This document shows, in pieces, positions 1 to 64,000 of a DNA stretch of 64,000 bases. The notes below the pieces were generated by a model. That model saw only the letters and a program-made list of their open reading frames with translations, was not told the DNA's origin and made no database searches. This DNA comes from Labrys monachus (GTDB taxonomy: Bacteria > Pseudomonadota > Alphaproteobacteria > Rhizobiales > Labraceae). The translations under genes and the position numbers were made by a program. Numbering within the stretch: the stretch's first letter is position 1; each line of letters begins with the position of its first letter. The stretch is from assembly GCF_030814655.1 (NCBI RefSeq), contig NZ_JAUSVK010000001.1, forward strand, positions 3,305,501 through 3,369,500. Direction: 5' to 3'.

Positions 1-222
1 CACGGCCCGGGCCTGGAGGCGGCCGAGCTGCTCCAGCACGCCGTTCGGATCCAGCATGCCGACGGGGTAGCACGCAAAGGCCGAGAAATCGGCATCGGCA
101 ACGCCCTTGAGGGGGAGAACCGCGAACGGCACGCCCCGGAGCGACAACTCGGCGGCGATCTCCGCCGGCAGCCTGCCGGCCCCGGCGATGATCGCCAGCG
201 GTCCCGTGCCGGCGGCCGCCAT
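1..222 (-). CDS. lpxI: LpxI, UDP-2,3-diacylglucosamine pyrophosphatase (partial, N-terminal 74 codons)
   Basis: The gene runs off the left edge of the window. The visible N-terminus reads GPLAIIAGAGRLPAEIA and then a glycine-rich segment typical of LpxI (formerly DUF1009). This enzyme replaces LpxH in alphaproteobacteria and hydrolyses UDP-2,3-diacylglucosamine to lipid X at the cytoplasmic face. It directly follows lpxA, as in the common fabZ-lpxA-lpxI-lpxB order. The ATG at 222 is taken as start; an in-frame GTG at 231 overlaps the TGA of lpxA, so translational coupling and a start three codons upstream are also possible. Confidence 0.88.
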   Translation of the reverse strand, partial: MAAAGTGPLAIIAGAGRLPAEIAAELSLRGVPFAVLPLKGVADADFSAFACYPVGMLDPNGVLEQLGRLQARAV

Positions 223-227
223 GCCGT

Positions 228-1049
228 TCACGCGTCGCCGCCCGCCACGTCGCGGGGCGTGCAGATGGCTCGCTCGCCACCCGCGCGCACGAAATCGATG
301 ATCTCCATGACGGCCGGCTGATCGGCGAATTCCTGCGCGATCGCCTCGGCACGCTCCTTGAGCGTTCCCTCGGACGCAAACAGCATGCGATACGCGCGGC
401 GAAGCGCGTGGATCTGCTCGCGGTCGAAACCCCGCCGCTTCAGGCCGACGATGTTGAGCCCGGCGAGATGGGCGCGGTTGCCAAGCGCCATGCCATAGGG
501 AATCACATCGTTCTCGACGCCGCTGAGGCCGCCGACGAAGGCATGCGCGCCGATGCGGACGAATTGGTGGACGCCCGCCCCACCGCTGATGATGGCATAG
601 TCGCCCACCTGGCAATGCCCTGCCATCATGACGTTGTTGGAAAAGATGACGTGGCTGCCGATGGTGCAGTCATGCGCGACGTGGCTCTGCGTCAGGAACC
701 AGCAATGATCGCCGGTCCGCGTGACGAGGCCGCCCCCGGCCGTACCCGGATTCATCGTCACGCCTTCCCGGATCACGCAATCGGCGCCGACGATGAGCTG
801 AGAGACCTCGCCGCGGAATTTCATGTCCTGCGGCGGATGGCCGAGCACCGCGAAGGGATAGGCCTGGGTACGCGCGCCGATTCTGGTATGGCCGGCCACC
901 ACCACATGGGAGTGGAGGGTGACGCCCTCTTCCAGAACGGCGTGCTCGCTCACGACGCAATAGGGGCCGATCGAGACCCCCGCCGCAAGGCTGGCGCCCG
1001 GCGCGATGATCGCCGTCGGGTGGACGGAAGCTGCCGCTAAAGCCGTCAT
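228..1049 (-). CDS. lpxA: LpxA, acyl-ACP--UDP-N-acetylglucosamine O-acyltransferase
   Basis: 273 residues, normal for LpxA. The protein is built of left-handed beta-helix hexapeptide repeats (I-G-x-x-x-x pattern across residues 10-200) and carries the SHVAHDC segment at 122-128, whose His126 matches the catalytic His of E. coli LpxA. It transfers a 3-hydroxyacyl chain from ACP to UDP-GlcNAc, the first step of lipid A synthesis in the cytoplasm. The start at 1049 overlaps the stop of fabZ in an ATGA arrangement. A longer in-frame reading exists upstream but its first 52 residues lie inside fabZ and are not LpxA-like. Confidence 0.96.
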
Positions 1050-1510
1050 TCCATGACCACCATGGCGGAAACAGTGGCTTCGGCGACAACGATGCCGTCG
1101 ACCTTGGCCTCCCCCTTGTACCACCACATGTTGCGGCGGTTGCGCAATTTGGTCATGTGCAGGCGGATCTGATCGCCGGGTATGACCGGCTTGCGAAAGC
1201 GGCATTCGTCGATCGTCATGAAATACACGACCTTCGGCTTGGCATCTCCCATCGCATTGAGCACGCAGATCGCGCCGGCCGTCTGGGCCATCGCCTCGAT
1301 CACCAGGACGCCGGGCATGACCGGCTGTTCCGGGAAGTGCCCCGTGAAATGCGGTTCATTGGCCGTAACGTTCTTGATGCCGACCGCAGAATCATCCCCG
1401 TTGATCTCGACGATACGGTCCACCAGCAAGAACGGATAACGATGCGGCAGCAAGGTCAGCAGCTTGCCGATATCGACGGATTCCAATGTTGCGGGTTTGC
1501 TGTCACTCAT
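1046..1510 (-). CDS. fabZ: FabZ, 3-hydroxyacyl-ACP dehydratase
   Basis: 154 residues with a single hot-dog fold. The catalytic pair is visible as His58 in [11 protein letters not shown] and Glu72 in IEAMAQTAG. It dehydrates 3-hydroxyacyl-ACP in fatty-acid elongation and competes with LpxA for the same acyl-ACP pool, so its 4-bp overlap with lpxA is functionally sensible. The ATG at 1510 is preceded by AGGAAATGAGG, which decides the start over an in-frame codon 18 residues upstream. About 90 bp separate it from lpxD. Confidence 0.96.
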
Positions 1511-1602
1511 CACAACCTCATTTCCTGACCTGATCGAGCTCCCAGGGGAGGCGTCAAATCGCATGGCCGATGCTGTACTTCCTTATCGGGGAAAGGAAAG
1601 AG

Positions 1603-2664
1603 CTAATTTTTCCCCGTCCCCGGCCTGGAACGGGACTCCCTCACCAGCCGCTTGAGCAGAGCCAATTCGCGTGCATAGTCGCTGAAAGGTTGCGCCGGAG
1701 AACCGCCCATGCGCGCACCTGGCGGGACGTCGTCCTTCACATTGGCGGCGCCGGCGATCTGGGCACCCATGCCGATCCGGATATGACCGACCGTCGCAGA
1801 CGCGCCGCCCATGACGACGAAGTCCTCGAGGATGGTCGAGCCGGATATGCCGACCTTGGCGACGATCACGCAATGGCGCCCGACGACGACGTTGTGGGCG
1901 ATCTGCACCTGGTTGTCGATCTTGGTGCCCTCGCCGATGATGGTATCGCGATTGGCGCCACGATCCACCGTCGTGCCGGCACCGATCTCGACATCGTCCT
2001 GAACGACGACCCGTCCGACCTGCGGCACCTTGAGGTGCCCGCGCGGGCCCATCGAAAAGCCGAAGCCGTCCTGCCCGAGATTGGCTCCGGGATGGATGAT
2101 GACGCGATTTCCGATCAAGGAATGCTGGATGACGGCATTGGCCGCGATCGAGCAGTCGCGGCCGATGCGGACATCGGGGCCGATCACGGCATTGGCCCCG
2201 ATGATGGTGCCGGCACCGATCTCAGCGCGCGGGCCGATGACCGCTCCGGGGTCCACAGTCACTCCGAACTCGAGGCGCGCTTCGGGGTGAACGACCGCTC
2301 CGGGGGAAATTCCCTTCGCACCGAAGAAGGATTGCGGGCGCGCCGCCTCGGGAAACAGCGCGATGCCGACCTGGGCAAAGGCGCGGTAGGGCTCGCGGAC
2401 CACCAGCAGGGGCGCATCGGCCGGCGCCTTGTCCAGAAATTTCGGCGAGATGAGGATGAGATCCGCCTGCGTCGAGGCGAGCAGCGGCAGATAATGCGGA
2501 TTTTCGAGGAAGGTCAGGTCGCCCTCACCCGCCTGGTCGAGCGGCGCCACCCGTCCGATGGTGATGGTGGACGCGACGGCCCCGGTCGGTTCTGCTCCCG
2601 TGAGGCGGACGATTTCGGCGACCGTAAGCCGGCCATGGTGCGTAAAAAAAACAGGCTCTGTCAT
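1603..2664 (-). CDS. lpxD: LpxD, UDP-3-O-(3-hydroxyacyl)glucosamine N-acyltransferase
   Basis: 353 residues. An N-terminal uridine-binding domain (about 1-110) is followed by a left-handed beta-helix of hexapeptide repeats (about 115-320); His257 in [10 protein letters not shown] aligns with the catalytic His of E. coli LpxD. It adds the second 3-hydroxyacyl chain in lipid A synthesis after LpxA and LpxC. The start ATG at 2664 begins [13 protein letters not shown] strong hairpin terminator lies between bamA and this gene, so lpxD-fabZ-lpxA-lpxI may form their own transcription unit with a promoter in 2665-2845. Confidence 0.95.
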
Positions 2665-2846
2665 TGTCTCACGCCGCTATCCGGATGTTTCCAGCCATAG
2701 GGCGACCGGGCGAATTCGCCGTTCCTCGCTCCCAAGGGCTTCGTCTTGCCGACCTCAGTTACACGATTTGCGCGGGCTCAGGCAAAACACCGAACATTGC
2801 AAAGCATTTCCGCAATTCCGTTCCGTCGAGGATCGATGTGAACATA

Positions 2847-2875
2847 TGAAAACGGCCGGTCCCTCGGGACCGGCC
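2847..2875 (-). terminator. Rho-independent terminator after bamA
   Basis: Perfect 9-bp stem GGCCGGTCC/GGACCGGCC (2854-2862 with 2867-2875), tetraloop, then GTTTTC on the minus strand. It lies 26 bp past the bamA stop codon and before lpxD, so it should at least partly separate the two. Confidence 0.75.
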
Positions 2876-2900
2876 GGCTCAAGCCCAACAGGGCGCAGCA

Positions 2901-5111
2901 TCAATAATTGACGATCGTACCGAAGTGGAAGGCCTGCTTGTCGTCATACTTGTCCTTGGTCAGGACGAAAGCATAGTCGAAGCGCAGGGGCCCGAGCGGA
3001 GAAGCCCACAGCAGGCTGGCACCGACGGACGAGCGGATCTTCGAGGAATCGTGCAACTGGAAGGTGGCGGCCGATCCATCGGAATTGAAGAAATGCTTGT
3101 CGCCCCCGTAATTGTAGACGGTACCGGCATCCGCGAACAGGGCGCCGCGCAATCCAACCTCACGCGGGAGGCCAAAGATCGGGAACTGAACTTCGACCGT
3201 ACCACCGAAATAGGTGGTGCCGCCGAGACCGTTGCCCTTGCCGCCGCCGGCGAGGTCACGCGGTCCGATGCCGCCCGGCGCGAAGCCGCGCACCAGATCC
3301 GGGCCGGGACTGAACTGGTCGACGATCGCCAGTTTGTCGCCACCGAGGGCGGTCATGTAACCACCCTGCGCACGTGCCATCAGGGTGAAATCGTCGGTCA
3401 GCGGATAATAGTACCTGGAGTCGACCGTCTCACGCACGAAATGCGCGTCACCGCCAAGGCCGGCGACATCCTGCTTGAACTTGGCATAGATGCCTTCGCT
3501 CGGCTGCTTGAGGTCGTCGAGCGTGTTGTAGGTCAGCGAATAGCCGACCATCGACACGATACGAGACTTGCCGTTGAGTTCCTTGATCGCCTCGGACGCT
3601 TCGCCGTTCGCAAAATTGCCGTCGGTAAACTGCGCGTCCGGGATCGTGACCTTCTCCTGGTAGAGCGTGTAGTTCACACCCACCGCGAACTCGTCGGTGA
3701 CGGGGAAGGACAGGCGGATGGTGCCGCCGGTGTTCTGATCCTTATAATAGCTGTAGCTGTCGGCATCGGTGGTCTTGGAGAACAGATCGAAGCCGGCTGC
3801 GATGCGCTGCCCGAGGAAATAGGGCTCCGTGAAGGAGAATTCATAGCCCTGGGTGCGCTGGCCATATTCGGCCGAGACCTTCACATACTGGCCGCGGCCG
3901 AGGAAGTTGCGTTCCGACAGCGTCACCGATCCGAGAATACCGTCGGAGGTCGAATAGCCGCCGCCGACCGAGAACTCACCGGTCGACTGGTCGACGACGT
4001 CGACGTCCACGATCACCCGGTCGGGCTGCGAGCCCGGCTCGTTGGTGATCTTGACGCTCTGGAAATAGCCGAGATTGCGCAGGCGCCGCGCCGCCCGGTC
4101 GATCATCGCCTTGTTGTAGGGGTCGCCTTCGCCGATGTCGAACTCGCGGCGGATCACATAGTCACGTGTACGGGTGTTGCCCCGGATGTTGATCCGCTCG
4201 ATATAGACCTTGGCGCCTTCCTCCACGACATAGGACACCCCGACCGTGCCGTTCGCCTCGTCGCGCTCGGCACGCGGACGGACCACGGCGAAGGGATGGC
4301 CGGAGCCGGCCAGCTGCACCGTCATCTGCTCGACGGTCTTGTCGACATCCTCGCCGCGATACGACCAGTTCTGCCAGGACTCGATATTGTGATCGAGGTC
4401 GGCCGAATTGACGTCGGCAATCGTCGACTGGACGCTGGAAGGGCCGAACTTGTAATAGCGCCCCTCGTCCACCGTGATGGTGATGATGTAGGCGGTCTTC
4501 TCGTCATTGAGCGACGGCACCACCGAGACGACCCGGAAGTCCGGATAGCCGTGGTTCACATAGAACTGGCGAAGGCGCTCCTCGTCATTGGCAAGCCGGT
4601 CAGGATCGAACGTATCCGTGGTGCGCAGCCAGGAGAGCCAGCCCGATTCGGTCGTCGCCATCTGCCGCTTCAGGCGCCAGTCCGAGTAATTCTCGTTGCC
4701 GACGAAACGGATCTCGTCGATGCCGATCTTCACACCTTCGGCGACGGTGAAGACGAGGTCGACGCGGTTATTCGGTAGCGCCACCGTCCGGTAGGAGATC
4801 TCGACCGTCGAGCGGCCGACACGCGAATAGGCTTCCTTCATGCGGTCGATGTCGGAATTCACGGTCGCCTGATTATAGGCGTAACCGGCCTTCGACTCGA
4901 TGACCGCCGTAAGCTGGTCCGAATTGACCTTCTTGTTCTTCTCGAAAACGATTCGGTTGATGATCGGTGCCGAACGTGCCGCCACCTGCCGCTTCGGAGC
5001 TGCATAAGCCTGCTCGATCAGCGGGGATGCCACGAGGGCGCAGAACAGCGACGGAACCGCGACGGCGGCAAGGGCGACGCCCAGCTTCAACTTGTACACG
5101 GCTGATGCCAT
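2901..5111 (-). CDS. bamA: BamA, outer-membrane protein assembly factor
   Basis: 736 residues. A signal peptide (residues 1 to about 38, hydrophobic core GVALAAVAV, cleavage near AYA-AP) precedes five POTRA domains (about 45-400) and a 16-strand beta-barrel ending in a C-terminal aromatic residue (VNY). BamA is the insertase of the BAM complex in the outer membrane. The ATG at 5111 has GGGAAG upstream and starts the signal peptide (MASAVYKLKLG); an in-frame codon 24 residues upstream would add charged sequence before it. No skp/ompH gene lies between bamA and lpxD, unlike in gammaproteobacteria. Confidence 0.96.
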   Translation of the reverse strand: MASAVYKLKLGVALAAVAVPSLFCALVASPLIEQAYAAPKRQVAARSAPIINRIVFEKNKKVNSDQLTAVIESKAGYAYNQATVNSDIDRMKEAYSRVGRSTVEISYRTVALPNNRVDLVFTVAEGVKIGIDEIRFVGNENYSDWRLKRQMATTESGWLSWLRTTDTFDPDRLANDEERLRQFYVNHGYPDFRVVSVVPSLNDEKTAYIITITVDEGRYYKFGPSSVQSTIADVNSADLDHNIESWQNWSYRGEDVDKTVEQMTVQLAGSGHPFAVVRPRAERDEANGTVGVSYVVEEGAKVYIERINIRGNTRTRDYVIRREFDIGEGDPYNKAMIDRAARRLRNLGYFQSVKITNEPGSQPDRVIVDVDVVDQSTGEFSVGGGYSTSDGILGSVTLSERNFLGRGQYVKVSAEYGQRTQGYEFSFTEPYFLGQRIAAGFDLFSKTTDADSYSYYKDQNTGGTIRLSFPVTDEFAVGVNYTLYQEKVTIPDAQFTDGNFANGEASEAIKELNGKSRIVSMVGYSLTYNTLDDLKQPSEGIYAKFKQDVAGLGGDAHFVRETVDSRYYYPLTDDFTLMARAQGGYMTALGGDKLAIVDQFSPGPDLVRGFAPGGIGPRDLAGGGKGNGLGGTTYFGGTVEVQFPIFGLPREVGLRGALFADAGTVYNYGGDKHFFNSDGSAATFQLHDSSKIRSSVGASLLWASPLGPLRFDYAFVLTKDKYDDKQAFHFGTIVNY

Positions 5112-5283
5112 CGGGTCTTCCCACTCTTTATACCGAACCACCATAGCGACAGTGCCAACCATATGGGCCCGCATTGCGCTCATTGAAAAAGCTTCTACAG
5201 GGATTCAGGACACATGCAACTGAGCCACGCTGTGCCCCTGTCCTTTTTTGGGAGAGCGTTGCGAATCCGCCACGCTCCACTTC

Positions 5284-6405
5284 CTACTTGCCGCCGAATA
5301 AATGCGACAGATCATTCCCCAACACGAGAACGGTCATCGTCACGATCAGCATCAGGCCGATGCCGAAGGAAAGTTCCTGCGCGCGAGCACCCACCGGGCG
5401 TCCGCGCACGGCCTCGATCAGATAAAATACCAGATGTCCGCCGTCGAGAACCGGGATCGGCAGGAGATTGATGAAGCCGATCGAGACCGAGAGAGCGGCG
5501 GTCAGCACGATCAGTCCGCCGAGCCCGACATCCTGCGCGATGTTCCTGGAGGCGACGGCAATGCCGACAATGCCGCTGACCTGCCTGGCATCCCCTTGGC
5601 CCACGACGAGCTTGGCGAAGAAAACCGTCGATGTTTCAATCGATTGGGCGGTTTCCTTCGCACCGGTCCACAACGCGGTTGCCGGATCGAGGCGGACCAG
5701 CCCCCCCGGCGCAACGCCGATCGTACCCCTGGTGACGGGCTTGCCGTTCTCGTCCATGACCTGCTGCATCTGCGGCACGATGGCGACATCGAACGTCGTC
5801 GAGCCCCGCTCGATCGCCATCTTCACCGCACGGCCGGACGCCGGACCGATCAGAGGCGGCAATTGCCGGAACAGCGTGACCCTGGTGCCGTCGACCTCGA
5901 CGATTCGGTCCCCCTTCTGGAGGCCGGCCTTCTCGGCGGGGGAACCGGGCTGGACCGCTCCGACGACCGCGTCAGAGGTTGGGTAACCATAAATGGAGAA
6001 AGCTGCCGCGAAGACGAAGACGGCGAGGATGAAATTGGCGATCGGACCGGCCGCCACCACGGCGATGCGCTGCCATACCGGCTTGTGGAACAGGCTGAAG
6101 CCGCGCTCCTCGGCCGTCATCAGCTTGTTCTTCTCCTCATCGGGCATCGACGCCGCGTTGGCGTCTCCGAAGAACCGGACATACCCGCCGAGGGGAATCG
6201 CCGCCACGCGCCAATGCGTTCCCTTGCGGTCGTCGAAGCCGAGCAGTTCCGGTCCGAATCCGATCGAGAACGTCATCACCTTCACGCCGAACCAGCGTCC
6301 GACGAGGAAATGCCCGAGTTCGTGGAAGAAGATCAGAACGGAGATGATCACGACAAAGGGAACGAATCCCAAGAAGCCGAGACCGAAGCTGTCCAGAAGA
6401 TGCAT
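5284..6405 (-). CDS. rseP: RseP/MmpA-type site-2 protease
   Basis: 373 residues. The zinc-binding HELGH motif is at residues 28-32 in the first membrane segment, a periplasmic PDZ domain follows (about 120-200, GSPAEKAGLQKGDRI), and the second catalytic motif LLPIPVLDGGH is near residue 320. It cleaves membrane-bound anti-sigma factors and signal peptide remnants within the inner membrane. Two in-frame ATGs lie close together; the second (6405) is chosen because GAGAGG is 7 nt before it, whereas the first at 6411 would be 1 nt from the Shine-Dalgarno. In many relatives dxr lies between cdsA and this gene; here only 60 bp separate them. Confidence 0.94.
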   Translation of the reverse strand: MHLLDSFGLGFLGFVPFVVIISVLIFFHELGHFLVGRWFGVKVMTFSIGFGPELLGFDDRKGTHWRVAAIPLGGYVRFFGDANAASMPDEEKNKLMTAEERGFSLFHKPVWQRIAVVAAGPIANFILAVFVFAAAFSIYGYPTSDAVVGAVQPGSPAEKAGLQKGDRIVEVDGTRVTLFRQLPPLIGPASGRAVKMAIERGSTTFDVAIVPQMQQVMDENGKPVTRGTIGVAPGGLVRLDPATALWTGAKETAQSIETSTVFFAKLVVGQGDARQVSGIVGIAVASRNIAQDVGLGGLIVLTAALSVSIGFINLLPIPVLDGGHLVFYLIEAVRGRPVGARAQELSFGIGLMLIVTMTVLVLGNDLSHLFGGK

Positions 6406-6465
6406 CGCCATTCCTCTCAGAGGGCTGCACGCCGAAGGCCCTCGCCTGCCGCGCACCAGTCCTGC

Positions 6466-7290
6466 CTACCACATCAGGAAGCCGCGGGCCGGATGCAGGC
6501 CGGCATGAAGCCAGCCGATCACCAGCGCCGCCAACGCCGCCGCCACGAAGCCATCGAGCCTGTCCATCACGCCGCCATGGCCCGGAATAAGATGGCTCGC
6601 GTCTTTGGCATCAAAACGACGCTTGAGCATCGATTCGAGAAGATCGCCGCCCTGCGAGATCGCAGCCAGCGCCGCGCCGAGCAGACCCAGCGCGAAAGAC
6701 TGCGCCACCAGCCCGGCCGCGATGCCGCCGAAGCCCACGCCGCCGACGAATCCGGACCATGTCTTCTTGGGGCTTATGCGCGGGCAGAGTTTCGGACCGC
6801 CCAGCGTTCTGCCGGTGAAATAGGCCATCACGTCCGATCCCCACACGATGGCGAACAGGACGAGAATCGCGCGCATTCCGAATTCGCCGTCGTGGCGCAG
6901 GAGCACCGCCGGCAGCACGACCGCACCGGCATAGGGCAAGGCGGCGGCGATCAGCCCGGGATGCCGACGCCGGCAAGCGGCGGCACGAGCCCAGAGGGCG
7001 GCAGCACCGGCGAGCAGGGACAAGATCGCGGCGACGCCCCCGCCGGCATAGGCAAGCCACGCCGACCCGGCGAGCACTGCCGCCCCCACGCCGATGGCGA
7101 GCCGATCCGTCTCTCCCGGCGTCACCAGGGCCAGCCATTCGGCTAGCACCGCCAGGCTGGCCAGGAGCCAGAACAGGGCGAAGGCAAGCCCGCCCAGCCA
7201 GTTGGTCAGCAAGGCCAAGCCCGCCATCACGATTGCAGAGGCAAGGCGGACAGCCAGATCGGACCAGTTGGCCTTGCTCGCGCTCGCCAT
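6466..7290 (-). CDS. cdsA: CdsA, phosphatidate cytidylyltransferase
   Basis: 274 residues, multi-pass membrane protein. The CDP-diglyceride synthetase signature is complete near the C-terminus: LKRRFDAKDASHLIPGHGG followed by VMDRLDGF. It makes CDP-diacylglycerol from phosphatidate and CTP, the branch point of phospholipid synthesis. The start ATG at 7290 lies 1 bp after the uppS stop, so the two are almost certainly cotranslated. Confidence 0.95.
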   Translation of the reverse strand: MASASKANWSDLAVRLASAIVMAGLALLTNWLGGLAFALFWLLASLAVLAEWLALVTPGETDRLAIGVGAAVLAGSAWLAYAGGGVAAILSLLAGAAALWARAAACRRRHPGLIAAALPYAGAVVLPAVLLRHDGEFGMRAILVLFAIVWGSDVMAYFTGRTLGGPKLCPRISPKKTWSGFVGGVGFGGIAAGLVAQSFALGLLGAALAAISQGGDLLESMLKRRFDAKDASHLIPGHGGVMDRLDGFVAAALAALVIGWLHAGLHPARGFLMW

Positions 7291-7291
7291 A

Positions 7292-8062
7292 CTAGCCCGA
7301 GGTCGCTTGTCTCGGCGGAGCCGACGCGGTGACGCCGCCGAACCGCCTCTCGCGGGCGGCGTATTCCGCCAGGGCGGCCTCCAGCGCGGTCCGGTCGAAA
7401 TCGGGCCAAAGCAGCGGCATGAAGATGAATTCGGCGTAGGCCGCCTGCCACATCATGAAATTGGAGAGCCGTTGCTCGCCAGATGTGCGGATCACCAGAT
7501 CGGGGTCGGGAATGCCGCTCGTATGGAGATGGCAGGAGATCCGCTCCGGGGTGATGTCGGATGGCTGGAGGCGTCCGGCGGCGACCAGTTCGGCGAGTTG
7601 CCGCGCCGCGTTGGCGACCTCCTGGCGGGAACCATAGTTGAAAGCCACCACCAGCGTCAGGCCGCTATTGCCTTCCGTGAGGTTTTCCGCCTCGCGCAGA
7701 AGTCCTGCCAGTTCGCCGTCCAGTCCGTCCTTTTCGCCGATGATGCGGACGCGGACATTGCTGGCGTGAAGCTCGGCAAGGTCGTTGCGGACGAACCGCT
7801 TGACCAGGCCCATCAGATAGTCGACCTCCGTCCGCGGACGCGACCAGTTTTCCGAGGAGAAGGAATAGACCGTCAGATAGCGGATGCCGATATCGGAGGC
7901 CGCGCGCACCGTGCGTCGAAGGGCCTCGACACCACGCCGATGGCCCTCGAACCGCGGCAGGAGCCGCTTCGAGGCCCAGCGACCATTGCCATCCATGATG
8001 ATCGCAACATGCGTCGGCGGCGCTGTCGTCGCTCCATCACCAGTCACATCCTTGCCAAACAT
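7292..8062 (-). CDS. uppS: UppS, undecaprenyl diphosphate synthase
   Basis: 256 residues of the cis-prenyltransferase family. The catalytic and pyrophosphate-binding segment [10 protein letters not shown] is at 21-30, followed by [13 protein letters not shown], and the C-terminal [18 protein letters not shown] motif is present. It elongates farnesyl-PP with isopentenyl-PP units to C55-PP, the lipid carrier for peptidoglycan and polysaccharides. It lies in the usual frr-uppS-cdsA order; ~136 bp separate it from frr. Confidence 0.96.
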
Positions 8063-8198
8063 AGGTGCCTCGAAACGTCGTCCGCCGAAAACCGGCCGGC
8101 ACGGACTTTATCGAACGATGATCAGATGGACAGTGGAAAAACCGTGTCGAAACAGGACGATGAACTTTCCCTTGCATAGGTCCTGCGAAGGGGCTCCA

Positions 8199-8759
8199 TC
8201 AAACCTGCAAGATCTCCTTTTCCTTGGCCGCCAGCGTCTTGTCGACTTCGGAGATCATGGAATCCGTCGCCTTCTGGACCTGATCCGCCAGGCGCTTTTC
8301 CTCGTCCTCGCTGATCGTGCCGTCCTTCTCGCTCTTCTTGAGGAGATCGAGGCCGTCGCGGCGGACGTGCCGGACCGCGACGCGTGCCGCCTCGGCATAT
8401 TTATGGGCGACCTTGACGAGCTCCTTGCGCCGATCCTGCGTCATCTCCGGAATACGCAGGCGTATCACCTGCCCTTCGGTCTGGGGGTTCAGGCCGAGAT
8501 TGGATTCGCGGATACCCTTCTCCACCGCTCCGACCATGCCGCGATCCCAGACCTGCACGCTGATCAGCCTGGGCTCCGGCACCGAGACGGTCGCCACCTG
8601 GGACAATTGCATGCTGGCACCATAGGCCTCCACATGCACGGGCTCGAGCATGGAGGCCGAAGCCCGGCCGGTCCGCAGGCCGCCCAGCTCATGTTTGAGA
8701 GAACCCAACGCGCCTTCCATGCGGCGCTTGACCTCGGCGATATCGAATGACGCAGACAT
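8199..8759 (-). CDS. frr: Ribosome recycling factor
   Basis: 186 residues, the standard length. The three-helix-bundle domain I carries the conserved LRTGRAS segment (about 27-33) and the C-terminal [17 protein letters not shown] helix. With EF-G it splits post-termination ribosomes. It sits between pyrH and uppS in the conserved order; the ~150 bp before it contain a GGTGGG/CCCACC hairpin. Confidence 0.97.
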
Positions 8760-8907
8760 ATTCTTCCCCTCGCGGGATTTCAGGCTGGTGGGACGAACCC
8801 CACCGACAGACAGGTGTGACCCGCCAGCAAGATTTATACCACAGGATCAAAACTTCGCGCTTCTACCTTTTCGACAGAAGCAGGACGAGACCGACCAGCG
8901 GCCGTGC

Positions 8908-9624
8908 TCAGGCTGCCACCAGCGTGCACCGGGCTTCCCCGCGCAGCACGGCCGCCATCGATCCCGCTTCGTGAATCGAAAAAACGATTATGGGCAAGCG
9001 GGCTTCGCGGGCAAGCGCAAAGGCCGCAGTATCCATCACCCGCAGGTCTTTGCGGATCACCTCGTCATGGCTAATCCGCTCGTAGCGGGTTGCCGACGGG
9101 TCCTTCTTCGGGTCGGCGGAATAGATGCCGTCGACCTGCGTGCCCTTCATCAGCACATTGCATTCCAGCTCCGCCGCGCGCAGCGCCGCACCGGTGTCGG
9201 TGGTGAAGAAGGGATTGCCCGTGCCGCCGGCGAGGAGCACGACGCGGTCCTTGGCGAGGTGCTCCATCGCCTGCTGGCGCGTATAGGTTTCGACCACCGA
9301 GGGCATGGCGACGCCCGACATCGCGCGGGCCGACTGCCCGAGCGACGCGAGCTGGGCCTCGAGGGCGATCACATTCATCACCGTCGCCAGCATGCCCATC
9401 GAATCGGCCGCGGGGCGCGACAGGCCCATGCCCGCAATCTGCGAGCCGCGGAAGATGTTGCCGCCGCCGACGACCACCGCAACCTCGACGCCGAGCCTCA
9501 CCGCCTCGATCAGGTCTTCGGCAAGGCGCCGGACGGTCGCCCGGTCGATGCCGAATGGCTCGTTCCCCATGAGCGCCTCGCCGGACAGTTTCACCAGCAC
9601 GCGTTTATAGGGCAGCGCCACCAT
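8908..9624 (-). CDS. pyrH: PyrH, UMP kinase
   Basis: 238 residues of the amino-acid-kinase fold. The N-terminal KRVLVKLSGEALMG loop (7-20), the glycine-rich VVVGGGNIFRG segment and the C-terminal DTAAFALAREARLPIIVF region are all typical. It phosphorylates UMP to UDP and is the hexameric bacterial type. The ATG at 9624 has GGAGTGGGA upstream; earlier in-frame codons would read through the tsf-pyrH spacer. Confidence 0.97.
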   Translation of the reverse strand: MVALPYKRVLVKLSGEALMGNEPFGIDRATVRRLAEDLIEAVRLGVEVAVVVGGGNIFRGSQIAGMGLSRPAADSMGMLATVMNVIALEAQLASLGQSARAMSGVAMPSVVETYTRQQAMEHLAKDRVVLLAGGTGNPFFTTDTGAALRAAELECNVLMKGTQVDGIYSADPKKDPSATRYERISHDEVIRKDLRVMDTAAFALAREARLPIIVFSIHEAGSMAAVLRGEARCTLVAA

Positions 9625-9654
9625 GGTCCCACTCCGATTCGGTTGCTTCTCACA

Positions 9655-9681
9655 GAACAGGCGGCTCCACGCCGCCTGTTC
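9655..9681 (-). other. Perfect 11-bp inverted repeat between tsf and pyrH
   Basis: GAACAGGCGGC and its exact complement flank a 5-nt loop. Neither side carries a uridine tract, so it looks more like an attenuation, processing or mRNA-protection hairpin in the tsf-pyrH message than a full terminator. Confidence 0.5.
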
Positions 9682-9742
9682 TCCGTCTCCATCATCCGCG
9701 CGGCCAAAACATGGCCGGCGGGATGATTGTCCTGAGCAGGCC

Positions 9743-10675
9743 TCAGGCGGCCGCGTGGCCCGCCTGGGCGGCCACCTCGGCGGCGAAATCGCTCTCCTGC
9801 TTCTCGATGCCCTCACCGAGGGCGTAGCGGATGAAGCCGGCGACCTTGATCGGCCCGCCTGCGGCGCCTTCGCTCTCCTTGATCGCCTGCCCGACGGACT
9901 TCGAAGGCTCGAAGATGAAGGGCTGGTCGAGAAGGGTCACTTCCTTGAAGTAGGTCTTGATGCCGCTCTCGACGATCTTGGCGATCGCCGCCTCAGGCTT
10001 GCCCTGCTCGCGGTATTTCTCGGCGAGAATGGTCTTCTCGCGCTCGACCGTCGCGGCATCGACCCCGGAGGCGTCGACGGCCAGCGGATTGGCCGAAGCC
10101 ACATGCATGGCGATCTGCCGGCCGAGTTCCGCCAGCTTCTCGGTATTGCCGGCCGATTCGAGGGCGACCACCACGCCGATGCGGCCCTTGTTCGGCGCAA
10201 CCGGGTTATGGACATAGGTCGCCAGGGCGCCCTGCTCCACCGACAGCAGCGCGGCGCGGCGCAGCGACATGTGCTCGCCGATCTTGGCGACGGTGCTGGC
10301 GATCTTGTCGGCAACCGAGCCGCCATCGCTCCATGCAGCGGCCTTGATGGCTTCCACATCGCTGCCGACCTTCAGGGCGACGCCGGCGATACCGGACACG
10401 AGATCCTGGAATTCGGGGTTGCGCGCGACGAAATCGGTCTCCGAATTGACTTCCACGGCCACGCCGCGGGCACCGTCGACGACGACGGCAACCAGGCCCT
10501 CGGCAGCCACGCGGCCGGCCTTCTTGGCAGCCTTCGAAAGCCCCTTCTTACGCAGCCAGTCCACGGCAGCTTCGAGATCGCCAGCCGTTTCGGTCAACGC
10601 AGCTTTGCAATCCATCATGCCCGCGCCGGTCTGTTCGCGCAGGTCCTTCACCATGGCGGCGGTAATGTTCGACAT
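9743..10675 (-). CDS. tsf: Elongation factor Ts
   Basis: 310 residues. The N-terminal UBA-like domain ([20 protein letters not shown]) is followed by the EF-Tu-contacting TDFVARN motif (about 82-88) and the core and coiled-coil regions. It is the guanine-nucleotide exchange factor for EF-Tu. The start at 10675 follows from homology of the N-terminus; the upstream in-frame extension lies in the rpsB-tsf spacer. Confidence 0.97.
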
Positions 10676-10847
10676 AGGACGATACCTCGTTCGGAATTCC
10701 GGACGGAGTCCGGTGATGGGAAGCGGCCCGGCGCTTACCATTCCAATGTAACAATCGGAAGGCGAGCGGCCGGGCCGTGTTTGTATCATATAGGAAGGCC
10801 CGCGCCGAAGCGCAGGCCCCCAGGCCTGCAGCGCAGGCTTGCAGGGA

Positions 10848-11858
<1,011 letters not shown>

Positions 11859-12154
11859 GTTGGTTTGACCCCGGTTGAAGAACCTCCGCGGACATCCACC
11901 GTGCCTGCCTCCCGGACGGTTCCGGGCAAAGCAAGACACGGCACCGGAGCGGCTAGCCGCTTCGTCCGCGTGTGGAATGGCGCGCTCTATACGGGCAGCG
12001 GAGCAAATGCGCAAGCCCGGAACATGAAACGCACCGATTTCGGGGGCTTCCGCCTCCTGGCGCACGGCCTTCGGCGCGGGACGGAGAGAAAGAGGCGGCG
12101 AGACGCCCATGCGGTAAGACAACGCGATTCTGGGCCCGTACCGGTTCGGGGTTT
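11859..12154. other. Leader region upstream of rpsB
   Basis: About 300 bp between the rpsB start and a palindromic repeat. It should hold the rpsB promoter and the 5' leader, where S2 autoregulation would be expected, but no clear promoter or leader fold was identified by eye and no gene is supported on either strand. Confidence 0.4.
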
Positions 12155-12246
12155 GTCATTGCCGGGCTTGTCCGGCAATCCACTCGGGCCGCCTGTCCCC
12201 ATTCTGCACCAAGTCTGGATACCCGGGACCAAGCCCCGGATATGAC
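12155..12246. repeat. Composite palindromic intergenic repeat, 92 bp
   Basis: The element begins GTCATTGCCGGGCTTGTCC and ends with CCGGATATGAC, so the ends GTCAT/ATGAC are inverted. Each end is itself an imperfect hairpin: ATTGCCGG/CCGGCAAT on the left and ATACCCGGG/CCCCGGATA on the right. This looks like the mosaic palindromic elements dispersed between genes in Rhizobiales genomes. Only one copy was seen in this window. Confidence 0.65.
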
Positions 12247-12328
12247 AAAACTGGGCCTCTTCCTCTTAATCGCAGCGCCTATGGGCTGACGCCCGCGATG
12301 CGAGTAAAACGCGTTCCCTCCCCGAAGG

Positions 12329-15300
12329 CTACAGCTGCTGCACGGTCGCGACGCCCGGAATGGCCTTGATGGCGCCGGCGATCTGGGGCGTGACGAGAAA
12401 GCGGCCGGGCAATCTCAGCTCGACCTCCCGTTGGCCGGCCTCGATCTGCAGGATCAGGAACACCTCTCCTTCCCCGCGCTGGCCGAGGCGCTTGGCGACC
12501 GATTCCAGGGCCTGCTCCCCCTGTACGAAGACCTTGATGCCGCGCTGGGTCTTGGCGGCGGCGGCGTCGAGCCTCTCGGCCGTTACGATGCGGATGCGCA
12601 CATCGTCCCCTTCATAGGCGGCCTGCACGGTGATCAGCACCGCCGTGCCGGGCTCCAGGAGATCGCGATATTGCGCCAGCCCCTCCGAGAAGATCACCGC
12701 CTCGAACTGCCCGGACGCATCCGACAGGAGGATCACTCCCATCTTCGACCCGGTGCGGGTCTTGCGTTCGGACTTCGAGAGCACCGTCGCCGCAAGACGC
12801 CCTGCCGTCGCGCCCTGCTTCACCTTCTGGACGAACTGGGCCCAGGACGGCACCTGCAGCCGCTCCAGCGCCGTCGTATAGGAATCGAGGGGGTGGCCCG
12901 ACAGGAAGAACCCGATGGCATCGAATTCGCGCTGGAGGCGCTCGGAGGGCTCCCACGGCTCGACGACGGTTCCCTTCAGCGGTTCCGGCGCCGCGGAAGC
13001 CCCGAACATGTCGGACTGGCCGTCATGCTTCTCGGCATGGGCGCGCTGCGCCTGCGCCATGATGGCGTCGATCGAGGCGGTGACGCGGGCACGGTCCCGG
13101 TCGAACTCGTCGAAGGCGCCCGCCGCCGCCAGGCTTTCGAGGATGCGCTTGTTGATGGCCTTGGGATCGATGCGCCTGGCAAAGTCCCCGAGATCGAAGA
13201 AGGGACGGTCGCCGCGGATCTCGACGAGACGCTGCATGGCCGCCATGCCGACGCCCTTCACGGCCCCCAGCGCGTAACGGATGGCTCCGTCATGCACTTC
13301 GAAATCGGGGCCCGAACGGTTGACGGAGGGCGGCTCGACCTTGATGCCGAGCCGCCGGGCCTCGAGGCGGAACTCCGCGAGCTTGTCGGTGTTCGACATG
13401 TCGAGCGACATCGAGGCGGCCATGAACTCGACCGGGTAGTTCGCCTTAAGATAGGCGGTATGGTAGGAAACCAGCGCATAAGCCGCGGCGTGGCTCTTGT
13501 TGAAGCCGTAATCGGCGAATTTGGCGAGATAGTCGAAGATTTCGTCCGCCTTCGCCTTGGAGGTGCCCCGTTCGACCGCGCCGGTGACGAAACGGGCGCG
13601 CTGCGCATCCATTTCGGCCTTGATCTTCTTGCCCATGGCGCGGCGCAGCATGTCTGCCTCGCCGAGCGTATAGCCCGACAGGATCTGCGCGATCTGCATC
13701 ACCTGTTCCTGATAGATGATGACGCCATAGGTCTCCTCCAGCGCGGGCTTGAGCTGGTCGAGCATATAGTCGGGTTCTTCGAGACCTTTCTTGCGGGCAT
13801 TATAGACGGGGATGTTGGCCATCGGGCCCGGGCGGTAGAGCGCCACGAGGGCGATGATGTCCTCGAACCGGTCCGCATTCATGTCGAGCAGGGCCTTGCG
13901 CATGCCCGCGCTTTCAACCTGGAACACGCCGACCGTCTCGCCCCGCCCGAGCATCTGGTAGCTGCGCACGTCGTCGAGCGGTACGCTGGCGAGATCGAGC
14001 GTGATGCCGCGCTGGGCCAGGAACATCACGGCGCGCTGCAGCACCGTCAGCGTCTTCAGGCCGAGAAAGTCGAACTTGACCAGGCCGGCCTGCTCGATCC
14101 ATTTCATGTTGAACTGGGTGGCCGGCATCGGCATCGCGGTCTTCGGATCGTGATAGAGCGGCACCAGCTCGATCAGGGGCCGGTCGCCGATCACCACGCC
14201 GGCGGCGTGGGTGGATGCGTGGCGATAGAGCCCCTCCAGCTTCTGGGCGATGCCGAGCATGCGCTCGACGGTGGGGTCGTCCTTGGCCGATTCGCGCAGC
14301 TTCGGCTCGTCCTCGATCGCCTTCGAAAGGGTCACCGGATTGGCCGGGTTCTGCGGCACGAGCTTGCAGAGCTTGTCGACCTGGCCATAGCCCATCTCGA
14401 GCGTCCGGCCGACGTCGCGCATCACGCCGCGGGCCTGCAGCGAACCGAAGGTGATGATCTGCGCCACCCGGTCCTCGCCGTACTTCTCCTGCACGTAGCG
14501 GATGACCTCGTCGCGCCGATCCTGACAGAAATCGATGTCGAAGTCCGGCATCGAAATACGCTCGGGGTTGAGGAAACGCTCGAACAACAGCCCGAAGCGC
14601 AGGGGATCGAGGTCCGTGATGGTGAGGGAGTAGGCGACGAGCGAACCGGCGCCCGAGCCGCGTCCGGGACCGACCGGGATGCCCTTGGACTTGGCGTGCT
14701 TGATGAAGTCGGACACGATGAGGAAGTAGCCCGGAAACTTCATGCGCTCGATGATCGACAGTTCGAAGTCGAGGCGCTTCGAGTAGTCATCCACGGCGAG
14801 CCCCGCGGCCGGCCCGTGCGCCGCAAGGCGGGCCTGCAGCCCCTCCACGGCCTGGCGGCGCAATTCGACGGCTTCGTCGACCGGCTGCCCGTTCTCGTCC
14901 ACACTGGTCGAGAATCGCGGCAGGATAGGCTTGCGCGTGCGCACCCGGAAGGCGCAGCGCTTGGCGATTTCTATCGTGTTGTCGATAGCTTCCGGCAAAT
15001 CCCTGAACAGGGACATCATCTCGGAACGGGTCTTGAAATAATGCTGCGCGGTCACCCGGCGCCGGTCCGTCTCGGCGAGGATGCGGCCCTCGGCGATGGC
15101 CAGGAGCGCATCATGGGATTCATGATCCGAGCGCGCCGCGAAATAGACCTCGTTGGTCGCCACGATCGGAAAGCCGCGCGCATAGGCCAGATCGACGAGG
15201 CTGCCCTCGACCTGCTGTTCCTCCGCGGTGTCGTGCCGCTGCAGCTCGACATAGAGCCGGTCGCCGAAAAGGCCGGCCAGACGTTCGAGCCTCAGCCCGG

Positions 15301-15799
15301 CGAGCGCATCCTGCCCGTCGCGCAGGGCGCCGTCCACCGGCCCCCCCGGACCGCCGGTCAAGGCGATCAGGCCGCCGCCCAGGCCGCTCAGGCGGTCGAA
15401 CGAGACATGGGCCTCTGCCCCACTCCCCGCGTCCATGTAGCTGTGGGAGGACAGGGCCATCAGATGGCCGTAGCCCTCCTCGCTCTGCGCGAGCAGCACG
15501 AGGCGCGGCAGGCGGCGCTGATGCATCGGGCGGCGGTCCGCCGCGTCCTCGCGATCGGCGAAATCCACCGCCAGCGACAGGCCCATGATCGGCTGGATGC
15601 CGCTGCCGGCGAGCTTTTCGGAGAATTCGAGCGCGCCGAACAGGTTGCTGGAATCGGTCAGCGCCACCGCCGGCATGCCGTCCGCCTTGGCGAGATCGGA
15701 AATCTTCCCGACCTTCATCGCCCCTTCGAGCAAAGAGTAGGAGGAACGGACATGCAGATGCACGAAGCCCGGTCCGCGCCTAGCCTTGTCGTCCGCCAT
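12329..15799 (-). CDS. dnaE: DNA polymerase III alpha subunit (replicative DnaE1)
   Basis: 1156 residues. An N-terminal PHP domain (HLHVRSSYSLLEGAM, about 14-28) is followed by the C-family polymerase palm with the catalytic PDFDIDFCQDRR motif, fingers, a helix-hairpin-helix segment and a C-terminal OB fold. Length and motifs fit replicative DnaE1, not the SOS-inducible DnaE2. Two ATGs are adjacent; 15799 is chosen over 15802 because GGAGG lies immediately upstream and spacing is better. Two DnaA boxes and a small SOS-type gene lie within 400 bp upstream. Confidence 0.96.
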   Translation of the reverse strand: MADDKARRGPGFVHLHVRSSYSLLEGAMKVGKISDLAKADGMPAVALTDSSNLFGALEFSEKLAGSGIQPIMGLSLAVDFADREDAADRRPMHQRRLPRLVLLAQSEEGYGHLMALSSHSYMDAGSGAEAHVSFDRLSGLGGGLIALTGGPGGPVDGALRDGQDALAGLRLERLAGLFGDRLYVELQRHDTAEEQQVEGSLVDLAYARGFPIVATNEVYFAARSDHESHDALLAIAEGRILAETDRRRVTAQHYFKTRSEMMSLFRDLPEAIDNTIEIAKRCAFRVRTRKPILPRFSTSVDENGQPVDEAVELRRQAVEGLQARLAAHGPAAGLAVDDYSKRLDFELSIIERMKFPGYFLIVSDFIKHAKSKGIPVGPGRGSGAGSLVAYSLTITDLDPLRFGLLFERFLNPERISMPDFDIDFCQDRRDEVIRYVQEKYGEDRVAQIITFGSLQARGVMRDVGRTLEMGYGQVDKLCKLVPQNPANPVTLSKAIEDEPKLRESAKDDPTVERMLGIAQKLEGLYRHASTHAAGVVIGDRPLIELVPLYHDPKTAMPMPATQFNMKWIEQAGLVKFDFLGLKTLTVLQRAVMFLAQRGITLDLASVPLDDVRSYQMLGRGETVGVFQVESAGMRKALLDMNADRFEDIIALVALYRPGPMANIPVYNARKKGLEEPDYMLDQLKPALEETYGVIIYQEQVMQIAQILSGYTLGEADMLRRAMGKKIKAEMDAQRARFVTGAVERGTSKAKADEIFDYLAKFADYGFNKSHAAAYALVSYHTAYLKANYPVEFMAASMSLDMSNTDKLAEFRLEARRLGIKVEPPSVNRSGPDFEVHDGAIRYALGAVKGVGMAAMQRLVEIRGDRPFFDLGDFARRIDPKAINKRILESLAAAGAFDEFDRDRARVTASIDAIMAQAQRAHAEKHDGQSDMFGASAAPEPLKGTVVEPWEPSERLQREFDAIGFFLSGHPLDSYTTALERLQVPSWAQFVQKVKQGATAGRLAATVLSKSERKTRTGSKMGVILLSDASGQFEAVIFSEGLAQYRDLLEPGTAVLITVQAAYEGDDVRIRIVTAERLDAAAAKTQRGIKVFVQGEQALESVAKRLGQRGEGEVFLILQIEAGQREVELRLPGRFLVTPQIAGAIKAIPGVATVQQL

Positions 15800-16042
15800 C
15801 ATGCCTCCGTTCGCCCGCTGCCGCATTCCCCGCGCCCGGCCGGCATCTCCCGCCGGCGGACGCTCATGCGTGACATCGAGGGGCACGCCGCGGCGGACCG
15901 TCATCCGATTCGCCGCGCCCCGTCGACGGCAGGACGCAACCATGCCTCCGACGGGACCGCAAGGCCAGCCATCGTCCCGGCGCGGCGATCCCCAGCTCAT
16001 CCGCGATACGCCCGTGGCGCGGCCCCGAGCCTGCGGACGACC

Positions 16043-16061
16043 TGTGGACAAATGTGGATAA
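16043..16061 (-). promoter_or_regulatory. Two tandem DnaA boxes upstream of dnaE
   Basis: On the minus strand the sites read TTATCCACA (16053-16061, perfect consensus) and TTGTCCACA (16043-16051, one change), 10 bp apart and in the same orientation. They lie about 245 bp before the dnaE start and just past the stop of the small gene at 16068-16166. This suggests DnaA control of dnaE; nothing else here resembles an origin. Confidence 0.6.
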
Positions 16062-16067
16062 ATACCC

Positions 16068-16166
16068 TCAAACGCCGCTGAAGAAGCCCGACCACATGGC
16101 GAACATGATCAGAAACAGGCTGACGGAAGCCAGGGCAGCGATATCTTCGACGAAACGGGCGAGCAT
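16068..16166 (-). CDS. 32-residue single-pass membrane peptide, likely SOS-induced
   Basis: A 33-codon frame starting MLARFVEDIAALASVS and ending WSGFFSGV. Residues about 10-29 form one uninterrupted hydrophobic helix (LASVSLFLIMFAMW), after a short charged N-terminus. Translation signals are excellent: GGAGGG lies 5 nt before the ATG. Promoter elements about 21-55 bp upstream flank an exact GAAC-N7-GAAC SOS box. Caulobacter SidA, a 29-residue SOS-induced inner-membrane division inhibitor, has the same size, topology and control; homology to it is inference from those properties. The alternative is an unrelated small membrane protein. The gene is too short for most annotation pipelines. Confidence 0.7.
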   Translation of the reverse strand: MLARFVEDIAALASVSLFLIMFAMWSGFFSGV

Positions 16167-16193
16167 GGGTTCCCTCCTCTTGCGTGCCCCTCG

Positions 16194-16228
16194 ATAATGT
16201 TCATGTTTTGTTCCAGGTCAAGCCCGCC
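16194..16228 (-). promoter_or_regulatory. SOS-controlled promoter (LexA box GAAC-N7-GAAC)
   Basis: On the minus strand a TTGACC -35 (near 16216-16221) is followed after 16 bp by CATTAT (16194-16199). The spacer holds GAACAAAACATGAAC (16199-16213), an exact match to the alphaproteobacterial LexA box (direct repeat GTTC-N7-GTTC). Transcription would start near 16187, about 21 nt before the ATG of the 32-residue peptide gene. Confidence 0.7.
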
Positions 16229-16432
16229 TATCATCAAATTGCCACGTTACGTCTCGCTTCTGTTCCTCCCGCAGCCCCACGCCGGCTACATCGCCATCGC
16301 ATGCTCCGTAGGGAATCGTCGAATATTTCAGTGATTCCAGGGCGTTGGAAGAAAGCTGCCGCGCAGCCGGGCAAGGCGCGGCGCTTCGTTTACCATATCA
16401 GGATGCCGCCGCGCCGACTCGCTCGGTCCGGC

Positions 16433-17116
16433 TCAGTCGAGTTCGACGACCCGCCCTTCCCGCAGCGTGACGCGCCGATCCATGCGCGAGGCGAGATCGA
16501 GATTATGGGTCGCGACCAGTGCGGCGAGGCCGGAAGCCCGCACCAGCGCCGTCAGCGTGCCGAAGACATGCTCCGAGGTTCCCGGGTCGAGATTGCCCGT
16601 GGGCTCGTCGGCGAGAATGAGGTGAGGCGCGTTGGCGACCGCGCGGGCGATCGCCACCCTCTGCTGCTCGCCGCCGGAGAGTTCGCTCGGGCGATGGGTC
16701 AGGCGCCGGCCGAGCCCGAGGAAGGTCAGCAGCTCCTCCCCCCTCCGGCGTGCCTCGCTGCGCCCCAGCCCGCGGATCATCTGGGGCAGGATCACGTTTT
16801 CCAGCGCCGTGAATTCCGGCTGGAGATGATGGAACTGATAGACGAAGCCGATCGAAACCCGGCGCACCCTGGTGCGGCCCGTATCGTTCAGCGCGGCCGT
16901 CGGCTCGCCCGAGATCAGCACGTCGCCGCCATTGGGTTTTTCGAGAAGGCCTGCGATATGCAGCAAGGTCGATTTGCCGACGCCGGAAGGTGCGATCAGC
17001 GCCACCGACTGGCCCGGCATCACCTTCAGGTCCGCACCGCGCAGGATCTCGAGCACGGTGTTGCCCTGCCGGTAGCGGCGCCTGATGCCACGCAGTTCCA
17101 ATGCGGGAGCGGCCAT
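16433..17116 (-). CDS. lolD: LolD, lipoprotein-release ABC transporter ATPase
   Basis: 227 residues. Walker A APSGVGKS is at 42-49, the signature LSGGEQQR near 148, and Walker [13 protein letters not shown] follows. LolD powers extraction of outer-membrane lipoproteins from the inner membrane by LolC/E. It starts 4 bp after the stop of the permease gene, so the two form an operon. The family resemblance to MacB-type ATPases is close, but the partner protein decides for Lol. Confidence 0.93.
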
Positions 17117-17120
17117 CCTC

Positions 17121-18416
17121 TTATCCTCCCCGCAACGCTTCGACCGGATCCAGCCGGGCCGCCCGCCATGCCGGATAGAGCGTGGCCAGGAAGCACAGCG
17201 CCAGCGTCGTGACGATGACCACCGTGACCTCGGTCGGATCGACCTTGGCCGGCAGGCGCGACAGGAAATAGATTTCCGAGGAGAACAACTGCGTATTCAG
17301 CGCCCAGGAAATGAACTCCTGGATATTCTCGATGTAGCGGCAGAACACCAGCCCGATGATCAGGCCGTCCACGGTGCCGATGATGCCGATCGACATGCCG
17401 GTGATGAGAAAGACCCGCATCATGGCGCCCCGGGTCGCTCCCATGGTGCGCATGATGGCGATGTCGGTCTGCTTCGACTGCACCAGCATCGCCATGCTCG
17501 ACACCACGCCGAGCGCCGCCATGACGATGAGCAGCAGCAGGATCATGAACATCACGTTGCGCTCCACCTGCAGCGCGGTGAAGAAGGAGGCGTTGCGCTG
17601 GCGCCAATCGACCATGGCGACCGGGCGGCCCGCAGCCTTCTGGATGGCCTGGCGCGCGGTATCGACGGAATCGGGGTCGTCGAGATAGACCTCGATGCCC
17701 GTCACGTCATTGTCCCGCGAGAAATAGGCCTGCGCCTCCTGGAGCGGCATGATCACGAAACTGGAATCGATATCCGACAGGCCGACCTCGAAGGTCGCTG
17801 CGATCGGATAGGCCTTGATCCGAGGCGTGGTGCCGAATGCCGTCTGGTCTCCCTTCGGCGAGATCATGGTGATCTTGTCGCCGATCTGCAGGCCCAGCGA
17901 GGTCGCCAGCCGCGTGCCGACGACGACGCCCTGCCCCTGGTCGAAGCCGTCCAGCGTGCCGTCCTTGATGTTCTTGGCGAGCCCCGGCAGCTTCTGCAGG
18001 TCTTCCAGGCGCATGCCGCGCACCAGCACGCCGCTGGCCGAGAAGGGCGAGGAAACCAGGACCTGCCCCTCGACGAAGGGAATGGCGAGCTTGACGCCCT
18101 CGACGCCGCTGATCCGCTTGGCGACGGCATCGAAGTCGCTCAGCGGCGTTTCGCTCGGCGTCACGATGATGTGGCCGTTGAACCCGAGGATCTTGGACTG
18201 CAATTCGACGCGAAATCCGTTCATGACGGACATGACGACGATCAGGGCCCAGACGCCGATGACGAAGCTCAGGAAGGAGATGATGGCGATCAGCGAGGAG
18301 AAACCGCCCTTGCGGCGCGGCAGCAGATACCGCATCGCCACCAGCCACTCGAAGCTGGCAAAGGGCATGGTTCCCGTAGGTTCCGGCGATGTCTTGGCTG
18401 AAGAAGAGACGGTCAT
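17121..18416 (-). CDS. lolC: LolC/LolE-type lipoprotein-release permease
   Basis: 431 residues. One N-terminal membrane helix (about 38-65, [20 protein letters not shown]) precedes a large periplasmic MacB-like domain (about 70-270); three further membrane helices lie between about 290 and 425. Alphaproteobacteria use a single LolC/E-like subunit as a homodimer with LolD. The start at 18416 has GGAA 6 nt before it; an alternative ATG lies 16 codons in. It is the first gene of the lolCD pair. Confidence 0.92.
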
Positions 18417-18530
18417 GCTGTTCCAGGCGGGAAACGTCGCACCTTACTCCGCGAGAATCGCGGCGTTTGCACGGCAAAAATTCCATGGCGGGTGTATTGA
18501 GCACGCCTTTTTGCGGGCACGAACGACGAA

Positions 18531-18561
18531 GCCCCGGCGATCGATACGATCACCGGAGCTG
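18531..18561 (-). terminator. Imperfect hairpin after the dienelactone hydrolase gene
   Basis: AGC-CCGG-GATC on one side pairs with GATC-CCGG-GCT on the other, with single mismatched bases. Only a weak CTTCG follows on the minus strand, so termination is likely but inefficient. It separates the hydrolase gene from lolC. Confidence 0.4.
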
Positions 18562-18630
18562 CTCAATGACTCTCGTTTCCGTGGTATATCAAGGTGATGG
18601 CATCAATATTTCATCCACCACCTCAGACCA

Positions 18631-19299
18631 TCACCCGATGTGACGCCGCAGGAAGGCGAGCGCCCGCTCGCGCGCCAGTGCCGCGCTGGCCGGCTCATAG
18701 GACGAGCGCTCGTCGCAATTGAAGCCATGATCGGCCTGGTAGGTGAAGATCTCGACATTCGGATAGATGCGGACCTTGTCGACGTCCGACTGCGGAATAT
18801 GCGTATCGAGCAGGCCGAAATGCCCCTGGACCGGACTATTCGGCTTATGGTCCCACGTCTTGCCGATCTGCCCGCCATAGTAGACGATCGAAGCGTCGAT
18901 CGGCAGTTCGGATGCGGCGAGCCAAGCATAGCTCCCGCCCAGGCAATAGCCGATCACGCCGATCTTGCCGACGCCCTGCAGCGCCTCGACCGCGGCGGCG
19001 ATGTCGAGCATCGACTTGGCGCCCGGTATCTTCTGCATCAGCGCGACGCCCCTGTCCCGTCCCTGGGCATCGTAGCCGACCTCGAAGCCGGGCTCGGCCC
19101 GGTCGAAGATCGCCGGCGCGATCACCCGGTAACCGTCGGCCGCATAGCTGTCGGCAACCCGGCGGACATGGCCGTTGACGCCGAAGATCTCCTGCACGAC
19201 CACGAGCCCGCCGCGCGGCGCTCCGTCGGGAAGGGCCTCGTAAGCGCTGATCTCGACGCCGTCCGAGGCCTTGAGCTTGATCCATTGCGATTTCGTCAT
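18631..19299 (-). CDS. Dienelactone hydrolase family protein
   Basis: 222 residues of the alpha/beta-hydrolase fold. The nucleophile is a cysteine (Cys119 in GVIGYCLGGS), as in dienelactone hydrolases, with Asp in LLDTHIP and His in YQADHGFNC completing a triad. The substrate is not known: true ClcD enzymes open dienelactone in chlorocatechol breakdown, but no such pathway genes are nearby. The ATG at 19299 has GAGGGAG upstream, deciding against an in-frame start 16 codons earlier. It lies between lolC and proS, with 130 bp to proS. Confidence 0.9.
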   Translation of the reverse strand: MTKSQWIKLKASDGVEISAYEALPDGAPRGGLVVVQEIFGVNGHVRRVADSYAADGYRVIAPAIFDRAEPGFEVGYDAQGRDRGVALMQKIPGAKSMLDIAAAVEALQGVGKIGVIGYCLGGSYAWLAASELPIDASIVYYGGQIGKTWDHKPNSPVQGHFGLLDTHIPQSDVDKVRIYPNVEIFTYQADHGFNCDERSSYEPASAALARERALAFLRRHIG

Positions 19300-19433
19300 G
19301 AAATTCTCCCTCGATAAAATTCGCCTGTCCGGATGACGCTCGGACACGGCGGTCTGGATAGAGACCGAGACGCGGCCCCTGCGGCGCGATGCCGCCGGTT
19401 CGGGCCCCGATCCACGCGCCGAAGCGGAACGCT

Positions 19434-20753
19434 TCAGCCGAGCAAGGCCAGGGCGTCGTCCGGGCTCATGAGCTGGCGGTCGCCGCTGCGCCTGTTCTTC
19501 ACCTCGACCTTGCCGTCCGCCAGACCCTTTGGCCCGACGATGATCTGCCAGGGCAGGCCGATCAGGTCCATCTTGGCGAATTTGCCGCCGGGGCGTTCGT
19601 CGGTGTCGTCGAGGAGCACGTCGACGCCCCGGCCCTGGAAGCGGGCATAGAGGCTGTTGCAGGCCGCATCGACGGCGCTGTCGCCGGGCTTGAGGTTGAT
19701 CAGCCCGATCTTGAACGGCGCAATCGCCTCCGGCCAGATGATGCCGGCCTCGTCATGCCCGGCCTCGATGGCCGCCGCCGCCACGCGCGTCGGGCCGATG
19801 CCGTAGGAGCCGCCATGCACCGGTTTGAGCGTCCCGTCCGGTCCCGCCACCACCGCGTTCATGGGCAGGGAGTATTTCGTACCGAAATAGAAGATATGGC
19901 CGACTTCGATACCGCGCGCGGACACCCGCATGTCGTCGGGCAGCGCCCCGAAGGCCGCCGCATCGTGCTTTTCCGATGTCGCGGCATACAGCGACGTCCA
20001 CTTGTCGACGATGTCCTGCAGGCCCGCGGCGTCATCGAAATTGGTGTCCGCCTCAGGCGGCGCCATGCCGAGATAGTCGCGATGGCAGAACACCTCGCTC
20101 TCGCCGGTCGAGGCGAGAATGATGAATTCATGGCTGAGGTCACCCCCGATCGGCCCCGTATCGGCCACCATCGGAATCGCCGTCAGGCCGAGCCGGGCGA
20201 ACGTCCTGAGATAGGCCACGAACATCTTGTTGTAGGAATGGCGGGCACCGGCCTGGTCGACATCGAAGGAATAGGCATCCTTCATCAGGAATTCGCGCCC
20301 GCGCATCAGCCCGAAGCGCGGGCGGATCTCGTCGCGGAACTTCCATTGGATATGGTAGAGGTTGAGCGGCAGATCCTTATAGCTCCGCACATAGGAGCGG
20401 AAGATTTCCGTCACCATCTCCTCGTTTGTCGGCCCATACAGCATCTCCCGCTCCTGCCGATCCTTGATGCGGAGCATTTCCTTGCCGTAGTCGTCATAGC
20501 GGCCGCTCTCGCGCCACAGGTCCGCGGACTGGATCGTCGGCATCAGCAGCTCGATCGCACCGGAACGATTCTGCTCCTCGCGAATGATGGCGGTGATCTT
20601 GTTCACCACCCGCAGCCCCAGCGGAAGGAACGCATAAATGCCGGCCGCTTCCTGGCGGATCATGCCCGCGCGCAGCATGAGGCGGTGGGAAACGATTTCC
20701 GCTTCCTTCGGCGTCTCGCGAAGGATAGGCAGGAAATAACGACTCAGACGCAT
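19434..20753 (-). CDS. proS: Prolyl-tRNA synthetase (short alphaproteobacterial type)
   Basis: 439 residues. This is the short class II form lacking the ~180-residue editing insertion of E. coli ProRS. Class II motif 2 is seen around the [22 protein letters not shown] region and motif 3 near [16 protein letters not shown], followed by the anticodon-binding domain (about 340-435). The ATG at 20753 begins [17 protein letters not shown], the family N-terminus; the upstream in-frame extension is not conserved-looking. Confidence 0.95.
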
Positions 20754-21087
20754 AGGACAGACCTTCTCAAGGGCGGAATCGGAAGTGTTGCCGACTCGGG
20801 GATAGTTGCGGCCAGACAGATGAGTGCGGCGTCGAGATCCGACGAGCGCAACGGTCACTCGGACAGGCATTCCGCAAGTTGGCGGCAGATTGACCCGATT
20901 GTCGGCGAAAAGACAAGCGACCTGGCGCAAATAGCGCATTTTCAATGGTGCCCGGAGTCCGCTCCGCAAGAAGGGGCTGGAATCGAGGCATCCACCTCTT
21001 CGCCTGGCGCGCGCCAGCGCCCACGGAAGCGACGCGCTCAAATTTTGAGCAAAGATATTAATTTTGCGCCGTTTGCTGCACAAAGGC
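20754..21087. other. Region upstream of proS with no supported gene
   Basis: About 330 bp containing the proS leader and presumably its promoter. Several short frames cross it but none has a ribosome-binding site plus protein-like composition. The right end becomes AT-rich just before the candidate small RNA promoter. Confidence 0.4.
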
Positions 21088-21116
21088 GTGACAAGCAAAA
21101 AAACTTAGTCTAGCGT
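21088..21116 (+). promoter_or_regulatory. Sigma-70-like promoter of the candidate small RNA
   Basis: GTGACA (21088-21093), a 17-bp A-rich spacer, then TAGCGT (21111-21116). The -10 match is modest. Transcription would start near 21123, 12 nt before the first stem of the RNA. Confidence 0.4.
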
Positions 21117-21122
21117 CCGTTT

Positions 21123-21336
21123 TGTCAACGACAGGACTTCCGGAGCTCGGCACTGAGCAGCAAGGAAGTCAGGGTCCAAGTCTTGGGAGGAAGCCCGCGG
21201 GCGCCGCCGGTAGGTACCGTGCAGAGCAGCCGGCCCGACACTTCAAACGACACGCAGATGTATGAAGGAAGTCTCGGGAAGATGGGTTGGGACGAGGTCT
21301 AGAATGAAGCGAGGCTCGAAAGAGCCTCGCTTTTTT
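21123..21336 (+). ncRNA. Candidate structured small RNA of about 214 nt
   Basis: The region between proS and cysG holds no protein-like frame but many short perfect helices in order: GACTTCC/GGAAGTC (21135-21141 with 21164-21170) enclosing GCTC/GAGC; CGGT/ACCG; GCCGG/CCGGC; CTTC/GAAG; and finally a strong terminator. A promoter-like element precedes it at the right distance. It is not recognised as tmRNA, RNase P, SRP or any other family by eye; 6S RNA was considered but cannot be shown. Alternatively it is a long leader of cysG that ends in an attenuator. Confidence 0.5.
21309..21336 (+). terminator. Strong Rho-independent terminator
   Basis: Perfect 9-bp stem GCGAGGCTC/GAGCCTCGC with a GAAA tetraloop followed by six T residues on the plus strand. 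No plus-strand coding gene precedes it; the minus-strand gene proS lies to the left. It therefore points to a plus-strand transcript ending here. Confidence 0.85.
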
Positions 21337-21525
21337 ACTTGCCGTTGTACCCGACGCAATCTCCCGGCGGATATGCAATTTCACGCAGATGATTGAGAAG
21401 TCCCGGGAATTGCGGTAGCGTTTTTGCGCTGTGTGACGTGCGGCAACAAGCTGAGGTCGGTCGGCCGCCAGTTTTTCGGCGCTTCCTCAGGAAAATCAGG
21501 CCCGAGCGCGTTGAGCCTTTGATCC

Positions 21526-22986
21526 ATGACCCCATCTCTCCACGAGCCCGAGCGGATCGCTCCGCTCGCCGTACTGCCCGTTTTCTATCGCCTCGGCGGC
21601 AAGGATGCGCTGGTCATCGGCGCGACGCAGGCCGCAGCGTGGAAGGCGGAACTCCTGGCTGCGGCAGGGGCGCGGGTGACGGTGATCGCCCCCCCCGCCT
21701 CGGATCCCCCGCCCTCCGCAGCGGTCGCGCCGGAACCCGCCGTCCGCACCCTTGCCCGCCGATGGGAAAAGCAGGATCTTCTCGGCATGGCGCTGGTGGT
21801 CGCCGACGTCGACGACGACGCGGAAGCTGCGAGACTGGCGGCAGCGGCCCGCGAGGCCGGCGTTCCCGCCAACATCATCGACCGCCCCGCCTTTTGTGAT
21901 TTCCAGTTCGGTTCCATCGTCAACCGTTCGCCCCTGGTGGTCGGCATTTCGACGGATGGTGCCGCGCCGGTATTCGGTCAGGCGATTCGCGCCCGCATCG
22001 AGATGCTGCTCCCCGACGGTTTCCGGCGATGGGCGGAAGCGGCCCGTGAATGGCGACCTCTGGTGCAATCCCTCGGGCTTCCGCTGCAGGGCCGACGCCG
22101 CATCTGGGAGCGCTTCGTCGACGCGGCGTTCCGCAGCCCGGACCACGCCCCCTCCGAAGCCCAGAGGCAGGCCTTGCTCGCCTCGGCCGCCAACGCCGGG
22201 AGCGCGTCCGGCCGCGGGCGCGTCAGCCTGGTCGGAGCCGGACCGGGCGACCCCGAATTGCTGACGCTGAAGGCGGTGCGGACGCTGCAGTCGGCCGACG
22301 TCATCCTCTATGACAGCCTCGTCTCGGCCGAAGTGCTCGACTTCGCGCGGCGGGAAGCCGAACGCATCATCGTCGGCAAACGTGGCCACCGTCCCTCCTG
22401 CAAACAGGGCGATATCAACGCCCTGATGGTCTCGCTCGCCGCCGCCGGCAAGCACGTCGTCCGGCTCAAGGGCGGCGACCCGCTTGTTTTCGGCCGCGCC
22501 GGCGAGGAGATCGCCGCCTGCCGCGAGGCGGGCGTCGACGTCGAGGTGATTCCGGGCATCACCGCCGCTTCCGGTGCCGCCGCGAGCCTCGAAGTCTCCC
22601 TCACCCATCGAGACCATGCCCGGCGGCTGCAATATATCACGGCCCATGCCAAGAACGGCAAATTGCCCGACGACCTCGATTGGACGGCCCTGGCCGATCC
22701 CGCCGCAACCACGGCGATCTATATGGGCAAGCTCGTGGTCGCGGAGGTTTCTTCCCGCCTGGTCGCGGCGGGCATGAACCCCGCCACGCCGGCCGTCGTG
22801 GTCGAGAATGCGACCTTGAAGCGGGAGCGCCGTTTTCACAGCACCGTCGGCGCCATGGCATCCGTCTTCGCCGAGCACGCGCTGGACGGGCCGTGCATCA
22901 TCCTGCTGGGCTGGGCCATGTCCGAAGCGAGGCGTGGCGACGTCGGTGCCCCTGCGGACCCGGCCGGCACGCATGGTGGGGACTGA
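21526..22986 (+). CDS. cysG: CysG, siroheme synthase (bifunctional or trifunctional)
   Basis: 486 residues. The N-terminal part (1 to about 210) is the precorrin-2 dehydrogenase/ferrochelatase unit with the dinucleotide-binding stretch DALVIGATQAAAWKAELL. From about 225 on lies the SAM-dependent uroporphyrinogen-III methyltransferase (SLVGAGPGDPELLTLKAV, then YDSLVS and GRAGEE). Together these turn uroporphyrinogen III into siroheme for sulfite and nitrite reductases. The expected cysHDN or sulfite reductase genes are not adjacent; the next ~350 bp are empty. It starts 190 bp after a strong terminator. Confidence 0.94.
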   Translation: MTPSLHEPERIAPLAVLPVFYRLGGKDALVIGATQAAAWKAELLAAAGARVTVIAPPASDPPPSAAVAPEPAVRTLARRWEKQDLLGMALVVADVDDDAEAARLAAAAREAGVPANIIDRPAFCDFQFGSIVNRSPLVVGISTDGAAPVFGQAIRARIEMLLPDGFRRWAEAAREWRPLVQSLGLPLQGRRRIWERFVDAAFRSPDHAPSEAQRQALLASAANAGSASGRGRVSLVGAGPGDPELLTLKAVRTLQSADVILYDSLVSAEVLDFARREAERIIVGKRGHRPSCKQGDINALMVSLAAAGKHVVRLKGGDPLVFGRAGEEIAACREAGVDVEVIPGITAASGAAASLEVSLTHRDHARRLQYITAHAKNGKLPDDLDWTALADPAATTAIYMGKLVVAEVSSRLVAAGMNPATPAVVVENATLKRERRFHSTVGAMASVFAEHALDGPCIILLGWAMSEARRGDVGAPADPAGTHGGD

Positions 22987-23342
22987 GCCGGACAAGGCGA
23001 GATTCGGGCCCCTGCCCCGCATCTTCGCCCCTCCATCCCGTCGTGCCGATCGGTATCGGCGGCGCCGCCTGCGGGGACCTCCCGGCCATGAGTTGCCCTA
23101 CGGCAACAGCAGGCGAAAATCGCATCGGGCACCCAACAGGGCGGTCATCCCGCGCTTATCAAAACGGACGATTCCACTATGATCCCAAGACAACAGGTGT
23201 CCTGGATCGAGCGGCAATGCCGATGGTCGGTTGCCCCGTCGCCATTCGGTACATCCTTTGCCGAGGGAGCGTGTCTTTCGGCACAGACCCTCTACAGCCA
23301 GTCCAGTACCACTGAAGGAGCACCATTGACGGGGGTATCGCG
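22987..23342. other. Spacer between cysG and the RHH gene, no supported gene
   Basis: About 355 bp. Frames on the minus strand here run back into cysG and look like shadows. GAAGGAGCACC lies just before the RHH gene start. No terminator with a T tract was found for cysG. Confidence 0.4.
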
Positions 23343-23594
23343 ATGAAAAGCAACATCGTCAAGCGTTCCATCGTGATAGATGGGCGCAGCACGAGCATTT
23401 CCCTTGAAGATGCTTTCTGGGAAGAACTCAAGAGAATCGCGCGCGACTGGAATCTGACGGCCTATCAATTGGTCACGGACATCGAGGCTAAATATCCTCA
23501 TTTCAACCTGTCTTCGACCTTGAGGCTCTTCGTCCTCGAAAATGTGCGCCGCGGCCAAGGCCCACACATGTCCGGCAACAGCTCCGCGAGCTGA
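23343..23594 (+). CDS. Ribbon-helix-helix domain protein (RHH_4-like)
   Basis: 83 residues. VKRSIVIDGRSTSISLEDAF near the N-terminus has the alternating pattern of the RHH beta-strand, followed by two helices (FWEELKRIARDWNLT and ALVTDIE-like region) that match the small alphaproteobacterial RHH_4 proteins. These are presumed DNA-binding dimers of unknown regulon. No partner toxin gene is adjacent, so a toxin-antitoxin role is not suggested. Confidence 0.8.
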   Translation: MKSNIVKRSIVIDGRSTSISLEDAFWEELKRIARDWNLTAYQLVTDIEAKYPHFNLSSTLRLFVLENVRRGQGPHMSGNSSAS

Positions 23595-23759
23595 TCCCGG
23601 GCGGCCGTCCATCGCGAGCGTTCGCGAGGGCAATCCGGCGACAATGAGATCCGACGCTGATTCTTCGACGCGACAGGATAGACCGTGCCTCGTATGCAGG
23701 CGCAACGCGGCGCCTGCACGAATGTCGGGGCCTTCCGGCCTGGCTTCAACCGAGCCCGA

Positions 23760-24071
23760 TCAATAATTCGGAACGCAACGGCCCGAATTGCCCGGGTGCA
23801 TTCCGCGAGGGCATCCGCGGCGAGGCACGTAGCCAGGCTCAGGCCGATAATAGGGCGCGGGGGCATAACGCGGGGCCGGCCGATACACGCCCCTGTTCGG
23901 TACGCAGCGGCCCCACGGATTGGGATGCCATCCAGGGCCGCAGCCACCGGCGACGTCCTGCACCAGCGCGTTTCCGCTCGCCACGTTCGGCGCCATCGTC
24001 ATGGCCGATGACGCTCCGACCGTCATGGCAAGACCGGCCGCGGCAAGCGCGGTGGCAAGAATCAATTTCAT
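23760..24071 (-). CDS. Small secreted Gly/Tyr/Pro-rich protein with GCG...CVPN motif
   Basis: 103 residues. A signal peptide (1 to about 24, LATALAAAGLAMTVGASSA) precedes GCGPGWHPNPWGRCVPN, a Pro/Tyr/Arg-rich linker with YRPAPRYAPAPYYRP, and a second Cys motif GCPRGMHPGNSGRCVPN. Such proteins are frequent in Rhizobiales and have no assigned function; the two repeats with paired Cys suggest an exported disulfide-bonded protein. The ATG at 24071 is preceded by GGAGG. Upstream is a sequence matching the EcfG general-stress promoter. Confidence 0.8.
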   Translation of the reverse strand: MKLILATALAAAGLAMTVGASSAMTMAPNVASGNALVQDVAGGCGPGWHPNPWGRCVPNRGVYRPAPRYAPAPYYRPEPGYVPRRGCPRGMHPGNSGRCVPNY

Positions 24072-24101
24072 CGGCAGTTCCTCCAGTTTGGTTGGGCAGA
24101 A

Positions 24102-24126
24102 GACGCGGCACTCGCGAAAAAGTTCC
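24102..24126 (-). promoter_or_regulatory. EcfG-like (general stress response) promoter
   Basis: On the minus strand GGAAC (24122-24126), 16 bp, then CGTC (24102-24105), close to the alphaproteobacterial EcfG consensus GGAAC-N16/17-CGTT. Transcription would begin about 24 nt before the start of the secreted Gly/Tyr/Pro-rich protein, just leaving room for its GGAGG. Confidence 0.5.
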
Positions 24127-24833
24127 TTCGGAAGCAAACATAAAATCTTTAATGCCGTCCTTCCGTTGAATATCGCGCCCGTCGCTGTGCTGTCCAATTC
24201 GCTTACGCACAGTATCATGTATCTCTGCGGCTGTCGCGAGACTTGATCGTAACGACGCAGCCGTCAGCCCCCCCTCCGTCATCGAGCACCGCTCCCGGCC
24301 GCAGAACCCGTCAGATTTGGCGTATTTGCTGCGAGGCCGCGATGGCCTAGCTTGTGGTTGTCGCGGCTCACGAAGCGCGCCGGCTCCACGGTCCCACCGT
24401 CCTCCCCTGCGGCGTACCGTGGAGCCGCTTTCTTTCCGGCTCGCCGAACGTCCGTCGGCGACGGGGCGGAGCCGGCAAATGAACGGGCGGGAGCGACGAG
24501 CGCCATGCGCCGGGATCGGTGCTCCGTCGACCCCGTGCCAGACTGGCAAACCGTAGGTATGGCCGCCAATGTGAAAACCGGACTGCAGCCCCTGAATGGC
24601 TTGCGTCACCGACCCGAGGGCTTCGGCACGGGCCGGCTTGTCCGGGCCGGCGGAAATCCGCCGGATGCCGATGGCTTCGACGAAGCGCTGCTCCACATCT
24701 GTGATGACGGAGCCCAGCTTCCGTGACTCGCCGCACCAGCCTGTGCATTTCGTGTCCGCTATGGTCATCGGAGCCAAATCAGGGCTTGCGCCGCACGGCG
24801 ATTTTTCCTAATGGATCAGCGCCCAATGGGTGT
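24127..24833. other. 700-bp region without a convincing gene
   Basis: Several frames of 60-130 codons cross the region on both strands, but none combines a start, ribosome-binding site and protein-like composition. A minus-strand stretch near 24500-24770 contains segments such as VEQRFVEAIGIRRIS that look weakly protein-like and might be the remnant of a decayed gene. Nothing is recognised. Confidence 0.35.
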
Positions 24834-24911
24834 CGGAGCGTAGCGCAGCCCGGTTAGCGCACTAGTCTGGGGGACTAGGGGTCGGAGGTTCAAATCCTCT
24901 CGCTCCGACCA
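24834..24911 (+). tRNA. tRNA-Pro (anticodon GGG)
   Basis: Cloverleaf seen directly: acceptor stem CGGAGCG/CGCTCCG, D arm GCGC/GCGC with AGCCCGGTTA loop, anticodon stem CTAGT/ACTAG around loop CTGGGGG (anticodon GGG, reads CCC and CCU), variable loop, T arm GGAGG/CCTCT with TTCAAAT, discriminator A and an encoded CCA. The sequence closely follows bacterial tRNA-Pro. A run of T follows directly. No integrase or duplicated 3' end is seen nearby. Confidence 0.95.
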
Positions 24912-25069
24912 TTTTTCCAAAGCACGATCACAGCTTTGATCTCTTGCTCGCGGTCGCGACTCGTCGGCGTGCCGGCTCGAGCCGCCGCGAGCGGCAAGCC
25001 CCGCCGCATCCGGTGCCGCACTTTCCTGCCCCTCCCCCGGCCGAAACCACCAATCGAGGTTGATCCGGC

Positions 25070-25765
25070 ATGTGCGGACGCATTCGCCAATCCGGTCCCG
25101 GGCTGCCGGGCCTGATCTCCGAACCCGGCACGGCGGAAGAGGATCTGGCTCGTGCCTGGCGCGCGCACCACAACGGGGCGCCCGCGCAATGGCTGTGGGT
25201 GATCCGTCGGGAACCCGGTACGGGCCGGAATGTCCATGATCTGCTGCAATGGGGCCTGCTGCCTCATTGGGTCAAGGACCCGCACGGCATCCAGCGAAGC
25301 ATCAACGCCCGATGCGAGGGCATCCAGTCCAAGGTGACGTTCAAGGCCGCCTACCGAAGCCGACGCTGCCTCGTGCCCGTCGACATGTTCTTCGAATGGA
25401 TGAAGACGGCCGGCGGCGGCAAGCCGTCGAAAGGCCCCAGGCAGCCTTATGCGATCGCCATGGCCGACCGGTCGAAATTCGCGCTCGCGGGGCTGTGGGA
25501 AAGCTGGACGGACAAGGCCACGAGCCAGGTGACGCGCAGCTTTGCGATCGTGACCTGCCCGGCCAATTCCCTCGTCGGCCAGATCCACGACCGCATGCCC
25601 GTCATCGTCGCGCCCGGAGACCATGAGCGCTGGCTCGCCAATATCGAGCCTGACCCCGCCGACCTGATGGCGCCCTATCCGCCCGGGCTCATGGAGATGT
25701 GGCCGATATCCAGCAAGGTCGGAAATCCCCGATACAACGAGGCGGATATCGCCGATCCGATCTGA
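25070..25765 (+). CDS. SRAP-domain protein (YedK/HMCES family)
   Basis: 231 residues, full family length. The catalytic Cys2 is in place (MCGR, exposed after removal of Met), together with Asn79 (INARCEG), Glu109 (DMFFEW) and His173 (IHDRMPVI), the set that forms and resolves thiazolidine crosslinks with abasic sites in single-stranded DNA. It thus protects replication from abasic lesions. No SOS box was seen upstream. It lies alone between tRNA-Pro and the convergent cold-shock gene. Confidence 0.94.
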   Translation: MCGRIRQSGPGLPGLISEPGTAEEDLARAWRAHHNGAPAQWLWVIRREPGTGRNVHDLLQWGLLPHWVKDPHGIQRSINARCEGIQSKVTFKAAYRSRRCLVPVDMFFEWMKTAGGGKPSKGPRQPYAIAMADRSKFALAGLWESWTDKATSQVTRSFAIVTCPANSLVGQIHDRMPVIVAPGDHERWLANIEPDPADLMAPYPPGLMEMWPISSKVGNPRYNEADIADPI

Positions 25766-25795
25766 GACATCGCGGCGGGAAGGCGCGCCAGCGAA

Positions 25796-25857
25796 AAGGC
25801 CGGCGCTTGGTTGCACCGGCCTTCTTCGAGCCCGCCGGCGGAGCGCCGCAGGCGGGC
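25796..25857. terminator. Two adjacent hairpins between convergent genes
   Basis: AAGGCCGG/CCGGCCTT (25796-25803 with 25816-25823) followed on the minus strand by TTTTCG, and GCCCGCC/GGCGGGC (25830-25836 with 25851-25857). The first can end transcripts from both the SRAP gene and the cold-shock gene. Confidence 0.65.
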
Positions 25858-25866
25858 CGATCTCGC

Positions 25867-26079
25867 TTAGGCGGCGGCTTTCAGCTGGTCGGCAGCGAGC
25901 TTGCCCGAACGGCGGTCCTGCACCAGCTCATAGCTGACCTTTTGACCTTCGCGCAGGTCATACAGACCGGCACGCTCGACAGCGCTGATGTGAACGAATA
26001 CATCCTTCGAACCGTCGTCAGGCTGAATGAAACCATAACCCTTCTGGGTGTTGAACCACTTTACGGTACCAGTGCTCAT
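25867..26079 (-). CDS. cspA: Cold-shock protein (CspA family)
   Basis: 70 residues, a single OB-fold cold-shock domain. RNP1 is KGYGFIQ (about 15-21) and RNP2 is VFVHIS (about 29-34). It is an RNA chaperone; whether it is cold-induced cannot be told from the coding sequence. The ATG at 26079 is the only start that gives the family N-terminus (STGTVKWFN). A long non-coding stretch precedes it, as in other csp genes. Confidence 0.95.
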
Positions 26080-26671
26080 CGTGAGCCTTTTCCTTAAACG
26101 TAGAGTAAGCAGATTGCCGCGCACCAACACACGGAACCGGCGATTGTCGAATTCGGGGGAGAGCTGGTCAGCCTCCGCCAACGGCGGAGCCATCGCGCGG
26201 GGCCAAGTCGTTCGGCCTAAAATCGATGCCTCAGCCTGCCTCACAAAATTCGAACGGTCAAGACGAGGCTGTCATTCAGGCTGCAACAAACGAAAATAAA
26301 TCTTTTTTTCACAACATAGGGAACAATAGTTCGGTCCCTTCGACCACTTTTTCCCCTACGAACCCGCTGCGCGAGCACCTATACCATGCGACGCCAACAA
26401 CGTTCCCGCAAAAGCCGGCCGCGACGATCCCCGGGGAGAGGCGGACCGCTCCGGCAGGAAGACGCGGACGATCAAAACTGTAGAGGAGGCCTGCTCCCCC
26501 AGGCTGCGCCAGTCCGCACCGGCTTGACGCCGACCTGACGACGCGGCTTGCCTCGGCCTCGATTGTGGCATGCGCGTCGCCGCGGATGTCGCCAGGCCGG
26601 CCGCCGCCCCCTATCCTCCCCGGCGACCCCGGCGCCCGCTGATGCCGGACAGGCTAAGGACACATACGCCG
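26080..26671. other. Divergent spacer between cspA and the glycosyltransferase gene
   Basis: About 590 bp without a supported gene. The left 250 bp become AT-rich near 26280-26350 and probably carry the cspA promoter and a long 5' leader. The right part is GC-rich and is crossed by frames that extend the glycosyltransferase upstream, but these lack a ribosome-binding site. Confidence 0.4.
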
Positions 26672-27607
26672 ATGGCATCGACAAGACCGGAACCGACGAT
26701 CGCGATATTGATCCCGTGCTGCAACGAGGCGGTCACGGTCGAGCGGGTCGTGGCCGATTTTCGGAAACATCTGCCGCTGGCCGCCATCCATGTCTACGAC
26801 AACAACTCCACGGACGGCACGGCCACGCTGGCGGCGGCGGCGGGCGCCCTGGTGCGGCATGAGAGGCGTCAAGGCAAGGGCCATGTGGTGCGGCGCATGT
26901 TCGCCGACATCGAGGCCGACATCTATCTGATCGTCGACGGCGACGCCACCTACGATGCCGCCAGCGCGCCGGCTCTGGTCGCGACGCTGCGGCAAGGGCC
27001 GTTCGACCTCGTCAACGGCGCCCGCATCGGCAGCCACATCGCGGCCTATCGGCCGGGGCACCGTTTCGGCAACTGGCTGCTCACCGCGCTGGTGACGAAG
27101 ATCTTCGGCGCGGCGTCACGCGACATGCTGTCGGGCTACAAGGCGATGTCCCGCCGCTTCGTCAAATCCTTCCCCGCCCTCTCGACGGGGTTCGAGATCG
27201 AAACCGAATTGCTCGTCCACGCGCTCGACCTCTCGCTGCCGATCGCGGAGATCGATACGCCCTACAAGGAAAGGCCCGCCGGCTCGCGGAGTAAACTCAG
27301 GACGGTGCGGGACGGCATGCGCATCCTGCGTCTCGTCACGAGGCTGGTGAAGGAGGAACGTCCCTTCCTCTTCTTCAGCCTGCTGGCGGCGATCCTCGTC
27401 GTGCTGTCGCTCGCCATCGCCACGCCGGTCGTCGTCGACTTCATCCATACCGGCCTGGTGCCGCGCCTGCCGTCGGCCGTCCTGGCCACGGGCCTGATGC
27501 TTTCGGCGATCATCGCCTTCTTCTCGGGGATGATCCTCGATACGGTGACGCGCGGCCGGCAGGAGCTCAAGCGCCTCCATTATCTCAGCCATGCCCCGGT
27601 CTGGTAG
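26672..27607 (+). CDS. Family 2 glycosyltransferase with two C-terminal membrane helices (GtrB/DPM-like)
   Basis: 311 residues. The GT-A domain opens with TIAILIPCCNEAVTVERVV and has YDNNSTDGT and the metal-binding DGDATYD at 89-95. Two membrane helices follow (about 232-257 and 270-295). Such enzymes move a sugar from a nucleotide donor onto polyprenyl phosphate. The next gene encodes a GtrA flippase-type protein, which fits a lipid-linked sugar modification pair. The ATG at 26672 has AAGGA upstream; earlier in-frame ATGs at 26642 and 26570 have none. Confidence 0.88.
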   Translation: MASTRPEPTIAILIPCCNEAVTVERVVADFRKHLPLAAIHVYDNNSTDGTATLAAAAGALVRHERRQGKGHVVRRMFADIEADIYLIVDGDATYDAASAPALVATLRQGPFDLVNGARIGSHIAAYRPGHRFGNWLLTALVTKIFGAASRDMLSGYKAMSRRFVKSFPALSTGFEIETELLVHALDLSLPIAEIDTPYKERPAGSRSKLRTVRDGMRILRLVTRLVKEERPFLFFSLLAAILVVLSLAIATPVVVDFIHTGLVPRLPSAVLATGLMLSAIIAFFSGMILDTVTRGRQELKRLHYLSHAPVW

Positions 27608-27611
27608 GGCG

Positions 27612-28010
27612 ATGCGCCTTCGCGACCGCATTCTGTGGTTCGCGGTCGCCGGCGTCGCGGGCTTTGCAGCCGATGCCGGCATCCTCACCCTTCTCGTCCG
27701 GTCCGGCCTCGACGCGCGCCCCGCGCGCCTCGCTTCGTTCCTCGCGGCGCTGACCGTCACCTGGCTGATCAATCGCTCGCAGACCTTCGGCGACCGGGCG
27801 GGTGCTCCGGCGCTCGGCGAATTCCTGCGTTATGCGCTCGCCAGCAGCATCGCCGGGCTGATCAACCTCGGCGCGTTCATGCTTCTGGTTTCCGCCAGCC
27901 GCTTCTTTGCGGCGTGGCCCGTGCTGGCGGTGGCGATCGCCACCGGCCTCTCGATGGCGATCAATTTCTGGGCCTATCTGAAGGTCGTCTTCCTCCGCCG
28001 GCGTCGATAG
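27612..28010 (+). CDS. GtrA family membrane protein
   Basis: 132 residues with four predicted membrane helices (ILWFAVAGVAGFAADAGIL, then two internal helices, then LAVAIATGLSMAINFWAYL). GtrA proteins are thought to flip polyprenyl-phosphate-linked sugars. The ATG at 27612 is 4 bp after the stop of the glycosyltransferase; an alternative ATG at 27591 would overlap it by 17 bp. The pair lacks a third, serotype-specific transferase gene in the immediate neighbourhood. Confidence 0.88.
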   Translation: MRLRDRILWFAVAGVAGFAADAGILTLLVRSGLDARPARLASFLAALTVTWLINRSQTFGDRAGAPALGEFLRYALASSIAGLINLGAFMLLVSASRFFAAWPVLAVAIATGLSMAINFWAYLKVVFLRRRR

Positions 28011-28141
28011 GGGCCGGCGGCGCAGCGAGGCTCGCGAAAGGCCGGGCAAGGACGCGATCCCGCGCCATTGCCGGTCCGCACCGGACCTTCGTTTCCACGC
28101 CTCATGCGGCCGCCGGCCACTCCGCCGGCGACATGAGGTCT

Positions 28142-28618
28142 CTAGTGGCTGAAGCCGGGAACGCCGGCAGTCATGCCGCGGGCCAGCTGAGTGATGAAGC
28201 TGAGGTCGCCGCCGGCGGTCGGCGTTGTGCGGGTGATGGAATCGAAGACCTTACCGTCCTGCAGGCTGTAATTGGCGACGCGAATCACCTTGCCCTTGTC
28301 GAAATAGACCGCCAGCACGTTGCGGTCGACGATGTGCGGCGACATGAAGGCGACGGGGCGCGAGGTCGTCTGCGACACGTAATAATAGGCTTCGCCGCCG
28401 ATCGCCGATTCGGTCGAGGGCGTACCGAGCTCGGCGATGACTTGAGACTGCGGCGTGCCGGGCTTGATGGCGGAGAGCGTGCTCTCGGTCACCACGATGC
28501 CATGCACATTGGTCTCGCCCATCGATCCGCACCCCTGCAGCAGACCGGCGGCAGAAATCACGAGCGCGACTGCCAGCGCATGGGAACGCAAACGGGGGGT
28601 CGACACAACAGCACTCAC
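28142..28618 (-). CDS. BamE/SmpA-OmlA family outer-membrane lipoprotein
   Basis: 158 residues. The signal sequence ends in a lipobox (LQGCGS, Cys near residue 29), followed by one SmpA/OmlA domain (about 45-135) with the typical IKPGTPQSQVIAELGTPS helix. This is the alphaproteobacterial counterpart of BamE in the BAM complex. The GTG at 28618 is chosen because GGAGG lies 5 nt upstream; that GGAGG is itself part of an ATGGAGG codon run that would otherwise be read as start. It is divergent from the Cbp3 gene. Confidence 0.86.
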   Translation of the reverse strand: MSAVVSTPRLRSHALAVALVISAAGLLQGCGSMGETNVHGIVVTESTLSAIKPGTPQSQVIAELGTPSTESAIGGEAYYYVSQTTSRPVAFMSPHIVDRNVLAVYFDKGKVIRVANYSLQDGKVFDSITRTTPTAGGDLSFITQLARGMTAGVPGFSH

Positions 28619-28741
28619 TTTGGCCTCCATAGGGCGCACGGGCTCGTTCGCCTTGCCGTCGCGCAGGTTCTGGCGTAACCCGCTCTCGCGTGAAATTCAA
28701 CCTTGGCGCTCGCCTGCGCCTCATGGTCGGTGAACGAAAGC

Positions 28742-29293
28742 ATGTTGGGCCTGTTTCGCAGCAAGGCGCGGGAAGCGCAGATATCGCGCCTTTACGATCA
28801 AATTCTGGCGCAGGCGCGCGATCCCAGCCTTTATGTTGCCGGTCGGGTCCCGGATACGGTCGAAGGCCGCACCGACATGATGCTCCTTCATCTTTTTTTG
28901 TTGATGCACCGGCTCAACGACGAGACGGGCGACATCAACGCCGTGGCGCGCGATCTGTGCGACCGCTTCTTCGCCGAACTCGACCGCGCCATGCGGGAGA
29001 TGGGGGTGAGCGACCTCGCCGTGCCCAAGCGCATGCGCAAGATCGCCGATATCTACGCCGGCTGCGCCTCCTCCTATGGCAAAGCGCTGGGGAGCCCCGA
29101 CGATAAGGAGCTGGCGGAGGCCCTGATGCGCAACGTCCATGCCCGGCGCGAGGACAGGCGGAAGCAGGCCGGCCTCCTCGCCGATTATGTGCGCCGCGCC
29201 TCGGCCGCCCTGGCGAAAAGACCGGCGGAAGAGCTCGTAAACGGCGCAATTCCCTTTCCTTCTCCTTCCCTCATGCCTACATCGGACCCATGA
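28742..29293 (+). CDS. Ubiquinol-cytochrome c chaperone family protein (Cbp3/UQCC1-like)
   Basis: 183 residues, largely helical, with the family pattern ILAQARDPSLYVAGRVPDTVEGR and FLLMHRLNDET near the middle. The yeast and human homologues assist cytochrome b synthesis and assembly of complex III; in alphaproteobacteria the role is inferred. The start at 28742 (MLGLFRSKAREAQ) matches the family. It overlaps the DUF177 gene by 4 bp (ATGA), a conserved pairing in this class. Confidence 0.9.
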   Translation: MLGLFRSKAREAQISRLYDQILAQARDPSLYVAGRVPDTVEGRTDMMLLHLFLLMHRLNDETGDINAVARDLCDRFFAELDRAMREMGVSDLAVPKRMRKIADIYAGCASSYGKALGSPDDKELAEALMRNVHARREDRRKQAGLLADYVRRASAALAKRPAEELVNGAIPFPSPSLMPTSDP

Positions 29294-29820
29294 GCAACGA
29301 CACGCCCCTCTTCTCGCGGCCCGTTCGCGTCGGCGACATTCCCAATGCCGGCCGCCGGTTCTCCATCACGACCACGCCCGAGGAGCGCGACGCCGTCGCC
29401 AGGCTGCTCGGCCTTCCCGCTGTCGCCGATCTCACGGCGAAGCTGGAAGTCACGCCGTTCGGCCGGGACGGCCTCGCCGTCGGCGGATCCATCCATGCTC
29501 GCGTCACGCAGACATGCGTGGTCTCGCTCGACGAATTCGAAAGCACGCTGGATGCGCCGGTCGACATCCGTTTTTCCACCGACGGCGTCGACCCCAACGC
29601 CGAGCTGGACCTGGCCGAACTGACCGATCCCTATGCCGAGGATCCGCCGGACCTGCTCGTCGGAGGCCAGATCGATCTCGGCAGCGTCATCACCGAATTT
29701 CTTGCTTTGGCCCTCGATCCCTATCCGCGCAAGCCGGGCGTTGAATTCAGCCGAGGCGAGGAAGATCCCGCCTCTTCGCCTTTCGCGGCCCTCAAGGCAC
29801 TGAAAAGCAACGATGAATAA
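29290..29820 (+). CDS. YceD/DUF177 family protein
   Basis: 176 residues of the DUF177 family. The central TQTCVVSLDEFE resembles the conserved C-x-x-C/R-core of YceD proteins, and the C-terminal half has DLGSVITEFLALALDPYPRKPG, the signature helix. In many bacteria this gene lies before rpmF and is linked to 23S rRNA or L32 metabolism; rpmF is not the next gene here, as is usual for alphaproteobacteria. Start ATG overlaps the stop of the Cbp3 gene. Confidence 0.88.
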   Translation: MSNDTPLFSRPVRVGDIPNAGRRFSITTTPEERDAVARLLGLPAVADLTAKLEVTPFGRDGLAVGGSIHARVTQTCVVSLDEFESTLDAPVDIRFSTDGVDPNAELDLAELTDPYAEDPPDLLVGGQIDLGSVITEFLALALDPYPRKPGVEFSRGEEDPASSPFAALKALKSNDE

Positions 29821-29955
29821 TCGGGCTTCGCCTCACCTTGAACACGATGCCGTGAGAAGGCAGGAGCAGGACGGACCGATTGATTGACCGTCTTGCCGGC
29901 GCATTCTATCCACCCCGCTGAGCGGCAGGGCGCTCGCCATCTTTTGGAGACAGGC

Positions 29956-30720
29956 ATGTTCTTGAAGCGACTTCTGACCGGTCTGGCGCTCGTCCTATGC
30001 GTCGCCGCGGTGACGCCGGCCGCCCATGCCGACGAGCAGATGACCCGTCCGGCCGTGGAAGCGATCGTCAAGGACTATCTGATGAAGCATCCCGAGGTCA
30101 TCACCGATGCCCTCAACGCGATGCAGGCCAGGCAGGAAGCCGACGCCGCCGACCGCCAGAAGAAGTCCGTCGCCGACAACCAGAATGCCATTCTCAACGC
30201 ACCGCAGAATGCCGTCGTCGGCAATCCGCAGGGCGACGTCACCGTGGTCGAGTTCTTCGATTACAATTGCGGCTACTGCAAGCGCGGCCTCGCCGACATG
30301 GTGAAGCTCCTGCAGACCGACAAGAAGCTCAAGGTCGTCCTGCGCGACTATCCGATCCTGACACCCGGCTCGATCGAAGCCGCCGACGTGGCGCTGGCCG
30401 TCAAGAACCAGCTCCAGGGCGACAAGTTCTTCGCCTTCCACCAGGCGCTCCTGGGTTCGCGCGGCGCAGTCGGCAAGGACCGCGCGCTCGAGGTCGCCCA
30501 GAGCGTCGGCGTCGACATGAAGAAGCTGCAGGCCGACATGCAGGACCCCGCCTTGCGCAAGGACCTCGCCGGCAACCTGCAGCTCGGCGAGACGCTGGGC
30601 ATCAACGGCACCCCCTCCTATGTCATCGGCAACGAGATCGTTCCGGGTGCGATCGGCTATGATGCGCTGAAGGACAAGATCGATGCCGTGCGCAAATGCG
30701 GGCAGACGGTCTGCGGCTGA
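29956..30720 (+). CDS. DsbA family thioredoxin-fold oxidoreductase, periplasmic
   Basis: 254 residues. Signal peptide 1 to about 25 (LALVLCVAAVTPAAHA), a helical N-terminal stretch (30-85, ScsC/Com1-like), then the DsbA fold with active site Cys105-Gly-Tyr-Cys108 in FFDYNCGYCKRG and cis-Pro in INGTPSYVIG. It likely forms or isomerises disulfides in the periplasm; the N-terminal helical extension is typical of trimeric or dimeric ScsC/BcfH-like proteins. The ATG at 29956 has TTTTGGAGA upstream. Confidence 0.9.
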   Translation: MFLKRLLTGLALVLCVAAVTPAAHADEQMTRPAVEAIVKDYLMKHPEVITDALNAMQARQEADAADRQKKSVADNQNAILNAPQNAVVGNPQGDVTVVEFFDYNCGYCKRGLADMVKLLQTDKKLKVVLRDYPILTPGSIEAADVALAVKNQLQGDKFFAFHQALLGSRGAVGKDRALEVAQSVGVDMKKLQADMQDPALRKDLAGNLQLGETLGINGTPSYVIGNEIVPGAIGYDALKDKIDAVRKCGQTVCG

Positions 30721-30821
30721 CGGGAGGGGCGGCTGTCGGTTCGCCTCGCCCACGCGGGCCGTGGATGATTTGCCGCCGGCTTTGCCTTCCGCATGACACC
30801 GCCCTATAAGGGGCAACCGAG

Positions 30822-30854
30822 AAGGCCCGGCGCTTCGCTGCATCGGGCTTTTGG
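30822..30854 (+). terminator. Terminator-like hairpin after the DsbA-family gene
   Basis: AAGGCCCG (30822-30829) pairs with CGGGCTT (30844-30850, one bulged G) and is followed by TTGG. It lies about 100 bp past the dsbA-like stop and 30 bp before aroQ. Confidence 0.55.
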
Positions 30855-30880
30855 CTTGTTATATCGTTCGATTGGAAAGC

Positions 30881-31324
30881 ATGGCGCTCGTCTACGTTCT
30901 GAATGGCCCCAATCTCAATATGCTTGGCGTCCGGGAAACATCGGTCTACGGCACGATTGATCTGGCCGGCATCGAGAAGCTCGTGCATGCGCGCGCCGAG
31001 CGCCTCGGGATGACGGCTGAGTTCCGCCAGACCAACCACGAAGGCGTGCTGCTCGACTGGGTGCACGAATCCCACGCGCGGGGTGCGGTCGGCATGGTCA
31101 TCAATCCGGGCGCGCTGACCCATACGTCGATCGCGCTTCACGACGCGATCAAGGCCATTAGCCTGCCGGTAATCGAATTGCATCTATCCAATGTCTTCGC
31201 GCGTGAAAGCTTCCGGCACCATTCCTGGGTTTCGCCTGCAGCCAAGGGCGTGATCTGTGGATTTGGCCCCAAGGGCTATGAACTTGCACTCGAAGCACTG
31301 GCTTCGAGCGTATCGGCTCAATAA
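30881..31324 (+). CDS. aroQ: AroQ, type II 3-dehydroquinate dehydratase
   Basis: 147 residues, normal for the dodecameric type II enzyme. The N-terminal VYVLNGPNLNMLGVRE segment is diagnostic and Tyr23 is the catalytic base; HLSNVFARESFRHHS supplies the catalytic His. It dehydrates 3-dehydroquinate in the shikimate pathway. It precedes accB by 33 bp; aroQ-accB-accC is a widespread alphaproteobacterial operon. The start at 30881 has TTGGAAAG upstream. Confidence 0.96.
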   Translation: MALVYVLNGPNLNMLGVRETSVYGTIDLAGIEKLVHARAERLGMTAEFRQTNHEGVLLDWVHESHARGAVGMVINPGALTHTSIALHDAIKAISLPVIELHLSNVFARESFRHHSWVSPAAKGVICGFGPKGYELALEALASSVSAQ

Positions 31325-31357
31325 TGACGGGGCCTCTGCCCCTCGGAAACGCAAGGC

Positions 31358-31822
31358 ATGACGATGTCGCGAACCAAGTCGGGGATTGATCCCGAGATTA
31401 TCCGGGAACTCGCCAATCTCCTCACCGAGACGGATCTGACGGAAATCGAGGTGCAGCAGGCGGATTTGCGCATCCGCGTGGCCCGCCAGATCAATGTCAC
31501 CGCGACGGTGCCGCTCGCGCCCGCCAGCGTGGCCGCTCCCGTCGCCGTGGCGCCGGCCGTGCCGGTCGCCGTCGATCCCGCCAACCATCCGGGCGTCCTG
31601 AAGTCCCCGATGGTGGGCACCGCCTATCTCGGCGCGGCACCGGGCGCCAAGCCGTTCATCGAGATCGGCTCCAAGGTCAACCAGGGTGACCGCGTGCTGA
31701 TCGTCGAGGCCATGAAGACGTTCAACGACATCGTCGCCGCCCGATCGGGAACCGTTACCGCCTTGTTCATCGAGGACAAGCAGCCGGTCGAATACGGCCA
31801 GCCTCTGATGATCATCGAGTGA
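31358..31822 (+). CDS. accB: AccB, biotin carboxyl carrier protein of acetyl-CoA carboxylase
   Basis: 154 residues. An N-terminal domain (10-45) is joined by an Ala/Pro/Val-rich linker (about 48-75) to the C-terminal biotinyl domain; Lys120 in VEAMKTFND is the biotinylation site (EAMKT instead of the usual EAMKM, as is common in this group). It carries CO2 between AccC and AccAD in malonyl-CoA synthesis. Its stop overlaps a GTG in frame with accC. Confidence 0.96.
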
Positions 31823-31827
31823 CGCGG

Positions 31828-33186
31828 ATGTTTGACAAGATCCTGATCGCGAATCGCGGCGAGATCGCCCTGCGCGTGCTGCGCGCCTGCAAGGAATTGG
31901 GAATCGCGACCGTCGCCGTCCATTCGACGGCCGATGCCGACGCCATGCACGTCAAGCTCGCCGACGAAAGCGTGTGCATCGGCCCGCCGCCGGCCCGCGA
32001 GAGCTATCTCAACATCCCCGCCCTGATCGCGGCCTGCGAGATCACCGGTGCGGAGGCTGTGCATCCCGGCTACGGCTTCCTGTCGGAGAACGCCCGCTTC
32101 GCCGATATTCTCGATCAGCACGGCATCACCTTCATCGGCCCCAAGGCCGAGCACATCCGCATGATGGGCGACAAGATCGAGGCCAAGCGCACCGCCAAGC
32201 GCCTGGGCATTCCCTGCGTGCCGGGCTCGGAAGGCGGGATCTCCAACGATATCGACGCGGCGCGCGTCGCCGCCGAAATCGGCTATCCCGTCCTGGTCAA
32301 GGCGGCGGCGGGCGGCGGTGGACGCGGCATGAAGGTGGCGCTCACCCCGGCCGATCTGTCCGACGCGCTGGCGACGGCGCGCGCCGAGGCCCTCGCCGCC
32401 TTCGGCGACGACGCCGTCTATCTGGAGAAATATCTGCAGAAGCCGCGCCACATCGAGATCCAGGTGCTCGGCGACGGCAAGGGCAACGCCATCCATCTCG
32501 GCGAGCGCGACTGCTCGCTGCAGCGCCGGCACCAGAAGGTGTGGGAGGAAGGGCCTTCGCCCGCTCTCAACGCGGCCCAGCGCACCCGAATCGGCGAGAC
32601 CGTCGCCAAGGCCATGCGGGACCTCGGCTATGTCGGCGCCGGAACCATCGAGTTTCTCTATGAGAACGGCGAATTCTACTTCATCGAGATGAACACGCGC
32701 ATCCAGGTGGAGCATCCGGTGACGGAGATGATCACCGGCATCGATCTCGTCAACGAGCAGATCAAGATCGCGGCGGGCTCACCGCTTTCCATCGCCCAGT
32801 CCGACGTGCAGATCGAAGGCCATGCCATCGAATGCCGCATCAACGCGGAGAACGCAGCGACCTTCCGCCCCTCTCCGGGGACCATCACCTATTATCATCC
32901 GCCCGGCGGTCTCGGCGTGCGGGTCGATTCGGCCGTCTACCAGGGCTACAGGATTCCGCCCTATTATGATTCGCTGATCGGCAAGCTCGTCGTGCATGGA
33001 CGCACACGCACCGAATGCCTCATGCGGCTTCGCCGCGCCATCGACGAATTCGTGGTGGACGGCGTCGACACCACCCTGCCGCTGTTCCGCACGCTGGTGC
33101 GCAACCCCGACATGCAGAACGGCCTCTACGACATTCATTGGCTTGAGAACTTCCTCGAAGCTGGAGGCATGCGCGAAGGCGCGTGA
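31828..33186 (+). CDS. accC: AccC, biotin carboxylase subunit of acetyl-CoA carboxylase
   Basis: 452 residues. ATP-grasp enzyme with N-terminal [19 protein letters not shown], the glycine-rich [12 protein letters not shown] loop (about 160-170), and [14 protein letters not shown] with catalytic residues. It carboxylates the biotin of AccB using ATP and bicarbonate. The ATG at 31828 matches the E. coli N-terminus; an in-frame GTG at 31819 overlapping the accB stop could serve for coupling and would add three residues. Confidence 0.96.
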
Positions 33187-33192
33187 TGTCGC

Positions 33193-33873
33193 GTGTCGCG
33201 CGTGGCGGTGCCCCCCTTGGAGATCACGCCGCAGATCCTTCTCAGGGCCTATGCCTGCGGGCTCTTCCCGATGGCCGAAAGCGCCGACGATCCAGGTCTC
33301 TACTGGATCGAGCCCGAGGTCCGCGGCATCGTTCCCCTCGACGGCCTGATCGTCTCGCATCGTCTCGCCCGCACCATCCGGTCCGACCGATTCGAGATCG
33401 CGGTCGACCGGAACTTCGAGGCCGTGATCGACGCCTGCGCCGCGCCGGCCCCGGGGCGGCGCAGAACCTGGATCAACCGGCCCATTCGCCGCCTCTATGG
33501 CGAGCTCTTCGCCCTCGGCCACTGCCATACGGTCGAAGCCTATCGCGAGGGGCGACTGGTCGGCGGCCTGTACGGCGTCGATCTCGGCGGCGCCTTCTTC
33601 GGCGAAAGCATGTTTCACCGTGAGCGCGATGCCTCGAAGGTCGCGCTGGCTCATCTCGTGGCGCGGCTGCGCCATGGCGGCTATCGCCTGCTCGACACCC
33701 AGTTCGTGACCGATCACCTGATCAGCCTCGGCGCCGTCGAGATGCCGCGTGCGCGCTATCACGGGCTCCTGGACAAGGCGCTGGCGATCGACGGGAACTA
33801 TCTGGCATGGCCGAAGGAGCGCGTCGTCAGCGGCGCCGAGGTCCTGGCCGAGCTTGCCTCGGTGACGCCTTAG
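33193..33873 (+). CDS. aat: Aat, leucyl/phenylalanyl-tRNA--protein transferase
   Basis: 226 residues. [19 protein letters not shown] near the N-terminus and [18 protein letters not shown] in the middle are family hallmarks. It attaches Leu or Phe to N-terminal Lys or Arg of proteins for the N-end rule pathway (ClpS/ClpAP). The start is a GTG at 33193, 6 bp after accC; another in-frame GTG at 33202 is possible. The gene order accC-aat is common in Rhizobiales. Confidence 0.94.
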
Positions 33874-33931
33874 CGGCTGCGGGCCGGACAGCGAAACACC
33901 CACGCCGGCAGAATACAGGCGGCCCGCCCGG

Positions 33932-34537
33932 TCAATCCTGCGGCGCGGTCGGGTCGATGGGCTGGTCGAACAGATCACCGTCGTTGCCTGCGTCGGGCGG
34001 CATCTGGTCGGGCATCGTCGTCTTGCTGCGCCCCTTGCCATGCTTCGGCGGCGGCGCGATCGTGGTGGCGACCGGCGGCGGCACGGGTTCGGTGCTCTTG
34101 CCGCCTTTGCAGTCGTTCAGCCAGACGTCGTAGACGGGATGCTCGATGCCGTTGAGGCCGGGGCTGGCGGCGAACATCCAGCCGCTGAAGATGCGCTGCG
34201 TCTGCTTGCTCAGGTTGAGTTCGTCGACCTGCACGAAGCTGGTGGTCAGCGGGTCTTCGCTCGCCGTGCGCGAATAGCACACGCGCGGCGTGATGCTGAG
34301 CGCCCCGAACTTCACGGTCTGGTCGATCGGGACGTCGAAGGTGCTGATCTTGCCGGAGATCTTGTCGAGGCCGCTGAACACCGCCACCGGGTTGGTGATG
34401 CGCTCGGCCCATGCCGGGCCGCCGGCCAGACCGGCGCAGGCGAGCGCCGCCGCCCATGCAAGGCGGGCGCAGCGGCGGGCCGAAGGCTGCAGGACACGGA
34501 TTTTCAAGATCGGACGGTCTCCGTAGGAAGCAGGCAC
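33932..34537 (-). CDS. DUF2155 domain-containing exported protein
   Basis: 201 residues. A signal peptide (hydrophobic core LAWAAALACAGLAGGPAWA near 26-44) precedes the DUF2155 domain (about 46-150) containing AVFSGLDKISGKISTF, two conserved cysteines (RVCYSR and LNDCKGG) and IFSGWMFAASPGLNGIEHPVYDVWL. The C-terminal 50 residues are Pro-rich and low-complexity. Function is unknown. The start is uncertain: an in-frame codon closer to the signal peptide is possible. It faces aat convergently and is followed upstream by the NDUFA12 gene, a pairing seen across alphaproteobacteria. Confidence 0.85.
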   Translation of the reverse strand: MPASYGDRPILKIRVLQPSARRCARLAWAAALACAGLAGGPAWAERITNPVAVFSGLDKISGKISTFDVPIDQTVKFGALSITPRVCYSRTASEDPLTTSFVQVDELNLSKQTQRIFSGWMFAASPGLNGIEHPVYDVWLNDCKGGKSTEPVPPPVATTIAPPPKHGKGRSKTTMPDQMPPDAGNDGDLFDQPIDPTAPQD

Positions 34538-34642
34538 AGGCAGCGTCGCCGCTGCGCATATCGCTCCATCACGGCCAAAACACGGCCAGCGCCGCTGCGG
34601 CCCGCGGACGGCGCCGGCCCGCTGGCGGGCGAGCGTTCGGTG

Positions 34643-35047
34643 CTATTCAGGCGACCAGGCCTTGTAGTCCCCCGTCGCTGCCTGGCGAGGTCCCGGCGAC
34701 ACCATCGAGCCCTTCGGATGATAGGCGCCGACCGTGCCGGTCATATTGGGGCGATGCGGCTTCTGCCATGGCCGGGGCGTATAGCCCATCTCGCTCGGAG
34801 GGGTGTCGACCTGATGGTGCATCCAGCCCCACCAGCCCGGAGGAATCGCGCTGGCTTCGGCATAGCCATTATACTGCACCCAGCGGCGCTGCACGCCGAT
34901 GGTCGGATCCACCGCGCCGCCGCGGGTGCGGTAATAGACGTTGCCGAACTCGTCCTCGCCCACGCGCTCGCCCTTGCGCCAGGTGAAGAAACGTGTCCCG
35001 ATCGTGGAACCGTTCCACCAGGTGAACATCTGAAGCAAAGTTTTCAT
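34643..35047 (-). CDS. NDUFA12-family complex I accessory subunit
   Basis: 134 residues. The conserved core GTRFFTWRKGERVGEDEFGN, YYRTRG, RRWVQYNGYAEASAIPPGWW and HHQVDTPP is nearly the same as the mitochondrial B17.2/NDUFA12 family. It is one of the few supernumerary complex I subunits already present in alphaproteobacteria and binds the peripheral arm. The start at 35047 (MKTLLQMFTWWNG) matches the family. Confidence 0.93.
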   Translation of the reverse strand: MKTLLQMFTWWNGSTIGTRFFTWRKGERVGEDEFGNVYYRTRGGAVDPTIGVQRRWVQYNGYAEASAIPPGWWGWMHHQVDTPPSEMGYTPRPWQKPHRPNMTGTVGAYHPKGSMVSPGPRQAATGDYKAWSPE

Positions 35048-35135
35048 CGCGGCAGCCGTCCCGTCTCTCGCATCTGACGTCTTATGGCCAAGGGGCGCCG
35101 CGATGTCCACTCTCACACCCCGATTCGCCCGCGTT

Positions 35136-36071
35136 TTATAGTCGCGCGACGGCCCTGCGGATCCGCGCGTAGAGGCCCTCGGCGTCGACCTGGTTCAGGA
35201 CGAACGCATTCTTGGGCCGCGCCGTCACGCCCCACCAGTCGACGACCGTCATCCCCATGGTGAGTTCGGAGCCGGTCTCGATCTCCACATTGCAGGCGCG
35301 TCCGGCGAACAGATGCGGCTCCAGCAGCCAGGCGATGACGCAGGGGTCGTGCAGGGGGCCGCCCTCCGAACCGTATTTCTCCACATCGAAGCGCTCGAAG
35401 AAGTCGAGCCAACCGGCTGCCGCCTCTGCGACTTTGGTGCCGAGGGCGCGAATGGCGCCGATGCGCGCCCTCGAGGTCAGCGCCTTGTGGGTGACGTCGA
35501 GCGGCACCATGGTGATCGGCACGCCCGACGAGAAAACCCTCGCGGCGGCATGGGGATCGACGAAGATGTTGAACTCGGCCGCCGGCGTGATGTTGCCGCC
35601 TTCGAAGAACCCCCCGCCCATCAGCACGATCTCGCGGATGCGCGGGACGATGCGCGGCTCGCGCGCGAGCGCGAGCGCGATATTGGTGAGCGGCCCGAGT
35701 GGACAGAGGGTGACGCTGCCGGCCGGCCGTTCCATCAGCGTCTCGACGATGAAATCGACGGCGTGGCGCGGATCGAGCGCCATGCTGGGCTCCGGCAGGT
35801 CCGCGCCGTCGAGGCCGGTCTTGCCGTGGACATGCTCGGCCGTCACCGGCGGGCGGATCAGCGGCCGGTCCGCCCCGGCGCAGACCGTCACGTCGGTTCG
35901 GCCGGCAAGTTCACAGATCACGCGAACATTCCGGCTGGTCAGCGCCAGCGGGACATTGCCGGCCACCGCGGTGATGCCGACGACGTCGAGTTCCGGACTG
36001 CCGAGGGCCAGCAGAATCGCGATGGCGTCGTCCTGGCCGGGATCTGTATCGATGATGATGGAACGGGGCAT
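35136..36071 (-). CDS. Inosine-uridine preferring nucleoside hydrolase
   Basis: 311 residues. The calcium-binding aspartate cluster DTDPGQDDA is at 8-16 and the catalytic-site HDPCVIAWLLEPHLF near residue 230. It cleaves the N-glycosidic bond of nucleosides to ribose and base. The ATG at 36071 directly precedes PRSIIIDTDPG. It stands alone, divergent from nrdJ; a link to nucleotide supply is possible but not shown. Confidence 0.92.
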   Translation of the reverse strand: MPRSIIIDTDPGQDDAIAILLALGSPELDVVGITAVAGNVPLALTSRNVRVICELAGRTDVTVCAGADRPLIRPPVTAEHVHGKTGLDGADLPEPSMALDPRHAVDFIVETLMERPAGSVTLCPLGPLTNIALALAREPRIVPRIREIVLMGGGFFEGGNITPAAEFNIFVDPHAAARVFSSGVPITMVPLDVTHKALTSRARIGAIRALGTKVAEAAAGWLDFFERFDVEKYGSEGGPLHDPCVIAWLLEPHLFAGRACNVEIETGSELTMGMTVVDWWGVTARPKNAFVLNQVDAEGLYARIRRAVARL

Positions 36072-36412
36072 GGTCATCCGCTTGATGGGTTGCGCGCGGA
36101 CCATGGACCGGCGCTAGCCAGGCAGGCAAGCCACTGCGGGGCAGTCCCATATCGGCTCCGCGGGGAAGCCGCTCGCCGATGCCGTCCGCCGAAGAATCGG
36201 GCATGGCCGATTCTCGCTCCAATTCAACCTCTGGTAGGTATCTCGGTGCAGTGCCGCCCTGCGGCATGGCGGGCGGCGGGAACGGCGTCCGGACGAGCGC
36301 CAATTATGGTAAACGAGACATGACGGGAACATTGCACTTTGACGACAACCACCCCCGTTTAAAATCGCAAACGATTCCGGGGATTTGCCGAGCGTCCCTC
36401 ACACTACGCCCG

Positions 36413-36421
36413 TTATCCACA
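36413..36421 (+). promoter_or_regulatory. DnaA box upstream of nrdJ
   Basis: Perfect TTATCCACA about 55 bp before the -35 element of the nrdJ promoter. DnaA-ATP control of nrd genes is known from E. coli nrdAB; here it is inferred from position. Confidence 0.55.
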
Positions 36422-36427
36422 GCGCCC

Positions 36428-36474
36428 TACCACATCTAGCTAGACAATATTTTAGCGACACCAAATCTTGACGC
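36428..36474 (+). promoter_or_regulatory. Pair of NrdR-like boxes, 31 bp apart
   Basis: ACCACATCTAGCTAG (about 36428-36442) and ACACCAAATCTTGAC (about 36458-36472) share the ATCT core at a spacing of exactly 31 bp, the three-turn spacing typical of NrdR sites. The second overlaps the -35 element. Matches to the NrdR consensus (palindrome around ATATAT/ATCTAG) are moderate. Confidence 0.5.
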
Positions 36475-36496
36475 GTTTACCGCTCAGGCATACTTT
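36468..36496 (+). promoter_or_regulatory. Sigma-70 promoter of nrdJ
   Basis: TTGACG (36468-36473), 17 bp, TACTTT (36491-36496). Transcription would start near 36503, 3 nt before the closing stem of the leader RNA and about 183 nt before the nrdJ ATG. Confidence 0.65.
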
Positions 36497-36502
36497 TGCC
36501 CT

Positions 36503-36660
36503 ATGGTCGAAGCGTCGGCGGCGGGAGAAATTCCGGGTGCCGTAAGCCGGGTTGCAGACCCGGCACCTGAACTACGGACAGGGTACGACGCCCTCGACGT
36601 CACAATTAGGTCTCGGACTGCATCTGAATCGTGCCGCGCTCGCGCGGCACGGGGCTTTTG
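36503..36660 (+). ncRNA. nrdJ leader: closed pseudoknot RNA plus terminator-like hairpin
   Basis: GTCGA and GCGTC (36506-36516) pair with GACGC and TCGAC (36587-36598), closing an ~80-nt domain. Inside, GGTG/CACC and CCGGGT/ACCCGG stack into one hairpin (36536-36567), and the bulged CCGTA (36540-36544) is complementary to TACGG (36573-36577) just 3' of it, giving a pseudoknot. Then CGTGCCGCG/CGCGGCACG (36630-36651) forms a 9-bp hairpin followed by GGGCTTTT. GGCAC at 36562-36566 could instead pair with GTGCC at 36631-36635, an antiterminator-like switch. No cobalamin-riboswitch B12 box was seen. Confidence 0.55.
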
Positions 36661-36685
36661 CGTCTTCAATTTTGAGGCAGAGCGC

Positions 36686-39600
36686 ATGCGGATTGAACGG
36701 CACTATACGACGAGCGGGCAATCGCCCTACGCGTCCATCGCCTTCCGGAACACCACGAGCGAAATCCGCAATCCGGACGGATCGGTCGTGTTCCGGCTTG
36801 AGAACATCGCCGTGCCCGAGGCCTGGAGCCAGGTCGCCGCCGACATCCTGGCCCAGAAATATTTCCGCAAGGCCGGCGTGCCCGCCCGCATGAAGAAGGT
36901 GGAGGAGAACGCCGTTCCCTCATGGCTGTGGCGTTCGGTTGCGGACGAGGAAACGCTCGCCGCCCTCCCCGAGGGCGAGCGCGTCATCGGCGAGACCGAT
37001 TCGCGCGAGGTCTTCGACCGCCTCGCCGGCACCTGGACCTATTGGGGCTGGAAGGGCGGCTATTTCGACAGCGAGGAGGATGCGCGCGCCTTCTTCGACG
37101 AGCACCGCTACATGCTCGCCATGCAGATGGTCGCGCCGAATTCCCCGCAATGGTTCAACACCGGCCTGCACTGGGCCTACGGCATCGACGGCCCCGGCCA
37201 GGGCCATTTCTATGTCGACTTCAAGACCGGCCAGCTGACGTCGTCGACCTCGGCCTATGAACATCCCCAGCCGCATGCCTGCTTCATCCAGTCGGTCGCC
37301 GACGATCTCGTCAATGACGGCGGCATCATGGACCTGTGGGTGCGCGAGGCGCGCCTGTTCAAATATGGCTCGGGCACCGGCTCGAACTTCTCCGCCCTGC
37401 GCGGCGAGGGCGAGCGCCTGTCGGGCGGCGGACGCTCCTCCGGCCTGATGTCCTTCCTCAAGATCGGCGATCGCGCCGCCGGCGCCATCAAGTCGGGCGG
37501 CACCACGCGCCGGGCCGCCAAGATGGTGGTGGTCGATGCCGACCATCCGGACATCGAGACCTATATCGACTGGAAGGTGAAGGAGGAGCAGAAGGTCGCC
37601 GCGCTCGTCACCGGCTCGAAGATCGTCCACAAGCACCTCAAGGCGGTGATGCGCGCCTGCGTGAACTGCGAGGGCCCGGGCGAGGATTGCTTCGATCCGG
37701 AACGCAACCCCGCCCTCAAGCGCGAGATCAAGGCGGCACGCCGCGACATGGTCCCGGACAACCTGGTCAAGCGCGTCATCCAGTTCGCCCGCCAGGGCTA
37801 CAAGGACATTTCCTTCGACATCTACGACACCGACTGGGATTCGGAAGCCTACCTCACGGTCGCCGGCCAGAACTCCAACAATTCGGTGCGTGTCGACGAC
37901 GCCTTCCTCAATGCCGTCGAGGCCGATGGCGACTGGGCGCTGAAGGCGCGCATCACCGGCAAGACCACCAAGACGCTCAAGGCGCGCGAGCTGTGGGAGA
38001 AGATCGGCCATGCCGCCTGGGCGTCGGCCGATCCGGGCATCCAGTTCCACACCACCATCAACGACTGGCATACCTGCCCGGCGTCGGGGCCGATCCGCGC
38101 CTCCAATCCGTGCTCGGAATACATGTTCCTCGACGACACCGCCTGCAACCTGGCGTCGCTGAACCTGCTGCAGTTCCGCCGGCCGGACGGGACGTTCGAC
38201 CTCGCCTCCTACGAACACGCCGTCCGCCTGTGGACGATCGTGCTCGAGATCTCCGTGACGATGGCGCAGTTCCCGTCCAAGGCGATCGCCGAACTGTCCT
38301 ATCGCTACCGCACGCTCGGCCTCGGCTACGCCAATATCGGCGGCCTGCTGATGACCTCCGGCATTCCCTATGATTCCGATGCCGGTCGCGCCCTCGGCGG
38401 CGCCTTCAGCGCCATCATGACCGGCGTCGCCTATGCGACCTCGGCCGAGATGGCCCGCGAACTCGGCCCCTTCCCCGGCTTCGAGCCCAACCGCGAGGCC
38501 ATGCTCCGGGTGATGCGCAACCATCGCCGGGCCGCCCATGGCGAGACCTCTGGCTATGAGGCGCTGGCGACGGTGCCGGTGGCGCTCGACCACGCCACGC
38601 TCGCCGGCCTGGGCGAGAACGGCGCGGCCATCGCGGCCCATGCCCGGGCGGCGTGGGACAAGGCGCTCGCCCTCGGCGAGGCCAATGGCTACCGCAATGC
38701 GCAGGCGACGGTGATCGCCCCGACGGGCACGATCGGCCTCGTCATGGATTGCGACACCACCGGCATCGAACCCGATTTCGCGCTGGTGAAGTTCAAGAAG
38801 CTCGCCGGCGGCGGCTATTTCAAGATCATCAACCGCGCCGTGCCGGAGGCGCTGCGCACGCTCGGCTATTCGGAAGCCGACATCGCGGAGATGGAAGCCT
38901 ATGCGGTCGGCCATGCCTCGCTGCGCCAGGCGCCGGTGATCAACCACACCTCGCTGCTCTCGCGCGGCTTCACCGAGGCGAAACTGGCGCAGGTGGAAAA
39001 GGCGCTCGCCTCCGCCTTCGACATCAAATTCGTGTTCAACAAGTGGACGCTGGGCGAGGACTTCCTCACCGGGGCTCTCGGCGTGCCCCCGGCGAAGCTC
39101 AACGATGTTTCGTTCGACCTCCTCACCTTCCTCGGCTTCGCCAAGGCCGACATCGAGAAGGCCAATGTGCATGTCTGCGGTGCGATGACGCTGGAAGGCG
39201 CGCCGCATCTCAAGCCCGAGCACCTGCCGGTGTTCGACTGCGCCAATCCCTGCGGACGGATCGGCAAGCGCTACCTCTCGGTCGAGAGCCACATCCGCAT
39301 GATGGCGGCGGCGCAGCCCTTCATCTCCGGGGCGATCTCCAAGACCATCAACATGCCCAACGACGCGACGGTGGAGGACTGCAAGGCCGCCTACACCCTG
39401 TCGTGGCGGCTGGCGCTCAAGGCCAATGCGCTCTATCGCGACGGCTCGAAGCTGTCGCAGCCCCTCAATTCGCAGCTCCTCGCCGACGAGGACGAGCAGG
39501 ATGCGGTGGAGGAACTGATGGAGCGGCCCGCGCCCGCGCGTGCGGCGCAGGTGGCCGAACGCATCGTCGAGCGCATCATCGAGCGCGTGGAAGTGGCACG

Positions 39601-40453
39601 CGAGCGCGAGAAGATGCCCGACCGCCGCAAGGGCTATACCCAGAAGGCGACGGTGGGCGGCCACAAGATCTATCTGCGTACCGGCGAGTATGACGACGGA
39701 CGCCTCGGCGAGATCTTCATCGACATGCACAAGGAGGGCGCCGCCTTCCGCGCCATGATGAACAATTTCGCCATCGCGATCTCGCTCGGCCTGCAATATG
39801 GCGTGCCGCTGGAAGAATATGTGGAGGCCTTCACCTTCACCCGCTTCGAGCCGGCCGGCTTCGTGCAGGGCAATGATTCCATCAAGAACGCCACGTCCAT
39901 CCTCGACTATGTGTTCCGCGAGCTCGCGATCTCCTATATCGGCCGCTACGACCTCGCCCATGTCACGCCGGAGGATCTCAGCCACGACGCGCTCGGCACC
40001 GGCCAGGGCGAAGGCAAGAGCCGCTCGGGACCGATGATCGCCCCCGTCTCCCGCGGCCTCGTGCGCTCCAAGACCGAGCGTTTCGTGGTGATGCCGGGCG
40101 GTGTTTCGGCAAGCAGCGCCTCGCTCGCCCCGGTCTCGACCGAAGCCCGCGGCGCCATCACCGCGCTCTCGACGGCGGTGACCACTGCGGGCCTGACCCG
40201 CGGCGTCGTGGCCGGCCCCGGCGCAACCCTCGGCGCCACGGCGCTGAAGGAGGAGGAAGATCCAACCACTAACCTTGCTTTTTCTGCTCCAGGCGCGTGG
40301 GGAGATAATAAACCCACATCCGCTAGGCGCGCGGAAGCAAGATTGCGAGGCTATGAAGGAGAGGCTTGTCCCGAATGCGCGAACTTCACGCTAGTCCGTA
40401 ACGGAACTTGTCTGAAGTGTGACACTTGCGGTGGAACAACGGGATGCTCCTGA
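36686..40453 (+). CDS. nrdJ: NrdJ, adenosylcobalamin-dependent (class II) ribonucleotide reductase
   Basis: 1255 residues. The ten-stranded barrel holds the substrate and radical segments ([41 protein letters not shown]), followed by a TSCPD-type domain ([21 protein letters not shown]) and a C-terminal zinc ribbon [21 protein letters not shown]. It reduces ribonucleotides with B12 and needs no oxygen. The ATG at 36686 has TTGAGG upstream; a longer in-frame extension lies in the structured leader. Up to about 40258 the codons are high GC3, but the last ~65 codons are clearly AT-richer, as is the DNA that follows: the 3' end was probably replaced by recombination. The reading frame is intact. 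Confidence 0.95.
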
Positions 40454-40468
40454 CCGGGATTTATTCAT

Positions 40469-41184
40469 ATGGGCATCGACTATGTAGTCTCATTCAGAAG
40501 TGAGGCTTTCATTGAGCAGGATGCTCTGCTGATGCGGCGACTTGGCCGCATCAGCAACTCTGAGACCTTTGACATAACGCGCTTTGTTGAAGAAACGTTA
40601 ATCCACAGTACAAGGCCAAGGGGGAGATTTCCCTGGATATATTCCTTGCACCGCTTTATGGCGCAGACGGGAAAGAAATCTATGCCTGGGTCGAATTCAA
40701 GAAACATACCGATCAAAAAACGCAGAACGTAATTTTACATATCAATCAAGAAATATGGCTGGACGCCAAAAAGGGAGAGGGGCGAGCGCGATATATTATT
40801 GCTCACGAGATAGGTCATATATATCTCCATGATTATATGCCGAGTTCCTTCTCAAGTACGAATTTCCGACACTTCAAATCACTGCCTGAGGAGCAAACGG
40901 CCGAGTGGCAGGCGCACACATTCGCGAAATATTTTATCCTCCCTGATTCTATAGTGTTGAATTTTATAGATGCGCCATCTATCATGTTTCGATGCAATAT
41001 AGACGACGAAATTGCGATAGAACGGTTACAGAAAGTAAATAGAAAATATAAACGACCGCCTCTGTATGCACCCACTCCTCAGCCGCATGAGGGAGATTCT
41101 TGCCCGAACTGTTCAAATTTTACTTTAATTCGTACTGGGCTTTTGGTCCGATGTGACGTCTGTGGTGCCAAAGCCACACTTTAA
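40469..41184 (+). pseudogene. ImmA/IrrE-type metallopeptidase with NrdJ-like zinc ribbon, frameshifted
   Basis: The 5' part (ATG 40469, MGIDYVVSFRSEAFIEQDALL to about FVEETLI) and the 3' part (from about 40591, open to the TAA at 41184) are in different frames; a single-base change near 40590-40620 joins them into about 238 residues. The 3' part has YIIAHEIGHIYLHDY with the zinc-protease HEIGH motif (near 40804), EQTAEWQAHTFAKYFILP typical of ImmA/IrrE, and ends CPNCSNFTLIRTGLLVRCDV CG, a paralogue of the NrdJ tail. It starts 15 bp after nrdJ. Base composition is far lower in GC than the surroundings. Either a decayed gene, a programmed frameshift or a sequencing error. Confidence 0.75.
40527..40556 (+). 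repeat. Perfect 12-bp inverted repeat
   Basis: TGCTGATGCGGC and its exact complement around a GACTTG loop, 75 bp past the nrdJ stop and inside the 5' part of the peptidase reading frame. No T tract follows, so it is not a standard terminator. Confidence 0.5.
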
Positions 41185-41677
41185 ATCTGGTGCGTTGCTG
41201 CCCTTGTAGGAGCTCTGCGTGAGGTCCCCCGTTCGCCCACAAAGTAGATCGCTCGATCTGCCCAGCGTGAAGGGCGGAGGAAAGATCGAAATTGCGCATG
41301 GGTGGGCTTGAACTTCAGGAAGCCCCTCACTAGGTCTCTATAGGAAATAGACGAGGGCGCTCGTCGCTCCATCTTTTCCGGTCGGTTCGAGTTCCGGGCT
41401 CCCTTTTCCGGGATCGGGCCGCCTTCCCAGGATCCCGAAACATCCTTTCCAGTCGTTTTTGACCGATCGTGTCGAAATGCCGAAATCGTTCCATTGTAGA
41501 ATCGAACCCGGAGTCTTGCGTTTAGCGGACATGGCCAGTACGCGCTCCGATGATATTTATTGTGCGGACAGGCGTTAAATCGTCTGTTGCGATATTGCGC
41601 GGATATGTTTTGATGCGCGCCTGATTCCAGCAGTTTCGTCGGCAGCCAAGTCAACAACAATTCTGAAGAACAAATTA
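41185..41677. other. Rest of the low-GC patch, no supported gene
   Basis: About 490 bp between the peptidase remnant and the next gene. Minus-strand frames exist, including one starting MSAKRKTPGSILQWNDFGIS (41338-41532, 64 codons) and a longer one over 41181-41660, but neither has a convincing ribosome-binding site or recognisable family. No terminal repeats or remnant of a displaced nrdJ 3' end could be found. Confidence 0.4.
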
Positions 41678-42262
41678 ATGAAACGTCAGCCGAAGCCTTT
41701 CGTCGTCGAGATCAAGCGCAGTTCCAAGAAGGCGTCCGGTGTCGCGACGCCCCCCATCTGGGACGTGGCGGCACTCCTGTCCTCCGCGGAAGCCGATGCT
41801 CATTCCAAGCCGTCGCAAATCGCGGCGTCCGCCCTTTTCCGCACCAACAGCAGCGACGGGACGCCCGCCGCGCCCCAGCCTGAGCGCCGCATCCTGCCCG
41901 TCGTGGCCACCGAAGCCGAGCCCTTCGGGGGCGAAACCCTCGAGATGGAACCGCCGCGGATCGAACGCCCGCGTCCTCGCCGCGAAGTGAGGGCACCGGC
42001 CGTCGAGGATCCGATGCCCGGCTTCGCGGAACCGGCGGCCGGCTTTGCAGAGCCGGAAATCGAATTCCTGGCATTCGACACCTCGGAGCCGGCGGATGCG
42101 GACGAGGATCGGGCGTTCGCCGTCGCCGAGGCGGAAAATGTCTTTTCGTTTTCGGCGGAGCCGGCCTCCGACCCGGCCAAGCCGCGCAGCCGCCCGCTGC
42201 GGGAACGGGACCTCCCGCGCGGTGAACGCTGGAAGCGCCGCCTGCCGAAATTCATGCGCTGA
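41678..42262 (+). CDS. Hypothetical acidic, low-complexity protein
   Basis: 194 residues. A basic N-terminus (KRQPKPFVVEIKRSSKKA) of a type common to short Rhizobiales proteins is followed by a Pro/Glu/Ala-rich, probably disordered middle with two FAEPA-type repeats near residue 110-125, and a basic C-terminus (RGERWKRRLPKFMR). High GC3 agrees with real coding sequence. No function can be assigned. It lies between the low-GC patch and the convergent SDR gene. Confidence 0.65.
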   Translation: MKRQPKPFVVEIKRSSKKASGVATPPIWDVAALLSSAEADAHSKPSQIAASALFRTNSSDGTPAAPQPERRILPVVATEAEPFGGETLEMEPPRIERPRPRREVRAPAVEDPMPGFAEPAAGFAEPEIEFLAFDTSEPADADEDRAFAVAEAENVFSFSAEPASDPAKPRSRPLRERDLPRGERWKRRLPKFMR

Positions 42263-42296
42263 CGCGCCGACAGCGCTTTCGTGCGACGGCGTCGCT

Positions 42297-43025
42297 CTAG
42301 AGATTGGCGGTCAGGCCGCCGTCGACCGGCATGAGGATGCCGGTGACGAATCTGGCGTGGTCGGAGGCCAGGAACAGCGCGGGGCCGACGAGATCGCCCG
42401 GCTCTCCCCAGCGTGCCATCGGCGTACGGTCCAGCACGCGGTTGTAATGAACGGCATCGGCGCGGGCGCGGGTGGTCTGTTCGGTGACGATGAATCCCGG
42501 CGCAATCGCATTGACCCTGATGCCGTCCGCCGCCCAGGCGATCGCCAGCGTCTGCACGAGTTGTGCCAGGGCCGCCTTGCTGGCGCCATAGGCGGGAACG
42601 AAGGGGCTTCCCATCAGCGAATACATCGAGGCGATCGCAACGACGGCGCCCCTGCTGCGGGCCAGATGCGGCCTGAAGGCATTGGCGAGATTGAACATGC
42701 CGACGAGATTCACGTCGATCACGCGCTTGAACCCCGCATGGGTCCATTCGGTATCGCGGTCGGCCATGCCGGCGCAATTGACGAGGATGTCGAGCCCGGC
42801 GGTTTCGGCCGCGAGCGTCCGAACCGCCTCTTCGTCGGCGACGTCGAGCTGGCGATAGGCATAGCGGCCGAGATAGGATTGGATCGGCTGCTCTTCCTTG
42901 CCGGTGATGGTCACGGTCGCGCCGGCATCCGCAAAGCCGTCGGCGATCGCCGCCCCGATGCCGGCGCGGCTCGCGCCCACGACCAGCACCCGCTGTTCCG
43001 AAAAATCATAGAGCCCGGTCGCCAC
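42297..43025 (-). CDS. Short-chain dehydrogenase/reductase
   Basis: 242 residues, classical SDR. The NAD(P)-binding VLVVGASRAGIG is at about 11-22, NCAGMA follows, and the catalytic Ser-Tyr-Lys set is in IASMYS and PAYGASKAAL. It likely oxidises a sugar or polyol taken up by the importer encoded just upstream, as the last gene of that minus-strand group. The GTG at 43025 is chosen because AGGGAGGGG lies 7 nt before it; an ATG 7 codons upstream lacks such a site. Confidence 0.88.
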   Translation of the reverse strand: MATGLYDFSEQRVLVVGASRAGIGAAIADGFADAGATVTITGKEEQPIQSYLGRYAYRQLDVADEEAVRTLAAETAGLDILVNCAGMADRDTEWTHAGFKRVIDVNLVGMFNLANAFRPHLARSRGAVVAIASMYSLMGSPFVPAYGASKAALAQLVQTLAIAWAADGIRVNAIAPGFIVTEQTTRARADAVHYNRVLDRTPMARWGEPGDLVGPALFLASDHARFVTGILMPVDGGLTANL

Positions 43026-43170
43026 GTCTCGCCCCTCCCTTTCCATGCCGGAGCGTCGAGGCTCAATCCGCCCTCGCGCCCCCGGTCGGCCGGCAAAGCC
43101 GCCTTGAAGCGATTGATAGACGGCAACGTCTTTCGAAGCGGTTGACGCAGACCGGGCCCGCGGCCGCGCC

Positions 43171-44121
43171 TCAGCGCCGGTTCAGCGACACGGCGATGAT
43201 GATGATCGCGCCCTTGATGACCTCCTGGATGCTGGTCGACAGGCCGAGCACCAGGAGGCCGAAGCCGAGGATGCCGATGAAGATCGCGCCGATCACCGAA
43301 CCGACGATCGAGCCGTAACCGCCGAACAGGCTCGTCCCGCCGATGATCACCGCCGCGATGACGTCCAGTTCGAGCCCCGCGCCGAGGCTGGGATTGCCGG
43401 CGGTCGAGCGGGCGGCCAGCATCAGGCCGGCGAGCGAGGCGGTCATGCCCGACAGCATGAACGCAACGATCTTGACGCCGTCCGTCCTCACGCCCGAAAA
43501 ACGCGCGGCCACGGGATTGCCGCCGGTGGCGAACACCCGACGGCCATAGGCCATCTGGTGCAGGAGATAATAGCCGATCAGCGTGAGGACGATCGTCCAC
43601 CAGATCGGCGCCTGGATGCCGGCGAAGCCGCCATTCCAGAACAGGTTGGAGAAATCATCGTCGACGATCGGCACCGGGCGCGTGCCGGTGATCGTCAAAG
43701 CGAGGCCGGAAAAGATCGAGAGCATGCCCAGCGTCACGAGGAAGGAGGGAATGCGCAGCTTGGTGACCAGGAGCCCGGAGGCGGCGCCGATGCCGGCACC
43801 GGCCGCGAGCACGATGAGGGAGGCCACATAGCCCGGCACGTCCCGGTCGAGGAGCAGCGCGCCGATCATGCCGGCGAAGCTCGCCACCGAGCCGACAGAC
43901 AGATCGATCTCGCCGCAGATGATCACGAAGGTCATGCCGATCGCCATCACCGAGACGATGGCCGTGATGCGCAACACGGCGCTCGCCGTCGAGAGCGAGG
44001 CGAAATGCGGTGCGAACAGCACGAAATAGAGGGTGATGGCGAGGAAGATCACATAGGTGATGTGGTCGCGCAGGAAGCCGGCGAGGCGCCCGCCCGTCGA
44101 CGTCGAGGAAGGCGCGCTCAT
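43171..44121 (-). CDS. Ribose-type ABC transporter permease
   Basis: 316 residues with about eight to ten membrane helices; the family signature GEIDLSVGSVASFAGM and ELDVIAAVIIGGTSLFGGYG are present. It forms the channel of a carbohydrate-uptake ABC system (CUT2, RbsC-like). Start ATG overlaps the ATPase stop by 4 bp. Confidence 0.92.
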   Translation of the reverse strand: MSAPSSTSTGGRLAGFLRDHITYVIFLAITLYFVLFAPHFASLSTASAVLRITAIVSVMAIGMTFVIICGEIDLSVGSVASFAGMIGALLLDRDVPGYVASLIVLAAGAGIGAASGLLVTKLRIPSFLVTLGMLSIFSGLALTITGTRPVPIVDDDFSNLFWNGGFAGIQAPIWWTIVLTLIGYYLLHQMAYGRRVFATGGNPVAARFSGVRTDGVKIVAFMLSGMTASLAGLMLAARSTAGNPSLGAGLELDVIAAVIIGGTSLFGGYGSIVGSVIGAIFIGILGFGLLVLGLSTSIQEVIKGAIIIIAVSLNRR

Positions 44122-45698
44122 TGCAGCGCTCCCCCGGCCCGTGTGGCGGCCTGCCTGGCTGCCTCGGCCTGCAGCAGCGCGCGAAGCTCCGTCTCATCGT
44201 CGATGCGCTGGACGCTGCGTGTGATTCGGCCTTCCGCCATGACGAGAATGCGATCCGAAAGATCCATGAGTTCCTCGAGTTCCGAAGAGATGAGAAGCAC
44301 GCCGACGCCCTCGGCCGCGGTTCGCCGCACGAGGTCGCGCATGTCGCGCTTGGCATTGATGTCGACGCCCGAGGTCGGCTCGTCGAGGATGAGAACCTTG
44401 GGCTTGGTCGCCAGCCATTTGCCGAAGACGATCTTCTGCTGGTTGCCGCCCGAGAGTTCCTGCGCCGTCTGGCCGGGGCCGCGGCACAGGATGCTGAGAT
44501 CCTCGCGGTAGCGCTTGAAGAGCGCGCCGATGCGCCCGGAGGCCATCGGGCCGAACCGGCCTGCCAGGGAAAGCTCCGAAAGGCTGGGCAGCGCCAGGTT
44601 CTCCTGCAGCGAGCGGCCGCCGACGAGGCCTTCGAGCCTGCGATCCTCGGGCACGAGCCCGATGCCGGCGGCGATGGCGCGGCTGACGCTACCGGTCTGC
44701 ATCGGCCTGCCGGCGACCCCGACGGAGCCCTTGGTGTCGGGAAGGATGCCGAACAGCGCCTTGGCGAGCGTCGACCGGCCGCTGCCGACGAGGCCCGCGA
44801 GGCCGACGATCTCTCCCGGCGCGATGGAGAAGGAGATCTGCGACAGCTTGCGCGCCGTGCCGAGGTCCCGCACGTCGAGAACCGGCGCGGCGGCGGCCAC
44901 CGGCGCGGGCCGCGGCGGCGCCTTGGCTGCCGGCACCGCCCCCTCCGCCTTCGGCCGAGACATCAGGGCGGCAATGGCCTCGATCGAGGTCTCCTTCGGA
45001 TCGAGCGGCCCCACCAGCCTGCCGTCCTTGATGATGGAAATGCGGTCGGACAGGCGCAGCACATCCGCCATGCGATGGCTGATATAGACGATGCCGATGC
45101 CGGCGGCCTTGAGCTGGCCGATGGTGCGGAACAGCGTCTCTTCCTCATGGATCGTGAGGGACGACGTCGGCTCGTCCATGACGAGAAGCCGGGCACCGCG
45201 GGAGATCGACTTGAGGATCTCGACCATCTGGCGCTGGGCGAAGGCGAGGTCTCCCACCCGGGCGGTCGCGTCCAGCGCGAAGCCGAAGCGTTCGATCAGC
45301 GCTCTGGCCTCGCGCACCATGCGGGCACCGTCGACGCGCAGGCCGAAGGCCCTGGGTTCGCGCAGGACGAAGAGATTTTCCGCCACCGACCGGTTCGGCA
45401 GCACGCTCAGTTCCTGGAAGATCATGGCGATGCCGCGGTCGAGCCGCTCGCGCAGCGACAGCATCGTGACGTCCTCGCCGTCGAAGACGACCTTGCCTTC
45501 GCTGGCCCGGTAGACGCCCATGAGCACCTTCATGAGCGTCGACTTGCCCGCGCCGTTCTCGCCGAGGAGCGCATGGGTCTCGCCGGCCATCACGTCGAAG
45601 GAGATATCGTCGAGGACGCGATTGGCCCCGAACGACTGGCCGATGTTCTGCATCGACACGATGGCGCGCCGCGTCGGCGCGCTCGCAGGTTCGGACAT
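44118..45698 (-). CDS. Ribose-type ABC transporter ATPase (two fused domains)
   Basis: 526 residues. Domain 1 has Walker A GENGAGKST at 46-54 and Walker B LLVMDEPTSSL; domain 2 has the degenerate GLVGSGRSTLAKALFG expected for RbsA/CUT2 proteins and signature LSGGNQQKI. It energises the permease encoded next. The ATG at 45698 (MSEPASAPTRR) is preferred over one three codons upstream. A 9-bp hairpin separates it from the binding-protein gene. Confidence 0.92.
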   Translation of the reverse strand: MSEPASAPTRRAIVSMQNIGQSFGANRVLDDISFDVMAGETHALLGENGAGKSTLMKVLMGVYRASEGKVVFDGEDVTMLSLRERLDRGIAMIFQELSVLPNRSVAENLFVLREPRAFGLRVDGARMVREARALIERFGFALDATARVGDLAFAQRQMVEILKSISRGARLLVMDEPTSSLTIHEEETLFRTIGQLKAAGIGIVYISHRMADVLRLSDRISIIKDGRLVGPLDPKETSIEAIAALMSRPKAEGAVPAAKAPPRPAPVAAAAPVLDVRDLGTARKLSQISFSIAPGEIVGLAGLVGSGRSTLAKALFGILPDTKGSVGVAGRPMQTGSVSRAIAAGIGLVPEDRRLEGLVGGRSLQENLALPSLSELSLAGRFGPMASGRIGALFKRYREDLSILCRGPGQTAQELSGGNQQKIVFGKWLATKPKVLILDEPTSGVDINAKRDMRDLVRRTAAEGVGVLLISSELEELMDLSDRILVMAEGRITRSVQRIDDETELRALLQAEAARQAATRAGGALQ

Positions 45699-45729
45699 GT
45701 CCAACACTCGATTGACCGTCAGCGAAAAT

Positions 45730-45757
45730 CCCGGCGGAGCGAAAGCCGTCCGCCGGG
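45730..45757 (-). other. Stem-loop between binding-protein and ATPase genes
   Basis: CCCGGCGGA/TCCGCCGGG, a perfect 9-bp stem with a 10-nt loop and no U tract. Such hairpins usually stabilise the binding-protein mRNA and reduce readthrough into the ATPase gene. Confidence 0.55.
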
Positions 45758-45765
45758 AGGCGTCG

Positions 45766-46923
45766 TCAGAAGCACTCGCCCTTGCAGATCTTGATGACTG
45801 AGCTCGGCGGATCCTCCTTGGTCACGTCCTTGAGGGCGCTGAGGAGATCGATCTTCTTCACCCGCAGCGTCGGGACGGAAACATAGGGCGGCACGTCCTT
45901 TCCGAGCAGAGCGAGAGCGGCGGCCTTGGCCTCCGCCACGCCCTGATCGTAGGGGCGCTGGGCGCCGACGGCGAGGAATTCGCCGCGGGCGACGTTCAGA
46001 GCGCTGTCGGCGGCGATGTCGTTGGTGGTGATCACGATGTCGCGGCCGAGCGTCTTCGCGGCGGCGAGCACCTGCTGGGCCGGCGTGTCCCAGGCCACGA
46101 AGATGCCCTTCAGGTCGGGATGGGCGGTCAGCATGGCGGTCGCCACCTCATAGGCCTTTTCGGGCGCGGTGAAGGTGCCGACATCGTCGACCTTGATGTC
46201 CGGATGTTCGGCGAAGGCCTTGAGAGCGCCGACCTTGCGGGCCGCGACGGAGTAGTAATAGTCGTAGACCAGCGTGATGACGCCGACTTCGCCTTTGCCG
46301 CCGATGGCTGAAACCAGCTCCTGCGCGGCGAAATAGGCGTTCTTCTCGTTGTCGGATGCGACCACCGTCACGTAGTCCTTGCCCGGGGCCATGTCGACCG
46401 GGACATTGTCCATGAAGACCAGCTTGATGCCGGCTGCCGCCGCCTTCTTATAGGCCGCCGCCTCCGACTTGGGATCGATCGGGATCGAGAAGATCACGTC
46501 CGGCTTGCGGGCGATCATCTGCTCGAGGTCGCTGATCTGCTGCCCGGGCTGGAACTTGGCGTCGGTGGTGCCGACCACGTCGATGCCGAATTCCTTCAGC
46601 GTGTTGGTGATGCCGGCCACCTGGAGCTGCGGCCACCCCGCATCCATGGTGTGCATGACGAGGCCGGCCGTGAACTTGCCCGCCTTGAGCTTGGCGACGT
46701 CGGCCTCGGAGAATTTGAGGACGTCGGGCGACACCGCCGGCGGTCCCTTCGGATACCCCGGGACCGGCTGGCCGGTCGGCGAGAGCGGCAGCGGCTCCAG
46801 CAGCGCCTTGGCTTCCGGCGGAATGTTGTTCGGCCAGCTGTAGTCGGCGGCGCCGGCCGAAGCGAGCGCCGTACCGGCCATCGAGAGGGTGAGCGCGGCC
46901 GCCCATAATGCCTTGTGCTTCAT
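45766..46923 (-). CDS. Sugar ABC transporter substrate-binding protein
   Basis: 385 residues. Signal peptide 1 to about 25 (LWAAALTLSMAGTALASAGA), then a periplasmic-binding-protein type 1 fold with LVMHTMDAGWPQLQVAGI, IARKPDVIFSIPIDP and TNDIAADSALNVARGEFLAVG. Two Cys near the C-terminus (KICKGECF) may form a disulfide. The Pro-rich insertion after the signal peptide (35-65) is unusual for RbsB. The ligand is unknown; context suggests a C4 sugar acid or its precursor. Confidence 0.9.
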   Translation of the reverse strand: MKHKALWAAALTLSMAGTALASAGAADYSWPNNIPPEAKALLEPLPLSPTGQPVPGYPKGPPAVSPDVLKFSEADVAKLKAGKFTAGLVMHTMDAGWPQLQVAGITNTLKEFGIDVVGTTDAKFQPGQQISDLEQMIARKPDVIFSIPIDPKSEAAAYKKAAAAGIKLVFMDNVPVDMAPGKDYVTVVASDNEKNAYFAAQELVSAIGGKGEVGVITLVYDYYYSVAARKVGALKAFAEHPDIKVDDVGTFTAPEKAYEVATAMLTAHPDLKGIFVAWDTPAQQVLAAAKTLGRDIVITTNDIAADSALNVARGEFLAVGAQRPYDQGVAEAKAAALALLGKDVPPYVSVPTLRVKKIDLLSALKDVTKEDPPSSVIKICKGECF

Positions 46924-47004
46924 GATCTTCCTCCAAACAGAATGAAAGGACGCCTTTGCAGCGTCTCGTCTTCCCGCCCGGCAACCGGCCGGCGCGGGTG
47001 CCCC

Positions 47005-48495
47005 TCAGCGCCCGTAGGGCATCAGGGCGGCCGTGGCTGCGCCCGAATAGTTCACGTATACGGTCTTCTTGCGCAGGTAGCTTTCGAGCCCGTGGATGCC
47101 GTCGTCGCCGCCGAGCCCGCTTTCGCGGAAGCCGACATGGAAGCCCTGCAGCATCTCGGGGCCGATGCGGTTGACGTAGATCTCACCGAAGGAGACTTCG
47201 TTCACCGCGTTCATCACGCGGCTGAGGTCGTTGGTGAAGAGATAGGCGGAAAGGCCGTAATGGCTGGAATTGGCGATGGAAACCGCCTCCTCGAAGTCGT
47301 CGAACGGCATGATCGGCACCACCGGTCCGAAGATCTCCCGGGTCATGATCGGCATGTCCCGCGTGACGCCGGTCAGAACCGTGGGGTTCAGCCAATAGCC
47401 GCCTTCGATCGGAGCCCGCTCGGGGCGCCCGCCGGCAAGGGCGAGCTGCGCGCCGCCGGCAACCGCCTCGGCTAGGATCTTCTCGACCTTTTCGAGCTCC
47501 TCGCGGCTGACCTTGGGCCCGATGTCGGTCGTCGCCAGCATGGGATCGCCGACCACGAGCGATTTCGAGAAGGCGACGAAGCGCTCGACGAACTGGTCGT
47601 AGATCGAACGGTGCACCAGCGTGCGCTCGTTGCAGATGCAGACCTGTCCGCAATTCATGTAGCGCGAGGTTGCGGCCGAGCGCACGGCGAGGTCGATATC
47701 CGCATCGCCCATCACGATGAAGGGCGCCTTGCCGCCGAGTTCGAGCGAGACGGCCGTGAGGTTGCGCGACGCGTTGGCCATGATGCGCTTGCCGGTCGGC
47801 ACGCTGCCGGTCATGGTGATCAGGTCGATGCCCGGCTCGGTGCACAGGACCTCGCCGATCGTCTCGCCGCGGCCGGTGACGACGTTGACGACGCCGGCCG
47901 GCACGCCCGCCTCGTCGAAGATCCGCGCCATTTCGAGGGCGGAGAGCGGCGTATCCTCATGCGGCTTCAGGATGATGGTGTCGCCCGCGATCATCGCCGG
48001 CGCCACCTTGCGGCTGACGAGCGCGCTCGGATAGTTCCAGGGGATGATGGCGGCGACGACGCCGACCGGCACGCGCTGGATCCACACCTGCTCGCCGGCA
48101 AAATCCGACGGCAGGATCTCGCCCTGGATGCGGCGGGCGAATTCGGCGTAATAATCGAAGAATTCGGCGGTGCCGCCGACTTCGCCAACCGCCTCGTTGA
48201 TCGGCTTGCCCTGCTCGCGGACGATGATCTCGGCGAGGCGGCGGGCATCGCGGCGCACCAGGCCGGCGATCCGCTTCATGATGCCGGCACGTTCCAGCGG
48301 CGCCTTCAGGCCCCACGCCTTCTGCGCCTTGCGCGCGGCTGCGATGGCCTCACGCGCCTGGTCGGCGCTCGCCTCGGGAACATCGACGAAAGGCTTGCCG
48401 TCGGAAGGATTGACGACGGCGCGCGTGCCGGCGTCGCCGGCCACGAATTTCCCGTCGATCAGCATGCGATAATGGCCTTCTGCTGACGCTGCCAT
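47005..48495 (-). CDS. Aldehyde dehydrogenase (AldA-like)
   Basis: 496 residues of the NAD-dependent ALDH superfamily. Catalytic Cys286 (NCGQVCICNE) and Glu252 (SLELGGKAPF) are present, with IPWNYP and GSVPTGKRIM of the cofactor fold. It resembles lactaldehyde/glycolaldehyde dehydrogenase. In this neighbourhood it could oxidise a C4 aldose or a C2/C3 aldehyde to the acid handled by the kinase and PdxA2 enzyme. The ATG at 48495 has GGTGGAA upstream. Confidence 0.9.
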   Translation of the reverse strand: MAASAEGHYRMLIDGKFVAGDAGTRAVVNPSDGKPFVDVPEASADQAREAIAAARKAQKAWGLKAPLERAGIMKRIAGLVRRDARRLAEIIVREQGKPINEAVGEVGGTAEFFDYYAEFARRIQGEILPSDFAGEQVWIQRVPVGVVAAIIPWNYPSALVSRKVAPAMIAGDTIILKPHEDTPLSALEMARIFDEAGVPAGVVNVVTGRGETIGEVLCTEPGIDLITMTGSVPTGKRIMANASRNLTAVSLELGGKAPFIVMGDADIDLAVRSAATSRYMNCGQVCICNERTLVHRSIYDQFVERFVAFSKSLVVGDPMLATTDIGPKVSREELEKVEKILAEAVAGGAQLALAGGRPERAPIEGGYWLNPTVLTGVTRDMPIMTREIFGPVVPIMPFDDFEEAVSIANSSHYGLSAYLFTNDLSRVMNAVNEVSFGEIYVNRIGPEMLQGFHVGFRESGLGGDDGIHGLESYLRKKTVYVNYSGAATAALMPYGR

Positions 48496-48555
48496 GGCGT
48501 TCCACCTTTTGCTTTGTTGTCGGACGGGCGAGGCCACGCGGCCTCGCCGCGAAAA

Positions 48556-49584
48556 TCATGCCGTCCTGGCGGCCGCCAGCTGCAGGGCGAAGTCGATCGC
48601 CTCGATGAGGCTGTCCTCGTTGGCGATGCCCTTGCCGGCGATGTCGAAGGCGGTGCCGTGGTCGACGGAGGTGCGAATGATCGGCAGGCCGAGCGTGACG
48701 TTGACGCCCGACAGCGCCTTCCACTCGCCGGTGACCGGATCGACGTTGAAGCCGAGCAGCTTGACCGGGACATGGCCCTGGTCGTGGTACATCGCCACCA
48801 CCGCGTCATATTGGCGGGCGCGCAGCTTCACGAAGACGGTATCCCCCGGCACGGGCCCGTAGACGTCGAAATCGGCGGAAGCATAGGAGGCGACCACGGG
48901 CGTGGTGACGTCGATATCCTCGCGCCCGAAAATGCCGCCTTCGCCCGCATGCGGGTTGAGCGCGGCGATCGCAAGGCGCGGCCGCGCGATGCCGAGGCTG
49001 CGCAGCGCCTCGACCGTGAGCTGGATGACGCGGCGCAGCCGCGGCTCCGTCAGCTTCGAGGGAACCTGGGCGAGCGCGACATGGGTCGAGACATGGCTGA
49101 CGCGAAAATCGCCATGGGCGAGCATCATCACCGAATCGCGCGCACCCGTCAGGTCCGCCAGCATGTCGGTGTGACCCGAATAGGCGTAGCCGGCGAGATT
49201 GAGGGCCTCCTTGTTGAGCGGCGCGGTGACGATGCCGGCGACGGCACCCGTCTTGGCGAGGCCGACGGCCTTCTCGATGGCGAGATAAGCGAGGCGCCCG
49301 CCTTCGGCCGACATCACGCCGGTGCGGATCGGCTCGCGTTCCGGCCCGGCTTCGAGGATGGCGAGGGGCGGATAGGAGAAATTGGCGGCGCCGGAGGCGA
49401 TCTCCTCCGGAATCGGTCCGCTAATTCCCTCGACCGCGCGCATCGCGGCGACGCTGCCCACGATCAGCAGCGAGAGCGAGCCGGATTCGAGCCGCGGGCG
49501 CAGCCTGGCGCACGCCTTCGCGATAATCTCGGGACCGATTCCCGCCGGATCTCCCATGGTAACCGCAAGCCGCGTACCATTCAT
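48556..49584 (-). CDS. PdxA family dehydrogenase, probably D-threonate/D-erythronate 4-phosphate dehydrogenase (PdxA2)
   Basis: 342 residues. TMGDPAGIGPEIIAKA (about 8-23) is the family N-terminus, with metal-binding His in YSGHTDMLADLT, MLAHGDFRVSHVSTH and MYHDQGHVP. Authentic PdxA makes pyridoxal phosphate precursor, but this gene lies beside a DUF1537 kinase, the arrangement of the PdxA2 enzymes that oxidise and decarboxylate four-carbon acid phosphates to DHAP. The assignment to PdxA2 is from context. The start is ATG 49584 (NGTRLAVTMGD). Confidence 0.88.
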   Translation of the reverse strand: MNGTRLAVTMGDPAGIGPEIIAKACARLRPRLESGSLSLLIVGSVAAMRAVEGISGPIPEEIASGAANFSYPPLAILEAGPEREPIRTGVMSAEGGRLAYLAIEKAVGLAKTGAVAGIVTAPLNKEALNLAGYAYSGHTDMLADLTGARDSVMMLAHGDFRVSHVSTHVALAQVPSKLTEPRLRRVIQLTVEALRSLGIARPRLAIAALNPHAGEGGIFGREDIDVTTPVVASYASADFDVYGPVPGDTVFVKLRARQYDAVVAMYHDQGHVPVKLLGFNVDPVTGEWKALSGVNVTLGLPIIRTSVDHGTAFDIAGKGIANEDSLIEAIDFALQLAAARTA

Positions 49585-49720
49585 TGACTGCCATCCTCGC
49601 TGATCAATTCGAACCAATATCTATCTGTTTGCGTCATGCGCGCGCAAGAGAATTCTTGGACGACGCGCAGGATTGCTCATTTGCCGGCCGAAGGCCGTCT
49701 CCGCGCAGCCGCGATGGCGC

Positions 49721-50821
49721 TCAAACCGCGCCGGCCAGCCCTTCGGAATCGCCGCCGCAGAGCCTGACGAAGAGGCCGGCATCGCCGAAGGCGCCGGATT
49801 TCGAGATCGTGGCGACACCGTCGAAGCGGCCGCCGCCGATGCGCGAAAGCGGCAGGCCCGGCTCGATGGCGGATTCGACCACGAGCCGTTCGGCCCGGAG
49901 GCTGTCGCATACCGCCCTCAGCGTCTCGCCACCCGTGACCAGGAGCATCCCGGGCGCGGGCAATCCGTCGAGAAGCGCGGCGAAGACCCGGTCGATATGG
50001 CGCGCGACGGCATGCCGTTCCCCCGCCGCCGCGACGCTGACGACGGACGGCGCTCCCTGACCCGTCCGCTGCAGCAGCCGCGCGGCTGCCGCGCCGACAT
50101 CCTCGCCGACGACGATATGGCCGTCGGGATGCCGCGCCGCGAAGGCGCTGACCTGCGCTGCCGTCACCGCGTTGTCGGTCCCGACGAGGCCGAGGAACGG
50201 GCCTCCCGCCGCCACGGCGGCGGAAGGCTGCAGGCCGAGCGATGCGGCGAGCGCAGATGCGAGGCCGCCGGTGCCGATCCACAGCGTCCGGCCGCCGGCC
50301 ACGCCGACATCCTCGACGATGCGGCCGAGATCCGCGTCGGTCTCGGCGTCGTAGACGGTGATGCCGCCGGCAGGCGCCTCGCCGGGCCGGGCGAGAGCGA
50401 GGCGATGGCGGGCGCCGAGCGCGGCGGCGAGATCCGGGCCGACGATGGCATCGGGGCCGAGCCGCCATTGCCGGCCGGCGCGCGTCACGCGGCCGTGGAA
50501 CGGAAAGGCCGGCGCGATGACGACGCGGTCATAGGCCTGGCCGGCCATGCAGGCCTCGATCTCGGCGGCGACATGGCCGCGCAGGAGGCTGTCGATCTTC
50601 TTGAAATGCATCTCGCCGGCGGCGAGCCAGGGCGCGAACGCGGCATGGCGGGAAACCGCCTCGGCCTCGGAGATTTCCCGCGTCGCGACATCGACGGCGC
50701 CCGCCTGAGCGGGGCGTGCGTCGAGGCGCCAGGTCACGTCGATGCCCTGCCCCGGCGATGCGAAGGCGACGGCACTGTCGAGGGCGCCGGTCAGGTCGTC
50801 GGCGAGAATACGGATATTCAT
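49721..50821 (-). CDS. Four-carbon acid sugar kinase (DUF1537, DtnK/OtnK-like)
   Basis: 366 residues. N-terminal NIRILADDLTGALDSAVAF has the ADDLTGA motif of the substrate domain; the C-terminal nucleotide-binding domain shows LVTGGETLRAV and ATISKSGAFGD. Members phosphorylate D-threonate, L-threonate or D-erythronate at O4. It is somewhat shorter than the ~420 residues common in the family, but both domains are complete. It starts 4 bp after the DeoR regulator stop, and pdxA2 follows. Confidence 0.9.
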   Translation of the reverse strand: MNIRILADDLTGALDSAVAFASPGQGIDVTWRLDARPAQAGAVDVATREISEAEAVSRHAAFAPWLAAGEMHFKKIDSLLRGHVAAEIEACMAGQAYDRVVIAPAFPFHGRVTRAGRQWRLGPDAIVGPDLAAALGARHRLALARPGEAPAGGITVYDAETDADLGRIVEDVGVAGGRTLWIGTGGLASALAASLGLQPSAAVAAGGPFLGLVGTDNAVTAAQVSAFAARHPDGHIVVGEDVGAAAARLLQRTGQGAPSVVSVAAAGERHAVARHIDRVFAALLDGLPAPGMLLVTGGETLRAVCDSLRAERLVVESAIEPGLPLSRIGGGRFDGVATISKSGAFGDAGLFVRLCGGDSEGLAGAV

Positions 50822-50825
50822 GGCG

Positions 50826-51719
50826 TCATGAACGGCTGGAGGCGGCATTCCGGACGACCTTCACCACCCGCACCGCCACGTCCGACGATTGCAGGCTGGT
50901 GAGCTGGGCCGGATCGATGCCGTCATCGGTGATGATCTCGTCGATCTCCGAGAGGTCGCAGATCGTGCAGAAATTCGGCGTGGTGAATTTCGAATTGTCG
51001 GCGAGCACGACGACGCGGCGGGCGGCCTTGATCATCGCCTGCTTCATCGCCGCGACCTCGAGCGAGGTTTCCGTCAGGCGCCCGCCAGTGATGGCATGCG
51101 TGCCGATGATGGCGACGTCGGCATAGATGGTGCGCAGGAAATTCTCGCCCGGGTGGCCCGCGAGGGTCAGCGATCCCGGCTTGCAGGTGCCGCCCATGAC
51201 GACAAGCCGGACTTCCGGCACGCCGGCGAGCACCTGCGCCACCGCCAGGCTGTTGGTGACGGCGGTGAGACGGATCGGCGCGGCCGCGATGGCGCGGGCC
51301 ACCTCCAGCACCGTCGTGCTGGCGTCGAAGATCACACTCTGCCCCGCCCGCAATTCGGAGGCCATGGCGGCCCCGATCGCTTCCTTCTCCGCCCGGGAGA
51401 AATGGGCCGCGGTGGCCAGATCCGGCTCGAAAGTGGCGAGCTCGGTGCGCTGGAGCATCGCGCCGCCATGCGTGCGCCCGAGGGCGCCCTGCTGCTCGAG
51501 ATATTCGAGGTCGCGGCGGATGGTGGAGGGCGAGGCGCCGATGACGTCGATCAGTTCCTGCACGCCGACGGCCCCTTCCCGCTTCAGGCATTCGAGAATG
51601 AGGGCCCGCCGCTTGGCCGGGATCAGTTCGACACGCCCCCGCCCGCCCTCTTCGTCCCTCGTTGCCGGGACGGCGTCCCCCCTGTCTTCGGAAGACGATT
51701 TCCTGGGAAGCCTGGCCAA
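50826..51719 (-). CDS. DeoR family transcriptional regulator
   Basis: 297 residues. A DeoR winged helix (about 33-88, VGVQELIDVIGASPSTIRRDL) follows a 30-residue charged tail; the C-terminal sensor domain has IFDASTTVLEVARAI and the conserved VVVLADNSKF segment. It binds phosphorylated sugars in this family. The start is a TTG at 51719 with GAGGAGG 7 nt upstream. It heads the minus-strand operon and is divergent from a second ABC importer, so it likely controls both through direct repeats in the spacer. Confidence 0.9.
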   Translation of the reverse strand: MARLPRKSSSEDRGDAVPATRDEEGGRGRVELIPAKRRALILECLKREGAVGVQELIDVIGASPSTIRRDLEYLEQQGALGRTHGGAMLQRTELATFEPDLATAAHFSRAEKEAIGAAMASELRAGQSVIFDASTTVLEVARAIAAAPIRLTAVTNSLAVAQVLAGVPEVRLVVMGGTCKPGSLTLAGHPGENFLRTIYADVAIIGTHAITGGRLTETSLEVAAMKQAMIKAARRVVVLADNSKFTTPNFCTICDLSEIDEIITDDGIDPAQLTSLQSSDVAVRVVKVVRNAASSRS

Positions 51720-51870
51720 ATCGCTACCTCCTCAAAAGCCGGCAGCACGCCTGCATCCGGCCGCGCGATCATGAACTCGCTCAGGCGATACCATAATCGC
51801 CCGTGCGACCCCACAGCTTTTCACCCATTTTCGAAACGCACCAAAACCCCGTGACATGACAAGAATTATT

Positions 51871-51900
51871 TTGACGTATTTTGAACGAGCATGATATTCA
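51871..51900 (+). promoter_or_regulatory. Sigma-70 promoter of the plus-strand ABC operon
   Basis: TTGACG (51871-51876), 18 bp, TATTCA (51895-51900). Predicted start near 51907. Direct repeats lie just downstream. Confidence 0.5.
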
Positions 51901-51916
51901 AATATGGTCAACGCCC

Positions 51917-51960
51917 GTCAAAGAGAAGCGGGAGGCGCGCGTTCTCGTCAAAGATAAGCG
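51917..51960 (+). promoter_or_regulatory. Candidate operator: two 14-bp direct repeats exactly 30 bp apart
   Basis: GTCAAAGAGAAGCG (51917-51930) and GTCAAAGATAAGCG (51947-51960) differ at one base. They begin about 10 bp after the predicted start of transcription, in a position to block it. The adjacent DeoR-family gene is the natural candidate regulator. Confidence 0.55.
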
Positions 51961-52015
51961 AAGGTGAGACGAATCTGCCGCACAGGTCGCCCTTTGCGAA
52001 GCGATCGGAGGAACA

Positions 52016-53083
52016 ATGTCTTTCTTGTCGAAGCTGAAGACGGTGGCTGCCGGCATCGCCGTGGCGGCCATGGTCTCCACGGCGGCCGCGGCCGCCGACC
52101 AGCCCACCGTCGGCGTCGTGGTGCCGACCCTGGATGCCCAGTTCTGGAACAGCTATGTCGATTTCATGAAGAAGGGCGCCGGTGAACTCGGCGTCAATCT
52201 CGTCGTGCTCAATGCCGACAACAAGCCGGACCAGATGGTGAAGTCGCTCGAGGATCTCGTCGCCCAGAAGGTCGACGGCATCATCTTCACGCCCTATTGG
52301 GCGACGGCCGCGCGCGGGCTCACCCTCGCCAAGGAAGCCGACATCCCGGTGATCCTCACCGACAGCTATCCGGACTTCTCGCCGCAGAGCTCGCGCTTTC
52401 CGAACTATCTCGCCTTCATCGGCCCGAGCGACGAGGATGCCGGCTACCAGATGGCAGAGGCCCTCTTCGCCAAGATCAAGCCGGGAGCGGACGGCAAGAA
52501 GGTGATCGGCGTCGTCAACGGCACGGCGGGGACCTCGGTGGCGATCGATCGCCGCAAGGGCCTCGAAAAGGCGCTGAAGGAATCGCCCGACGTGCGCGTC
52601 GCCGGCGAGGTCGACGGCAATTTCGTGCGCGACACTTCGCAGACCGCATTCGAATCGCTCTACCAGGGCAATCCCGACATCACCGGCGTGTGGGCGGCCA
52701 ATGGCGGCACTGCCACCGGCGTCCTGGCTGCGATCAAGAATCGCGGCAAGGTCCCCGGCAAGGACGTCGTCGTCGTCGGCATGGATCTCAACCCCGAGAA
52801 TGTCGAGGCCGTGAAGTCGGGCGACCTCCTGTTCGACATCGGCGGCCACTGGCTGCAGGGCGGCTTCGCGCTGGTGATGATGTACGATGCCATCAAGGGC
52901 ATCCCGGTTCCGGCCGATGCCGACAACGTCAAGCTGAAGCTGCTGCCGCTCACGCAGGACCGGGTCGCCGAGTTCCAGAAGGACTTCCCCGGCGGGGTGC
53001 CGCCCTATGACTTCAAGCAGCATTCGCGCTTCTACAACAAGGAGGCCAAGCCCGCCTTCTTCGAGATGCATTACGCGAACTGA
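52016..53083 (+). CDS. Sugar ABC transporter substrate-binding protein
   Basis: 355 residues. Signal peptide 1 to about 26 (VAAGIAVAAMVSTAAAAA), then a RbsB-like fold beginning TVGVVVPTLDAQFWNSYVDF with LVAQKVDGIIFTPY and VWAANGGTATGVLAAIK. GGAGG lies 5 nt before the ATG. It opens a plus-strand binding protein-ATPase-permease operon divergent from the DeoR gene. Ligand unknown. Confidence 0.92.
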   Translation: MSFLSKLKTVAAGIAVAAMVSTAAAAADQPTVGVVVPTLDAQFWNSYVDFMKKGAGELGVNLVVLNADNKPDQMVKSLEDLVAQKVDGIIFTPYWATAARGLTLAKEADIPVILTDSYPDFSPQSSRFPNYLAFIGPSDEDAGYQMAEALFAKIKPGADGKKVIGVVNGTAGTSVAIDRRKGLEKALKESPDVRVAGEVDGNFVRDTSQTAFESLYQGNPDITGVWAANGGTATGVLAAIKNRGKVPGKDVVVVGMDLNPENVEAVKSGDLLFDIGGHWLQGGFALVMMYDAIKGIPVPADADNVKLKLLPLTQDRVAEFQKDFPGGVPPYDFKQHSRFYNKEAKPAFFEMHYAN

Positions 53084-53092
53084 CACGCCCCC

Positions 53093-53129
53093 GCAGCGCA
53101 TCCTTCGGCCGCCGGCCGGGATGCGCTGC
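53093..53129 (+). other. 11-bp stem-loop after the binding-protein gene
   Basis: GCAGCGCATCC (53093-53103) pairs with GGATGCGCTGC (53119-53129). No U tract follows. It sits in the gap before the ATPase gene, matching the stem-loop at 45730-45757 in the other importer. Confidence 0.55.
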
Positions 53130-53159
53130 CTTCCCCTCTTCGATCGCGGAGGCTGTTCC

Positions 53160-54650
53160 ATGACCCTGGTCGCCAGCCATATGAGCAAGAGCTTCGGCCG
53201 GACACGGGCCGTCGACGGGGTTTCCGTGACGCTCAGTCCCGGTGCCGTCCACGCCGTGGTCGGCGAGAACGGGGCAGGAAAATCGACCCTGCTGCGCATG
53301 CTCGGCGGCGCAGCGCGGGCCGACGGCGGCACCATGAGCCTCGACGGCGTCGCCTATGCTCCGGCCGGCACGGCCGAGGCCTCGGCCCGCGGCGTCGCCC
53401 TCGTCTTTCAGGAAATCACCGTCAACCGCTCGCTGACCATCGCCGAGAACATCTTCATCGACCGCCTGCGCAGCTTTGCCGGCCCGCTCGGCTTCATCGC
53501 CCGGCGGCGCATGCGGGACGCGGCTCAGGCGATCCTCGACCGGCTCGGGGTGAGGATCTCGGTTTCCGCCGACATCGAGCGCCTCAATCTGGGCGAATGG
53601 AAATGCATCGAGATCGCCCGGGCCCTGTCCACCAGCCCCAAGGTCCTCCTCCTCGACGAATCCACGGCCTATCTCGACCATATCGAGGTCGAGTCCGTCC
53701 TCGCCGCCATGCGGCAGCTGAAGACGGAGGGCATGACCATCGCCTTCGTCTCGCACCATCTCGATGAGGTCCGCGCCGTCGCCGACGAGCTCACCATCCT
53801 CAAGGACGGCCACGGTGCCGGGACCTTCCGCGCCGACGAGATCGAACCCGACGAGATCCACCGCCGCATGGTCGGACGCGACCTCTCGCAGGGCATCTAT
53901 CCGGAACGGCCGGCCAGGGCCACCGGCGACGCGCCGCCGCTCGTCTTCGAGGCGACCGACGTCGCCGCCGGACGCGACCTCGGCGGCGTGAGCCTCGATG
54001 TCCGGGCCGGCGAGATCGTCGGCCTCGCCGGGCTGAAGGGGGCCGGGGCCGACGGCCTCTTCGCGGCGATCGCCGGCGACCAGCAGGTCCGCCGCGGGAC
54101 CATGCGCCTCGGCGGCAACGCCTATGCGCCGGCCGATCCCGGCGCGGCGTGGAGCCTCGGCGTCGCTCATCTGCCGGGCGATCGCGGCAATGAAGGCCTG
54201 ATCGCCGATTTCAGCGTGCTCGACAATCTCGTGATGGCGCGCCCGCCCCGCCGCGGCCCGTTGTTCAACCGCCGGGCTGCCGCATCGATCGCACGGGATC
54301 TCGTGGCGAGGATCGGCATCAAGACGGCGAGCATCGATGCGCCCTGCACCTCGCTCTCCGGGGGCAACCTGCAGAAAGTGGTGATCGGCAAATGCCTCGC
54401 CACCGGCCCCCGTCTGCTGCTGCTCAACAATCCGACGCGCGGCGTCGACGTCGGCGCGCGCATGGAGATCTATCGTGTCATCCGGCAGAAGGCGGCGGAA
54501 GGCCTCGCCATCATCCTCTCCTCGGAGGACATGCCGGAACTGATCGGCCTTGCCGACCGCCTGCTGGTGCTGCGCCAGGGCCGAATCGCCCATTCCTTCA
54601 ACGCGACCGCCGATCTCGCCGAGCACGAAATCGTCCGGCACATGACCTGA
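53160..54650 (+). CDS. Ribose-type ABC transporter ATPase (two fused domains)
   Basis: 496 residues. Walker A GENGAGKST at 35-43, Walker B LLLDESTAYLD; domain 2 has the degenerate GLAGLKGAGADGLFAAI and the signature LSGGNLQKV. Domain 1 lacks a clean LSGGQ (LNLGEWKCIEI at that site), an unusual change for a CUT2 ATPase. The ATG at 53160 starts TLVASHMSKSFGRT. Ten bp separate it from the permease gene. Confidence 0.9.
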   Translation: MTLVASHMSKSFGRTRAVDGVSVTLSPGAVHAVVGENGAGKSTLLRMLGGAARADGGTMSLDGVAYAPAGTAEASARGVALVFQEITVNRSLTIAENIFIDRLRSFAGPLGFIARRRMRDAAQAILDRLGVRISVSADIERLNLGEWKCIEIARALSTSPKVLLLDESTAYLDHIEVESVLAAMRQLKTEGMTIAFVSHHLDEVRAVADELTILKDGHGAGTFRADEIEPDEIHRRMVGRDLSQGIYPERPARATGDAPPLVFEATDVAAGRDLGGVSLDVRAGEIVGLAGLKGAGADGLFAAIAGDQQVRRGTMRLGGNAYAPADPGAAWSLGVAHLPGDRGNEGLIADFSVLDNLVMARPPRRGPLFNRRAAASIARDLVARIGIKTASIDAPCTSLSGGNLQKVVIGKCLATGPRLLLLNNPTRGVDVGARMEIYRVIRQKAAEGLAIILSSEDMPELIGLADRLLVLRQGRIAHSFNATADLAEHEIVRHMT

Positions 54651-54660
54651 GACGGGGACA

Positions 54661-55659
54661 ATGAACCAGACACCCAAGCCCATGACGGCCCCGGAAAACA
54701 AGGCGGACAGCCAGATCCAGGCATCGAGCAGGACGGCCCTCCTGCGGCGCGCCTTCCCGCTGGCGGTGCTGGTGCTTCTGTGCGTCGTCTTCTCGCTCGC
54801 CTCGCCGCGCTTCCTCACGGTCTCCAACCTGCTGATCGTCCTGCAGCAGGGAACCGTGCTCCTCGTCGCCTCGCTCGGCATGACCTTCGTCATCATGGCC
54901 GGATCGATCGACCTTTCGGTCGGTTCGATCGTGGCGCTCGCGGCCCTCGTGACGGCCCTGACCGCCAACACGCTCGGCGCGGCGGCGATCATTCCGGCGA
55001 TCGCGGTCGGCGCTGCCGCCGGCCTCGTCAACGGCGTCCTCCTCGCCAAGGGCAAGGTGCCCTCCTTCATCGCGACGATGGGCGCGATGGTCGTCTATCG
55101 CGGCATCGTGCTGCTGTTCACGCGCGGGGCCCCCGTCTCGATCGAGGACGAGCATTTCCTCGATGCCTATGCGGCGCGGACCTGGGGCATTCCCCATTCG
55201 GTGGCGATCGGCCTTCTTCTCGCGCTCCTCGCCTATGCGGTCGTGAACGGCACGGTGTTCGGCCGGGAAGTCAGGGCGATCGGCGGCGGCGAGCGGGTGG
55301 CGATCCTCACCGGCATCCGCGTCGCCCGCGTGAAGATCTGCATGTATGTGCTGCTCGGCGCCCTCTGCGGCATCGCCGGCCTCCTGCAGGGGGCACGCGC
55401 CATGGCGGCGACGGCGCAGCTCGGCGAGGGGCTGGAGCTGGACGTGATCGCGGCCGTCGTGGTGGGCGGCACGCCGCTGACCGGCGGCGTCGGCAGCATC
55501 TTCGGGACCATCCTCGGCGTCCTCATCATCACGCTGCTGTCGAACGGCATGAACATGACCGGCGTCGATCCCTATCTGCAGAATATCGTCAAGGGCACCG
55601 TGCTGATCTGCGCCGTCTTCGCCACCATCGACCGCAAGAAGATCGGCATCATCAAATAG
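54661..55659 (+). CDS. Ribose-type ABC transporter permease
   Basis: 332 residues, RbsC-like. An N-terminal cytoplasmic tail of ~30 residues precedes the helices; MAGSIDLSVGSIVALAAL and ELDVIAAVVVGGTPLTGGVG are the family signatures. It completes the plus-strand importer operon. Confidence 0.92.
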   Translation: MNQTPKPMTAPENKADSQIQASSRTALLRRAFPLAVLVLLCVVFSLASPRFLTVSNLLIVLQQGTVLLVASLGMTFVIMAGSIDLSVGSIVALAALVTALTANTLGAAAIIPAIAVGAAAGLVNGVLLAKGKVPSFIATMGAMVVYRGIVLLFTRGAPVSIEDEHFLDAYAARTWGIPHSVAIGLLLALLAYAVVNGTVFGREVRAIGGGERVAILTGIRVARVKICMYVLLGALCGIAGLLQGARAMAATAQLGEGLELDVIAAVVVGGTPLTGGVGSIFGTILGVLIITLLSNGMNMTGVDPYLQNIVKGTVLICAVFATIDRKKIGIIK

Positions 55660-55665
55660 GCAGGC

Positions 55666-55689
55666 GGGAGCGCGGATATCCGCGCTCCC
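55666..55689. terminator. Perfect 24-bp palindrome between convergent genes
   Basis: Half-site GGGAGCGCGGAT with its exact complement and no unpaired loop. It lies 6 bp past the permease stop and 4 bp before the SDR stop on the other strand, so it probably acts as a shared terminator. Confidence 0.6.
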
Positions 55690-55693
55690 GGGT

Positions 55694-56440
55694 CTACGCC
55701 AGGGGCCGTCCGCCGTCGACGGGGATGATGCTGCCGGTGGTGAAGGGCAGATGCAGGGCGACCGCCATCACCGCGTCCGCGACCTCCGCCGGAAGAGCCA
55801 GGCGCTTCAGGGGCGTGCGCTCCGCCTGCTGGTTGCGCCAGCTCTCGTCGAGGCCGCGCACGAATTCGGTATCCACCAGGCCCGGCGAGACCGAGACGAC
55901 ACGGATCTGCGGCGCGAGCGCCCTGGCGAGCGAGCGGGTGAGGTTGTCCACCGCCGCCTTGGAGGCGCAATAGGCGATGTTGCTGCCCATGGCGGTGACC
56001 GCGGCGATCGAGGAGATGTTGACCACGAGACCCTCGCCGCTTTGCGCCAGCAGCGGCCGGAAAGCCCTGGTGGCGGCGATGACGCCGCGGACATTGACCG
56101 CGAGGATGCGGTCGATCAGGTCGTCGTCGAGGGCGTCGAGATCGGCGTGGGCGACGAAGCGGGTCATGCCGGCCGCGTTGACGAGGACGTCGGCGCGGCC
56201 GAACGCCTTGTCGACCTGCCGGGCCAGGCGGTTCATCGCCTCGCTGTCGGCCACCGGCGCCGGGGCGGCGATGTGCCCCGTGCCTTCGAGCGTGCCGGCC
56301 AGCGCCAGCGCCGCGGCGGCGGAGGTGTGATAGCCGACGACGACCTGCGCGCCGGCCCCGGCCAGCGCCCGGCAGATCTCGCTGCCGATGCCGCCGGCGC
56401 CCCCGGTGACGATCGCGACCTTTCCGTTCATGTCCTTCAT
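55694..56440 (-). CDS. Short-chain dehydrogenase/reductase
   Basis: 248 residues, classical SDR. Cofactor site KVAIVTGGAGGIGSEI (about 7-22), NAAGMT, and catalytic residues in VNISSIAAV and IAYCASKAAVDNL. It is the last gene of the minus-strand catabolic group that contains a HisD-like and an L-gulonate-dehydrogenase-like enzyme, and probably acts on the same hydroxy substrate. It starts 7 bp after the upstream gene ends. Confidence 0.88.
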   Translation of the reverse strand: MKDMNGKVAIVTGGAGGIGSEICRALAGAGAQVVVGYHTSAAAALALAGTLEGTGHIAAPAPVADSEAMNRLARQVDKAFGRADVLVNAAGMTRFVAHADLDALDDDLIDRILAVNVRGVIAATRAFRPLLAQSGEGLVVNISSIAAVTAMGSNIAYCASKAAVDNLTRSLARALAPQIRVVSVSPGLVDTEFVRGLDESWRNQQAERTPLKRLALPAEVADAVMAVALHLPFTTGSIIPVDGGRPLA

Positions 56441-56447
56441 GGCAGGC

Positions 56448-57395
56448 TCACTTTTCCGGCTGGCCGCGGCGATGGGAGACCAGCGCCATCAGCCGGCGGT
56501 TGCGCCATTCCGAGCGGGCCGGGAGTTCGGACGCCGGCAGGGCGGCACGCCGCTCCCCGGCGACCCGCGCGATCAGGTCCTCCGACCACGGCTTCGGGTT
56601 GTGCCGATCCTGCGCGATGGAATGATAGAGTGGGCCGAGGCGCCGGGCATAATCGTCGACGCCGCCCGGCGCATTGAGGTCGATGGTCTCGAACGGTCCC
56701 ATGAAGGACCAGCGCAGGCCGAGGCCGTGAGCCACGGTCCGGTCGATATCGGCGGCACTGGCCAGCCCCGCCTCGAAGAGCGCCCATGCCTCGTTGAGCA
56801 GCGCGCCCTGCAGCCGGTTGAGGATGAACCCCTCGATCTCCCGGTTGACGACGATCGGCACCTGGCCGAGCCCCTCCATCGCCTCGCGAAGCCAGGGCAG
56901 GATGGCGGGGTCGGTCCAGGCCGACGGCACGAGCTCGACCAGCGGCACGAGATGCGGCGGGTTGACGGGATGCACGACGAGGAAGCGCGAGCGGCGCGGC
57001 GCCTTTTCGGTGAAGGCCGAGGACGGGATGCCCGAACTGGAGCTTCCCACCACCGCGTCGTCCCGGATGGCGGCGCCGATCTCGAGGCTGATCGCCTGCT
57101 TGACGTCGACGCGCTCGAACACAGACTCCTGCACATAGTCGGCATCGCGGACGGCTTCGACCAGGCTGTCGACCACCTCGATCCGGCCGGCGATCGCCTC
57201 GACATCCTCGACGAGGCCATGGTCGGCCATGTCGGCCAGGCTTCGCCGGATGCCGGCGAGCGCGCCGGCGCGGATATCCCCGCTGGCGTCGAACAGCTTC
57301 ACCGAGAGGCCGGCGCGGGCGAAGACGATCGCCCAGCCCGAGCCGACCAACCCCGCGCCGACGACGGCGGCATTCACGAACTTCATGATGCTCAC
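56448..57395 (-). CDS. 3-hydroxyacyl-CoA dehydrogenase-like protein, L-gulonate 3-dehydrogenase type
   Basis: 315 residues. NAD-binding AAVVGAGLVGSGWAIVFARAG (about 9-29) and the FLVVHPVNPPHLVPLVELVP segment typical of lambda-crystallin/L-gulonate dehydrogenase, followed by the all-helical C-terminal domain (RLQGALLNEAWALFEAG). No CoA-linked genes are nearby, so a sugar-acid or short hydroxyacid substrate is likelier than an acyl-CoA. Start ATG overlaps the MBL-fold gene stop (ATGA). Confidence 0.88.
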   Translation of the reverse strand: MSIMKFVNAAVVGAGLVGSGWAIVFARAGLSVKLFDASGDIRAGALAGIRRSLADMADHGLVEDVEAIAGRIEVVDSLVEAVRDADYVQESVFERVDVKQAISLEIGAAIRDDAVVGSSSSGIPSSAFTEKAPRRSRFLVVHPVNPPHLVPLVELVPSAWTDPAILPWLREAMEGLGQVPIVVNREIEGFILNRLQGALLNEAWALFEAGLASAADIDRTVAHGLGLRWSFMGPFETIDLNAPGGVDDYARRLGPLYHSIAQDRHNPKPWSEDLIARVAGERRAALPASELPARSEWRNRRLMALVSHRRGQPEK

Positions 57396-58279
57396 CGGAC
57401 CTTCGACGTCTCGCCATCGGCGAGACAGATCTCCGAAATGCGCAGCCCGTCCGGCCTGATGCGGGAGGGGAATGCGTCCTTCAGGCGCTCCTCATGGATC
57501 GGAATGACACGGCGGGCCTCGTAATTGACCTGCTTCATCATCGCTTCCGTCGCCATGACGAGATTCTGCTGGCTTCCCAGCGCCAGGCCGACCGGCACGT
57601 AGATCTTGTCGAGGTCGACCACCCCGCCCGGTCCTTCGATGTTGTCGAAGACATAGACGAGGTCGCCGGCGAGCACCCAGGCATCCTCCGAGGCCGTCTT
57701 GCCGTCGTTGCGCACTTCGACCCACATCGACGCGAAGGTGTGGCTGTCATAGGCGACGTGCAGGTCGATGTTCGGCAGCACGTTGGACAGCGGGCCGTCG
57801 ATGCAGACGAGCCGCTTCTGCCGCGCCAGCTCGACGCCGCGCACGATGTCGCCGGGATCGACGGCGACCAGCATCCAGCGCAGGCGGTCCGGCAGCGACA
57901 TCGCCCAGGTCCATTTCGCGATCTCGCGTTCCTGGATGTAGAACTTCGCGTTCGGGAAATCTTCGACATTGCCGAAATGGTCGAAATGGGCGTGGGTGAT
58001 GAAGACGGTGTCGACATCCTCCGGCTTCAGCCCGATGCCGGCGAGCACCTCCTTGGGCGAGCGCCAATTCTCGACGCCGAACTTGTCGCCGAGATGCTTG
58101 CCATAGTCCTTGTCGTTGTAGCCGACATCGACCATGGCCACATGGCCGTTCCCCTTGATGACGGCATAGCAGTAGGGAAGCTTCACATAGCCCTGATTGT
58201 GGGCACCGTAGAGCACGCCGCTCTTGTGGTATTTGGCGACGTATGAATATTCGAGAACCCAGATCGAATAATCGGACAT
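57392..58279 (-). CDS. MBL-fold metallohydrolase, N-acylhomoserine-lactonase-like
   Basis: 295 residues. The dinuclear metal motif THAHFDHFGN (H-x-H-x-D-H) is near residue 96, the second His in LHVAYDSHTFASMW, the bridging Asp in VLAGDLVYV and the last His in IPIHEER. The family includes AHL lactonases, but it lies in a sugar-catabolic operon with two dehydrogenases, so hydrolysis of a sugar lactone is as likely as quorum quenching. It follows the unknown protein gene by 16 bp. Confidence 0.88.
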   Translation of the reverse strand: MSDYSIWVLEYSYVAKYHKSGVLYGAHNQGYVKLPYCYAVIKGNGHVAMVDVGYNDKDYGKHLGDKFGVENWRSPKEVLAGIGLKPEDVDTVFITHAHFDHFGNVEDFPNAKFYIQEREIAKWTWAMSLPDRLRWMLVAVDPGDIVRGVELARQKRLVCIDGPLSNVLPNIDLHVAYDSHTFASMWVEVRNDGKTASEDAWVLAGDLVYVFDNIEGPGGVVDLDKIYVPVGLALGSQQNLVMATEAMMKQVNYEARRVIPIHEERLKDAFPSRIRPDGLRISEICLADGETSKVR

Positions 58280-58295
58280 TTCCTTCTCCCTTTGG

Positions 58296-58847
58296 CTATT
58301 TTTGAAGTTCGATGCCGCAATTGCAGCAGGAATACCGGAAATCGACCATCGTCATGCCGAAGCGGTGCTCGGACGCGGCCTGAAGCTGCCGGTAGGCCGC
58401 CGACAGATTGTCGAGCGACACGGTGAGGTCCGGATCCCCCTCCGCCATGCGCGGGGACTGAAGCGCGGCCAGGCAGGCGCCGACGAGGCGGTGGGCGGCT
58501 GCCATGCGGCGCAGATTGGCGTCGAGGCGCGAGGGGGCCGAAAGCGATCCGAGCCGGTCGCGGCATTCGAGCCACGTCTCGCGGGCCCCGGCGAGCGAAG
58601 GCAGGTCGAAGGCCTCGCGGCGGCCGCTCGCCTGAGCGAGGATGAGCAGCCCCGCGGTCTGGCCGATGACGCGCTTCAGGTCGGCGTAGATCCGCCGCGC
58701 CTCCAGCCCGTAGGCGATGACCTCGTCGCTCACCTTTTCCGGCAGACCGTCGGCCATCGGCGGCTCGGCCGCCAGGCTGGCGCAGTCCGGGCGGTGAACG
58801 GGCGCGGCGGCATCGAGAAGCGACAGGGATCCGGACCTATTGGCCAT
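58296..58847 (-). CDS. Unknown 183-residue protein with C-terminal Cys cluster
   Basis: Mostly helical by composition (EARRIYADLKRVIGQTAGLLILAQ-type segments), ending YSCCNCGIELQK with three closely spaced cysteines that could bind a metal. It overlaps the lacI stop by 11 bp and precedes the MBL-fold gene by 16 bp, so it is a true operon member with matching codon use. I do not recognise a family. An alternative start 30 codons in (MADGLPEKVSDEV) would remove the overlap. Confidence 0.7.
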   Translation of the reverse strand: MANRSGSLSLLDAAAPVHRPDCASLAAEPPMADGLPEKVSDEVIAYGLEARRIYADLKRVIGQTAGLLILAQASGRREAFDLPSLAGARETWLECRDRLGSLSAPSRLDANLRRMAAAHRLVGACLAALQSPRMAEGDPDLTVSLDNLSAAYRQLQAASEHRFGMTMVDFRYSCCNCGIELQK

Positions 58848-59877
58848 CGATGAACCTCGTGGTGTTGCGATCGATCAGTTCGCCGGGCAGGCGCTCCACG
58901 GCGGGCTGGACGGCGTTGCCCCGGGCGAGTGCCAGCGCCAGGGCGGTGGTGCGGTCGATCATGCGGGCGATCGGCTGGCGGACGGTCGTCAGCGCATGCG
59001 AGGACCAGGAGGCCATGCCGATGTCGTCGAAACCGATCACCGAGAGGTCCGCCGGAATCGACAGCCCGAGGCCGCGCCGCGCCGCATCCATGGCGCCGAT
59101 GGCCAGGATGTCGTTGGCGCAGAACAGGGCCGTCGGCTTCTCCTCCCGGTTCAGAAGGTCCAGCGCCCCCGCGAAACCCGCTTCGTAGCTGAAGGCCACG
59201 CCGCCGGTGCTGGCCGGCGGGGCGACGCCGCGTTCGGCGCAGCGGGCCTGAAAGCCGTGCCAGCGATCGACATTGGTCGAGGCGTCCGGACGTCCCGCCA
59301 CGAAGCCGAGCCGCCGGTGCCCCCGGTCGATCAGGTGGTCGGCGATCAGCCGGCCCCCCAGGACGTTGTCGCAGGTCACGGCATAGGAATTCTCGTCCGA
59401 GCCGACGCGATTGAAGAAGACGACGGGCGTGCCGACCTTGCGGCACGACGCCGAGGCAGCCGAGGAAAGCGTCGTCGCCAGCATCACCACCAGGTCCGGA
59501 TGGTAGGACAGCAGCACCCTGACGGCCTCCTCCTCGTTCCGCGTCGGGCTGGCGACCACCAGCATGACGTTGAAGTCCTCGGCCTGGAACTGCTCGGTCA
59601 GCCGGACCATGACCTCGGGATAGAAGGGGTTGGTGATGTCGGAGACCACCAGCCCGACGATCCGGCTGCTCTTGGTGATCAGCCCGCGCGCAAGGGGGTT
59701 GGGCTGGTAGCCGATCTCCACCGCCCGCCGCAGCACCTTCTCCCGCGTCTCGGGAGCGATCACGGCGTCGTCGTAGAAGGCGCGCGAGACCGTCGAAACC
59801 GACATGCCGAGCTGCCTCGCCAGGTCCTTCACGGTGATCCGGGGGATTCGCCCCCTGTCGACGGTCGCGTCCGACAT
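58837..59877 (-). CDS. LacI family transcriptional regulator
   Basis: 346 residues. The LacI HTH (GMSVSTVSRAF, about 23-33) with hinge helix GYQPNPLARGL is followed by a periplasmic-binding-protein-like effector domain (FCANDILAIGAMDAAR, VIGFDDIGMASWSSHALTTV). It is embedded in the operon and probably acts on the perfect palindrome at 62549-62562. The effector is presumably the imported sugar or a metabolite. Confidence 0.93.
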   Translation of the reverse strand: MSDATVDRGRIPRITVKDLARQLGMSVSTVSRAFYDDAVIAPETREKVLRRAVEIGYQPNPLARGLITKSSRIVGLVVSDITNPFYPEVMVRLTEQFQAEDFNVMLVVASPTRNEEEAVRVLLSYHPDLVVMLATTLSSAASASCRKVGTPVVFFNRVGSDENSYAVTCDNVLGGRLIADHLIDRGHRRLGFVAGRPDASTNVDRWHGFQARCAERGVAPPASTGGVAFSYEAGFAGALDLLNREEKPTALFCANDILAIGAMDAARRGLGLSIPADLSVIGFDDIGMASWSSHALTTVRQPIARMIDRTTALALALARGNAVQPAVERLPGELIDRNTTRFIDGQ

Positions 59878-59934
59878 TGCCTGTCCGTACTCCCTATCCG
59901 CCGGCTCCCGCGCCCGGCAGGCCGCGACTCGCCG

Positions 59935-61224
59935 TCATGCAGCGTTGCGCCCGCCGAATCGGCGGACCCGGATATTCGCCTGCTCGGCGTGCGCCGCGAA
60001 GCCCTCGAGCATGCAGAGCCTGGAGCAATATTCGCCGACCAGGGCGCTGGCCTCGTCGGTCAGGATCCGCTGATAGGTGCATGTCTTCAGGAACTTGCCG
60101 ACCCACAGCCCGCCGGTGTAGCGGGCGGCCTTCTTGGTGGGAAGCGTATGGTTGGTGCCGATGACCTTGTCGCCATAGGCGACATTGGTCCGCACCCCGA
60201 GGAAGAGCGCGCCGTAATTGGTCATGTTCTTCAGGAAATAATCGGGGTCGCGCGTCATCACCTGCACATGCTCGGAGGCGATGCGATCGGCCTCCCTCAC
60301 CATCTCCGCATCGTCGTCGCAGACGATGACCTCGCCATAATCCGCCCATGCCTTGCCTGCGAGCTCGGCCGTGGGCAGGGTCTTCAATTGCCGTTCCACC
60401 TCCGCGATGGTGGCATGGGCGAGCTTCTCGGAGGTCGTCAGCAGGACGGCGGGGGATGTCGGGCCGTGTTCGGCCTGGCCGAGCAGGTCGGTGGCGCAGA
60501 TCTCGGCGTCGACGCTGTCGTCGGCGATCACCAGCGTCTCCGTCGGCCCGGCGAAGAGATCGATGCCGACGCGGCCGAAGAGCTGGCGCTTGGCTTCGGC
60601 CACGAAGGCATTGCCGGGGCCGACGAGCATGTCGACAGGCGCGATGGTGGCGGTGCCCAGCGCCATCGCGGCCACGGCCTGCACGCCGCCGAGCACATAG
60701 ATCTCGTCGGCGCCGCCGAGATGCATCGCGGCGACGATGGCCGGATGCGGGCCGCCATGGAAGGGCGGCGCGCAGGCGATCACCCGCTTGACGCCGGCGA
60801 CGCGGGCCGTCACCACGCTCATATGGGCAGAGGCGACCATCGGGTACTTGCCGCCCGGCACATAGCAGCCCACGGCGTTGACCGGTATGTTGCGATGGCC
60901 GAGCACGACGCCCGGGATCGTCTCGACTTCGATGTCCTTGAGGGCGTCACGCTGATGCTGGGCGAAATTGCGCACCTGCGTCTGTGCGAAGCGGATGTCG
61001 TCGAGGTCACGCCGGGAGACGGCCGACAGAGCCTTCTCGATGTCCTGCTCGGACAGGCGGAAGCTCTCGGGCGACCATTTGTCGAACTTCTCGGACAGTT
61101 CGCGTACCGCCTCGTCGCCGCGCGCCTCGACGTCGGCGAGGATCGCCTCGACGGTCGCACGTGTCCTTGCATCGACGGCAGCGACCGTGCTCGCGTCCTG
61201 TCCGCGCTTGAGATATCTGGCCAT
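59935..61224 (-). CDS. Histidinol-dehydrogenase-family alcohol dehydrogenase (HisD/HpsN-like)
   Basis: 429 residues. HisD fold with [56 protein letters not shown] and the zinc-site LGQAEHGP segment. No histidine genes are near, and the sequence resembles HpsN-type enzymes that oxidise a terminal alcohol in two NAD steps (known for 2,3-dihydroxypropane-1-sulfonate). In this operon it more likely acts on an imported polyol or hydroxy acid. It lies between the binding-protein and LacI genes. Confidence 0.85.
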
Positions 61225-61293
61225 AATCGTCCTCGCCTTTTCGGGGGAGCGGACGGCGATCCCATCGGATCCGGGCCGCCGTCCGCAGCATTG

Positions 61294-62517
61294 TTACGGA
61301 TTGACCGTCGGCTCGACCTTGGTCAGCTTGTAGAGGTCCGGGCCGGGCTCGCATTTCTGGCAGTTGATGCCGGGAGCGTTGCCGGCCTTCGGCACGTCGG
61401 CCGGCAGAGGCTGGATGGTGGCGCCCGGCGTCGGCTTGCCTTCCAGCGCCGACTGCAGCGAGAGTTCAGGCAGCAGGGTCGGGCTGAAGACCTCGGTGAC
61501 GAAGGAACTCGGCACGACACCGTCGGGGAAGGTGTTGCAGCCGTCCTCGAAGGTCTGGCCCTTGCACAGCTTCACCTTGTCGGCGGGAACCCAGGGCAGC
61601 GGATATTCGATGTTCTCGGGCTCGAGCTTGCGCTTGCCGGTGAGCACTTCCATCATCAGCTTGAAGGCATAGCCGGCCGTTGCCGGCGGCGAGCCGGCCG
61701 AGACGCCCTTGAGGCCGCGCTTCTGGTCGTCCGGATTGGCGAGCGCCAGGCGGAAGCCGTTGGAATTCTCGCCGGTCATCGGCACCAGCTTGCTGCCCTT
61801 GTCCGTCAGCGCCTGGATGGCTCCATACTCGCCGGCCTGGGCCCAGATGCCGTCGACATCGGGATGGGCGGCGAGGGCCTTCGCGGTCTCCTGCTGCGTG
61901 GTGCGGTCATCCCAGAAGGAATAATATTCCGCCACCACCTGGATGCCCGGATATTTCTTGAACACCGCCATGGCGCCGTCGGTATGGCGCTTGTCGACGG
62001 AGTTGCCTGGCACGCCACGGCTGAGGAAGATCTTGCCCTTGCCGCCGAGCGCGTTCACCAGCGCCTGGGCGGTGTTCTCGCCGAAGCCCGCGGTGATGTA
62101 GCTGACATTGTAGGCGCAGGGCTCGGTGACGGTGGCGTCGTACATGAAGAACTTCACGCCCTTCTCGCAGCCGCGCTTGATGACGCGGTTCAGGGCGGTC
62201 GAGGAGATCGGGAAGCTGATGATGCCGTCGGCCTTGGCCGCGATCATGCTTTCATAGGCGGCGATCTGGGCCTGCGGGTCGGTGCCCGAGATGACCTCGG
62301 TCAGCTCGACCGTCTTGTCGTAGGGCGGCGTCTTGGCGAGGGCCTTGACGATGTTCGCCGCCTCCGACTGCCAGGAATTGCCGCTATAGCTCAGGCTCAG
62401 ATAGATCTTGAGCTTCTTGTCCTCGGCGGAGGCCGTGTTGGCCACGAGCGCCAGCCCCATGACCGAGGCGCAGAGCGTCGCCCCCAGCGTCGTCAAAGCC
62501 TTTCTCCAGGTCGGCAT
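61294..62517 (-). CDS. Sugar ABC transporter substrate-binding protein
   Basis: About 407 residues. Signal peptide (ALTTLGATLCASVMGLALVA, cleavage near ASA-ED) and a long RbsB-like fold with YLSLSYSGNSWQSEAANIVK, AAKADGIISFPISS and GIWAQAGEYGAIQALTDKG. The C-terminal ~90 residues hold several Cys pairs (LCKGQTFEDGC, NCQKCEPG), unusual for RbsB. Two ATGs compete; the second (62517) is preferred because GAGGAG lies 6 nt before it, whereas the first (62523) directly abuts it. Confidence 0.88.
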   Translation of the reverse strand: MPTWRKALTTLGATLCASVMGLALVANTASAEDKKLKIYLSLSYSGNSWQSEAANIVKALAKTPPYDKTVELTEVISGTDPQAQIAAYESMIAAKADGIISFPISSTALNRVIKRGCEKGVKFFMYDATVTEPCAYNVSYITAGFGENTAQALVNALGGKGKIFLSRGVPGNSVDKRHTDGAMAVFKKYPGIQVVAEYYSFWDDRTTQQETAKALAAHPDVDGIWAQAGEYGAIQALTDKGSKLVPMTGENSNGFRLALANPDDQKRGLKGVSAGSPPATAGYAFKLMMEVLTGKRKLEPENIEYPLPWVPADKVKLCKGQTFEDGCNTFPDGVVPSSFVTEVFSPTLLPELSLQSALEGKPTPGATIQPLPADVPKAGNAPGINCQKCEPGPDLYKLTKVEPTVNP

Positions 62518-62548
62518 TTTCATCTCCTCGTTGTCTGACCGCTTGTTA

Positions 62549-62562
62549 TGGGAACGTTCCCA
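62549..62562. promoter_or_regulatory. LacI-type operator palindrome
   Basis: TGGGAACGTTCCCA, a perfect 14-bp palindrome with the central CG typical of LacI-family sites, 26-40 bp before the binding-protein gene. A lacI gene lies downstream in the same operon. No second copy was found in the window. Confidence 0.75.
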
Positions 62563-62596
62563 GCGAGGAACGCACCGAAGCGTGGAGCGCGAGCGG

Positions 62597-63646
62597 TCAT
62601 TGTCGCGTGGTCCGGCGCTTCAAGATGGCAAAGACGTTTTCGCGCAGCAGCAGGAGCGCGAGCAGGATGATCGATCCCTCGATGACGGTGCGCCACCCCT
62701 GGGGAACGCCGAGCGCCGAAATGACGGTGCTCAGCGTGGTGAGCAGCACGGCCCCGCCGATGGTGGCGACGAAGGTGCCGCTGCCGCCGAGGATGGAGGA
62801 TCCGCCGATCACCACCGCGGCGATGCTCGGCAGCAGATAGTCGCTGCCCATGCGCAGGGTCGCCCCGTTGGCGTAGCCGACCAGCATCATGCCGGCGAAG
62901 CCCGCGGCGGCGGCGCTGATCATGTAGGCCATGACCATGGAGCGCCACACCGCGATGCCGGCGACGCGGGCCGCGACCGGATTGGAGCCGATCGCGGTCA
63001 GGCGCCGCCCGAAGGAGGTGCGTCCCTGCAGCGCGGAGGCGAGCAGGCAGAACGCCACGATGAAGACGAGAATGAGCGGGATGCCGATCCAATCGGCCTT
63101 CATCAGGTCGACGAACACCGGCGGAGAGGCGCCGCGCGGCGTTCCGCTGGTGAAGCCCAGCGCCGCCGATGCGACGATGATGCCGGTCGCCATGGTCATG
63201 ATGAAGGGCGGGATGCCGAGCGCCGTGACGCCGAGGCCGCTGACGGCGCCGATGCCGGCGCAGATGAGCAGGATGGCGGGCACGAGGTACCAGCTCCCCT
63301 CCCCGGTCGCGCCGATCCAGTAGGTCGACAGCACGCCGCCGATGGTGATCAGCGCCGGGATCGACAGATCGAGGCCGCCGATGAGGATGACGAGCCCCTG
63401 CCCGAAGGCGACCACCATCAGGAAGGAGGCGAGCAGCAGGACGGTGTTGACCTGCTCCCAGGACCCCAGCGCCGGGCTGACGAAGCGCGACAGCAGGATC
63501 AGCAGGATGCTGAGGCCGAAGACGCAAAGGATGGTGATCGTCTCCGGGCGCAGGCGCGCGGTCCCGCGCCGGTCGGCAGCGGCTTCGATCGACGGCATCG
63601 GCCGGGCCGGCCGGTTCTGCTCGGGGGCGAGGAGAGGATCGTTCAT
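62597..63646 (-). CDS. Ribose-type ABC transporter permease
   Basis: 349 residues with an N-terminal cytoplasmic tail of ~45 residues. GGLDLSIPALITIGGVLS and LLPSIAAVVIGGSSILGGSG are the CUT2 permease signatures. It overlaps the preceding permease by 4 bp, indicating a heterodimeric channel. The ATPase of this system is presumably upstream, beyond the window. Confidence 0.92.
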   Translation of the reverse strand: MNDPLLAPEQNRPARPMPSIEAAADRRGTARLRPETITILCVFGLSILLILLSRFVSPALGSWEQVNTVLLLASFLMVVAFGQGLVILIGGLDLSIPALITIGGVLSTYWIGATGEGSWYLVPAILLICAGIGAVSGLGVTALGIPPFIMTMATGIIVASAALGFTSGTPRGASPPVFVDLMKADWIGIPLILVFIVAFCLLASALQGRTSFGRRLTAIGSNPVAARVAGIAVWRSMVMAYMISAAAAGFAGMMLVGYANGATLRMGSDYLLPSIAAVVIGGSSILGGSGTFVATIGGAVLLTTLSTVISALGVPQGWRTVIEGSIILLALLLLRENVFAILKRRTTRQ

Positions 63647-64000
63647 GCTGCGCCCCGTCGATCGATGAGGTGGGTGACGAGGCCGCCGAAGACGACCGCC
63701 GCCACCAGGACCGCGCCCTGGAATATGCCGGTATAGAAGGAGGAGACTCCGCCGGCGAAGAGCACCTTCTGCAGGAGCATCAGAGTCGCGGCGCCGATGA
63801 CGCTGCCGACCAGCCCTCCCCGTCCGCCGGAGAGCGAGGTGCCGCCGAGCGCCACGGCGGCGAAGGTCAGCATCAGGAAGGAACTGCCGCCGTTCGGATC
63901 GCCCGTCGCCGTCTGCGCGCTCAGCATGAAGCCCGCGAGGCCGTAGAGCATGCCGGCGGCGACGAAGGCGACGAAGCGCGTCCGCACGACCGAGATGCCG
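63643..64000 (-). CDS. Ribose-type ABC transporter permease (partial, C-terminal part)
   Basis: The gene enters from the right edge; 118 codons are visible and the frame stays open to 64000. FAAVALGGTSLSGGRGGLVGSVIGA is the C-terminal permease signature and the end reads VTHLIDRRGAA. Its stop overlaps the start of the second permease. Confidence 0.9.
   Translation of the reverse strand, partial: GISVVRTRFVAFVAAGMLYGLAGFMLSAQTATGDPNGGSSFLMLTFAAVALGGTSLSGGRGGLVGSVIGAATLMLLQKVLFAGGVSSFYTGIFQGAVLVAAVVFGGLVTHLIDRRGAA

Follow-up and report, generated by a model that had tools for sequence, protein, structure and literature searches.

Can a reading frame of 32 codons, set between a lolD-like gene and the gene for the replicative DNA polymerase, encode a checkpoint peptide that stops cell division after DNA damage? 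An earlier note on this locus took it for one, pointing to a LexA-type (SOS) box in the putative promoter and to a likeness to SidA, the small inner-membrane division inhibitor of Caulobacter crescentus. Here we follow the frame, its box and its address from the window, by which we mean the whole 64-kb stretch of DNA that was analysed, through the genomes of its order and class, and set out what they suggest about the function of the peptide.

A short membrane-peptide frame behind a LexA-type box

The frame lies downstream of the lolD-like gene and upstream of dnaE, with all three on the minus strand (Table 1), and its stop codon is 265 nt from the dnaE start. The placement beside the replicative polymerase gene is thus as the earlier note gave it. 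The same holds for the finer features it had described, namely an exact GAAC-N7-GAAC repeat between TTGACC and CATTAT, a GGAGGG ahead of the frame, and a frame of 33 codons (stop included) for one hydrophobic helix. For the last of these, AlphaFold2, run on the single sequence, predicts one helix over residues 2-31 with a mean pLDDT of 95.6. The predicted product, with 32 residues and one putative membrane helix, is close in size and topology to SidA, which spans the membrane once with about 29 residues.

Table 1 Coordinates of the peptide frame, its promoter elements and the neighbouring genes in the window
Feature	Position	Strand	Remarks
Peptide frame, 32 codons + TGA, ATG start	16166..16068	-	Encodes MLARFVEDIAALASVSLFLIMFAMWSGFFSGV, a predicted single-helix SidA-like membrane peptide
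Ribosome-binding site, GGAGGG	16172-16177	-	5 nt ahead of the ATG
-10 element, CATTAT	16194..16199	-	16-nt spacer; alternatively ATTATC with a 17-nt spacer
LexA-type (SOS) box, GAACAAAACATGAAC	16199-16213	-	Exact GAAC-N7-GAAC; fills the promoter spacer
-35 element, TTGACC	16216..16221	-	TTGAC starts 8 nt ahead of the box
dnaE, DNA polymerase III alpha subunit (replicative)	15802..12329	-	NF004226, 1459.7 bits (cut-off 1002)
lolD-like ABC ATPase gene	17116..16433	-	Best model TIGR02211, 242.2 bits (below the cut-off of 307.75)
lolC/E permease gene	18416..17121	-	TIGR02212, 475 bits (cut-off 362.45)

The arrangement TTGACC-16-CATTAT (16221..16194) is the sole sigma-70-like pair between positions 15700 and 16500, where shuffled sequence would give 0.1, and the start of the box is 47 nt from the peptide ATG. 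The 21-nt leader given in the earlier note presumes a particular transcription start site. The same interval holds one terminator-like site, which lies inside the peptide frame, has five pairs and is at about the level of shuffles; the search showed no such site in the stretch from the frame to dnaE. A Pfam search of family members gave stray weak matches only, for one member each, and a plasmid search returned nothing useful.

Taken alone, the bare box pattern in one window is weak evidence. GAAC-N7-GAAC occurs twice in the 64 kb against 1.28 expected, and at least two copies were present in 36 of 100 shuffles. The second exact copy (5043-5057, plus strand) is without the A-rich core, about one such copy being expected by chance. 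The whole 6.92-Mb genome contains 129 copies of GTTC-N7-GTTC, the form reported for Caulobacter SOS genes (PMC12700426), against 63 for the reversed control. For the extended form GTTC-N5-TTGTTC, the class to which the window box belongs, the counts are 24 and 2. Extended boxes lie upstream of recA, uvrA, ssb and imuA-like frames (genes recognised by eye), and the one lexA of the genome (TIGR00498, above cut-off) has a box about 70 nt ahead of it. This genome-wide reversed control, together with the shuffle controls upstream of dnaE described below, rules out a chance origin of the box. As in SidA, a putative LexA operator is thus seated in the promoter of the window peptide.

The genome also contains two similar regions with LexA-type boxes at 3261808 and 3265126 and at 5272215 and 5275533 (L032, L033, L039, L040). 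Each has two boxes at the same spacing of 3318 bases, and the pair is probably a duplicated prophage.

The frame is conserved among close relatives

A search with the single peptide over 100 genomes, its own included, gave matches at E ≤ 1 in 22, among them the rest of the genus, four members with identities of 65-72%. Sorted by eye, the 23 places found comprised 16 that belong to the family and seven that do not. An exact box stands upstream in 15 of the 16 (the window, the four congeners and ten others), with a near-box at L008. All ten pairwise comparisons among the five genus members gave dN/dS ratios of 0.15-0.51, in which single values are rough for so short a frame and all ten point one way, suggesting purifying selection on the peptide. 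Non-conservation of the frame, which the earlier note had named as grounds for dropping its proposal, was therefore not what we found: the frame is conserved in the genus and recurs over the order. Together with the shuffle control and the HMM described below, the dN/dS ratios rule out the reading of the frame as spurious.

Box and peptide recur upstream of dnaE

The N-terminus of DnaE was matched in all 297 genomes of the window's order and in 365 of 370 of the class. From these we took the upstream DNA of 88 order loci, representing 88 genomes, 72 genera and 35 families, and of 76 loci from other orders (65 genera, 62 families). The order loci come from the 150 of 297 dnaE matches listed, so that weaker-scoring families are under-sampled. 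Repeats of genomes already counted (L227, L238, L249) were excluded, and loci with less than 620 nt of upstream sequence (L117, L262, L269, L285) were kept in the denominators. A further 46 loci, 4 of the order and 42 of other orders, were missed by the dnaE motif pattern and positioned by search coordinate; L145, L150, L167 and L168 showed no dnaE motif by the pattern used.

In the 620 nt ahead of dnaE, 56 of the 88 order loci (43 of 72 genera, 22 of 35 families) and 14 of the 76 loci of other orders have an exact GAAC-N7-GAAC. Controls in the same 88 loci were far apart from this count: dinucleotide shuffles gave a mean of 1.05 and a maximum of 3, the reversed pattern gave 1, and spacers of 4, 5, 6, 8, 9, 10 and 11 gave between 0 and 4. 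Turned the other way, the box was seen at 11 of 88. Among titled records, none of the 17 loci of Rhodobacterales type has a box at dnaE. As in the window, TTGAC begins 8-11 nt ahead of the box in 39 of the 78 boxes surveyed. Two exact boxes within the 620 nt occur at 8 of 70 loci (L111, L131, L180, L210, L213, L231, L237, L244).

The box is accompanied by a frame. At 57 of the 70 box-bearing loci, other orders included, the 60 nt after it contain the ATG of a hydrophobic frame with 20-60 codons, whereas the same test on shuffles gave a mean of 0.9 and a maximum of 3; between the start of the box and the ATG there are most often 46-58 nt. A combined HMM placed the family peptide at 57 of the 88 order loci, 52 with an exact box and 5 without, found none at the remaining 31, and placed it at 12 of the 76 other-order loci, all with a box, counts that are partly circular because many of the surveyed sequences went into the model. 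Over 69 loci the gap from peptide to dnaE ranges from 17 to 590 nt.

The search that the earlier note had proposed, for box and frame upstream of dnaE across Rhizobiales, thus supports the proposal. Its description of a Hyphomicrobiales peptide stands as far as the wide occurrence in the order is concerned and fails as a boundary, the peptide being found at dnaE in other alphaproteobacterial orders as well.

Whole-genome search and moved or duplicated copies

A profile (A3) was built from 39 peptides of the window's order chosen by hand, and order counts from A3 and from the combined HMM are for that reason partly circular. Run against 297 whole genomes of the order at E ≤ 1e-3, it found the family in 159 genomes and 56 of 116 genera. 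Some A3 source genomes were among those searched; the search was nonetheless free to find copies elsewhere. At the same threshold A3 had no match in 138 of the 297 genomes, in which the gene may have been lost, have moved, or have diverged past the reach of a 32-residue profile.

Of the 150 peptide matches listed, 88 could be compared with a listed dnaE position in their genome, and 87 of these precede dnaE on its own strand, at a distance of 41-1610 nt. The other 62 listed matches fall in genomes without a listed dnaE, seven of which were examined. In most lineages where position could be checked, the gene is retained upstream of dnaE; some lineages are without it, and others have moved or duplicated copies.

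The one exception among the 88 (L012, G089:C132:53857-53931; A3 E 3.4e-4) lies in a phage-like region and has no box. There a longer frame has the family pattern, with Trp seven residues past Phe, at its C-terminal end; this segment is either a chance resemblance or a phage-borne SidA-like helix. This locus was excluded from the first alignment (A1).

Moved copies were seen in f24 g62, where the peptide is away from dnaE in all three fetched genomes (at 714 kb, at 318 kb and on another contig) and in each still has an exact box, or two, at 37-48 nt upstream. Here, then, it is the peptide that the box has followed, not dnaE. In these genomes (L316 G511, L317 G072, L318 G652) a frame carrying an HELGH motif comes after the peptide, on its strand. 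The frame at L316, the one of the three tested, has a Peptidase M50 domain (PF02163, 1.6e-11), and the neighbour is possibly a protease that clears the division brake. In f45, all four fetched genomes (G670, G622, G087, G607; L308-L315) have two copies of the peptide each. Next to dnaE, the box of the copy is eroded (GAACAAAACAAATAC is an example), and the second copy, away from dnaE, has no exact box in the DNA examined.

In Sinorhizobium meliloti, a member of Hyphomicrobiales, ribosome profiling is reported to show a translated small ORF, sORF25, in the 5'-UTR of dnaE1 (PMC10117765). It may be this gene; that identity is only a lead, because the family's peptides in the three fetched f24 g62 genomes are not at dnaE.

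Alignment A1, applied class-wide, matched 175 of 387 genomes at E ≤ 1, mostly as noise. An exact box stands ahead of the match at five of 29 such loci (L048-L076). Of these, L048 and L049 were known family members, while L052, L053 and L054 are new, with the dnaE motif downstream.

Relation to SidA

The curated equivalog model of SidA is NCBIfam NF033228, with a cut-off of 35 bits. Compared with it at E ≤ 10, the window peptide gives no match, and the top score among 15 relatives is 13.2 bits, so that membership of this equivalog as it stands is rejected. Across 387 genomes of the class, NF033228 gave matches at E ≤ 1 in 135, with a single one above the cut-off (L079). It also matched seven of 14 named controls, Caulobacter vibrioides included, one of them (identity not given) above the cut-off.

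At L079, a sequence found in an uncultured Caulobacterales MAG (L139), the elements run lolC-lolD-box-sidA-dnaE, where the lol genes were identified by eye, and weaker NF033228 matches in the same bacterial family (L080, L083) likewise fall between a box and dnaE. The window and L079 therefore share the neighbourhood lolD-sidA-dnaE, with the peptide gene directly upstream of dnaE and lolD upstream of it. In C. vibrioides, sidA is probably CC1927. The dnaE1 gene is given as CC1926 (PMC1839093).

An HMM built from order peptides only was run on 897 translated dnaE-upstream pieces, drawn from other orders and from titled records. Unlike the order counts from A3 and the combined HMM, its recovery of SidA-type frames is an independent test. 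It returned 20 frames at E < 0.01, against a best E of 0.11 in a reversed-sequence control of 659 pieces. Nine of the 20 are SidA frames of Caulobacterales type (E 2e-4 to 6e-3), two of them from the same genome; three (L146, L147, L151) are members of the window's own order, L151 duplicating a row of A3. In a single hhalign comparison, the order alignment met the SidA alignment with a probability of 89.3% and an E of 2.1e-6. At E < 0.01 both profiles pick up L230 (f60) and L304 (f54), two sequences that each have both Trp positions.

These Trp positions mark the main difference, since the conserved Trp stands at Phe+7 in the window's order and at Phe+2 in SidA; the window peptide also has a longer C-terminal tail. 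Common to both, in the N-terminal half, are a basic-acidic pair, an A/S-L motif, a small residue and the Phe.

From the profile matches, the bridging sequences and the synteny, we conclude that the window peptide is a divergent homologue of SidA at a common address, outside the curated equivalog. The SidA-type identity claimed in the earlier note therefore survives as homology by profile and as a place shared with curated SidA, and does not extend to a match with NF033228. The presence of the family in about half of the order genomes searched suggests that the SidA-like checkpoint family goes much further back, and is much more common, than the curated family would lead one to expect.

Proposed function

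By analogy with SidA, and on the sequence evidence above, we consider it likely that the gene encodes a LexA-repressed SidA homologue that halts septation at FtsW after DNA damage. In the undamaged cell, LexA seated on the box in the promoter spacer would block transcription. After damage, RecA on single-stranded DNA would bring about LexA self-cleavage and leave the promoter active, and the promoter would then yield the 32-residue peptide, which its frame and predicted helix suggest to be a single-pass protein of the inner membrane. If it behaves as SidA does, the peptide would bind FtsW (and FtsN) and keep the septal FtsW/FtsI/FtsN complex inactive, and with that complex inactive no division would take place over damaged chromosomes. 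The window genome encodes an FtsW homologue (321.9 bits, slightly below the cut-off of 337.5).

SidA is described as a 29-residue inner-membrane protein under LexA, whose toxicity is suppressed by mutations in ftsW (A246T and F145L, for example) and ftsI and which is proposed to keep FtsW/I/N in an inactive state (PMC4211646). DidA, also of Caulobacter, is by the same account likewise a small damage-induced transmembrane inhibitor of division that acts on FtsW/I/N; set beside the window peptide by description, it differs in being induced by DriD, independent of SOS and bound to FtsN (PMC4211646). Similarly likened by description are YneA of Bacillus subtilis and SosA of Staphylococcus, which are reported to be SOS-induced membrane inhibitors of division as well (PMC13396833). 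In that 2026 paper on YneA, YneA binds FtsW, and AlphaFold 3 models that are not of high confidence put SosA and SidA on FtsW, SidA against TM7 (PMC13396833). YneA is described as having a LysM domain, for which the window peptide is too short.

The position of the gene, on the same strand just upstream of dnaE in 87 of the 88 checkable matches and separated from it in the window by no terminator-like site that we could find, would also suit an SOS-controlled leader peptide or uORF whose translation adjusts the expression of dnaE, the point being a damage-induced polymerase and the amino-acid sequence being of little matter. The small ORFs in 5'-UTRs of S. meliloti, sORF25 before dnaE1 among them, have indeed been suggested as uORFs (PMC10117765). 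However, the amino acids are conserved, as the dN/dS ratios indicate, and the helix pattern is common to many families. Nor is the proximity to dnaE fixed, given the spread of gaps over the 69 loci and the f24 g62 peptides, which lie hundreds of kb from dnaE or on another contig and keep their box or boxes. We regard a leader role as very improbable. The size class, the one hydrophobic helix and the SOS box are also those of TisB and DinQ, SOS-induced toxins that depolarise the membrane, and a peptide of this kind would slow growth through lost membrane potential and not via the divisome. Against this stand the homology and synteny with SidA, as well as a position conserved across families, which typical type I toxins are not known to keep. 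In addition, no Rfam family matched 15700-16500 at E ≤ 0.1, so that no described antisense antitoxin RNA lies there, while novel RNAs, a new antisense RNA included, would escape this search. The chance that the peptide is such a toxin appears to us very small.

An improbable variant is that a SidA-derived peptide was retargeted in the window's order, for example to a different membrane protein such as the Lol transporter, with LexA control kept. The Trp position and C-terminal tail, both unlike those of SidA, could be read in this way, as could the same-strand lolD homologue (tblastn) upstream of dnaE at 33 of the 69 peptide-bearing loci. However, the homologue was not found in the upstream DNA examined at the other 36, and it is present at 59 of 95 peptide-less loci, so that the peptide does not track lolD. 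The N-terminal half in common with SidA (basic residue, D/E, A/S-L, Phe) and the existence of bridging sequences likewise speak against retargeting.

To return to the LexA-controlled division inhibitor, a broader history can be sketched for it, which we offer tentatively and think rather unlikely as a whole. SidA would be an old alphaproteobacterial checkpoint gene of the dnaE locus, one LexA promoter would serve both the brake and, by read-through, dnaE, and a moved copy would have gained an M50 protease that may clear the brake. If this were true, damage would coordinately stop septation and supply polymerase.

Significance

SidA itself is already known; what appears to be new is the spread of its family beside dnaE in the window's order. 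This order includes nitrogen-fixing symbionts and intracellular bacteria, and our literature search, which was not exhaustive, found no description of SidA or of another SOS division inhibitor in it. With a frame of about 30 codons, the gene may often be missed by annotation.

Its occurrence in 159 of 297 sampled genomes, mostly at one address, would give the order a single, testable candidate SOS division inhibitor. The natural diversity of these short helices would reveal residues that are important for acting on FtsW. If the proposed function is true, SidA would become a general model for SOS division control in Alphaproteobacteria.
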